This document shows positions 1 through 41,179 of a stretch of DNA of 41,179 nt, in pieces. The stretch is taken from NCBI GenBank assembly GCA_023667435.1, contig JAMPAB010000002.1, forward strand, positions 1 to 41,179, in the 5' to 3' direction. The stretch is from Corallococcus sp. Lineage in GTDB: Bacteria; Bacillota; Clostridia; Christensenellales; CAG-314. The stretch's first letter is position 1. Every line of letters starts with the position of its first letter. The notes beneath the pieces were generated by a model. It was not told the DNA's origin. It saw only the letters and a list, made by a program, of their open reading frames with translations, and ran no database searches. The translations under genes were made by a program, and so were the position numbers.

Positions 1-3000
1 GGTACCGTTATCCGGTTGACTCCAACTTACTTTTACCAGTTTGCAGACGGTGATGACTATCCAGTCTTCCTCGCCTGTAACCGTATAGGAGTATTTACCG
101 TCAGTAGCAGTAAGCGTTGTACTAGTCATATAATCTTCTACTGAAATAATCTCATAGTTATCCGAAGCAACGGTAAAGGTAATCGTATCACCTACAAGGA
201 ATTGTTCTTGACTGAATACAACAGTAACGCCTGTTTCAATCGTATTTTCGTTTTGATCGATAATATCCACTGTCATCGTTACGGAGCTGTTGTTGTATCC
301 GCAAGTATCGCAGACACCGTCGCTTTCCATGCCGTCGTGCTCGCCCCAACTTTTTTCGTTCATTTCACCGCAAACGGTACATTCGTGCCAGTGCATACTT
401 TCGTCGTACGTCCATTCTACGGCAAGCGTGCAGTCCGCCGTTTCCGTGTGAGAAGCATCGTTGGCGCATACTCTGCTGTGTGTGCCGTCGTCGTTCGACG
501 TCCATTTACCGAAGTCGTGCGCGTTCTCATCGAGCGTTCCCAAAACGGAGCTTTCACTCACTTCATCTTTGTCGGCGTCGAAATACGTTCTGCAGACATC
601 GCAGTAGTAGTGATCCATATTGTACGGAACTTCAACGCAGTTACCGGGACGATGTTCGCGCAGTTCACCGTAGTTGTGTCCCGTAGCAGGGTTTACTGCA
701 ACGTCGGAGATTGCCGTACAGGTTCTGTCGGTAAAGTACGTTTTGCAATTAGAGCAGTAGACGCAATCCTTGTCGTAGCCGACGGTTTCGCAGCCGACTT
801 CCGCATGAGCGCAGTCCGTAAGCGTACCGTCGTGGTAGCAAGAAGTGGAAGCTAATCCCTTTATGCTAAAACTCTTAACAGTGTATTGACCAGAATTAGT
901 ATTAGTAAAAATAACTGTCTGAGCCGAACCATTCCATGTAGTACCTTCTGCACTAATAGTACCTATATTTACTGTAACTTTAGTATTATCCGTAGGTGCC
1001 TTTGTGTCATAGGTAATAATGACTTGCGTTAAATTTCCATTTTTCGCAGTTATCTCAAATTTATCATTAGCATAGTATCTAAACGGATCATAACCGTTAC
1101 CATTGCTGCTACTACTTTTTTGATCATAAATTATTTTAATGTCATTGTTTTCAAATATTGTTCTCTTACCTGAAGTCGCCGACGTATCAGTCTTGTTTTT
1201 ACCTATTTCTTTATTATCCAGTGTAAATTGCATTTCATAAGTCACTACAATTCTTCCGCATGCGGAGCAAGCGTTATTTGCGCCTTCGGGCGTACAAGCT
1301 TCTTCCACCGTTTCGCCGCATACGCATTCACCAGTATGCTTGCCGTTGCTTGCGTACGCAAACTCCGTTGCGGAGTGCGCCGCTTTTTCCGTTTCGTAGT
1401 TGCAGCCGTCAACGGAGCACGCTTGATAGTGCTGCGTCTTGTCTTCCGTTGCAGTATAATCGCCGAGCGCCGCCGCGTGCTTGTCGGTATAGAGCGAGCA
1501 GTCGCCGCAAACGCGCGCGTGATACGTTTCTTCCACTACCGTGTAATCATCTGCATAGTTAGCGTCGTGTTCGTCGTGATTGAACGGGCATTGAGCATCG
1601 GTATAGCCGCAGGAGAGGACGTGCTTACCTTCGGACACGCTCCAAACGCCTGCCATAGATGCGTGTTGATACTGCTGATCTTTTCCGCAAAGCGCGCATT
1701 GATAAACGTGCGTGTAGGATCCGTCTGCCTGCGAAACTTTCTTCCATTCGTGATTTACGTACAGGCAGTCGGCAAATATGATACCCCAGTTTTTGAGGTC
1801 GGTAATTTCCGTAGTTCCGTCAAGTTCGTAATTGCGGTCGCATACCGTGCAGTGATTGTAGGACTGTTTGCCGTTGACGTTGTGTTCTTCGTCGGCAGGG
1901 ACTTCCGCCACCACTTCGAACGTATGCGTCCAAGCTACGGTTAGGTCGGCGGCGGCAATTTCCGTAGTTGCCTGCGCGTCTTTGAAATACTTGTGACATA
2001 CCGAACATTCGTAGTAGGCAACGTGACCGTCAGTTCCCGTTCCGTGACAGTCTGGGTCAACCGCTTCGACAAGCGTACCCAACGTGTGATGAGCGGCAAT
2101 AACGTCCGTTTCGACGTAGTCGCAGTCTAAGCAATGACGTTCCTTTTTGCCGTCGGTAGTACACGTTTCCTCTGTAGTAACCTGCCAGGCTGTCAGGAAG
2201 TGCTTGCAAAGCTTTGCGGTGTATTCGACGGTAATCGTTTGGAAACGACGGTGGCCGCCACTACCACCGCTGGATTTTTCAGCTCCTATCGTAAATATAA
2301 CGGAATTAGCTTCGCCCGTCCAGATATTATTAGCATACGAACCTTTATCCGCCGTCACGGTATTTCCGTCGTCGTCTGAGTCGAATGTGAAAGTTATTTT
2401 TGTTATGGTATAACCATCAGGTACACTGATAGTCATAGTGCCGTTTGCATACAGACGCACTGCATTGCCCTTAGTATAGTATTTAGGATCTGCACTGTTT
2501 GTTTTCTTATCTAAATCAACAGTTATATCGCCTAACTTAATTTGTGTTACAACTGCTGTGTTTGTATATCCCTGTTTGCTTGTGTCAATAGTAACGTTCT
2601 TGTCCGTATACGTATAAAATTTGCGTCCGCAAACTTCGCAAGCGTCCCCTTCGGTACAATCCACTTCGCCTTCGAAGTCGCAAACGGAGCAAGCACCCGT
2701 ATGTTTGTGACCGCCTACGTATTGCGCGTCTTCGATTGTGTGACCGAGCGCCGCAATGGGTTTGGTTTCTTCTTTTCCGCATTCGGAGCAGGTGCGCGTG
2801 GATACGCCGTCTGCGGTACACGCGGGAGCCGTCTTTTGCGTCCATTCGCCGAAACTGTGACCGAGCGCGTCAACCATCTTAGTTTCCTCTGCGCTGCAAA
2901 CCGAGCAAGTACGTTTTGCTTCGCTCGCTTCTTCGCAGGTAGCTTCCGTCGTGTTTGTCCATTCGTTGAAGCTGTGAGTGATTCTCTTTCCGCCGATCGT

Positions 3001-4989
3001 TATGCCTGCCGTTAAGCAATTTGCATTACCCGAGAAGCGTACAGTATACGTTCCTTCGGGCAAGGACAGCGTAGCCTTGCTTGCCAGGTCGACAACGTTT
3101 GCCTGCGCCGAGCCGTATTCGATTACGCCCGTAATCGTACTTGCGGCATCGACCGTAACGCTTAAACCTTCGGGATAGTCGCCGTTGAGGTTGTAGTAAA
3201 CGTCGAGAGCAACGCCGCCCTCGCGCGCGATTAGCGTAGAATTGTTGATTACAACCGTTCCGCAGTTGTTGGACAAGGTGTAGTTGTAGCCTTGCTGCAA
3301 GTTGGTACCGTCAAGCGTTACGTTGTCGAGGGTCAAGTTGCAGTAGTTTTGAATAAGGAACTGCGCGCCCGAAGCCGTTTCGCTTACGGCGATTGTACCG
3401 TTTTTGATAGTTACGACGCTGCCTTTAAGCAGTTGCAACGCCTGCGTTTCGGTGTTCGTAGAACCTACGGGACGACCGGTCATTACGTACGTATTGCCGT
3501 TGAGGTCGAGTATGATATTCTTGTTTTCGACTTTAATTCCGTAGCCTTCCAACTTGTTGTTTGCCAGCGTACCCAACGTAATAGTTACCGCAGTATTGTT
3601 CGGGGCGGCGGCGATTGCGTCGGCAAGAGTTTCGTAAGCGGAATATTCGCCGTTTACGTTGAGAACTACTTTTATGCCTGCTTTAGCGTGAGAGCAGACC
3701 TCGCATACCACGCCGTGATCGCCGAATTCGCAATTTGTTTTTGCCGTGTCTTCGGCGGTACAGTTAGCGCATATTTTCCAGTGTTGAACTCCGTCGCTTT
3801 GGTATTTGGTACTGTTTGCAAAGTCGTGATTGCCCGTTGCGGGAATAACCGTACCTTGCGAAAGAACCTTGTTGCAGTCGGAGCATTTGCTGCCGTCGGT
3901 CAAACCCGTCGTCGCGCAGCCGGCAGCCGTTCCCGGAACGGTTACAGGAGTGTGGGCGGCGGTGTCCTTTACGTCGCAGCCCGTTACGGTACAGGTACGT
4001 TCGTGTTCGTTTGCGTTGTCCGCCGATGCCGTCCACGCGCCGTAATCGGCATTGTGTTCGTTGCGCGCGGTAGAACACGTCGCGCACGTTTGATAGTGCT
4101 TGCCCGTTGCGGCGTCTTTATTCCAGCTTTGTCCTGCGTAAACGTGTACGCCCGTAGCAGGAATAACTACTCCCGTGCTTACGGAAGAACAGTTCGCGCA
4201 TTTTACGTTCATAGCTCCTGCCGTCGTACAGGTTGCCTGTTGCGTTACCGATACGTTTTCTTCGATAGTTTCGTCGTAGTCGTGTTCGCCTGTGGCAGGG
4301 ATTTCAACTCCCGTACTTACGGAGGAGCAGTTTTTGCATTTAACGTCCATCGTTCCCGCAACGGCGCAAGTAGCCGCCTGCGTTACGGTTACGTTGGCAG
4401 TAATCGTTTCGTCGTAATCGTGAATTCCGGTTGCGGGGATTTCCACGTCGTCTTTGACGGATTCGCAATTTGCGCACTTGACGCTCATAGTACCCGCTTC
4501 CGAGCAAGTTGCCGCTTTTGTGATTGTTACGTTTTCTTCGATAGTTGCGTCGTAGTCGTGCTGTCCCGTAGCGTTTGTCGTAGTCTGCGCCGTAAACCAG
4601 TGCTTACATACGGGGCATTGTACGCCGTCGTTCAATCCCGTCGTTCCGCAGCCGGCAGCCGTGCCCGAAACGGGAGTTTTGCTGCAGTCCGCTTCGCTTA
4701 AATGAGCGTCGCAGCGAGAGCACGCGTGGTAATGCTTTTCGTTTGCGTACGTCCAGGCGGAGGAAGGATTGTGCCCGAGAGCCGAGCCTTCTACCGTTCT
4801 GTCTTCGGTTTCGGTACAGTTGTTACACGTATAGTGCTCAACTGCGTCCGTCGTACAGGTAGCGTCCGTTACGCTGCTAAGCGCAAAATCGTGTTTGCCC
4901 TTTTGGCAGTCGGTTTTGCACGCGGCAAACGTCAACGCGACCGTCGCTACCATCAAGATTGCCAATAAAATACGTACAACCTTTTTCAT
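1..4989 (-). CDS. Giant Cys-rich CxxC-repeat lipoprotein (C-terminus beyond the window)
   Basis: This reading frame is open for 1663 codons from the ATG at 4989 to the window edge, so the protein is partial at its C-terminus. The start follows a GGGGAG ribosome binding site. Residues 1-24 form a lipoprotein signal with a FAAC lipobox, so the protein is probably exported and lipid-anchored. Most of the length is a run of repeats, each with two CxxC pairs and a His/Trp-rich linker, seen many times in residues 30-430, 660-790, 920-1240 and 1390-1580. Residues about 430-660 look like a pectate-lyase-type beta-helix with N-rich turns. Two related beta-sandwich domains lie at about 790-916 and 1246-1380; both share YAN, WNG/WTG and VIFT motifs. 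The same Cys-repeat style recurs in the lipoprotein ending at 24537. The function is unknown; adhesion or metal-linked folding of the Cys pairs is inference. Long plus-strand open frames over this gene are antisense shadows. Confidence 0.85.
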   Translation of the reverse strand, partial: MKKVVRILLAILMVATVALTFAACKTDCQKGKHDFALSSVTDATCTTDAVEHYTCNNCTETEDRTVEGSALGHNPSSAWTYANEKHYHACSRCDAHLSEADCSKTPVSGTAAGCGTTGLNDGVQCPVCKHWFTAQTTTNATGQHDYDATIEENVTITKAATCSEAGTMSVKCANCESVKDDVEIPATGIHDYDETITANVTVTQAATCAVAGTMDVKCKNCSSVSTGVEIPATGEHDYDETIEENVSVTQQATCTTAGAMNVKCANCSSVSTGVVIPATGVHVYAGQSWNKDAATGKHYQTCATCSTARNEHNADYGAWTASADNANEHERTCTVTGCDVKDTAAHTPVTVPGTAAGCATTGLTDGSKCSDCNKVLSQGTVIPATGNHDFANSTKYQSDGVQHWKICANCTAEDTAKTNCEFGDHGVVCEVCSHAKAGIKVVLNVNGEYSAYETLADAIAAAPNNTAVTITLGTLANNKLEGYGIKVENKNIILDLNGNTYVMTGRPVGSTNTETQALQLLKGSVVTIKNGTIAVSETASGAQFLIQNYCNLTLDNVTLDGTNLQQGYNYTLSNNCGTVVINNSTLIAREGGVALDVYYNLNGDYPEGLSVTVDAASTITGVIEYGSAQANVVDLASKATLSLPEGTYTVRFSGNANCLTAGITIGGKRITHSFNEWTNTTEATCEEASEAKRTCSVCSAEETKMVDALGHSFGEWTQKTAPACTADGVSTRTCSECGKEETKPIAALGHTIEDAQYVGGHKHTGACSVCDFEGEVDCTEGDACEVCGRKFYTYTDKNVTIDTSKQGYTNTAVVTQIKLGDITVDLDKKTNSADPKYYTKGNAVRLYANGTMTISVPDGYTITKITFTFDSDDDGNTVTADKGSYANNIWTGEANSVIFTIGAEKSSGGSGGHRRFQTITVEYTAKLCKHFLTAWQVTTEETCTTDGKKERHCLDCDYVETDVIAAHHTLGTLVEAVDPDCHGTGTDGHVAYYECSVCHKYFKDAQATTEIAAADLTVAWTHTFEVVAEVPADEEHNVNGKQSYNHCTVCDRNYELDGTTEITDLKNWGIIFADCLYVNHEWKKVSQADGSYTHVYQCALCGKDQQYQHASMAGVWSVSEGKHVLSCGYTDAQCPFNHDEHDANYADDYTVVEETYHARVCGDCSLYTDKHAAALGDYTATEDKTQHYQACSVDGCNYETEKAAHSATEFAYASNGKHTGECVCGETVEEACTPEGANNACSACGRIVVTYEMQFTLDNKEIGKNKTDTSATSGKRTIFENNDIKIIYDQKSSSSNGNGYDPFRYYANDKFEITAKNGNLTQVIITYDTKAPTDNTKVTVNIGTISAEGTTWNGSAQTVIFTNTNSGQYTVKSFSIKGLASTSCYHDGTLTDCAHAEVGCETVGYDKDCVYCSNCKTYFTDRTCTAISDVAVNPATGHNYGELREHRPGNCVEVPYNMDHYYCDVCRTYFDADKDEVSESSVLGTLDENAHDFGKWTSNDDGTHSRVCANDASHTETADCTLAVEWTYDESMHWHECTVCGEMNEKSWGEHDGMESDGVCDTCGYNNSSVTMTVDIIDQNENTIETGVTVVFSQEQFLVGDTITFTVASDNYEIISVEDYMTSTTLTATDGKYSYTVTGEEDWIVITVCKLVKVSWSQPDNGT

Positions 4990-5015
4990 TATGTTTCTCC
5001 CCTTTAAATAATTTA

Positions 5016-5059
5016 CAATAAAAAACTGCGTAAGGCGGTTTTTATGCCCTATCGCAGTT
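5016..5059 (-). terminator. Terminator-like hairpin in the leader of the giant lipoprotein gene
   Basis: On the minus strand AACTGCG (5059-5053) pairs with CGCAGTT (5030-5024). An inner stem AGGGC/GCCTT with one G-U pair lies inside it, and the outer stem is followed directly by TTTTATTG. This is the shape of an intrinsic terminator, but it lies about 27 bases before the start codon of the gene it precedes. It therefore looks like a leader attenuator rather than an end-of-gene terminator. No riboswitch family was recognised in the sequence before it. Confidence 0.45.
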
Positions 5060-5210
5060 GAAATTCAATATTTATAATTACAGCGGTCAAAACAAGAGGG
5101 TCTACCCCCCTACTGTCAGATCATGACAAAATATACATTGCAAAACCGATTTAGAATAGCGCATACGCCAAATCCTCCGCAATATACATACAGCGCGCCG
5201 AACGCAAACT

Positions 5211-5239
5211 TTGCCTTTGTCGAGTTACTTAAATATTGT
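5211..5239 (+). promoter_or_regulatory. Possible sigma-A promoter for the YDG/MBG protein
   Basis: TTGCCT and TATTGT are separated by 17 bases. The -10 box is only a partial match and the start codon is about 180 bases downstream, so this is tentative. Confidence 0.3.
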
Positions 5240-5421
5240 AGCACACCGAAAAATAAATTTCAAGAATAATCTTGAGAAAAACTGCAATATTTTTTTTTCT
5301 TTTATGCGTTAATTTTATTTGCGTAAGCGACGCTCGGACAAAAAGTTACATAAATGCCGCAGAATACGGATTGCATACTTTGCAACCGAGTAATACATAC
5401 TACATTCAAAGGAGGAATATT

Positions 5422-6630
5422 ATGAGCGAAACTAAGAAAAAGAAATCGTCTTACAGCGAAGAACGCGGCGATTTTTGGGTGGGAATAATCACCGTCGCCG
5501 TCGTTTTGGGACTGTTTATCTGGATGTTTGCAAGCATTGCAAGACATTCGAACGCGCTGTCCGCAATAGCTATGACGGGTAACTCCATGCGCGGAAACGA
5601 ACAGATTTTTACCTGCGACGTCAATTCCGTAAAAATCAAAGAGGGAGACAAGGTCGTTTGGTCGGTAAACGGCGAGGTCGTAGAGGAAAACGAATACAAA
5701 AGCGACGAACCGTTGACGTTTAGCTACGTTCCGACGGAAACGGGAGAAAAGACCGTAACGGTACAGGTAGGCAAAAACCGCAGTTCCGTTTCGGTAAACG
5801 TGCTGCCGCCCGAACTTACGATAACGGCGAAGGACGTAACGGTAACGTACGGCGACGAACTGCCCGATCTTTGTTACGACTGCTGCGGATTCGTGGACGG
5901 CGACACGCAGGAAGGATTGAATTACTGCGCAAATTACGCGGTCAAAAACTGCGAGAACAATGAGGAAGCGACGACGCTTAACGTAGGCGTATATAAAATC
6001 GTGCCCGAGCAAACGTGCGATTACAAGGATTACAACGTAAATTACGTGTGCGGAACGCTTACGGTACTGCCCAAACGCATAAGCGTAAATAACAATTTTA
6101 TAAAAACGTACGACCAAACCAACGTAATAGAAAAACCCGCGATCGTTCTTAGCGGAGTACGCGACGGAGACGAAGTAAAAGCGGTTTGCGACAGACTGTA
6201 CTTCGAAAACAAAAACGCAGGCGCGCGCAAGAGCATTATGCTTTCCAACGTGGAACTGACAGGCAAAGACAGCGCTAACTACGTGCTTGAAAGCCAAATC
6301 TATGGCGCGATTAAACCGAGACGGATTACCATCGACGGACTTACCATAAAAGACAAAAATTACGACGGCACCACTCGCGCGCAAATCGACAAAATGGGAA
6401 CGTTAAACGGAGTGCTTGACGGCGACGTCGTTGCAATAGGCGGAATAGATATGAATTTTGCCGAAGCCGACGTGGGCGAACAGGAGGTTGTCATCAACAA
6501 CGTAACGCTTGTGGGCGTAGACAAGGACAACTACATCGTAAGCGACGTAAAAATAGACAACGCCAACATTACGACGACTATATGGAACAAGCTGTTTACA
6601 ACCGACCCCGTAGTAGGACTGGGCGCGTAA
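5422..6630 (+). CDS. Membrane-anchored MBG/YDG-repeat surface protein
   Basis: The 402-residue protein starts at the ATG that follows a full AGGAGG site at 5410-5415; the in-frame extension upstream to 5272 has no such site. A short Lys-rich cytoplasmic tail is followed by one membrane helix at about residues 18-40, giving an N-in, C-out anchor. Outside the cell there is an Ig-like segment (about 60-135), an MBG-type beta domain with the ITAKDVTVTYGDELPD motif (about 135-215), and two YDG-type domains (about 215-300 and 300-385) carrying the typical NYV/NYI ends and a KNYDGT motif. Such domains are common in bacterial adhesins and stalks. There is no sortase signal. The gene is divergent from the giant lipoprotein and ends before a strong hairpin terminator. 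Its ligand is unknown. Confidence 0.85.
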   Translation: MSETKKKKSSYSEERGDFWVGIITVAVVLGLFIWMFASIARHSNALSAIAMTGNSMRGNEQIFTCDVNSVKIKEGDKVVWSVNGEVVEENEYKSDEPLTFSYVPTETGEKTVTVQVGKNRSSVSVNVLPPELTITAKDVTVTYGDELPDLCYDCCGFVDGDTQEGLNYCANYAVKNCENNEEATTLNVGVYKIVPEQTCDYKDYNVNYVCGTLTVLPKRISVNNNFIKTYDQTNVIEKPAIVLSGVRDGDEVKAVCDRLYFENKNAGARKSIMLSNVELTGKDSANYVLESQIYGAIKPRRITIDGLTIKDKNYDGTTRAQIDKMGTLNGVLDGDVVAIGGIDMNFAEADVGEQEVVINNVTLVGVDKDNYIVSDVKIDNANITTTIWNKLFTTDPVVGLGA

Positions 6631-6980
6631 AGCAAAAGCTGCTTTGTTGGGGCGAAACCGCGTATGGACTGCCCGAAACGGACGTATACGCCCAAAAGTG
6701 CGCACTTGAACATACGAACAGTCGTTGCAAATACGGCAATACTACGGTAATATTTGCAGTATGCGCGGTTCGGGCGGAACGTACTTCGCAATCGGCGATA
6801 AAAACGGCAACGGGACGCATAAAACAAAAAGCGGCAATGTCTGCCGCTTTTTGTAATTATTTGTCGTTTTTTTAGATTTGCTTGCGATTTCTTGTCGCTT
6901 TTTGTCGAAAATTTTCCGTTGTTGTATTTTTTTGTAGATTATTGTAGATTTTTATAATTATTTACGGAATTTCGTCGGAA
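6631..6980. other. Convergent intergenic region, no gene
   Basis: Between the two converging genes I see only the terminator at 6826-6852, a weak inverted repeat GCAAATA/TATTTGC around 6724-6755, and a T-rich tract (6855-6960) with short direct repeats of the types TTGTCG and TTGTAGATT. The small open frames here overlap one another on both strands and have no ribosome binding site. Confidence 0.5.
6826..6852. terminator. Bidirectional intrinsic terminator
   Basis: AAAAAGCGGCA (6826-6836) and TGCCGCTTTTT (6842-6852) form an 11-bp stem with a 5-base loop. The A-rich and T-rich flanks let it work for the plus-strand YDG gene and for the minus-strand gene ending at 6981. Confidence 0.85.
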
Positions 6981-7481
6981 TTACTTGCGCTTGCCGTAGG
7001 GGTTGGAAAAACGCGGACTGTTGATAACTTCGCCCAGCACTATGGCGCGTTCCAACTCGGAAAAGTCGGTTTTTGCAGAATGGTCGGGTTCGTCGCAATA
7101 TGCTTCGTCGTGTTCGAGATACCTTGCCCCGTCCAAATCTTCGCAGCCTTCGTCGTACGTCTGCCCGAGCGAGCCGACAATGGGCGCGTATTTTTCCGCG
7201 ACGCCTACGTGCGTGTGAGAGGAGTCGCTTTTAGCTTTGCGTTCGGCAAGCTCGGCGCGTTTTTTGTTGAGGTAGTCGCGCTGACGCTGCGTACGTCCGT
7301 TGCCGTCTGTAAACGGGTTGGACGAATTCTGTTCGTAAGAGGAGTCGTCGGGACGCGAGCTTTTGTAGGAAGTTATCGCTTTGCGCGCGACAACGGTAAT
7401 CACGACGATTATGACAAGAAGAATCGCCGCTAAAAATATGAACGGATTGAACGCATCTTCGAATAACAGTAAATTTAACAT
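6981..7481 (-). CDS. Small single-pass membrane protein of unknown function
   Basis: This is a 166-residue protein. The ATG at 7481 is preferred because AGAGG lies 8 bases upstream; a TTG 18 codons earlier has no such site. A short N-terminus rich in Leu, Phe and acidic residues leads into one membrane helix at about residues 15-35. The rest is a hydrophilic, probably disordered cytoplasmic tail rich in Ser, Asp, Glu, Lys and Arg, with a heptad-like stretch around RQRDYLNKKRAELAERKAK. I do not recognise a family. It is the last gene of a minus-strand run after hpf, nfeD and floA, but it is separated from floA by the triplicated stem-loop region, so shared transcription is uncertain. Confidence 0.7.
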   Translation of the reverse strand: MLNLLLFEDAFNPFIFLAAILLVIIVVITVVARKAITSYKSSRPDDSSYEQNSSNPFTDGNGRTQRQRDYLNKKRAELAERKAKSDSSHTHVGVAEKYAPIVGSLGQTYDEGCEDLDGARYLEHDEAYCDEPDHSAKTDFSELERAIVLGEVINSPRFSNPYGKRK

Positions 7482-7564
7482 TTGATAACCTCTTTTTGTT
7501 ACGGCGAAACGCCGCAAGCAGTCCAAACGTCGCAAGTAAAACCAAGAACTATTACCTGCAACCG

Positions 7565-7684
7565 ACTAGTCCGTTAAAGTACACGCTTGACAATCGGAGG
7601 AGGGCGTTCCGTTTACGCCCTGTTGGAAGCGTAACGCAACGCCACATTTGCAGAGGGGCGAAACCGAGAACTAATCCTCTACTA
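7565..7684. repeat. Stem-loop repeat, unit 1 (degenerate)
   Basis: This is the first of three tandem units. It opens with ACTAGTCCGTTAAAGT, matching the lead-in of units 2 and 3. It contains an imperfect long hairpin, GGCGTTCCGTTTACGC (7603-7618) against GCGTAACGCAACGCC (7629-7643). It also carries the two shared motifs ACATTTGCA (7644-7652) and CGAAACCGAGAAC (7659-7671), but here they lie outside the main stem. Confidence 0.65.
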
Positions 7685-7798
7685 ACTAGTCTATTAAAGT
7701 CAACCTTGTTCTAAGCGGAGCGAGGGTGTTCCGTTTACGAACATTTGGACTGAGCGGAGCGAGGGAAACCGAGAGTAAACGGAATACCCGAGCGACAC
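7685..7798. repeat. Stem-loop repeat, unit 2
   Basis: The unit begins ACTAGTCTATTAAAGT. Arms GGGTGTTCCGTTTAC (7724-7738) and GTAAACGGAATACCC (7775-7789) pair over 15 positions with one G-T pair, which is a wobble only if the plus strand is the RNA. The arms enclose GAACATTTGGA and GGAAACCGAGA, with a GCGGAGC-containing segment between them. Confidence 0.75.
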
Positions 7799-7910
7799 AG
7801 TCTATTAAAGTTCAACCTTATTTCTAACCCGAGCGAGGGGTGTCGAATTGTGAACATTTGCAGATTGCGAAGCAATCGAAACCGAGAACAATTCGACACC
7901 CCGAGCTCCT
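7799..7910. repeat. Stem-loop repeat, unit 3 (best preserved)
   Basis: The unit begins AGTCTATTAAAGT. Arms GGGGTGTCGAATTGT (7837-7851) and ACAATTCGACACCCC (7888-7902) pair perfectly over 15 bp. They enclose GAACATTTGCA, a small hairpin GATTGC-GAA-GCAATC (7863-7877), and GAAACCGAGA. The arm sequence differs from unit 2 while the enclosed motifs are the same. The right arm ends six bases before the floA stop codon. Confidence 0.75.
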
Positions 7911-8931
7911 ATTTCTTTCCGCCTTTTCCGCTCGAACCTTCGCTGCCGTTGCCGCTTATTGCGTTGCGCATAGAAGTGTCCGCCTGAATGTTCTGCATTT
8001 GGTAGTAGTCCATAATGCCCAGTCTGCCGTTGCGGAACGCTTCCGCCATTGCCTTAGGCACTTCCGCTTCCGCTTCGACAACCTTTGCGCGCATTTCCTG
8101 AGTGTGCGCTTTCATTTCCTGTTCCGTAGCGATTGCCATTGCGCGGCGTTCTTCGGCGTTTGCTTGCGCGATGCGTTTGTCCGCTTCCGCCTGATCCATC
8201 TGCAACTGCGCGCCGATATTGCGGCCTACGTCTACGTCGGCGATATCTATCGACAGAATTTCAAACGCGGTACCAGCGTCGAGACCTTTCTTTAAAACGG
8301 TTTTGGAAATAAGGTCGGGGTTTTCCAAAACTTCCTTGTGCTGTTCGGACGAACCGACGGTAGTTACGATACCTTCGCCTACGCGCGCGATAATCGTTTC
8401 TTCGCCCGCGCCGCCGATAAGACGGCTGATGTTAGCTCTTACGGTTACTCTCGCTTTTACGCGGAGTTCGATACCGTTCTTCGCTATTGCGGAGATTACG
8501 GGGGTTTCGATTACTTTGGGGTTTACCGATACTTTGACGGCGTTTAAAACGTCGCGTCCCGCAAGGTCGATTGCTTTAGCTTCCTGCAAGGACAAATCGA
8601 TATTTGCGCTGTGCGCCGATATCAACGCGTTTACTACGTTGCTGACGTTGCCGCCCGCCATTATGTGCGATTCGAGCTCGGTGATGTCGATATTAAGACC
8701 GGCTTTTCTTGCGCGGATGTAAACGTCTACAAGCATTTTATACTTGATGCGGCGCATCTTCATACCTATAAGACGCGACATAGATACGTGCGCTTTGCTT
8801 ACCAACGCTATAAAGTAAGTGCCTATCGGCAGGAATATCAGTATCAGAAGCAGCAACGCCGCTACCACGATTAGAACTATCGCCCATGCGGGCAATACCG
8901 ATTCCGAAGCAAATGCAAGCAACATATTCAT
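7909..8931 (-). CDS. floA: Flotillin-like membrane scaffold protein FloA
   Basis: The 340-residue protein matches the FloA (YqfA, UPF0365) family along its full length. An N-terminal hydrophobic hairpin at about residues 14-45 embeds it in the membrane. An SPFH-like domain follows, with [18 protein letters not shown], then [12 protein letters not shown], and a conserved block around IGRDVL-like and [20 protein letters not shown] residues. A long Ala/Glu-rich coiled coil at about 245-305 drives oligomerisation. FloA organises functional membrane microdomains. The start has AGGAGGAA just upstream. The gene follows an NfeD gene, its usual partner, by 52 bases and is probably co-transcribed from the hpf promoter. 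Confidence 0.95.
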
Positions 8932-8983
8932 TTAATTGTTCCTCCTAAAAAGTTTGAAATTTATTTTTCGAATTTATTTAAAA

Positions 8984-9529
8984 TTATTTGACGACTACGC
9001 GCTGACCCTCGACCTGCAACACGGTGACGGACGCGCCTTCTTCGACGAATCCGTCGCGCGCGACCACGTCCACCACTTCGCCGTCGAAATCGGCTTTGCC
9101 GCTGGGGCGAAGCAAAGTGATTGCTTTGCCCGTTTTGCCGATAAGATAATCGTAGTTTTTGGTGCCTTCCGTTTTATCTTCGGGGACCGCCGTGCCTACG
9201 TCGAATATCGCCGTTTTGCCCAACTTGCTTTTTCGGATAAGCTGACTTGCTACGACGAACATTACGATAAACAGTATCAACGCGATAAGTACCATATAAA
9301 GCAGCATATACAAATCGCCGCCGCATACCATACGCACGATTATTCCCGCTACGACGAGTATGCTTCCCGCTATCCCGAAAAACCCGAAACCGGGAATACA
9401 CATTTCTATCGCGCAGAAAATTATACCTAACGCAAACAGTACGATGGTCCATTCGTTCATTTCGGTGAACAGACGGGCAAAACTGCTGTCTGCAAAATCG
9501 CTAAACATTAAGAATGATGATATGTTCAT
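8984..9529 (-). CDS. NfeD-like membrane protein, partner of FloA
   Basis: The 181-residue protein has three to four membrane helices (about residues 28-50, 52-70, 73-95) with the FALGIIFCAIEMCIPGFGFF motif typical of short NfeD proteins. A C-terminal OB-fold beta-barrel (about 125-181) includes IGKTGKAITLLRPSGKADFDG. NfeD proteins lacking the ClpP-like protease part usually sit beside flotillin genes and are thought to support membrane microdomain assembly. The start is preceded by CGGAG. It lies 45 bases after hpf and 52 before floA, consistent with one operon. The membrane topology and OB fold agree with family knowledge; partnership with this FloA is inference from adjacency. Confidence 0.9.
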   Translation of the reverse strand: MNISSFLMFSDFADSSFARLFTEMNEWTIVLFALGIIFCAIEMCIPGFGFFGIAGSILVVAGIIVRMVCGGDLYMLLYMVLIALILFIVMFVVASQLIRKSKLGKTAIFDVGTAVPEDKTEGTKNYDYLIGKTGKAITLLRPSGKADFDGEVVDVVARDGFVEEGASVTVLQVEGQRVVVK

Positions 9530-9574
9530 ATGAGACTCCGTATTGTTACGATACGTTATTTACGCGCAATTACG

Positions 9575-10111
9575 CTATTCCGCATCCGCATAGGGTTGCA
9601 GCAAACCTACCGTGCCGTCCTTTCTGCGATATACCGCCTCGACGTTGCCCGTATCGACGTTGACGAACAGATAGAAATCGTGATCGACCATATCGAGGTT
9701 TTCCGCCGCTTCGAGCGCAGTCATTTCCTCTATTTCGAACTTTTTGACTTTTGCAATCTCGACGGGAGTTTCCTCCACGTCGGACACGAAAGCGTATTCG
9801 GCGGGACGCTCGGGCATCTTGTGCGACTTATTGAGTTTGTCGCGGTGTTTGATTATCTGACGCTCGATTTTGGGCAGACACGAATCGATATTGTAGTACA
9901 TTGTATCGCCGATTACCTCCGAGCGGATGTGCGCGCCGTGATAATTTATGGAAAGCTCCATTTTACACTGTCTGCCCATATCCGTAAGCACTATTTTGCA
10001 AGGCGTGTTTCCGTCGGGGAAATACTTGTCAAGCTTATCGGTCTTGGCAGTCAAAATTTGTTCGAGTCTGTCGGACATACGGTAATTCTTCGCTACGATA
10101 TCCAGTTTCAT
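9575..10111 (-). CDS. hpf: Long-form ribosome hibernation promoting factor HPF
   Basis: The 178-residue protein has the two domains of long HPF. The N-terminal S30AE/YfiA fold (1-100) begins MKLDIVAKNYRMSDRLEQIL and binds the decoding centre of the 30S subunit. The C-terminal dimerisation domain (about 120-175) carries EEMTALEAAENLDMVDHDFYLFVN and ends with VGLLQPYA. Long HPF pairs two 70S ribosomes into inactive 100S dimers during slow growth. The start has a GGGAGG site. A near-consensus promoter lies 63 bases upstream, giving a short leader. The gene heads a run with nfeD and floA. Confidence 0.96.
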   Translation of the reverse strand: MKLDIVAKNYRMSDRLEQILTAKTDKLDKYFPDGNTPCKIVLTDMGRQCKMELSINYHGAHIRSEVIGDTMYYNIDSCLPKIERQIIKHRDKLNKSHKMPERPAEYAFVSDVEETPVEIAKVKKFEIEEMTALEAAENLDMVDHDFYLFVNVDTGNVEAVYRRKDGTVGLLQPYADAE

Positions 10112-10180
10112 AGTAACCTCCCATAATAATTGTAAACGTTAAGACGAATAATCCGCTAAGACAGATTATTGCCTGTATAT

Positions 10181-10209
10181 ATTATACCATATAATATCGA
10201 CTATTTCAA
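10181..10209 (-). promoter_or_regulatory. Sigma-A promoter of hpf (and probably nfeD-floA)
   Basis: On the minus strand TTGAAA (10209-10204) and a perfect TATAAT (10186-10181) are separated by 17 bases. The expected transcript start is near 10174, about 62 bases before the hpf start codon. Confidence 0.8.
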
Positions 10210-10293
10210 TACATTTTATTTTATAAAGATATTAACATTTTTTTAGATAACGCGCAACGCGTACGCTAAAACGTTTACGGCTGTTGCCGGAAA

Positions 10294-10316
10294 TAAAAAA
10301 TGCCGCAAGCGGCAAT
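10294..10316 (-). terminator. Intrinsic terminator after clpC
   Basis: On the minus strand TGCCGC-TT-GCGGCA is followed by TTTTTTATTT. It is the last of three stems in the clpC 3' region. Confidence 0.7.
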
Positions 10317-10325
10317 TTAAAACAA

Positions 10326-10389
10326 CGTCCGTTCAAAATACTTCGACGGACGCTAAGACGGGCGCCGCATTTTCGTAAATGCGGCGCCC
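10326..10389 (-). other. Two further stems in the clpC 3' region
   Basis: GGGCGCCGCATTT (10360-10372) pairs with AAATGCGGCGCCC (10377-10389) in a 13-bp stem with a TCGT loop. CGTCCGT (10326-10332) pairs with ACGGACG (10346-10352). Neither has a strong T tract on the minus strand. The rest of the 10112-10428 gap is AT-rich and carries only the hpf promoter and the clpC terminator. Confidence 0.6.
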
Positions 10390-10428
10390 GATATGTTTTT
10401 CGGTTTTATCCAACGGAAAAATCAATAT

Positions 10429-12852
10429 TTATTTGATGAACAAAAGTTTTCCGTCCTTGTTGGCGGCATAAATCACGTCGCCTTTTTTTATTTCTCCCGT
10501 TAACAGCTTCTCGGCAAGAACGTCCTCCACTTCGCGTTGAATTACGCGTTTGAGCGGACGCGCGCCGTAAGACTTGTCGTAACCCGATTGCGCAAGCAGT
10601 TTGATCGACTGTTCCGTAAAACGCAAGTCGATAACCCCTTTTAAACGCTTGTGCAAACCGTAACATAAAAGTTCCGCTATCTTTTCCGCCTCCGATTCGC
10701 TCAGATAATCGAATACGACCACCTCGTCCACGCGGTTTAGAAACTCCGGCTTGAAGAATTTTTTGAGAGCGCGCTCGATGCCGTCGCGCATAGCGGCGTA
10801 CTCGTTGCGACTGCCGAAACCGAACCCGACGCCCGCATTTGCGTCCGTCACCCCGATATTGCTCGTCATAATAATTACGGTATTGCGGAAATCCACCGTT
10901 TTGCCGTGAGAATCGGTCAGTCTGCCTTCGTCGAGAATTTGCAGCAGCAAATTGAACACGTCGGGGTGAGCTTTTTCTATTTCGTCGAACAGCACCACGC
11001 TGTACGGTTTTCTTTGAACCTTTTCCGTAAGATAACCGCTTTCGTCGTAACCGACGTAACCGGGAGGCGCGCCTATAAGTTTTGCCGTCGATTGCTTATC
11101 CATATATTCCGACATATCTATGCGGATAACTTCGCTGTCCGTTCCGAACAGACACTCGGCAAGAGCTTTGGCAAGCTCCGTTTTTCCTACGCCTGTGGGA
11201 CCTACGAAAATAAAACTGCCGACGGGCTTGTTGGGGTCTTTGAGACCTGCGCGTTGACGGCGGACTGCTCGGGCGACGACTTTCACCGCCTCGCTTTGAC
11301 CTATTACGCGCTTTGCAAGCTCGTCCTCTAAATGCACCAACTTGTCTTTTTCCTCGCGCGAAAGCTCTGCAACGGGGACGCCCGTCATTTGCGAAACGAC
11401 CGAACGCACGTCGTTTGCGGTAAGTTCGCAACGGTATTCCTCCAACTGCATTTTATACTCGCCCTGAATATGCTCGTATTCGAAATGCAGCTCGTTGTAG
11501 CGTTTGCGTAAAGCGTTTATCTGTTCCAGATCCTGCGCGGACGTAGAATTGATTCTGCGCTTTAAACCTTTGAGCTCGTTAGCAAGCTCCACCAAACGCG
11601 GAGGGACTGCGTAAGCGGAAATTTTTAGTTTACTGCACGCTTCGTCGATGATATCGAACGCCTTGTCGGGCAGAAAACGATCCGTAACGTACCTAACGGA
11701 AAGCTGCACAGCAGTTTCTATCGCTTCGTCCGTAATAGTAACGCCGTGATGTTTTTCGTATTTGGACTTGACGCCCTTGACTATAGCTATCGCCGTTTCG
11801 GCGGTAGGCTCGTCCACCGTAATAGGTTGGAAACGGCGTTCCAACGCGGGGTCCTTTTCGATGTACTGTCGGTATTCGCGCGTAGTGGTAGCGCCTATTA
11901 TGCGCAATTCGCCGCGCGCAAGAGCGGGCTTTAATATTTCCGCAGCGTCCAGCGTTCCGTCAGAAGTTCCGCCTGCGCCCACCATATTGTGAATTTCGTC
12001 TATAAAAAGAATTACGTCGCCGTCCTCGACCACCTTGCTTACAAGATTAGACAGCCTTTCTTCGAAATCGCCCCTGTAACGGGTTCCCGCGACCATACCC
12101 GCAAGATCTATTTCTATAAGACGCTTTCCCTGCAGCTCTGTGGGAACGTGTCCCTGCGCAATGAAAGAGGCAAGTCCTTCCACTACCGCAGTTTTTCCTA
12201 CGCCCGCTTCCCCTACGAGTACGGGGTTGTTTTTGGAACGGCGCGTAAGAGTTTGTATAACGCGTTCTATTTCCGTATCCCTTCCTATAACGGGATCGAA
12301 GCCTCCCATAGCGGCTTTTTCAGTAAGATCGACTCCGTACGGCAAAGCATTGGGATTGGCGCTCGGTACGTTTCGGGAAGTATACGCGAGCGCGGGTTCT
12401 TCGCTTTGACCCTGTTTGCCGCCTATATTAAGCAACTTGTCGCGATTGGGTATGTCCGCGAGAATATTCAGAAACAGTTCTTCTGCCGTCCTGCCGTTTT
12501 CTTTGAGAAGATACGTTATCTTGTCGTAAGCGTACGTATTCGTCATCGATAAAAGCGCTATAAGCATATGCACGCAATTAACGTCCGCCTCGCCCAGTTC
12601 CGTAGCGATAAGAGCGGCGCGCGAATTGAGATGGGTTATTTCCTGCGATTCGCGCAACATGCCGCCTCTGCCTCTTTCCTTAGGTTCGAGATTGCGGACG
12701 GTCAAACCGAAATCCGTCAGATAACCTTTCGCTTCATTGTTTACGCTTGCCAAACCGAACAAAACGTGCTGCGATTCTAAATACGGGACCTGTTTGCTGC
12801 GCGCGAACATCTCCGCAAATTCGTATACTGATTGTAGCGTTTCCGATTGCAT
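10429..12852 (-). CDS. clpC: ATP-dependent Clp protease ATPase subunit ClpC
   Basis: The 807-residue protein is a Hsp100 unfoldase that feeds substrates to ClpP. It has an N-terminal Clp_N repeat domain (1-145); a first AAA+ domain with Walker A GEAGVGKT at 214-221 and Walker [10 protein letters not shown]; a middle coiled coil (about 405-470) with the LKRRINST and EEYRCEL segments typical of ClpC; and a second AAA+ domain with [16 protein letters not shown] and a sensor region [19 protein letters not shown] loop is the likely ClpP contact. The ATG at 12852 is chosen because GGAAGG lies just upstream; a TTG ten codons earlier has no such site. The usual ctsR-mcsA-mcsB genes are absent, and clpC has its own promoter and terminator. 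Confidence 0.95.
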
Positions 12853-12890
12853 TGAACACCTTCCTGCGGACTTTTTGAACAATATATATT

Positions 12891-12919
12891 ATTGTATCAA
12901 ATAATGCGGAGTTTTTCAA
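12891..12919 (-). promoter_or_regulatory. Sigma-A promoter of clpC
   Basis: TTGAAA (12919-12914) and TACAAT (12896-12891) are 17 bases apart on the minus strand. The expected start is near 12884, about 32 bases before the chosen ATG. I see no CtsR heptad operator around it. Confidence 0.75.
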
Positions 12920-12951
12920 CAAAATCGTAACATTTTAACTTTACGTCGTTT

Positions 12952-15504
12952 TTAATTTTCGGCGCCGCGCAAAATTTTACGCTTTAAACGCAACGCTCCT
13001 CCCAAACGGGACAGCTCCCGAGCAAGTGTAGGCACCAAAGACAACGCTATCGCAACCAAGTACATATACGCGGGCATGGACGTCAATCCGAATACGCTTT
13101 GAAGCGCGGGAACAAACGCAACCGCCGCAACGAGAATAACGGACACGACGAAACTTACCGCCATAAAAGGAGTTATGCCTCCTTTGAATATGCCCGAACG
13201 ACTGCGCATTTCCAACACGTAAAACAACTGCGAAACGGACAGTATCAAATACGCCATAGTGCACGCTACGGAGTAATCGGCGCGGTTGCCCAAAGCAAAA
13301 CCGATTAAAGTAGCCGCCGCGAACAAAATTCCGCCTATCGCCACGCGCCTTCCGCCTCCGTCGCTGAAAAACGTTTCGTCTTTCCGTTTGGGAGGACGTT
13401 TCATTACGTCGTCTTCCTGTTTGTAGATACCCAACGCCAGACCGGGCAATCCGTCGGTTACGAGATTTATCCACAACAACTGCATGGCGGACAACGGCGA
13501 CACGTCCCAGATAAGCAAGGCGAAAAATACAGATAACACTTCGCCTATATTGCAGGTTAACAAATAGGTAACCGATTTTTTGATATTCTCGTATACGCTG
13601 CGTCCCAACGATACCGCGTCGACAATCGTAGCGAAGTTGTCGTCCGTCAAAATAATATCCGACGCGTCCTTAGCGACTTCCGTTCCGCTGCCCATAGCGC
13701 ATCCTATATCCGCGTTTTTCAATGCGGGAGCGTCGTTTACTCCGTCTCCCGTCATCGCCACGACCGCCCCTTTCTGCTGCCACGCAGACACAATACGAAG
13801 TTTATCCGAAGGTGTTACGCGCGCGTAAACCGCAATGTCCGACACCTTGCTTTTTAACGTTTCGTCGTCCCAGCTTGCCAACGTTTCGCCGTCAACGGCA
13901 ATATCGCCGTCTTCCATAATGCCTATGTTTTTTGCGATTTCTCTCGCCGTTTCCACGTTGTCGCCCGTTATCATTACCGGACGTATACCTGCGCTTTTGC
14001 ATGTTGCGACCGCTTGCAAGGCTTCGGGACGGGGCGGGTCGGAAATGGTAAACAGCGCCGATATGCGCAAATTGTTTTCCAATGCATGCGTGCGCGGAAA
14101 ATTATGCTGCGTTTTAGATACGGCAAGCGCCAAAACGCGCAATCCCTTTTGCGTGTAAACGTGATACTGTTTTTCGAACAGCGCGTAGTTGTCGGCGTTT
14201 TTCATAGATTCGAGACTGCCTTTGGTAACCGTATAATACTCGCCGTTAACTTTAACCGCCACCGTCATAAGTTTACGCGAGCTGTCGAAGGGTATTTCAT
14301 AGAGTCTGACCGCTTTTTCGGTAACGTCGGTAACGGAAGCGACTGCAATCTCGGTAGGATCTCCCAGCCAAACGTTATCGCCGTTCTTCACCGCGTCGCA
14401 GCACCAGCAATACGCTTGAAGCAGAAAATCCTTCCTATCCAAATTGGCGGAACTTACATATCTTTTACCGTCGAAAACACCCGTAAGCGTCATTTTGTTC
14501 TGAGTAAGCGTTCCCGTTTTGTCCGAGCATATCACAGTCGCGCTTCCCAGCGCTTCTACTGCGGTAAGACGTTTGACTACGGCGTTTTTGCTTGCCATTT
14601 TTTCTATTCCCTTTGCAAGCACTACGGTAACTACCGCAGGCAGTCCTTCGGGGATTGCCGCAACCGCCAACGAAACGGACGTAAGCAAGACGTTGACGAA
14701 TACCGACGTCAACGTATCCCCGTAAGACATACGCTCTATGCCCTTGACAAACCCTATGATTAACACCGCCAAACACACCGAAAGACAGACTATTCCTATA
14801 ACTTTAGACAGTTGCTTAAGCTTCTGCTGCAACGGCGTCAGCGCGTCTCGAACGTTGGCAAGCATACCGGCAATTTTGCCCAGTTCGGTATCTTTGCCCG
14901 TCGCGGTCACTCTTGCAAAACTGCGTCCTTTCGTCACAAGACTGCCGCTGTAAATTACGCCGTCGTCCTTTTTGCGTTTACTTTTTGCGATCTGCTTTTC
15001 GACGGGAACGCTTTCTCCCGTCAGCGCCGATTGATTGACGAAAAGTCCCTCCGAAAAAATCAGTTCGCAATCGGCCGTTACAACGTCTCCCGCTTCGAAC
15101 GCGCAAACGTCTCCGACGACCACGTTGCTGCTATCTATCAACGATATCGTGCCGTCGCGGCATACTCTCGTTTTCGGGGACGTCAAACGTTTAAGCGCTT
15201 CGAGAGATTTTTCGGCGCGGTACTCCTGCACAGTTCCCAAAACGGCGTTGGCAATAACGATCAATACGATAATTATCGGTTCCAACAGGTCGGATTTTTC
15301 TCCCGTATACAATGCCATCGCAAACGATATCGCTGCGGCGACTAACAGTATGATAATCATCAAATCGCAAAATTGCCCCGCAAACTTACGCAGAAAACCG
15401 CGTTTGCGCTTTTCCTCCGTAACGTTATAACCGTACTCGGCAAGCCTCGCTTCCGCTTCCGCGCCGCTTAATCCCTTCTTTACAATATCGTCGGTATTTA
15501 TCAC
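12952..15504 (-). CDS. P2-type cation (probably Ca2+) transporting ATPase
   Basis: The 850-residue protein is a SERCA/PMCA-like P-type ATPase. In order it shows a cation-ATPase N-terminal domain; the first membrane hairpin (LMIIILLVAAAISFA); an actuator domain with LTGESVPVEK; M4 with AAIPEGLPAVVT, a calcium-binding motif; the phosphorylation site DKTGTLT (Asp near 335); KG..E-type nucleotide-binding residues; the hinge TGDGVNDAPALKNADIG; M6 with NLVTDGLPGLALG; and a C-terminal four-helix domain. The PEGLP and NLVTDGLP motifs fit calcium export, though manganese is possible. The GTG at 15504 is preferred because AGAGG lies 8 bases upstream; a TTG seven codons earlier has no well-placed site. 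A TATAAT box lies about 35 bases upstream of the start without a clear -35. Confidence 0.93.
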   Translation of the reverse strand: MINTDDIVKKGLSGAEAEARLAEYGYNVTEEKRKRGFLRKFAGQFCDLMIIILLVAAAISFAMALYTGEKSDLLEPIIIVLIVIANAVLGTVQEYRAEKSLEALKRLTSPKTRVCRDGTISLIDSSNVVVGDVCAFEAGDVVTADCELIFSEGLFVNQSALTGESVPVEKQIAKSKRKKDDGVIYSGSLVTKGRSFARVTATGKDTELGKIAGMLANVRDALTPLQQKLKQLSKVIGIVCLSVCLAVLIIGFVKGIERMSYGDTLTSVFVNVLLTSVSLAVAAIPEGLPAVVTVVLAKGIEKMASKNAVVKRLTAVEALGSATVICSDKTGTLTQNKMTLTGVFDGKRYVSSANLDRKDFLLQAYCWCCDAVKNGDNVWLGDPTEIAVASVTDVTEKAVRLYEIPFDSSRKLMTVAVKVNGEYYTVTKGSLESMKNADNYALFEKQYHVYTQKGLRVLALAVSKTQHNFPRTHALENNLRISALFTISDPPRPEALQAVATCKSAGIRPVMITGDNVETAREIAKNIGIMEDGDIAVDGETLASWDDETLKSKVSDIAVYARVTPSDKLRIVSAWQQKGAVVAMTGDGVNDAPALKNADIGCAMGSGTEVAKDASDIILTDDNFATIVDAVSLGRSVYENIKKSVTYLLTCNIGEVLSVFFALLIWDVSPLSAMQLLWINLVTDGLPGLALGIYKQEDDVMKRPPKRKDETFFSDGGGRRVAIGGILFAAATLIGFALGNRADYSVACTMAYLILSVSQLFYVLEMRSRSGIFKGGITPFMAVSFVVSVILVAAVAFVPALQSVFGLTSMPAYMYLVAIALSLVPTLARELSRLGGALRLKRKILRGAEN

Positions 15505-15840
15505 GCTATACGCCTCTTTACACAATACTTCCGTTTATTATATGTACAAGCATCGCTAATTAGACGCGCGCCTTTAATTGCGTATATTCGAATATGTTCA
15601 AGTATACATTTTATGTAAGTTTTCAGCTCCGAAATACGCGGCGACAGCGATTTTATAAAAGTCATGCTAAAAAACGACATCTTCGGGAATTTTGCATATT
15701 CCGCATTAACCGTACGTCTGCCTTACGACGTTTAGGCGCAGAATATATCGCAAAGTTGCAGGTAAAACTTTATACGGCAAAGAAAAGCGCGGCTGTAAAA
15801 CAAACGCTTTACAGCCGCGACTTCGATACTCGTTATTTAC
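15505..15840. other. Intergenic region upstream of the cation ATPase
   Basis: No gene is supported. The left end holds the terminator of the MATE gene and the right end the likely start region of the ATPase gene, with TATAAT on the minus strand at about 15537-15542. The 99-codon plus-strand open frame in between has no ribosome binding site and no recognisable protein features. Confidence 0.5.
15782..15819 (-). terminator. Intrinsic terminator of the MATE gene
   Basis: CGCGGCTGTAAA (15788-15799) pairs with TTTACAGCCGCG (15808-15819), a perfect 12-bp stem with an 8-base loop. On the minus strand it is followed by CTTTTCTTT. Confidence 0.75.
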
Positions 15841-17358
15841 TTAATTTTGCATTTCCGCTTTGCGTTCTTCGTACTGACGCGCTTTGTATCTGAATTGTTT
15901 TCTGTAATCGCGTATCGCAAACGGCAAATACACCAATACGGCTAAAATTTCCGCGAAAGGATAGCAATACCAAATGCCGTTCATCTGCCACAAATAATTA
16001 AACAGCACTGCCGAAGGAATGAGGAAAATGAGCTGGCGCGACAAACTCATAAGCAGGCTCGACACGGGACAGTTTATCGATTGCAGCATATTTATAAGCA
16101 ATATACTGAATGCCGCAGGAATAAAAGCTATGCTTATACACCGAAACGCGTGCGCGCCCTCTTGGACGAAAACGGCGTTCAACGCGTCCAACTCCTCCTG
16201 CGTCTGTCCTGCAGACGGTTGTTTGCTTTCGAATATCGACATAAGCGCTTCGGGACAAAGTTGAAAAAGCAGCGTGCCTACCGTCATCACGCCCAAAGCG
16301 ATAAACAATGCCAGTTTAAAAGTATCGTTAAAACGTTTCTTTTCGTTTGCTCCGTAATTGTAGCTTAATATCGGCATAGTGCCTTGCATCAGTCCGAATA
16401 CGGGCATAAACACAAACGACTGCACTTTAAAATACGAGGAAAGCACGTTGATTCCGTTGTCGTAGTCGCGCAGCATAATATTCATTATTATCGTGATTAC
16501 CGAACCCATTGCGTTCATAATAAGCGCAGGCGCGCCGATTTTGGCTATACGCAAAAAATAATGTTTGCTAGGCTTAAATCTTCTAAGACTTATCGACACG
16601 TCCTGTTTTTTAGCGAAAAAGACGATTAAATCTATCGCGGCGGCGGCCCACTGACCTATGACGGTTGCTAAAATAGCGCCCAATACGCCCCATTTAAACG
16701 CCATGATAAACAGCGCGTCCAACGCTATATTGGTAAGCGCGCCGACAAGTTGAGTTATCATAGGAATCTTCATATTGCCCGTAGCTTGCAGTATGCGGGC
16801 AAGCGTTATGTCGATGACCACTCCTCCGCTTAAAGCCATATATACCGTCAGATACAACGCGCCCTGATTGATTACGTAATCGATGTCTGTAGCGTTCTTC
16901 TCGTTGACAAACGCGCTTACAAACGGTTTGGACACGGTAAATGCAAGAATAAGCATCACTGCCCACGCGCAAAAAGCCATAATAAGCGCGGTTTTGGCGC
17001 ATTTGTCGGCGTTTTCCTTGTTGCCCTCGCCCAATTTTCTTGCTATGTAAGCGTTTGATCCTACGCCTATTCCGATTGCTACGGCAACCACAAGCATAGT
17101 CATAGGCATTACTATGCTGACCGCGCTGAACGAATCTTTACCGAGATTGCTGCCCGCGTATCCCGCAATCTCGTAATTCATTCCCGTCAAAAACACCGAA
17201 TCCACGATGTTGTACAACGCCTGCACCAACATCGAAAAGATAGCCGGCAAGCTCATAGAGAGCAACAGCTTTCCTATCTTCGTATTGCGCATTTTGTCCG
17301 ACTGCAACGCTTCGCGCGTTTCTTCGGATTGTATATTTATATCTTTGTCTTCTGTCAA
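15841..17358 (-). CDS. MATE family multidrug/metabolite exporter
   Basis: The 505-residue protein has twelve predicted membrane helices in two similar halves, as in MATE Na+/H+ antiporters. Visible family signs are LLSMSLPAIFSMLVQALYNI in helix 1, DSVFLTG, the paired SAVSIVMPMTMLVVAVAIGIG helix, and the second-half counterpart IGAPALIMNAMGSVITIIMN. Hydrophilic tails lie at both ends. The start is a TTG with AAGGAG 10 bases upstream; the next ATG is at codon 23. A well-formed promoter with a stem-loop at the mRNA 5' end precedes it, and a strong terminator follows, so it is probably a single-gene transcript. The substrate cannot be told from sequence. Confidence 0.92.
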   Translation of the reverse strand: MTEDKDINIQSEETREALQSDKMRNTKIGKLLLSMSLPAIFSMLVQALYNIVDSVFLTGMNYEIAGYAGSNLGKDSFSAVSIVMPMTMLVVAVAIGIGVGSNAYIARKLGEGNKENADKCAKTALIMAFCAWAVMLILAFTVSKPFVSAFVNEKNATDIDYVINQGALYLTVYMALSGGVVIDITLARILQATGNMKIPMITQLVGALTNIALDALFIMAFKWGVLGAILATVIGQWAAAAIDLIVFFAKKQDVSISLRRFKPSKHYFLRIAKIGAPALIMNAMGSVITIIMNIMLRDYDNGINVLSSYFKVQSFVFMPVFGLMQGTMPILSYNYGANEKKRFNDTFKLALFIALGVMTVGTLLFQLCPEALMSIFESKQPSAGQTQEELDALNAVFVQEGAHAFRCISIAFIPAAFSILLINMLQSINCPVSSLLMSLSRQLIFLIPSAVLFNYLWQMNGIWYCYPFAEILAVLVYLPFAIRDYRKQFRYKARQYEERKAEMQN

Positions 17359-17382
17359 AATCCGTCGTCTCCTTCATAAGAA

Positions 17383-17406
17383 ACGGTTGCCCGATACGGC
17401 AACCGT
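17383..17406 (-). other. Stem-loop at the 5' end of the MATE mRNA
   Basis: ACGGTTGCC and GGCAACCGT form a 9-bp stem with a 6-base loop. It starts at the predicted transcription start, just downstream of the -10 box, and ends before the ribosome binding site. It could stabilise the mRNA; it could also act as the end of the folA transcript, although the T tract is poor. Confidence 0.5.
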
Positions 17407-17411
17407 CGATA

Positions 17412-17440
17412 ATTATATCATATGTTAACGCATAGGACAA
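17412..17440 (-). promoter_or_regulatory. Sigma-A promoter of the MATE gene
   Basis: TTGTCC (17440-17435) and TATAAT (17417-17412) are 17 bases apart, with TGA directly before the -10 box as in extended -10 promoters. Confidence 0.7.
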
Positions 17441-17461
17441 CAAAATCGTCGGGTATACCGA

Positions 17462-17965
17462 TTAATTATTGACGCCGCGCAACGTCTTATTTACGTATTT
17501 GCAGAAAGTAATCTCGTAACCGTTATCCGTTATCGGTTCGGAACGACTCGCCTGTTCGAAGGAATCGTCTGCGTCCAAGTTTGGATAAAACAATTCTGCT
17601 CCGCCGTCTGCATTTACCTTCGTAACATACACTTCGTCGCACCTGTACAGCAATAGCCTGTAAACGCTTGCTCCGCCTATTACGAAAACGTCGTCGGTGT
17701 CATATTGCGACAAAACTTCGTCAAGCTCCTCCAAACAGGCGACGGAAACCGTACCGTCGTGTTTTTTTCCGTCGGAATCCAGCACGATATTGACGCGGTC
17801 GGGCAGAGCGCCGTTCGGGAAGCTGTAAAAAGTATTCGCTCCCATTACGACCACCTTGCCGACAGTCGTTTCGCGGAAAAACTGCATATCTTTTTTTAAA
17901 CGGAACAGCAAGCCGTTGTTTTTGCCTATTCCCCATTTGCTGTCCGCCACTACAATCTGTTTCAT
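17462..17965 (-). CDS. folA: Dihydrofolate reductase
   Basis: The 167-residue protein reduces dihydrofolate to tetrahydrofolate with NADPH. It shows the N-terminal IVVADSKWGIGKNNGLLF strand and loop (Trp11), the active-site acid in KKDMQFF (Asp26), VVVMGANTFYS for NADPH binding, and DDVFVIGGASVYRLLL, the conserved GG turn. The ATG at 17965 gives the normal N-terminus; 13 extra in-frame codons upstream are not conserved. The ribosome binding site is weak (GAGA about 8 bases upstream). It lies 94 bases after thyA, which makes the dihydrofolate this enzyme recycles, so the two are a functional pair. Confidence 0.93.
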   Translation of the reverse strand: MKQIVVADSKWGIGKNNGLLFRLKKDMQFFRETTVGKVVVMGANTFYSFPNGALPDRVNIVLDSDGKKHDGTVSVACLEELDEVLSQYDTDDVFVIGGASVYRLLLYRCDEVYVTKVNADGGAELFYPNLDADDSFEQASRSEPITDNGYEITFCKYVNKTLRGVNN

Positions 17966-18059
17966 AATTACGTCTCGGTTTCTCGCGCAAATATGCCGAA
18001 GCATTTATCTGCGCGCTCTGATAAAATATTGCGTATTGAGATATTTTTGCGATTGCGTT

Positions 18060-18890
18060 CTAAATCGCGACTTCGAATTTTTCGTTAAACGGTTCGTATT
18101 CGTAATCGACAAGCCGTACGTCCTCTACGGTAAATTCGTAAAAATCCGTAACGTTCGGATTTATGAAAAATTTGGGCGCGGGATGCATTGTCCCTTGCAG
18201 CATCCGCTCTACTTGCGCGACGTGCCTGTCGTAAATATGCGCGTCTGCAATTACGTGAACAAGCTCGCCGACTTTGAGATGCGACACTTGCGCTAGCATA
18301 TGCGTCAATACGGCGTACTGAACCACGTTCCAGTTGTTTGCAACCGCCATATCGTTGGAACGTTGATTGAGTATAGCGTTCAATTTACCGTCGGTAACGT
18401 TAAACGTGACGGAATACGCGCAGGGATACAAATTCATTTCCGACAGATCCTGATGGACGTAAATGTTTGTAATTATGCGGCGGCTAGCGGGATTATGCTT
18501 CAAGTCGTACAACACGCGATCGACTTGGTCAAACATACCTTCTTTATAGCGGTGCTTTACGCCCAACTGATACCCGTACGCCTTACCGATACTGCCTGTT
18601 TCGTCCGCCCAACTGTCCCATATATGCGATTTTAAATCGCGTATATTATTGCTCTTCTTTTGCCATATCCACAGCAATTCGTCCACCGCCGACTTAAACG
18701 CGGTGCGCCTGAGAGTAATTACGGGAAATTCTTCGGCAAGATTGTATCTGTTGACAATGCAGAATCTTTTGACGGTATGCGCGGGCGTTCCGTCCGCCCA
18801 ACGGGGACGCACTGCCGCTTCCTCGTCGGAAAAACCGTTATCTATAATTTCCCTCATATTGCGTATAAAAATCTCATCCGCTTTACTCAT
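18060..18890 (-). CDS. thyA: Thymidylate synthase (ThyA type)
   Basis: The 276-residue enzyme converts dUMP and methylene-tetrahydrofolate to dTMP and dihydrofolate. The catalytic Cys157 lies in LYPCAYSVTFNV, a clostridial variant of the usual PPCH motif. QRSNDMAVANNWNVVQYAVL binds dUMP, and the Arg pair SRRI lies at 136-139. HVIADAHIYDRHVAQVERML and the C-terminal PFNEKFEVAI close the active site. The start follows GGAGGA 10 bases upstream. A promoter lies 27 bases before the start codon, and folA follows on the same strand. Confidence 0.94.
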   Translation of the reverse strand: MSKADEIFIRNMREIIDNGFSDEEAAVRPRWADGTPAHTVKRFCIVNRYNLAEEFPVITLRRTAFKSAVDELLWIWQKKSNNIRDLKSHIWDSWADETGSIGKAYGYQLGVKHRYKEGMFDQVDRVLYDLKHNPASRRIITNIYVHQDLSEMNLYPCAYSVTFNVTDGKLNAILNQRSNDMAVANNWNVVQYAVLTHMLAQVSHLKVGELVHVIADAHIYDRHVAQVERMLQGTMHPAPKFFINPNVTDFYEFTVEDVRLVDYEYEPFNEKFEVAI

Positions 18891-18916
18891 CAGCTTTTTC
18901 CTCCGAATACTCTTTC

Positions 18917-18945
18917 AGTTTAACAAAATACGGCTTCGCCGTCAA
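18917..18945 (-). promoter_or_regulatory. Promoter of thyA-folA, overlapping a hairpin
   Basis: TTGACG (18945-18940) and TAAACT (18922-18917) are 17 bases apart on the minus strand. The spacer contains the stem ACGGC-GAA-GCCGT followed by ATTTTG, which may also end the upstream cation-exporter transcript. Confidence 0.5.
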
Positions 18946-18983
18946 ATAAATAGGACGGACAAAACCGTTTTCGGTATAATTTT

Positions 18984-20159
18984 TTACTGTCTTTCAACTT
19001 TCGGCGAAACGCTGGCGTCGGGATAAATCTTGCCTGCCTCCTCTTGCAAATACGCGACAACGTCCCTTTCGGTCAATTTCGTATCGTAACAGATAGAGAC
19101 GTCGAATATAAAGTTAAGCTTGCGCAAGCTCTTGACTACGCGGAAATCGTGAATATCGAAGCGCTCGTCCAACCTTTTTACGATCGACCGCATTTCCGCT
19201 TTGTATGCGTCCGTTTCGGGGTCGTTCGCCGCAACTGGATCCATATGAATAACCAGCCGTATATCGGTATTCTCCTCGAAGTCGCGCTCTATTCCGTCAA
19301 TGAGATCGTGACATTCCGTCACGGACTTGTCCGCGTCCACCTCTACGTGTACGCTGGCGTAATAACGGTTCGGACCGTAATTGTGAATATTTAAATCGTG
19401 AACCCCCAGCACTCCGTCGAATTTTTTTATGCGTTCCGTCACGCTGTTCGCCAATTCCGCGTTCGCGCCCTCGCCCATAAGATGATTTGCCGTTTCTTTC
19501 AGCAGTTTTATTCCGTTTACCGCAATGAATACCGCAACCGCAACGCCTGCAAAACCGTCCGCGTCGAACTTTACGAAATATGACGCGACTACGGAAATCA
19601 AAACCGCAGCGGTTGCGCAGACGTCCGAAGCGCTGTCCAGCGCCGACGCTTTTAACAAATCGTAATCGTAACGTTTGGCGAGCTTGCGGTTAAAAAAGAA
19701 CATCCCCAGCTTTACCGCCATAGATACGGCAAGGATAATTACCGTTGCCGCATTTAACGAAGGGGCGTCGTAGTTTCCGAAAAAAACGTCTATTATTTTT
19801 TTAACGCTTTCGACGAAAAGCTCGAGCGCAACGAAAATTATCGCGCACGCGACTGCGGTACCCGCAACGTATTCGGCCCTTCGGTGTCCGTATGGGTGTT
19901 CTTTGTCGGCGGGGCTGCTTGCAACCTTTATGCCGACGAGCATTACCGCATTGCTGCCGCAATCTCCCAAATTGTTGATACCGTCGGCAAATACCGAAAC
20001 CAGTCCGAACAAAATGCCCGCGACTATTTTCGATACGGCGAGCAATAAGTTTAACGTAATGCACGTCACTGACGACAGCTTTCCCACCCTGTCTCTTACG
20101 GCAAGACTGTTGACGTCGAAGCGTCCTTTCACAAAAATTTTAAGTAACAAATCCGTCAT
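18984..20159 (-). CDS. Cation diffusion facilitator (CDF) metal exporter
   Basis: The 391-residue protein has the CDF layout: six membrane helices in the first half and a cytoplasmic metal-sensing domain from about 220. Metal-site residues are seen in helix 2 (FADGINNLGDCGSN) and helix 5 (SALDSASDVCATA), with KEHPYGHRRAEYV between helices 2 and 3. The double-Asp pattern fits manganese, iron or zinc export. The C-terminal region is longer than usual, and a second ferredoxin-like stretch of about 90 residues follows RLVIHMDP, so it may hold two such domains. The ATG has no clear ribosome binding site and lies 33 bases after glmM, with a small hairpin TTTTACG/CGTAAAA in the gap. Translation may depend on glmM. 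Confidence 0.9.
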   Translation of the reverse strand: MTDLLLKIFVKGRFDVNSLAVRDRVGKLSSVTCITLNLLLAVSKIVAGILFGLVSVFADGINNLGDCGSNAVMLVGIKVASSPADKEHPYGHRRAEYVAGTAVACAIIFVALELFVESVKKIIDVFFGNYDAPSLNAATVIILAVSMAVKLGMFFFNRKLAKRYDYDLLKASALDSASDVCATAAVLISVVASYFVKFDADGFAGVAVAVFIAVNGIKLLKETANHLMGEGANAELANSVTERIKKFDGVLGVHDLNIHNYGPNRYYASVHVEVDADKSVTECHDLIDGIERDFEENTDIRLVIHMDPVAANDPETDAYKAEMRSIVKRLDERFDIHDFRVVKSLRKLNFIFDVSICYDTKLTERDVVAYLQEEAGKIYPDASVSPKVERQ

Positions 20160-20192
20160 AAACGTTATTTTACGCCGAAGCCGTAAAAGTTG

Positions 20193-21521
20193 TCAACGCA
20201 TTGAATTATTTTGCTTTTTGCCTGTCGCGTCCTGCGCAAACGTTGCGGCGACAGCCTGTATAACTTCGTCGGCGTTTTCTCCTTCCGCATAGGCGCGAAC
20301 CTTTTGTTCCGTTCCGCTTTTTCTCAACACTATACGGCAATTCGGATATAACGCGCCGATACGCGACGTTGCCGCCGACAGACTTTCCGCGCAGGACAGT
20401 TTGACGTTAGAGGGGGTAAGCGGAATATTCAACACGGAACAAGGCGTTTCCTCGCACTCCTCAGTGTAATCCAAAATACTTCCGCGTTCCGTAAAAATTT
20501 TACTTACGAACAGCGCGTTAATAACGGCATCGGAGCTTGTAGCTACGTCGCACAGCAAATAATGTCCGCTCTCCTCTCCGCCGAAATTAAGTCCGTATTT
20601 AACCATACTGCCAAATACGTTCGTATCTCCGACGTCGCTTCTTATCAATTCTATTCCGATTTTCGACAAGCTCCGTTCCACTCCGCCGTTAGTGAGAATC
20701 GTACCGCATACGGCGTTCTTAAGCAATTTTCCTTCTTCCTTCAGATACTTCGCTATCGCGTAAAATACTCTGCCGTTGGAAACCGCCCTATCCTCTTCGA
20801 ACACCGCAAGTCTGTCTGCGTCGCCGTCGAAGGCAAATCCCAGACGAAACTTTTTCTGACGCATTTTGCTTTCCAAAAATTCGGGATGCGTCGCGCCGCA
20901 GTCCACGTTTATTTTGTCGCCGACATACCGATTGCAAAAGGACGTAACGACTGCTCCCGCTTTGGCGAACGCAAGAGGTGCGACTTTGTAAGCGGCGCCG
21001 TAACAGCAATCCAGAGCAACTTTGAGATTATTCAAATTCACCTTACTTTCGCGCAGTATATCTTCGCAATATATATTGTCGATATCGTAAAATACGGGCT
21101 CGAAAATTTTACCCGACGGAAGGTCTTCCTCTTTAAGATTATTCATCATCCTCGTCACTACCGCCTGCTTCGACCGACACATTTTAACGCCGTATCTGTC
21201 GAAGACTTTAAGACCGTTGTCACAGGGAGGATTGTGACTTGCCGTAATCATAACGCCGTAATCTCCGCCCAGTTTTCTTACGAAATGTCCCACCGCGTTA
21301 GTAGGCAGCACGCCCAGATTGATTACGTTGCCGCCGCCCGCGTACACTCCTTTTGCCAATGCGGAGAATAAATTTTCTCCCGATACGCGCGTATCGCGCG
21401 CAATCACCACGATGGGACAATCGCTTAAAAGCGCCAGACTTTTACCTAACAAAAAAGCAGTACCGTCGTTTAAGGTACTGCCATACGCGCCGCGTATTCC
21501 GTCCGTACCAAATAAGTTCAT
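20193..21521 (-). CDS. glmM: Phosphoglucosamine mutase
   Basis: The 442-residue enzyme interconverts glucosamine-6-phosphate and glucosamine-1-phosphate on the way to UDP-GlcNAc and peptidoglycan. It starts with the typical LFGTDGIRG. The phosphoserine is Ser95 in TASHNP, the metal-binding loop is DGDADR, the sugar-binding loop is GGEESGH, and the phosphate-binding loop is RKSGTEQKVRAY. The four-domain order and the length fit GlmM; some phosphomannomutases look similar, but the FGTDGIRG start and SHNP context favour GlmM. A GGGAGG site precedes the ATG. It lies 51 bases after the flavoprotein gene and 33 before the cation exporter. Confidence 0.93.
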   Translation of the reverse strand: MNLFGTDGIRGAYGSTLNDGTAFLLGKSLALLSDCPIVVIARDTRVSGENLFSALAKGVYAGGGNVINLGVLPTNAVGHFVRKLGGDYGVMITASHNPPCDNGLKVFDRYGVKMCRSKQAVVTRMMNNLKEEDLPSGKIFEPVFYDIDNIYCEDILRESKVNLNNLKVALDCCYGAAYKVAPLAFAKAGAVVTSFCNRYVGDKINVDCGATHPEFLESKMRQKKFRLGFAFDGDADRLAVFEEDRAVSNGRVFYAIAKYLKEEGKLLKNAVCGTILTNGGVERSLSKIGIELIRSDVGDTNVFGSMVKYGLNFGGEESGHYLLCDVATSSDAVINALFVSKIFTERGSILDYTEECEETPCSVLNIPLTPSNVKLSCAESLSAATSRIGALYPNCRIVLRKSGTEQKVRAYAEGENADEVIQAVAATFAQDATGKKQNNSMR

Positions 21522-21572
21522 AATAACCTCCCTAAGTTGTTTTTCCTTCTTTGGTACGAAAATTATCGATTT

Positions 21573-22478
21573 TTATTTCCGCGACGCCGCGTAAACAGAA
21601 GCGTACGCGCCTGCTTTCGCTCCGTCCGAACAAGCGGTAACGATTTGTTTTAAACTGCCTGAGGTGACGTCCCCTGCCGCAAACAGTCCCTTGACGCTCG
21701 AGCAGCCCTTTTCGTCCACCTTTATGTAACCGTTTACTGTTTCCACTCCGTCAATGCGGATAAACTCCGTAGACGGACTCGACCCCACCGCAACGAACAC
21801 TCCCGAAACGGACAGCTTCCGCGTTTCGCCGTCAAGCGCGACTGTCATTCCCGTAACGGCAGAGTCTCCCAGTATTTCGGTGACGACGGAATTGTGCAGA
21901 ACTGAAACGTTTGCTCTGCTTTGCAAATCGGCGACTTCTCTTTCCTCTCCGTCCAAACTGTTAAAAGGGGACAAAACGTACACCTTTTCGCACAAATCGG
22001 CAAGATACAGCGCTTCGCGAACGGCGTGTTCTCCGCCGCCGACGACCGCGACGGCAGCGCCCTTAAAGAAATTACCGTCGCACGTTGCGCAGCAACTTAC
22101 GCCTTTGCCCACGTACGCGTCCTCTATGCCCAACTTGTTGCGCGTAGTACCCGTAGCGACGACAACCGACGGAAATTCATATTTTTCTTTGCCTGCGGCG
22201 ACGACGAAATTGCCGACTTCGTTTTGCGTGAGAGAAACGACCTTTTGCCTGATTACGTTGCTAAGTCCCAGTTCTTTTGCCTGTTTCGAAATATTCGACG
22301 CAAGCTGCCACCCTTCGACGGAAACGTACGACGGATAGTTTTCTATTTTTCCCAAATTAGCGACGTACCCGCCCATACCGAACTGCTCGAACAAAGTTAC
22401 TTCGGCATTGGAGCGCAACGCGTATATTGCCGCAGTAAGGCCCGCGACTCCGCCTCCTATTATTGCTATTTTTTTCAT
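21573..22478 (-). CDS. trxB: Thioredoxin reductase-like flavoprotein
   Basis: The 301-residue protein has an N-terminal FAD-binding GGGVAGLTAAIYA (8-20), an NAD(P)H-binding GGGEHAVREALYLA, the redox pair Cys130-Cys133 in SCCATCDG, and a C-terminal FAD motif GLFAAGDVTSGSLKQIVTA. It would pass electrons from NAD(P)H to thioredoxin. The usual Tyr before CATC is a Cys here, giving CCATC. In the pyridine nucleotide domain the common HRR motif is not seen (SPFNSLDGEE is at that place), so the electron donor may not be NADPH; reduced ferredoxin or NADH are alternatives known in clostridial relatives. The ATG at 22478 is preferred to a TTG four codons upstream, which sits too close to AAGGA. glmM follows. 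Confidence 0.88.
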   Translation of the reverse strand: MKKIAIIGGGVAGLTAAIYALRSNAEVTLFEQFGMGGYVANLGKIENYPSYVSVEGWQLASNISKQAKELGLSNVIRQKVVSLTQNEVGNFVVAAGKEKYEFPSVVVATGTTRNKLGIEDAYVGKGVSCCATCDGNFFKGAAVAVVGGGEHAVREALYLADLCEKVYVLSPFNSLDGEEREVADLQSRANVSVLHNSVVTEILGDSAVTGMTVALDGETRKLSVSGVFVAVGSSPSTEFIRIDGVETVNGYIKVDEKGCSSVKGLFAAGDVTSGSLKQIVTACSDGAKAGAYASVYAASRK

Positions 22479-22696
22479 ATTGTTTGTCAAATCCTTTTAT
22501 CTTAATGCTCGATACGGCAAGCTGCCGCAAAGTGATTATTACGCTTTGCCGATTTTAATTTACGGACGATGCCCGTTTTCGGACTGCGTTTGAATATATT
22601 ATATATCCGTACATTACGCATAACTTGTAAAATTATGCTTTATTTGCGACACTATTGACGCAAAATACGGCGTTTACGCCCGAAACGTCTCCGATT

Positions 22697-22731
22697 AAAT
22701 TACCGCGACGTAAGAAACGACGCGGTAAAAG
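22697..22731 (-). terminator. Possible terminator after the GLUG lipoprotein
   Basis: TTACCGCG (22698-22705) and CGCGGTAA (22722-22729) pair, and the stem extends inward by CGT/ACG around one A-A mismatch. On the minus strand a short TTTAAT follows. It is weak as a terminator. Confidence 0.4.
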
Positions 22732-22755
22732 TAACGACGGTAAAACGCAAACGGA

Positions 22756-23070
22756 CTAAGCCTCTGCCTGTATATAATCGTAAGTGACTTCGGAACTTTC
22801 GTTTCCTTCCACTACGGAAAGTATGCTGCCCTCGTGAAGAACCCTGCCTGCGATTGCGTCTGCGTTGTACGCCTTCGAACCGTAGCTGTTAGTCGCCTGA
22901 TCTGCGCAGATATGCACTTTGGTAACCGTATTGCCTGTAGCTCTCGCAGATATTCCGTCCGTCGATACCAACGTTCCCACTATACCGCCGATATCGCGGT
23001 AACCTTTAATAGAAGCGTTGCTTACCGAACAGCCCGTAACGGAACTCGCCGCCAGATATCCTGCGATTCC
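22756..23070 (-). pseudogene. Severed C-terminal GLUG segment of the upstream lipoprotein
   Basis: Directly after the TGA that ends the upstream lipoprotein gene, the same frame stays open for 104 codons to a TAG. The translation continues the GLUG-repeat pattern without a break: GIAGYLAASSVTGCSVSNA, then GYRDIGGIVGTL. The junction GDKV-stop-GIAGY matches the repeat form V-G-G-I-A/V-G-Y, so a GGA to TGA change would explain it. No ribosome binding site serves an internal start. TGA is used as a real stop elsewhere in the window, so recoding is not favoured. Confidence 0.6.
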
Positions 23071-24537
23071 TCAGACTTTGTCTCCGTTATCGTATTCGCT
23101 GCCGCTTGCATTGGGAACGCAAACCATTTCCAGTCCGTCGACAACGCAATCGGTAATATTTCCGTAGGCATATCCTACTATACCGCCTGCCCAGTGATTA
23201 GCTTTGACGACGGCATTCTTAACCGTAATGTTCTGAAACGATGTAGAAGCGGTCATTCCCGCCACAACGCCGACGTTTTCGATACCGACGACGTTTGCGC
23301 CGTCAATCGTAAAGTCGCGCAAAACAGCTTTACATTGCCATTGATTGCCGAATAATCCTACGTAAATTCCGCCGTTGACGTTGAGATTGCGTATCGTGTG
23401 ACTGTGTCCGTCGAACGTTCCCCGAAAACCGTTAATCGGCGTCCATTCGTTGTTGGCAAAATCGATATCGCATCCCATGTTTACCGTCTTGCCCGAGTAG
23501 CTGTTGCCGCCGTTTACGCTGTCGCGGAAACGGGCGAACTGCGCGTAAGTGCTTACGTAGTACGTATTGCATACGTTGCAATATAACGTTTCTTCGTCGT
23601 AATACTGCGCGTGCGTAGGCGCGATCGAAACGTTGGATAACTCGGCGTTAGATCCGATTGCGTAATTTTTGCCGCAGTTCTTACAATGTCTGTGCGCTAC
23701 TATACCCGTAGAGTGACTTGTAGTTGCGCTTTCGTTTATTACTTCAAAATCGTGTCCGCCCAACACTACCGTATCGTTACGGGAAATCTCTTTGCCGCTC
23801 AGATCGTAATACTTTTCGCAAACGCTGCAGTAATCGTACGCAATGTTGCCGTCGCTTACGCAGGAAGCTTCGTGTTCGGGATACCTCGTAAAGGAATGCG
23901 ACGCTATAATATACACCTGCTGATTGAAAATCTCGTTGCCCTGCAAATCGAAATTTTTACCGCATTCGATACAATGTCTGTGGTCTATATTGCCGTTTTC
24001 GAAACAAGTAGCTTCTTGCGCGTGAATCAGTGAAAGCGAGTGACCTGCGGGAATTACAGTCGACGCTTTCGTTATTTCCTCGTCGTCGAAATTAAAAACC
24101 TTGTCGCAAACCAAGCAACATCTGTGAGCGATATTGCCGTCGCTCAGACACGTAGCTTCTTTTCTTGCGACGTTCTGCAAATAATGCGAGGCTGCGACTA
24201 CTATATCCCCGTCGGTCAAAGCTCTGCCGTTGCCGTCGTAATTGCCGTTACATACCGAGCAGTGACCGTAAGCGATGCTGCCGTCTTCCGTACAGGTAGC
24301 CTGTACTGCGGCAACGTGCGTAAGCTGATGCGGCAATTTCGCAATCGAACCCGTTTGCTTTTTGTTGCAACCTGCTACGGTACAATATCTTTCGCGAACG
24401 CCTTCCGCATCGCAAGCGGGTTCCGTAACCGTCTGCCACTCGCCGAAAACGCAGTCGTGATCGGAACAAGCCGAAAGCGCTCCCAGCAGCGCTAACATAA
24501 AAATAATAACAACCGAAAACAGCACTGTTTTCTTCAT
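23071..24537 (-). CDS. CxxC-repeat and GLUG lipoprotein, apparently cut short by TGA
   Basis: The frame encodes 488 residues from the ATG at 24537, which follows GGAGG; four in-frame codons upstream are excluded by that site. Residues 1-23 are a lipoprotein signal with the LSAC lipobox. Residues about 25-300 hold six or so repeats of about 44 residues with the form ATC...GNI...C..C.K.FD..G.EI, the same style as the giant lipoprotein at the left edge. From about 330 on, GLUG-type repeats (RGTFDGHSHTIRNL, YVGLFG, NVGVVAGM, WAGGIVGYA) would form a right-handed beta structure typical of surface proteins. The frame ends at a TGA in the middle of a GLUG repeat. A consensus promoter lies about 150 bases upstream, with a leader hairpin. 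The function is unknown. Confidence 0.8.
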   Translation of the reverse strand: MKKTVLFSVVIIFMLALLGALSACSDHDCVFGEWQTVTEPACDAEGVRERYCTVAGCNKKQTGSIAKLPHQLTHVAAVQATCTEDGSIAYGHCSVCNGNYDGNGRALTDGDIVVAASHYLQNVARKEATCLSDGNIAHRCCLVCDKVFNFDDEEITKASTVIPAGHSLSLIHAQEATCFENGNIDHRHCIECGKNFDLQGNEIFNQQVYIIASHSFTRYPEHEASCVSDGNIAYDYCSVCEKYYDLSGKEISRNDTVVLGGHDFEVINESATTSHSTGIVAHRHCKNCGKNYAIGSNAELSNVSIAPTHAQYYDEETLYCNVCNTYYVSTYAQFARFRDSVNGGNSYSGKTVNMGCDIDFANNEWTPINGFRGTFDGHSHTIRNLNVNGGIYVGLFGNQWQCKAVLRDFTIDGANVVGIENVGVVAGMTASTSFQNITVKNAVVKANHWAGGIVGYAYGNITDCVVDGLEMVCVPNASGSEYDNGDKV

Positions 24538-24560
24538 AACAACCTCCAAAATATCGCCGC

Positions 24561-24598
24561 CGTAACGCAGACGACCGTTTTATACGACGAGCGTTACG
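24561..24598 (-). other. Leader stem-loop before the GLUG lipoprotein
   Basis: CGTAACGC (24561-24568) pairs with GCGTTACG (24591-24598), 8 bp, ending about 14 bases before the ribosome binding site. It lies inside a leader of about 150 bases. Confidence 0.4.
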
Positions 24599-24692
24599 AC
24601 TACCAAGTAAGTCAAAGCTTTTATTGCAGCGCGCGACAAATATCGAAGATAATCTACCGTACAATCAACCGCGTTACGCCTGTCTATCGTTA

Positions 24693-24721
24693 ATTATACA
24701 CTATCAAACGGCCTTAGTCAA
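24693..24721 (-). promoter_or_regulatory. Sigma-A promoter of the GLUG lipoprotein
   Basis: TTGACT (24721-24716) and TATAAT (24698-24693) are 17 bases apart on the minus strand. It starts just downstream of the rpsI terminator. Confidence 0.8.
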
Positions 24722-24751
24722 GCGCGCATATCGTTTACTGCAGCCGACGTT

Positions 24752-24783
24752 AAAATACGCTCCCGAAAATAATCGGGAGCGTA
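24752..24783 (-). terminator. Intrinsic terminator after rpsI
   Basis: TACGCTCCCGA (24756-24766) and TCGGGAGCGTA (24773-24783) form an 11-bp stem with a 6-base loop, followed by TTTTA on the minus strand. Confidence 0.8.
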
Positions 24784-24805
24784 AATAATCGTTGAATATA
24801 AGCAA

Positions 24806-25216
24806 TTATCTCTTGCTGAATTGCGGAGCTTTACGAGCCTTCTTCAAACCGTACTTCTTTCTTTCCTTCATACGGGGATCGCGGGTTAAGAATCCGTTCT
24901 TTTTCAAGATCGCCTTGTCCTCGCCTGCAATTACCAACGCGCGGGAAATGCCGTGACGGATTGCGCCTGCCTGTCCGGTATATCCGCCGCCCGTTACGTT
25001 TACTACCACGTCGTACTTATTCAACGTTTCCGTTGCGTTTAAGGGTTGACGAACGATATATTTCAAAGTGTCGAGACCGAAATACGCGTCGATATCGCGC
25101 TTGTTGATGGTGATATTTCCGCTGCCTCCGGGAATAAGTCTTACGCGGGCGATGGATTTCTTTCTTCTGCCCGTTCCCCAAAATTGAACCTTTTTCTTCG
25201 CTACTGTCTTAGCCAT
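24806..25216 (-). CDS. rpsI: 30S ribosomal protein S9
   Basis: The 136-residue protein has the S9 features: [16 protein letters not shown] near the N-terminus, [15 protein letters not shown], a Gly-rich [19 protein letters not shown] segment, and the basic C-terminal tail [18 protein letters not shown] that reaches tRNA at the P site. The start follows GGAGGAAT. It lies 13 bases after rplM, the invariant partner, and ends before a strong terminator, so it closes the rplM-rpsI transcript. Confidence 0.97.
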
Positions 25217-25229
25217 TGTTCATTCCTCC

Positions 25230-25664
25230 TTAGTCCAACGCAAGCATTTGAGGATGCTGCGCCTCGTGCTTGTGTTCCGCGCCTTTGTAAACGCGAAGTT
25301 TGGTGAGCATTTTTCTGCCGAGACTGTTGTGATGAAGCATTCCCTTAACCGCCTTCATCATAGCGAAGTCGCTGCGTTCGGCCATCAATTTACTGTACTT
25401 TGTCTGCTTTAAATGTCCCGGTCTGGGCGAACGGCGAACATACATCTTCTGTTCGAGTTTCTTTCCCGTAAGAACAGCTTTGTCGCAGTTCAATACTATT
25501 ACGTAATCGCCCGTATCTACATGCGGAGTAAACGTAGGTTTATTCTTTCCGCGAAGTATCGAGGCAACCTGACTTGCAACGCGACCGAGAGGTTTGCCCG
25601 CCGCGTCTACTACGTACCATTTCCTTTCAACGGCTTCTTTCTTAGCCATAAAAGTCTTAACCAT
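25230..25664 (-). CDS. rplM: 50S ribosomal protein L13
   Basis: The 144-residue protein begins [20 protein letters not shown], continues with [37 protein letters not shown], and ends with [16 protein letters not shown], all characteristic of L13, an early 23S rRNA-binding protein. The start has AGGAGA upstream. A perfect-consensus promoter and a structured leader of about 115 bases precede it, which suggests feedback control by the protein. rpsI follows after 13 bases. Confidence 0.97.
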
Positions 25665-25785
25665 TTTAAATTTCTCCTAGTATTTAAGTTTGTCGCTGTT
25701 CACGGTTGAATAATTACCGACAGTGGAATTCGGTTTAGACAAGACAGAGCTTAAAATATCTTGCCGAATTATTCACAGCCTTTCA
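25665..25785 (-). promoter_or_regulatory. Probable L13 autoregulatory mRNA leader
   Basis: The leader folds into a branched structure. GCTGT (25779-25775) and TGAATAATT (25775-25767) on the 5' side pair with ACAGC (25699-25695) and AATTATTCA (25715-25707) on the 3' side. Inside are the small stems CAAGA/TCTTG and ACCG/CGGT. Such leaders before rplM are known in low-GC Gram-positives and bind L13. I identify it by position and fold, not by a consensus match. Confidence 0.6.
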
Positions 25786-25814
25786 ATTATACAAATATAA
25801 TAAATTCGTGTCAA
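25786..25814 (-). promoter_or_regulatory. Consensus sigma-A promoter of rplM-rpsI
   Basis: TTGACA (25814-25809), a 17-base spacer and TATAAT (25791-25786): a perfect match in both boxes and in spacing. Confidence 0.92.
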
Positions 25815-25829
25815 CTATTTGACGTTAAT

Positions 25830-26198
25830 TTACGGCATTTCTTTATTGCGCGCGGATATCGCATCGTGTATTTTCTGACATACCCACACTAAAAAGATTG
25901 GAATGCAAAGGACAGTTATCGCAATCAGCACAAACGCCAACTGACACCCCAATTCAACCTCGTCGCAGGCGCTTTTATCTTTTTTCGCGCGGGTAATAAC
26001 GGCAGAAAAAATCAAAACGACCGCGCCGAGTACCGTAACGGAAAAAAGTATGAAACTTACAAGATTCGCCGTCGTAACGTTCTCCCACGTAAGCTCGCAG
26101 GAAAAATCAAATAAACACATTCCTACGACAAAGCATACGACGACCGCGATCAGTACAATGCAGTAAAAAATGTACGTTTTGGGCGTTTTTTCTTTCAT
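25830..26198 (-). CDS. Small three-helix membrane protein, unknown
   Basis: The 122-residue protein has three hydrophobic segments, at about residues 9-29, 42-67 and 83-108, with a short Lys-rich loop (TRAKKDKSACDE) between the second and third. I recognise no family. The start has GGAG 7 bases upstream. It lies 31 bases after truA and before the rplM promoter. In most Firmicutes truA is followed directly by rplM, so this gene is an insertion in a conserved block. It resembles the other inserted gene at 26969 only in being a small membrane protein. Confidence 0.65.
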   Translation of the reverse strand: MKEKTPKTYIFYCIVLIAVVVCFVVGMCLFDFSCELTWENVTTANLVSFILFSVTVLGAVVLIFSAVITRAKKDKSACDEVELGCQLAFVLIAITVLCIPIFLVWVCQKIHDAISARNKEMP

Positions 26199-26229
26199 AA
26201 AATTCTCCTTAGCGCGGAAAACCGCGTTA

Positions 26230-26967
26230 TCAGTTGTAATATACCTTTTCCAAAGTAAGTCCTTTTGCAGGCATAGTTTTGTATTTCGGCTTCGTCCCGT
26301 TCAAAGCTTTTACGACGTCGTCAGTACTGTATCTGCCCTTGCCTATCTCAGTAAGCAAACCGCACATATTGCGTACCTGATTATACAAAAACGCATTGCC
26401 GTTTACGGTAAAATAAACGGTACCGTCGGCATTTTCCGTCACATCGAAACTGTTTACCTTGCGCGTCGTTCCTTTCAGATTACTGCCCGTATTTTGAAAC
26501 GCCGCGAAATCGTGTTCGCCGACAAACAGCGCCGCAGCGCGCTTCATTGCGGAAACGTCGAGCGGTTTGTATACCTGCGTATGATTGACGTCCAACGTCG
26601 GACGACGTACGGCGGAAACGTATATACGGTAACAGTACGTCTTCGATACGGCGGAAAACCGCGCGTCGAAACCGTCGTCGACAAACTCGGCGTCCGTTAC
26701 GGCAACGGAAGACGGCAAGGAAAGATTAACTCCCAAACACAGCTTGTAAAGATTGACTTCTTTGTCCGTGACAAAGTGTGCCGTCTGCCCCTTTGCATGG
26801 ACGCCTACGTCCGTTCTGCCCGCAGCATAAATACGCACGAATTCACAATCGAAGTATTTGCCCAAAGCGCGCTCTACCGCGTCCTGGACGGAGTTGCCGT
26901 TCGTCTGACTTTGCCAACCGCAAAAGTCGGTTCCAACGTATTCTATTGTAAGTTTGATTTTTGACAT
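26230..26967 (-). CDS. truA: tRNA pseudouridine(38-40) synthase
   Basis: The 245-residue enzyme isomerises uridines 38-40 in the tRNA anticodon stem. It begins KIKLTIEYVGTDFCGWQSQ, has the catalytic Asp53 in AGRTDVGVHA, the Tyr-containing SKTYCYRIY, and the C-terminal block NAFLYNQVRNMCGLLTEIGKG that holds the RNA-binding Arg. It ends at TGA with TAA right behind it. I see no ribosome binding site; its ATG lies one base after the TAA of the preceding membrane-protein gene, so it probably relies on ribosomes finishing that gene. Any frame change in that gene could therefore affect truA. Confidence 0.95.
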   Translation of the reverse strand: MSKIKLTIEYVGTDFCGWQSQTNGNSVQDAVERALGKYFDCEFVRIYAAGRTDVGVHAKGQTAHFVTDKEVNLYKLCLGVNLSLPSSVAVTDAEFVDDGFDARFSAVSKTYCYRIYVSAVRRPTLDVNHTQVYKPLDVSAMKRAAALFVGEHDFAAFQNTGSNLKGTTRKVNSFDVTENADGTVYFTVNGNAFLYNQVRNMCGLLTEIGKGRYSTDDVVKALNGTKPKYKTMPAKGLTLEKVYYN

Positions 26968-26968
26968 A

Positions 26969-27560
26969 TTACAATTTGCTTTGTCCTAAATTGATCAACT
27001 TCGAATCCACTCGTTTGTATTGCAATGCCAACGCCAAAACATTGAGCGCTACCGCAATTAACGCAAAAAACTGCGGAATTATGAGTACGGCGAATAGCGG
27101 TATTATTTTGGCGGAAACCGTCGCAAATTGCAATACTGCGTAACATATCGAACCAGTACATAAAAATACAATTTCACATGGAATTTGTATTTTAAGAAGA
27201 CCTTTGTTCATAAATTTACACTGAATACACAGCGACCCCGAAACGGCAAACGGAATAGGAGTTATTTTAGGAAATTTGCCTTCATTATCTATTCTTGCCC
27301 AACACAATACCGCCGTCATCAACGCAACGGAACAAATAATTATTCCCAAGCAGTGCAAACTTTGAATTTCTCCCGCATTGATCATCAGAGCGCAGAATCG
27401 ATATTCCTCCGTATCCTTCCAAAGGATATCGAATTCGTTGGAACCGACAATGCCTTCGTAATTAACTACGCGCAAAACCGCAAATACACAACAGACGCAA
27501 GCAAGCGCTATAATTAAAGAGCAAATTACTACTATAATAATTTGAACGCTTTTTTTTCAT
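26969..27560 (-). CDS. Multi-pass membrane protein, out of frame after its start at an A8 tract
   Basis: The ATG at 27560 has an AGGAAAAGAG site just upstream and is followed by eight A residues. Read as written, the frame stops after 32 codons. With seven A residues it would open into 196 codons ending at 26969, with an N-terminal helix that starts MKKSVQIIIVVICSLIIALA and further hydrophobic segments at about residues 68-88, 130-147 and 150-182. The body of the protein is in the frame from a TTG at 27475 downward, which alone has no ribosome binding site. The family is unknown. The TAA is one base from the truA ATG, suggesting coupling. The A tract may be a sequencing error, a phase-variable site, or a place where polymerase slips. 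Confidence 0.6.
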
Positions 27561-27722
27561 AACTCTTTTCCTGTTTAATAATACGGTATTACTGACTTAT
27601 GTCATGCTGTTATACAACAAGTCGTCGACGTTTAACTTGCGGGCAACTTGCTTTCGACTGCTATTATACCGCGCATCGCGTCGGCAACAGTGTATCGCAA
27701 TAATCGTTACTTGCGCGCGATA

Positions 27723-28583
27723 TTAAAAATATAACCAGTTTATTCCGTTGTACTGCAACCAGCTTACGTCCGCCCACTGCGACTTCATTCCGTATACGAC
27801 GAACACCGTCACGAAAAACAGCAACGTTACAAGCGCGCCGACCAAATCTCTCCAACCGAGTTTCATCACGCGCATTTGAGTGCGTTTCGTCGCGCCCTCG
27901 TAGCAGCGGCTGTTCATTGCGTTTGCAAGTTCCTCCGCCCTGCGGAAACCGCCCACAAGCAGCGGAATCAAAATAGGAACGAACGCTTTGGCGCGGCGGA
28001 CAAGACCTCCCGTATCGAAATCGGCGCCTCTTGCTTTCTGCGCGCGTATAATTCTGTCCGTTTCTTCCAAAAGGCTGGGAATAAACGACAGCGTAAGGCT
28101 CATAATGAGCGCGAGTTCGTGTACGGGAAATCTGATTACTCTAAGCGGTTTGAGAAGACTTTCGATTGCGTGAGTTAGGTCTACGGGGGTTGTCGTCAAC
28201 ATCAACAGGCTCGACCCCACAACCAAATACACTAAGCGCAGGAACATTTTCGCCGCGTAAATCAACCCACCGTCGGTGATTACGATGAACTTCCACTCGA
28301 CAAGAACGTTGCCGTCCCTGTTGAAGAAAATATTGAGTACCACCGTGAGCAACAGCAGAAATATTATGCCTTTAACCGATCTCAAAACAGAGCGCAGAGG
28401 CACTTTCGACGCGGCGATGAGCATAACCAAAAACAGCGTAACGAACGCGAATCCGACAAAACTGATTACGAAGAAAATTCCCACCATAAACAGCAGGCAC
28501 AGAATAAGTTTTATCCGCGCGTCCATCCTATGTATGAACGAATCGGCAGGATAATACTGCCCGAAGGTTACGTCTTTAAGCAT
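27723..28583 (-). CDS. ecfT: ECF transporter transmembrane component EcfT
   Basis: The 286-residue protein is the shared membrane subunit of ECF vitamin importers. It starts with the family's GQYYPADSFIHRMDARIKLIL; has about six helices; and carries the cytoplasmic coupling motif ESLLKPLRVIRFPVHELALI followed by QKARGADF, the Ala-Arg-Gly motif that docks on the ATPases, and the second coupling stretch FRRAEELANAMNSRCYEG. The start follows GGAGG and overlaps the end of ecfA2 by 8 bases. No substrate-binding S subunit is encoded nearby, so this is a shared (group II) module serving S subunits elsewhere. Confidence 0.96.
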   Translation of the reverse strand: MLKDVTFGQYYPADSFIHRMDARIKLILCLLFMVGIFFVISFVGFAFVTLFLVMLIAASKVPLRSVLRSVKGIIFLLLLTVVLNIFFNRDGNVLVEWKFIVITDGGLIYAAKMFLRLVYLVVGSSLLMLTTTPVDLTHAIESLLKPLRVIRFPVHELALIMSLTLSFIPSLLEETDRIIRAQKARGADFDTGGLVRRAKAFVPILIPLLVGGFRRAEELANAMNSRCYEGATKRTQMRVMKLGWRDLVGALVTLLFFVTVFVVYGMKSQWADVSWLQYNGINWLYF

Positions 28584-29493
28584 CGCCGCCTCCGTACAGT
28601 TTCATTACCGCCTCGTACACGGATTCGACGGTTTTGCACCCGTCGGGAATCGGATACCCGCGCCGTTCCAGTTCGTTTGCAAACTTAGCCATATGAGGAA
28701 TTTCGAGATTCATGGAAACAATCTCGTCTTCTTTGCGGAACAGCTCGCGCGGAGAATCATCGTAAGCTACTTTACCGTCGCAGAACACTATTATTCTGTC
28801 GGCGTTTTCGTAGACTTCGTTCATATCGTGCGAAACCATTACGACCGTTACGCCCTGTTCCTTATTGAGAGCGGACACTATTGACAGAATTTCCTTTTTG
28901 CCGCGCGGATCCAACCCTGCGGTAGGCTCGTCTAAAACGAGGATCTTCGGCTGCATGGCAAGCACTCCCGCAAGGGCTACGCGCCGTTTTTCGCCGCCCG
29001 ACAAATCGAACGGAGACTTTGCCTTAACCTTGTCGAAATCCAGTCCGACAAGTTCTAAGGCGGACCTAGCCATCTCTACGCGTTTATCCTTGTCTATGCC
29101 GGAATTTTTCAGTCCGAAACACACGTCTTCGAGCACGGTATCGGCAAAGAGCTGATATTCGGGATATTGAAACACCATCCCCACATCGCCGCGCAACGCT
29201 TTAAGTTCCACCTTTTTAGCGGACAGATTGTATTGCAAAACGTACAGCCCTCCGTTTTGCACGCGTATAAGCGCGTTTAAATGCTGTACGAACGTTGTTT
29301 TGCCGCTTCCCGTACGTCCTACGACGGCGACGAACTCTCCGCGATTTACCGTTAATTCGACGTTATCCAACGCCTGCTTTGCAAAAGGCGCTTTGGGATT
29401 ATAAGTAAAACAGAGATTTCTCGCTGCAATCGCGGTCGTGCCGTCCGAAACTTCCTTAGGAAGCGTTACTGCCTTTTTGTCAGATTTCGACAT
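28576..29493 (-). CDS. ecfA2: ECF transporter ATP-binding protein EcfA2
   Basis: The 305-residue ATPase has an extra N-terminal tail of about 20 residues, the CFTYNPKAPFAKQALDNV segment typical of EcfA2, Walker A GRTGSGKTT (59-67), signature LSGGEKRRVALAGVLA, Walker B KILVLDEPTAGLD, and the switch His in VVMVSHDMNE. It pairs with EcfA1 to power uptake through EcfT. Its start overlaps ecfA1 by 28 bases and follows GGGAGGGGAAG. The C-terminal region (PHMAKFANELERRGYPIP) matches the EcfA dimer domain. Confidence 0.95.
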   Translation of the reverse strand: MSKSDKKAVTLPKEVSDGTTAIAARNLCFTYNPKAPFAKQALDNVELTVNRGEFVAVVGRTGSGKTTFVQHLNALIRVQNGGLYVLQYNLSAKKVELKALRGDVGMVFQYPEYQLFADTVLEDVCFGLKNSGIDKDKRVEMARSALELVGLDFDKVKAKSPFDLSGGEKRRVALAGVLAMQPKILVLDEPTAGLDPRGKKEILSIVSALNKEQGVTVVMVSHDMNEVYENADRIIVFCDGKVAYDDSPRELFRKEDEIVSMNLEIPHMAKFANELERRGYPIPDGCKTVESVYEAVMKLYGGGDA

Positions 29494-30323
29494 ACTTCCC
29501 CTCCCAACTCGGCAGCGTCAAGACAATGCGCGTTTACGTCCAACCCCGCGTTTACGAGCATTTTTGCAAGCGTCACGGATCGCGGTGCTTCCAGACCTAC
29601 GCTTTTAAGCAACTCTTCGTCGTCGAATATTTCCATAGGTTTGCCTGTTTTTACGACGCGTCCGCCGCTCATAACGACGACCTCGTCGCACCCGACGACT
29701 TCCTCCATAAAATGCGTAATCAATATGACGGTCATTCCGCTTTCGTTAAGCTTGTGCGCGACGTCAAGAACTTCGCGTCTGCCTTGCGGATCGAGCATTG
29801 CGGTCGATTCGTCGAAAACTATGATTTTGGGACGTATTGCCAACGCGCCCGCTATCGCGATACGCTGTTTCTGACCGCCCGACAGCTTGTGAGGAGACCT
29901 CTTTGCGTATTCCGTCATACCCACTTGTTCCAATGCGCCGTAAACTCTTTCGACAATCTCCGGCTGCGGTATTCCCAGATTTTCCGGCCCGAACGCGACG
30001 TCTTCCTCCACTATGCTCGCAACCATCTGATTGTCGGGATTTTGAAAAACCATTCCGACGTTTTTGCGAATTTCGAATATGTTCTTTTTGTCGGCGGTGT
30101 TCATACCCGCCACGACGACTTCTCCCTCCGACGGCAGCAACAATCCGTTAAGCAATTTGGCAAGAGTGGACTTGCCGCAGCCGTTGTGTCCGACAAGCGC
30201 GACAAAAGACCCCTCCTCGATAGAAAGAGTCACTCCGACGACGCCCGTCGCTTTACCGACTGCGCCGTTGTCATCGTATGTTTTGTAATAGTAACCGACG
30301 TTATTCAATGTGATGATATCCAT
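29466..30323 (-). CDS. ecfA1: ECF transporter ATP-binding protein EcfA1
   Basis: The 285-residue ATPase has Walker A GHNGCGKST (45-53), signature KLSGGQKQRIAIAGALA, and Walker B KIIVFDESTAMLD, in which the usual Pro after the Glu is a Ser, as in many EcfA1 proteins. The switch His is in ILITHFMEE, and the C-terminal EcfA domain includes LEAPRSVTLAKML. It is the first gene of the ecfA1-ecfA2-ecfT overlap group. The start follows AAGGACGAAGG. A weak possible promoter (TTGAGC, 16 bases, TAACAT) lies upstream on the minus strand. Confidence 0.95.
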   Translation of the reverse strand: MDIITLNNVGYYYKTYDDNGAVGKATGVVGVTLSIEEGSFVALVGHNGCGKSTLAKLLNGLLLPSEGEVVVAGMNTADKKNIFEIRKNVGMVFQNPDNQMVASIVEEDVAFGPENLGIPQPEIVERVYGALEQVGMTEYAKRSPHKLSGGQKQRIAIAGALAIRPKIIVFDESTAMLDPQGRREVLDVAHKLNESGMTVILITHFMEEVVGCDEVVVMSGGRVVKTGKPMEIFDDEELLKSVGLEAPRSVTLAKMLVNAGLDVNAHCLDAAELGGEVCRNLTKRQ

Positions 30324-30416
30324 AGCCTTCGTCCTTTTTGGTATACCTCGTTTACGTCTTATGTTACGCGATTCGGATTTCCGCTCAAACAGACAGGTTC
30401 AATCAATATGCTGCGA

Positions 30417-31217
30417 TTACATCGCGTACGTTTGCAACCACCTGTCTATACGAACCTCGTCGACGTCGTATTCCTGCAATAAAAAGTTCTTTACCGTCTT
30501 GTATTTACGGATAATCTTGTTGTAACAGGTATCGAAATACCCCATTTCTACGTCGCCCGTCATTTTTAATATTTTACGGTATTTGTCGTAATGCTTGTAT
30601 TCGGAAAACTGTTGCATAAACTTTTCGCTGCTTTCCGCGCGGTAAAAATTAGACAGCATATAATCGTTTTTTACCGTTTCCATATCCGCGCCCAACGCCA
30701 GCAAAATCAACATACTGGCAACGCCCGTTCTGTCCTTTCCTGCAGTGCAATGAAACAGCAGCGTTTTCCCTTCGTCCATCGCCTCGAAGATTTTACGGTA
30801 AGCGGGATTGTTGAACGGGAACTTGCGGTACAATCGCTTAAAAAGCCAACGAAACGCTCCGCGCGAAAACGCCGACGGCAACCAAACGGGAATCATCTTA
30901 ACAACGCTGTCGGGTTTTACCGCCATTTTTCTGCGAGAGCGGACGGCGGGTATATTGTAGTACGTCGCGTTGCAAGGCACGTAATCGGGTTTGCTGTCCA
31001 CTTCGTCCTGCGAGCGCAAATCGAAAATACAATTTATGCCCAGCTTATCCAGTTCGCTTTTGTCGGAGTCCGTCAATCCGAACAATTCGCCCGAACGGAA
31101 AATCATCCCGTCGCAAAGGACGCGCCCGTCGCTCAAAACAATGCCGCCCAAATCGCGGAAATTGTCGATATTTATAGCAGCGTACTTTACGCCGAAATCT
31201 TTTTGCTTGTAGTACAT
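30417..31217 (-). CDS. Tyrosine/serine protein phosphatase (Y_phosphatase3 family)
   Basis: The 266-residue protein has the Cys-based phosphatase loop HCTAGKDRTG with Cys157 as nucleophile and Arg163 as phosphate binder; the Lys-Asp between them is typical of the bacterial Y_phosphatase3/DSP-like group. Earlier blocks also fit: NFRDLGG at about 19-25, the IFRSGELFGLTDSD segment, and IFDLRSQDEV with the general acid region. No signal peptide is seen, so it should act in the cytosol, on phosphoproteins or possibly phosphoinositide-like substrates. The start has AGGAAACGA upstream. It lies 93 bases before ecfA1; a functional link is not evident. Confidence 0.88.
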   Translation of the reverse strand: MYYKQKDFGVKYAAINIDNFRDLGGIVLSDGRVLCDGMIFRSGELFGLTDSDKSELDKLGINCIFDLRSQDEVDSKPDYVPCNATYYNIPAVRSRRKMAVKPDSVVKMIPVWLPSAFSRGAFRWLFKRLYRKFPFNNPAYRKIFEAMDEGKTLLFHCTAGKDRTGVASMLILLALGADMETVKNDYMLSNFYRAESSEKFMQQFSEYKHYDKYRKILKMTGDVEMGYFDTCYNKIIRKYKTVKNFLLQEYDVDEVRIDRWLQTYAM

Positions 31218-31345
31218 TCGTTTCCTTTATCCCATAGTTTCAAAAATTCTGTCAACAAACTACGCAAGCAACAGCGTTTTCGTCAAACGGGTTTTAGATT
31301 TTTATTATATTTGTATTCGAACCGCAACGCGTTTTTTTTACAGTA

Positions 31346-32764
31346 TCAGTTTCTTTTGCCGCCTAAGGACTGAACCCAGCCGGAAGTATTTTCCGATGCG
31401 AACCATATCGTTACGGTAGAATACGAATTCGGTTCGTCGTCGTACACTATTTGAACGTTTTCGAATTCCTTCTGCGTACCGCGATAGGAAATCAGAACGG
31501 AGCCGCAGTTAAAGAAAGCTCCGACGCCTATCCTTTCAACGCTTTTGGGAATTACGAACGATTGCAAAAATACGCAGTGCGAAAACGCCTCTTTACCGAT
31601 ACTTTCCAACTCGCTCGAATCGATATCGCGAAACTCCACCGTTTCGAGATAATCGCAGCTTGAAAACGCGTACGCGCCCAACTCTTTTACGCTGCCGGGC
31701 AATATTACAATCGTAAGCGCCGCGCAGCCTTCGAAGGCGCTTTCCCCTATCGAGGTTATTCCGTACGGAATATTTACGGAAGATTTGCTCCTGCAACCCT
31801 TAAACGCGCCTTCGCCTATCGCGGTTGCGGTAGACGGTATTTCGGACGTTTTGCAACCTGCGACAACGACGTTGCCCAAATTGCTGTATTCTATTATGCA
31901 ATTACCTTCGCTACGGTATTTGGAGTTGCCCTGAGCCACTTTCATCTCTTCCAAAGCAACGCAGCCGGAAAATGCGCAGACGCCTATTTTGGCGACTTTT
32001 GACGGTATGGTAACGGAAGTAAAAGCGATACAGCCTGAAAACGCCGTTTCGCATATTTCCGTCAGATTCGACGGCAACGTAACGTTTGAAAGCGCTTTGC
32101 AATCGTAAAATGCGCGTATTCCGATAGACGTCACGCCCGACGGTATTCGTATGTTTTCAAGCGCCGTACATTCGTTAAACGCATAATCGGGAATACTTGT
32201 CAGATTGGCGGACAGAGTAACGTTTTTCAACGAGGAGCATCTGTCGAACGCGTTTACGCCTATACTCGTAACGGAATCGGGAATATAAACGTCGGTAATG
32301 CTCTTGTTTTGGAACGCTCTGTCCTCTATGCCTACGACGGGCAGACCTTCGTAACGATCGGGAATTATTATTTGTTTGCTTGTGACGGTTCCCAAACCGA
32401 CGACGGAATACGAAACGTCGTTTACCGCTTTATATAACAGACTTTCCGTAGGCGCGTACGTCCATTTTGCGTATAGCGTTAAATTGCTTTGCACTTTGTT
32501 TTTGTCGAAATACCAATGATTGGTAAGACGCGCGTCGGAATACCAACCGTCGAACGTATAACCGAACCTCGTAGGAGACTCGGGTTCGTCGATTAAGCTG
32601 TTATACGGAACGTTTTCGACGGCGTCAATCGTTCCCTCTCCCCCGTTAAGATCGAAAGTAACCGTGTACGTTTCCTTCTTTTTGCAAGCGGAAAACGCCG
32701 TAAACGATACGGTAAGCGTAATAATCAATATCGTCAATATTAAATTACGAGTGAATTTTTTCAT
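31346..32764 (-). CDS. BspA-type leucine-rich repeat (LRR_5) lipoprotein
   Basis: The 472-residue protein has a lipoprotein signal with lipobox FSAC at residues 23-26. An InlB/Flg_new-type beta repeat (about 31-100: YTVTFDLNGGEG, GYTFDGWYSD, LTLYAKW) comes next. Then about ten LRR_5 repeats (about 130-440) have the pattern I-P..V..IG..AF..C..L..V.LP. The repeats are cut by a short island around NSKYRSEGNCIIEYSN. Such BspA-like proteins bind host or matrix proteins. The start follows AGGAA. A TTGACA-18-TATAAT promoter lies about 55 bases upstream. No clear terminator is seen after it. Confidence 0.92.
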   Translation of the reverse strand: MKKFTRNLILTILIITLTVSFTAFSACKKKETYTVTFDLNGGEGTIDAVENVPYNSLIDEPESPTRFGYTFDGWYSDARLTNHWYFDKNKVQSNLTLYAKWTYAPTESLLYKAVNDVSYSVVGLGTVTSKQIIIPDRYEGLPVVGIEDRAFQNKSITDVYIPDSVTSIGVNAFDRCSSLKNVTLSANLTSIPDYAFNECTALENIRIPSGVTSIGIRAFYDCKALSNVTLPSNLTEICETAFSGCIAFTSVTIPSKVAKIGVCAFSGCVALEEMKVAQGNSKYRSEGNCIIEYSNLGNVVVAGCKTSEIPSTATAIGEGAFKGCRSKSSVNIPYGITSIGESAFEGCAALTIVILPGSVKELGAYAFSSCDYLETVEFRDIDSSELESIGKEAFSHCVFLQSFVIPKSVERIGVGAFFNCGSVLISYRGTQKEFENVQIVYDDEPNSYSTVTIWFASENTSGWVQSLGGKRN

Positions 32765-32819
32765 TGGCTATTCCTCGCCTTACTATAAGGTTTTAATTAA
32801 AATTTATATAGATAGTTAA

Positions 32820-32849
32820 ATTATACCCTCATTTTTAAAAAAATGTCAA
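32820..32849 (-). promoter_or_regulatory. Sigma-A promoter of the LRR lipoprotein
   Basis: On the minus strand TTGACA (32849-32844) and TATAAT (32825-32820) are separated by 18 bases. The start site should be near 32813. A small hairpin CCTTA/TAAGG lies just before the ribosome binding site. Confidence 0.8.
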
Positions 32850-32967
32850 CCGTTATATCGCACTAGCCGTAAAGCGCTCGGTCGGTTTGACGTTTTTCGC
32901 CCTTACCGTTATGCAAAGTCAGTCTAAACGGTCTCTCTTTACGCAACAAACAATTTGAACAGGTAAT

Positions 32968-32996
32968 TTGACAAAATACTTTAAAAAGAATATAAT
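32968..32996 (+). promoter_or_regulatory. Consensus promoter of rnpB
   Basis: TTGACA (32968-32973), 17 bases, TATAAT (32991-32996): a perfect match, with the RNA 5' end expected near 33003. Confidence 0.93.
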
Positions 32997-33000
32997 CGTA

Positions 33001-33340
33001 TTGTAAGAGACAGCCGGACGGTTGCGTGGGCGCAAGCTCACGAGGAAAGTCCGAGCACCGCAGAGCAAGAGCGCAAGCTAACGGCTTGTGAAGGCGACTT
33101 CAAGGAAAGTGCAACAGAAATATACCGCAGCGACAACGCTGTAAGGGTGGAAATGCAGGGTAAGAGCCTACAAACGTTTTGGCGACAACGCGTTCATGTA
33201 AACCCCGCTCGGCGCAAGAAATGAGATCAAATGTCTGCTCGGCATCTCGACATATTCGCTTGAACCCTTCGGTAACGATTGGTCTAGAAAGATAACCGTC
33301 TAATACAGAACTCGGCTTACAGACTGAACTCTTACAAAAT
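33001..33340 (+). ncRNA. rnpB: RNase P RNA component
   Basis: The catalytic RNA removes 5' leaders from tRNA precursors. The conserved core is present: GAGGAAAGTCCGAGC near 33039-33053 (P2/P3-J3/4 side), ACAGAAATA at about 33114, GGTAAGAG at about 33158, and GATAACCG through ACAGAACTCGGCTTACAG (33292-33323) closing P4 and P2. The ends pair as P1: TTGTAAGAG (33001-33009) with CTCTTACAA (33329-33337). It reads like the ancestral class A type common in Clostridia. The 5' and 3' ends are set by the promoter, P1 and the terminator, so they are accurate only to a few bases. Confidence 0.95.
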
Positions 33341-33344
33341 TCAC

Positions 33345-33382
33345 GAGGCTTTCGGGGTAACCGTCCCGAAAGCCTCTTTTTT
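33345..33382 (+). terminator. Intrinsic terminator of rnpB
   Basis: GAGGCTTTCGGG (33345-33356) and CCCGAAAGCCTC (33365-33376) form a 12-bp stem followed by TTTTTT. It lies next to the stop of the opposing gene at 33385 and may serve both strands. Confidence 0.92.
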
Positions 33383-33384
33383 GT

Positions 33385-34002
33385 TTAATCTTCGGTTCTA
33401 TCGGAATTTTCCTCCCGAACGTAAAACGTCTGTTTGGGACCGGTGTCGTTCATAAGCGTAGATTTGTCGCGGTATTTGAACAACAGCAAAAACGCCACCC
33501 ATAAATCGCCTCCGCAACCGCCTACGTGCATACCCAACACAAACGCAGCAAGAATTTTATCGAACGCGGTAGGCAATACGAAGCACAGTACAGTAAACAC
33601 GGGCAGGAAAGTCACAAACGGCGCAAGCACTGCAATCAGCGCGGTTTTTCTGTAAACGTAAATATGAGGAACTCCGCAAAACGCGACGAACAAAGTAAGT
33701 CCGAACGTCAATTTCTGTTTGGTCAACGCTTTATACGCCGCGCCGTGAACCAACTCGTGCAGAATTACATACGATATCATTACTACAATGAAAACAGCCA
33801 AACGTATAAAATTGCCCGTCGCGTCCTCGAAATCTATTATCCCGTCGAGCGGTACGCCTATAATAAAGTAAGCGGAAACGACGCACGCAATCAGGACGAG
33901 CAAGGCTATTAAATTGAGCGTAATACCTATTTTTGCGCTTTTTGCGTCGATTGTTTTAACTAATTTGTAATTCTGAGGTATTTCCGATTCGTAGTTTTTC
34001 AT
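33385..34002 (-). CDS. DUF3267-type membrane zinc metalloprotease-like protein
   Basis: The 205-residue protein has five or so membrane helices and the zincin motif HELVHG at residues 82-87 within a helix (ISYVILHELVHGAAYKALT), with further conserved GVPHIYVYRKTALIAVLAPF and GGDLWVA segments. The pattern matches the DUF3267 group of short M50-like proteins, a putative intramembrane protease family without known substrates. GGDLW may carry the third metal ligand. The start has GAGG 13 bases upstream. It converges with rnpB and is separated from the hexokinase gene by 77 bases. Confidence 0.85.
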   Translation of the reverse strand: MKNYESEIPQNYKLVKTIDAKSAKIGITLNLIALLVLIACVVSAYFIIGVPLDGIIDFEDATGNFIRLAVFIVVMISYVILHELVHGAAYKALTKQKLTFGLTLFVAFCGVPHIYVYRKTALIAVLAPFVTFLPVFTVLCFVLPTAFDKILAAFVLGMHVGGCGGDLWVAFLLLFKYRDKSTLMNDTGPKQTFYVREENSDRTED

Positions 34003-34079
34003 TTTGTGTACGATAACCTCGCGCGTATTTTTTATGTCAATGTTATAATTGCTTTTTCCGTTTCAATCATATTAAAGGC

Positions 34080-35333
34080 TTAAAGAACCATCGTAGCCAT
34101 TAGCGAACCTACCAGGTTCAATTCCTCGCCCTGAACAATTTCGTACGTAATGCCTCTGCCGCCCAAAATGGCAGTCAAGTATTTTTCGAACTGCTCGCGG
34201 TATCCCGTAAGCTTGTTAAACGTCGTGCCTTCGGCAACGACGGCGACGGGCAGAGACTTGTCTTTGCAGGAAGATATTGCCAAAGCGGAATTGACTACGG
34301 CGCCCATTGCGGCGGCGCGCTCTATAAGAACGCGGCAAACGTCTTTTGCAAACTCCGAATCGGAACTGCAATTGAATTTACAGGGAAAAGCTCTGCCGTC
34401 GAGAAAAGCCGATACGTCTTTGAGTTCGAACGGATTGAGCGAAACTTGCTTTTCGAACAGTCCCTCTTTGTCCGCCGCGACAAACGCTTCGCGCATTATA
34501 TCGGCAAGATATTTTCCGCTGGTCATCTTCTCGAACAACTGCTTGTCGGGAACGGCGGTTTTGCTTATAAGCGTCTTGTCGAAGTCTCCCAAAACAAAAC
34601 CGTCGAAATTGCCGCACTCGGTATTGATCAGCATTTTACCCTTAGGTAAGTCTTTTATTTTAACTATGTTTGCACTATCCTCTATGTAACAAACGTTGGT
34701 ACCCGTCCCGTAAATGTAACCCAAATACGCCGAATAACGTTTATCGGACGTCGCCATACCGCCCAGCAAAGTTGCAACCGTATCGTTCAAAACGACGATT
34801 TTGCGTTCCGTATCGCTATAACGTTTGCAGGCGCGCAGCGTTTCTTCCCCTACGCGCGTCCCTATTACTTCGGGCGCGTTTATTTCCTTGCTGAACATCA
34901 CTATTTTACCGTCAACGTCTTTGCCCATATCCACTTGATAGGAAAAGCAAAAACCAATATCGCAAGCCTTGTCTAAATGTTTGGATACCGCTTTTGCGAT
35001 TTCCGAATAAAATTCGTCGCGCGTATACCGCGTTCCGTCGGAGGCGGGCATTGCCGTTTTGTAGATATCCCCTATATGAGGCGCGCCGCATTTGTCGAAA
35101 TAGCCCGTAGCTACCCTCAGATTTGTTCCGCCCGCATCAATCAAAATACGTTTGACGTCGGGTTTGATTTTGCTGCGGTCGAGATCCGTTAAATACGTCG
35201 CTATCATAGGTATGGATTGCGCCCTGCCTTCGAGACCGAGCTTCATTTGCCTTGTAAAATCCGCTATCGTTCCTTCGACGTCGATAACGTCCGCGCTTTG
35301 TCTGTGATTTTTAAGAAATTCTTTCGCCGTCAT
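34080..35333 (-). CDS. Hexokinase of the eukaryotic-type HK family
   Basis: The 417-residue enzyme should phosphorylate glucose or related hexoses with ATP. Motifs in order: DAGGTNLR (66-73, phosphate 1), GFCFSYQVD (128-136, the sugar-binding FSFP-like segment), SKEINAPEVIG (148-158), LNDTVATLLGG with catalytic Asp184, GTGTNVCYIE (209-218, phosphate 2), and ECGNFDGF. The family is unlike the short ROK or GlcK kinases of most bacteria. It resembles eukaryotic hexokinase, and is known in some Clostridia. The ATG overlaps the TGA of the upstream exonuclease as ATGA, so translation is coupled. The functional link to that exonuclease is unclear. Confidence 0.88.
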   Translation of the reverse strand: MTAKEFLKNHRQSADVIDVEGTIADFTRQMKLGLEGRAQSIPMIATYLTDLDRSKIKPDVKRILIDAGGTNLRVATGYFDKCGAPHIGDIYKTAMPASDGTRYTRDEFYSEIAKAVSKHLDKACDIGFCFSYQVDMGKDVDGKIVMFSKEINAPEVIGTRVGEETLRACKRYSDTERKIVVLNDTVATLLGGMATSDKRYSAYLGYIYGTGTNVCYIEDSANIVKIKDLPKGKMLINTECGNFDGFVLGDFDKTLISKTAVPDKQLFEKMTSGKYLADIMREAFVAADKEGLFEKQVSLNPFELKDVSAFLDGRAFPCKFNCSSDSEFAKDVCRVLIERAAAMGAVVNSALAISSCKDKSLPVAVVAEGTTFNKLTGYREQFEKYLTAILGGRGITYEIVQGEELNLVGSLMATMVL

Positions 35334-36274
35334 ATTTTCCCCTCTAACAAATCCTCGATTTTAACAGTTTTCAACAATCCCTGATTTTTCAATTCTTCTA
35401 CGCGTTTTTCGCGCGCCGCGTCTTGCTCGTTTGCAGTATCGCCGTAAACGTAAACGCTGCATTTGAAAAGCTTTGTCACGTACCTTCCGCCCTTTTCCGT
35501 TATCGCTTTTACAACTGCGTACAGCGTTTCGCCGTCGGATAATTCCAACGACCTCGCAAGAGCAAACGCCTCGCCGTCGTATTCTTTCGACGTACGCTTA
35601 ACCGTAGCTGCATATTCGCGGATTTTGCTCCACGCTACGCTCGTTACGCGCTTTTTAGATACCTGCCCGTCCAGCGATACGGGACGTGTAAGCTCGAAAT
35701 TGCGATTTACGCCTGCGCGGATACAGTACTTTTCCGACAGTTCCTCTACCGAAAGACCGCTGTCGGTAACGAGATACTTCATCGTCATCATTGTTGCGTA
35801 TGCATCTTCTTCGGAGTTGTGTTGACAAAATTCCACTCCCAACTCCGCCGCTATCTTGTTGAGAGCCTTAACCTCTTTCTCGCCCTTATACATTTTATAA
35901 AGTAATTGCGAACACATAAAGCGAAAGTCTATGCAGGGCAAGCCGTAACGCTTGCAGGCGGCGTTAAGCATCCGTACGTCGGCGTCTACCGCGTGCCCGA
36001 ATACTACGTACTCCTTATCGGTAAGAAGTCCCTTTATACGCGGATATACGCGCTTGAAATCGGGCGACGCATCTAACAGCTTTTTATCCAAATGCAAATC
36101 TATGCCGACGTTTTGCCTTGTGCCGTTGAGATTGTAAGCCGTCTTAGGGTTGATCCAGACGTTTTCTCTGCTTACTATATTAAATTGTTCGTCGGCGATT
36201 ACAATACCTATACTGCAAATACTCGACGGTTTGTAACCGTTCGCCGCTTCTATATCGAAAGCCAAATATTTCAT
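35330..36274 (-). CDS. DEDDh 3'-5' exonuclease with probable C-terminal BRCT domain
   Basis: The 314-residue protein has a DnaQ/RNase T-like domain (1-165): FDIEAA with Asp7 and Glu9, GHAVDADVRML with Asp99, and HNSEEDA with His152 and Asp157, completing DEDDh. Residues about 165-230 form a basic linker. Residues about 235-310 look like a BRCT fold (ELSDGETLYAVVKAITEKGG, then TKLFKCSVYVYGD, then AREKRVEELKNQGLLKTVKI). This architecture occurs in clostridial DNA polymerase III epsilon-like exonucleases thought to act in repair. The start follows AGAGG. It overlaps the hexokinase gene by four bases (ATGA). Confidence 0.87.
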   Translation of the reverse strand: MKYLAFDIEAANGYKPSSICSIGIVIADEQFNIVSRENVWINPKTAYNLNGTRQNVGIDLHLDKKLLDASPDFKRVYPRIKGLLTDKEYVVFGHAVDADVRMLNAACKRYGLPCIDFRFMCSQLLYKMYKGEKEVKALNKIAAELGVEFCQHNSEEDAYATMMTMKYLVTDSGLSVEELSEKYCIRAGVNRNFELTRPVSLDGQVSKKRVTSVAWSKIREYAATVKRTSKEYDGEAFALARSLELSDGETLYAVVKAITEKGGRYVTKLFKCSVYVYGDTANEQDAAREKRVEELKNQGLLKTVKIEDLLEGKI

Positions 36275-36293
36275 CCGTAAGCCTCTTTACTAT

Positions 36294-36322
36294 ACTTTAC
36301 CAAATCGGAGAAAAAATGGCAA
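36294..36322 (-). promoter_or_regulatory. Likely promoter of the exonuclease-hexokinase pair
   Basis: TTGCCA (36322-36317), 17 bases, TAAAGT (36299-36294) on the minus strand, 20 bases before the start codon. A second -10-like TATAGT overlaps. Confidence 0.45.
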
Positions 36323-36328
36323 CAGTTT

Positions 36329-36367
36329 ACGCGGAATACCGCGCGTTTGAAAATCGGTATTCCGCGT
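36329..36367 (-). terminator. Perfect 13-bp stem-loop after the TauE gene
   Basis: ACGCGGAATACCG (36329-36341) pairs with CGGTATTCCGCGT (36355-36367). Flanks GTTTA/TAAAC extend it around a bulge. On the minus strand a T6 run follows only after about ten bases, so it is a weak terminator candidate. Confidence 0.45.
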
Positions 36368-36428
36368 ATAAACCTTATAAAATATAAAACAACCGTTCGC
36401 AACTTCGAAAATCCCGACGGACAAAACG

Positions 36429-36875
36429 TTACGAAACGTCGTCTTTATTCTCCGTCAAAGCAGGCAGCGCGGAATTGAAAAGCACGGGCAGATTTTTATC
36501 TTTTTTACTGCGTACGATAAACCTTATCGCTACGATCATCTGCCAAATCCCTACCGAGATAAGAAACGCGGCGAAACACCAACGCAGTATTTTGTTATCC
36601 GTAATATCTGCGCACAGCGCGCCTCCCACCGCGCAAATTACTGCGGGGATAATTATCCATTGCAAATTTTTGCATTTTATAAGTTTGTTTTTAGCGTGAA
36701 ATCCCAAAGCAACGCAGCACATAGGAAGAAAGCTGACGAGATTGATTGCCTGGATCGTCTTTTGCTCCAAATCCAAAAACGACAGCAGCGGCACGAGCAG
36801 CGTTCCTCCGCCCATGCCCATTCCACCTATAATTCCCGAAAGAAAACCGAACAGTATCAACAGAAAAATTTGCAT
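36429..36875 (-). CDS. Half-length TauE/SafE family membrane protein (N-terminal type)
   Basis: The 148-residue protein covers only one repeat of the usual eight-helix TauE/SafE exporter. It starts with the family hallmark GFLSGIIGGMGMGGGTLLVPLL and continues with KTIQAINLVSFLPMCCVAL and about four helices, then a charged C-terminal tail. Full-length members export sulfite, sulfoacetate or related organic anions. Together with the next gene (37083-37448) it would rebuild a full transporter from two parts. The ATG at 36875 is chosen because GAGAGG lies 10 bases upstream; a TTG two codons earlier is less likely. Confidence 0.85.
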   Translation of the reverse strand: MQIFLLILFGFLSGIIGGMGMGGGTLLVPLLSFLDLEQKTIQAINLVSFLPMCCVALGFHAKNKLIKCKNLQWIIIPAVICAVGGALCADITDNKILRWCFAAFLISVGIWQMIVAIRFIVRSKKDKNLPVLFNSALPALTENKDDVS

Positions 36876-37082
36876 AAACAATATACCTCTCTCTAAATTT
36901 AAATAGAATCCGTCCCCGACTGCGCCTTTTTTTTAAAGTCAGACTGCCGACGGATAAGCTCCGCCCGTAAAATCGTAAACGATTGTAGGCAAATGACAAC
37001 ATTCCGCCGCAGTCGTTACGCGCCGCCTATTCGGTTGCAAAACCCGAATTTACACGAAACTTACGCGCGACGGAATGCTCGG

Positions 37083-37448
37083 TCAGAAAAACATTTTGAC
37101 TCCTCCCGCAATAAGTACCAACGCAAAGATTATTTTTGCAACGTTGCTTTTCAGTTTAGAGAGCAGCAACGCCCCCAAAATTCCGCCCGTAACTACGCCC
37201 GAAGTAACCCACAATGTAGGCATCCAATCCACCGAACCTTTAATCAAGTACACGATCGCGCTTACCGCCGTTAACGGCAAAATCACCAACAGCGCCGTCG
37301 CCTGAGCGTGTTTTTGATCGAGTTTGACGACGGCAAGCAGCAGCGCTACGACTATCACTCCTCCGCCTCCGCCCAAAAATCCGTTTATGAAACCGCTTAT
37401 TGCGGAGAATACAAGCAATATCCACTTGCTTTTTTTAGTTAAATCCAT
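37083..37448 (-). CDS. Half-length TauE/SafE family membrane protein (second half-type partner)
   Basis: The 121-residue protein is again a single four-helix TauE/SafE repeat: GFINGFLGGGGGVIVVALLL, then DQKHAQATALLVILPLTAVSA, VTSGVVTGGILGALLLSKL, and a short last helix. The GGGGG loop matches the GGMGMGGG loop of the neighbour at the same place. The start follows GGAGA 7 bases upstream. It is upstream of the other half on the same strand with a 207-base gap holding inverted ATTCCG/CGGAAT arms but no clear promoter. The two probably work as a heterodimer, by analogy with split transporters. Confidence 0.85.
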   Translation of the reverse strand: MDLTKKSKWILLVFSAISGFINGFLGGGGGVIVVALLLAVVKLDQKHAQATALLVILPLTAVSAIVYLIKGSVDWMPTLWVTSGVVTGGILGALLLSKLKSNVAKIIFALVLIAGGVKMFF

Positions 37449-37636
37449 TTTTTTTCTCCAAATTTTACGTTTGTTTGCTATTTTAATTGATTTTTAATTT
37501 AGTTTGTATTAAAATGGCTTTATATATGTAAAAGTATATAAATCGCAACTATGCTCACTCGACCGAAACGTCGTAAACGCAAGAATGAACACGGTTGCGA
37601 AAAATTATGCAAACTTATAAGAGGTATCGAATAATT

Positions 37637-40144
37637 ATGAGTAAGAAAAGTACATCGGCGCCGTCTTTAACGGACAATACGAAAAAAATTATGATTATTG
37701 TCGCAATATGTTTACTTGCGGTAATCATCATTTCCGTTGCTTTAGCTTTACTGTTAAAGACCGATGCGTTGAATCCCGACGCGGAAAACCCAAGTACGAC
37801 GCCTTCGTCCAGTTTGACGATTAAAAACGGCGACTTCGCATTGACAAGTTCGGACGACGTAGGCTACCCCAAAGGAGCAGTCAACTGGACCAAATACGGC
37901 TACAAAGACGCAACCAGTTTCGAAAAAATCGACACCGACGAAAAAGTGGTAATGGGTATTATCGACACCGACGGAGAAAACTGGTCCGCCGTAACGGAAG
38001 ATTTGTCCGAGACAAGCGTTTCCGTAACGAATCCCGGTATTCACAGCGAGGAGTTGGAAAACAAAAACGTTTATATGATAGCGACAAGAGAAAACGTATC
38101 CGCAAGCGCAAGCATTATGTCGGACAGTTTTTCCGTTGCTTCCACCACTTCCGTTAAAATAACGGTGTGGCTCAATACCTATCAAATTACGGAAGGCAAC
38201 GCCACGATTATGGTTCAAAGCTCCTCCTCTACGCCTAACCCCAAAGAGGACAACCGTTATGCGTGGATTTACAATATCGAAAAATCTTCGGAAGACAAGT
38301 GGCAGGCTTTTGAAATTTACATTTTCAACCGCAAAACGTCGTCGCAATATATCAGATGCGACGTGGGACTGGGCAACGTTTACGAAGCGGATTCCGAAGC
38401 GAAAGGCGTGCTCTTTATAGACGATATCGTTTACGAAACGGTTACCGCCAACGACTACCGTACGTACGTTGACGGAGACGGAATCGACCCCGACGCTACA
38501 AACTTCAAGATCATCGAAAGAGAAGAAGAAGACACGACGGCTATGACCACCGAGTATCTTACGATCAAAGAATACGACAGCGCAACCGTCGCTTCTCCCG
38601 CTTACAGCGCGTCGGCGGAATACGTTACGGAGGAAAAATTCTCTCCGTTTACGACGAAAGACGACTTCTCCAATGAAGGATTCGCCATTTACAAACGCGT
38701 CAACGACGGAACGGTACACGATATCGTCGCTTACGAAACGGCTCCCATGCTCGTTTCTATGGCAAACGATCAGTCTTTCCAAGATCACCATCATATCAGC
38801 TTTTGGGTGAGAACGAAAACGAACAACGTGCTTGCGCTGGTCAACGTGCTTGTACAAAGCAGAAATAACGACGGCGACGAGTGGGAAACTCTCAGCAACG
38901 GCGACTTTACCGCCACCACCGAACAAAATATCGAGACGGATACCAACAACGGTTGGAGCAAATACGATATCTACCTCAAACCTTCGCAAAAAGATATGCA
39001 AGTGCGTCTCGTAATCTCGTTGGGCGAGTTGGGAGTATTTACCGACAGCGAATACGCTCCCAACGGCGAAATGTTCCTTACTTCTATCTATCACGAAACG
39101 ATTTCCAACAGCGCGTATTCGAGCGCGTCCAGCGGAACCGCTTCCAAAAAATTCGACCTTACGGGCGCAACTGCGGAAACAACCGTTACCAACGGATCGT
39201 TCTCCAGCGCCGTATCTTCGGTTAACGATCAACCCTTAAACTGGACAAGCGCGTTTGCCGGCGAAAACATTATCTACAAAGACGGTAAGGGTAACGAAAC
39301 GATCAACGGACTCGACAAGACGGTAAGCGCCGTAAACGGCAGCGGAATCGTAAGAGAAAACTCCTCTTTCGACGACGCGGAAGGCAGAGTGCTTAAACTC
39401 GTCAACAATAAAGCTACAAGCTACGGCTTCGTATCCGACAATATCTCCCTCAGCGCAAAGACGGTTTACGTATTCTCTGTACTGTCCAAATCCGAAAGCG
39501 CCGACGTCAACGCGGTAACTCATCCCTACTTCTACGTAATAGATACCGCGCGCGACAGAGAAAACGCCGTTATCGGAAGCGTTGTAAACATCTATCCTTC
39601 CGCAGTAAACGACGCATGGTTCTGCCAGGCAAACGAAAACGTCAACGGTTGGACGCGTTACTACATCGTAGTAGTTACGGGTGCCGAAGCAATGTCCGTA
39701 CGTATCGCTCTGTTTAACGGCAGCATCGACGGAACGGACAAACCCGTCAACACCACCGTTTACTACGACAAGGTATCTATGCAGAGCATGGGAAGCTATT
39801 CGCTTGTAGACGACACCGAAACGGAAGAACCTACCGAATATATAGTGGAATTCAATGCGAACGAATCCTTTACCGATTTCGAAGAAGTCAAGGATATCGT
39901 AGAACTCAAAACGAAGTTGGACGGAGCAAACGTTCAAATCGCGCAACCCGACGAAGACGAATGGAAGGAAATCCGCGCTATCCCCGACGAAACGGACGAT
40001 CCTGACGACGGCGACACTACCGCAACTACGAAAACCGACGTAGACCTTGCGCTGTTATTTTCCATTCTTTCCAGCGTCATTTTGGTAGCGGCTCTTGCAG
40101 TGGTAATAGTCGTAAAAGTCTTTAAAAGAAGAAACAACGCTTAA
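37637..40144 (+). CDS. Large surface protein with membrane helices at both ends and jelly-roll-like domains
   Basis: The 835-residue protein starts at the ATG at 37637 (AGAGG 12 bases upstream; 14 in-frame codons before it are not supported). A Lys-rich start, then a helix at about residues 17-41 (IMIIVAICLLAVIIISVALAL), act as signal or anchor. The long outer part holds three or so beta-rich domains that each begin with an NGDF/NGSF motif and a nearby NWT or YPKG segment, and contain VKITVWLNT, HISFWVRT or VYVFSVLS strands with FIDDIVYET or YYDKVSMQS ends. This looks like carbohydrate-binding (galactose-binding) jelly rolls. An acidic Asp/Thr/Glu-rich linker precedes a C-terminal helix at about 805-827 and the tail KVFKRRNNA. 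The ligand is unknown. Confidence 0.85.
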   Translation: MSKKSTSAPSLTDNTKKIMIIVAICLLAVIIISVALALLLKTDALNPDAENPSTTPSSSLTIKNGDFALTSSDDVGYPKGAVNWTKYGYKDATSFEKIDTDEKVVMGIIDTDGENWSAVTEDLSETSVSVTNPGIHSEELENKNVYMIATRENVSASASIMSDSFSVASTTSVKITVWLNTYQITEGNATIMVQSSSSTPNPKEDNRYAWIYNIEKSSEDKWQAFEIYIFNRKTSSQYIRCDVGLGNVYEADSEAKGVLFIDDIVYETVTANDYRTYVDGDGIDPDATNFKIIEREEEDTTAMTTEYLTIKEYDSATVASPAYSASAEYVTEEKFSPFTTKDDFSNEGFAIYKRVNDGTVHDIVAYETAPMLVSMANDQSFQDHHHISFWVRTKTNNVLALVNVLVQSRNNDGDEWETLSNGDFTATTEQNIETDTNNGWSKYDIYLKPSQKDMQVRLVISLGELGVFTDSEYAPNGEMFLTSIYHETISNSAYSSASSGTASKKFDLTGATAETTVTNGSFSSAVSSVNDQPLNWTSAFAGENIIYKDGKGNETINGLDKTVSAVNGSGIVRENSSFDDAEGRVLKLVNNKATSYGFVSDNISLSAKTVYVFSVLSKSESADVNAVTHPYFYVIDTARDRENAVIGSVVNIYPSAVNDAWFCQANENVNGWTRYYIVVVTGAEAMSVRIALFNGSIDGTDKPVNTTVYYDKVSMQSMGSYSLVDDTETEEPTEYIVEFNANESFTDFEEVKDIVELKTKLDGANVQIAQPDEDEWKEIRAIPDETDDPDDGDTTATTKTDVDLALLFSILSSVILVAALAVVIVVKVFKRRNNA

Positions 40145-40241
40145 CGGGTAATCGCAATACGGAAAACGCTTTCACAAAAGCGCAATTCCAATAGGAAATA
40201 AACAACTAAAATTTTATAAGAGTTGTACTTTCATGCGAAGC

Positions 40242-40282
40242 AATACGGTATTCACAATTAAGTGAGTACCGTATTTAATTTG
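40242..40282 (+). terminator. Terminator-like hairpin before the KilA-N gene
   Basis: AATACGGTA (40242-40250) pairs with TACCGTATT (40267-40275), with an inner TCAC/GTGA stem, followed by TTAATTTG. It lies about 100 bases after the surface-protein stop and overlaps the next promoter's -35 side. Confidence 0.6.
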
Positions 40283-40308
40283 CCTAATGAAGCGAAAAAT
40301 GCTATAAT
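40280..40308 (+). promoter_or_regulatory. Sigma-A promoter of the KilA-N gene
   Basis: TTGCCT (40280-40285), 17 bases, TATAAT (40303-40308). The start codon is 30 bases further on, after an AGAGG site. Confidence 0.75.
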
Positions 40309-40338
40309 CAATCTATACAAATTAGTCAGAGGTTTGGT

Positions 40339-41116
40339 ATGACACAAAAAAAAGTAATTGTAAAAGGGATAGAGGTTAGATATAACCGTATTGCCGAAGA
40401 AGATTACATTTGCATTACGGATATAGCGAAAGCAAAAAACGCAGAACATTCGGGACTTGTCATTTCGCATTGGATGCGCAATAATTCCACAATTCAGTAT
40501 TTGGGGTTATGGGAAACATTGAATAATCCGAATTTTAATGTAACCGAATTCGGTAACATTAAAAATCAATCCGGCGAAAATGCTTTTGTGTTGACTACGC
40601 AAGATTGGATAGAAAGAACTACGCTATCGGTTTAATTTCCGAAGCCGGACGTTACGGCGGAACTTATGCGCATAAAGATATAGCGTTCAAATTCGCAAGT
40701 TGGATTTCCGTTGAATTTGAACTATATTTAATAAAAGAATTTCAGCGCTTAAAGATAGTAGAACAGCAAGCAATCGAATGGTCGGCAAAGCGAGAGCTTG
40801 CGAAAGTGAACTATCATATACATACAGACGCAATCAAAGAAAATATCGTTCCTACTCTTACCGAAGAACAGTTGAAATATGTTTATGCAGACGAAGCGGA
40901 CTTACTCAACGTAGCATTATTCGGAAAACGGCGGCGCAGTGGCGAAAAGCAAATCCTACTCTTAGCCATACAGCAATCGAACACTGCAAGCCTACGAAGC
41001 ATATCTTGCGCGCTCTTGACCCATTCCGTTGCTCTAACGTACATACAGTACGCCTTCTCAACGCAATGATGCCAATAGCGCACAATCTACACCCCGTAGG
41101 TGCTTCGCAGTTTTGA
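40339..41116 (+). pseudogene. KilA-N domain protein gene broken by two frameshifts
   Basis: Frame 1 (40339-40635) encodes the KilA-N start: IEVRYNRIAEEDYICITDIAKAKN, then SHWMRNNSTIQYLGLWETL and FVLTTQDWIERT. The domain then continues in another frame from about 40620: NYAIGLISEAGRYGGTYAHK, FKFASWISVEFELYLIKEFQRLK and up to DLLNVALFG. A third frame carries KTAAQWRKANPTL from 40925. One base is missing near 40617-40623 and one in the A run at 40925-40928. Beyond about 40970 no familiar sequence remains. KilA-N proteins are DNA-binding proteins of phage type that occur as stray chromosomal genes in Clostridia and Bacteroidetes. An intact promoter and ribosome binding site suggest recent decay. 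Confidence 0.8.
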
Positions 41117-41149
41117 CGGATGTAATGCGCTGTTAGACGAGGAAAGCCG

Positions 41150-41179
41150 TACTCGCTGTACTGGACCGTACAGCGAGTA
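41150..41179. repeat. Perfect inverted repeat at the window end
   Basis: TACTCGCTGTA (41150-41160) and TACAGCGAGTA (41169-41179) pair perfectly around CTGGACCG. The second arm ends exactly at the last base, so the repeat may continue outside. Confidence 0.7.

Follow-up and report, generated by a model that had tools for sequence, protein, structure and literature searches.

The swrA gene of Bacillus subtilis, which has a known role and whose switching has been observed, carries a homopolymer near its 5' end that serves as an on/off site. PMC2831843 names swrA as phase variable and reports that poly(A) runs prefer the 5' ends of genes, that runs exceeding 7 as a rule show no overrepresentation, and that A8 occurs in 35 of 81 bacterial genomes. 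In inlA of Listeria monocytogenes, the poly(A) run lies within the first codons, a change in its length leads to early truncation of the product, and the frequency of variation in this 5' run exceeds the estimated point-mutation frequency about 1,000-fold (PMC2831843). A third case is dnaX of Thermus thermophilus, where a run of nine A lies late in the coding gene, the frame changes at the run, and both products are made (PMC1088944).

The locus considered here lies on contig JAMPAB010000002.1 of assembly GCA_023667435.1, in a stretch of 41,179 nt (the window, meaning the whole stretch of DNA analysed). Between an ecfT-like gene and truA, a minus-strand ATG is followed directly by eight A residues and then by GCG, as read directly from the sequence. 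The first-pass annotation had described this arrangement as a membrane-protein gene put out of frame, and its account of the start, the run and the 32-codon product holds as written. The adjacent frame, entered one base later, stays open for 195 codons, and we call it orfX (Table 1). The gene thus has, near the 5' end of its coding sequence, a homopolymer whose length decides the reading frame, as in a contingency gene.

Table 1. Features of the ecfT-truA junction in window coordinates.
Feature	Position	Strand	Remarks
truA	26230..26967	-	TIGR00071, 182 bits against a cut-off of 142.85; starts one base past the orfX stop (intervening base 26968; ATG at 26967); no clear Shine-Dalgarno
orfX, 195-codon open frame plus TAA	26969..27556	-	codons 27556-26972, TAA 26971-26969; GC 38.8%, GC3 38.8%
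Frame as written from ATG 27560, 32 codons plus stop	27462..27560	-	
A8 run	27550..27557	-	directly 3' of the orfX start codon; site of the frame change
Shine-Dalgarno-like AGGAAAAGAG plus ATG of orfX	27558..27572	-	AGGAAAAGAG itself 27572-27563; ATG 27560-27558
Promoter-like site 5' of orfX, ATGACA-16-TATTAT	27578..27605	-	10/12, by match to consensus alone
ecfT-like gene	27723..28583	-	Pfam CbiQ above cut-off; NCBIfam ECF_T_CbiQ below cut-off; ecfT is a presumptive name

Alternative starts within the long frame were considered and set aside. In that frame a TGA overlaps the ATG, and no ATG, GTG or TTG occurs before the TTG at 27475, where the first hydrophobic segment ends. The natural start of orfX is therefore ATG 27560, which places the frame break at the A-run. 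The ribosome binding site in front of it, previously called good, is present but of moderate strength: its duplex energy is −4.3 kcal/mol, whereas eight other starts of the window range from −5.9 to −11.7 and truA has −3.5. These energies ignore spacing, and the AGGA of truA lies 16 nt from its ATG.

The long frame has hydropathy peaks at residues 6-24, 69-87, 129-147 and 151-169, or about four membrane-helix-like segments, the third of which is weak and merges with the fourth; hydrophobic residues begin at about codon 7 after the ATG. The reading of a membrane-protein gene out of frame is borne out to this extent. A single-sequence fold was poor (mean pLDDT 55.2, pTM 0.46) and contained helices only. 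GC3 is 0.388, whereas seven other genes in the window have 0.51 to 0.62; this would allow for a gene of foreign origin or in decay. In second-order Markov simulations of the 755-nt spacer, trained on that same spacer with orfX included, at least 195 open codons arose in any of six frames in 107 of 20,000 cases. This rare open length, together with the hydrophobic residues that set in shortly after the ATG, suggests that orfX probably is, or until recently was, a real gene. The alternative is an open frame that arose by chance in an AT-rich spacer and never was a gene. It would account for the low GC and GC3 and for the missing homologues described below, and the simulations do reach such a length; it would leave unexplained why the hydrophobic segments set in directly behind a start codon that has a ribosome site, and why the stop falls one base from truA, and we hold it to be quite improbable.

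A search of 61 genomes, its own and 60 related ones, 24 of which belong to the genus, gave no homologue of orfX, and tblastn gave no match in any ecfT-truA locus of the 22 relatives measured. A sample of the order (396 genomes with its own, overlapping the set of 61) yielded five matches outside the genome itself, with E-values of 0.002 to 0.007 and 16 to 19 bits, three of them with internal stops; about four would be expected at E 0.01 per genome among the 395 others, which puts these matches at chance level. Searches of genome_contigs, of viral_contigs, and by tblastn of plasmids and phages returned no homologue, and the spacer DNA had no match among plasmids. The best profile scores were 15.6 against a cut-off of 27 in Pfam and 11.2 against a cut-off of 155 in NCBIfam. 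The exact flanks of the A-run with 6 to 10 bases in the run had 0 matches in genome_contigs, a collection that may omit the genome itself, so that it yielded no second strain. Within the sets searched, orfX is therefore an orphan, or lineage-specific, gene. Downstream of truA, at 25830-26198 of the window, lies another small protein, with three hydrophobic segments, which is weakly matched in 3 relatives, namely L010, L011 and, in two pieces, L004; compared with orfX, it is not a paralogue.

An A8 run is by itself ordinary, and ATG followed by A8 is not rare: 0.22 such sites are expected per window, at least one occurred in 20 of 100 shuffles of the window, and the genome contains 3, along with 112 exact A8 runs (44 + 68). 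In the best reading, the case resembles an inlA-type 5' poly(A) length variant. We put the probability at about 0.5 that the sequence records a true change of length in an A-run prone to mutation, within a gene specific to the lineage, with orfX off or nearly off. On this reading orfX is an orphan small membrane-protein gene placed between ecfT and truA; the A-run near its start would be a hot spot for slipped-strand indels, and the run length in the sequenced genome would put it out of frame. As the remaining 195 codons contain no stop, the frame change would be recent or still reversible, unless it is an error in the consensus. The run would not be a programmed recoding signal, and TruA would be made regardless of the orfX frame. 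The likeness to known systems has limits. Variation in inlA was demonstrated with strains and reporter fusions (PMC2831843), whereas orfX is an unrelated orphan known from one assembly. One case of this kind cannot establish variability. Compared with swrA, orfX has neither a known role nor observed switching. If the indel is real, it would add one more 5' poly(A) hot spot, here in an orphan gene; little else depends on the frame break.

The main rival to a real length variant is a consensus error, under which the organism itself has a run of different length and an intact orfX. With one assembly and no homologue, a wrong consensus base fits orfX equally well; the gene is otherwise open with its start and ribosome site correctly placed, and apparent pseudogenes are often assembly errors (PMC11017572). 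Other sites of the same kind bear on this reading in both directions. All 11 other ATG-A8 starts, 2 in the same genome and 9 in the family, are in frame as written, over 216 to 504 codons, which makes orfX the odd one out. Two of the 11 (L035 and L036) are near-identical orthologues, and the nine family starts, from a search of 41 genomes with matches in 8, are a sample and not a census, the search pattern having required an AGG at a spacing absent from orfX.

Among the first 30 listed of the 112 A8 sites in the genome, a non-random set, 15 fall inside an ORF of at least 80 codons, or at its start, with the frame open across the run; the remaining 15 lie outside any such ORF. The 15 ORFs were judged by openness, without homology, and one (L057) has just 93 codons on the opposite strand. 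Among the sites listed, L050 and L028 are one and the same. That half of the sampled sites fall in such ORFs speaks against general miscounting of A8 in the assembly. A loose filter applied to 32 distinct A8 sites kept nine rows. Besides orfX, these comprise four sites with a start close upstream in the same frame and four with none upstream in that frame; among the latter, two run antisense to longer ORFs and the others are L044 and L065 (at 2730). A8 is tolerated in this genome and usually kept in frame inside ORFs, and orfX is the exception. Taking both sides together, we regard a consensus error as a credible possibility, although a doubtful one.

A different reading is that 8A is the true length and that transcriptional slippage or ribosome sliding on the run yields some full-length orfX protein. 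Consecutive A residues make Escherichia coli ribosomes slide (PMC4363877), and by analogy sliding on the A-run could yield a trace of the orfX product. According to PMC1088944, certain bacteria may show slippage on runs shorter than nine, and the paper cites a human gene whose eight-A run gives about a tenth of full-length product; in Buchnera, homopolymers hold more than half of the single-base deletions made in transcription, and these rise with run length (PMC5574713). Against this, PMC5574713 has insertions dominating in runs and deletions rarely linked to runs, with two species pooled, and PMC1088944 finds selection against A/T runs evident in many genomes at nine. The orfX run is eight, below that length, and has no homologue in which its conservation could be judged. 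One extra A, the commonest slippage product, does not open the long frame; it leads into the third frame, with a stop 7 codons on. Since insertions dominate, the frame with an extra A is closed, and selection becomes evident at nine, transcriptional rescue is less likely. The likeness to dnaX (PMC1088944) extends to an A-run in a coding gene where the frame changes; the orfX run differs in that it is shorter, stands at the start of the gene and has no homologue to keep it.

Neither the 60 relatives nor the 395 other genomes of the order yielded a homologue in which the run could be seen to be kept, and the 11 other A8 starts need no recoding, so there is no hint of routine recoding; we consider recoding at orfX improbable. 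The first-pass annotation had called a run at codons 2-4 a classic place for slippage or phase variation. As a kind of mutational hot spot this is supported (PMC2831843), but a designed rescue by slippage is not, given that no homologue was found to conserve the run and that an added A leads to a stop.

The same annotation had noted that truA starts one base after the orfX stop without a ribosome binding site, and both observations are correct (−3.5 kcal/mol). It went on to propose that frame choice at the A-run could tune truA; this would work through coupling of the stop and the start. TruA is present in 25 of 25 genus genomes, its own included, and the ecfT-truA gap could be taken from 22 relatives (L027, with truA cut, was dropped, which left 24 rows, and L026 lacks ecfT). 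The gap ranges from 1 to 391 nt, being at most 32 nt in 12 of the 22 and 53 to 391 nt in the other 10. A one-base ecfT-truA spacing occurs in 4 of the 22 (L007, L008, L014 and L024), and together with the 12 short gaps and the one-base spacing at orfX itself it makes junction coupling plausible in general. The orfX gene is absent from the junction in all 22, and it is unmatched in every relative's locus.

The missing Shine-Dalgarno is a general property of truA in the genus and cannot be taken to indicate control by the orfX frame. At −5.5 kcal/mol against a presumed anti-Shine-Dalgarno tail, a cut-off chosen after the energies of the window and of truA were known, and one that orfX (−4.3) misses and that truA in L013 (−5.4) and L025 (−5.0) misses narrowly, no Shine-Dalgarno precedes truA in 22 of 23 genus members, its own included (median −2.0). 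In the same loci this cut-off is reached by all ecfT starts (21/21) and by all starts of the control gene that we take from its sequence to be rplM (6/6); random positions reach it in 369 of 2000 cases (median −2.7). Where the gap is at least 53 nt, truA still lacks a Shine-Dalgarno in 9 of 10 relatives, those two near misses and one relative with another frame abutting truA (L010) notwithstanding. Because truA lacks the site in 22 of 23 members whatever stands upstream, its absence at this locus is uninformative about orfX, and the proposed tuning finds no support. It is a reminder that an absent Shine-Dalgarno at a gene junction means little before relatives have been checked.

A role of the A-run in junction coupling is thus a conjecture, and that frame choice at the run tunes truA we consider very unlikely. 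A stronger form, in which the run truly turns a lineage-specific membrane protein on and off and also sets TruA output through the one-base junction, would make tRNA pseudouridylation vary from cell to cell; we judge it extremely unlikely.

Some features of the junction stand apart from orfX. How TruA is initiated where the upstream gap exceeds 50 nt is puzzling, a Shine-Dalgarno being mostly absent there by the cut-off used. Rfam returned nothing within 25000-29000 of the window. In L010, another species with a gap of 391 nt, a 126-codon open frame occupies the same junction and ends five bases before truA, so the junction can accept other cargo. In L025, with a gap of 360 nt, pieces resembling CCCCGTGTTG recur in the spacer, which also has one long run each of A and of C.
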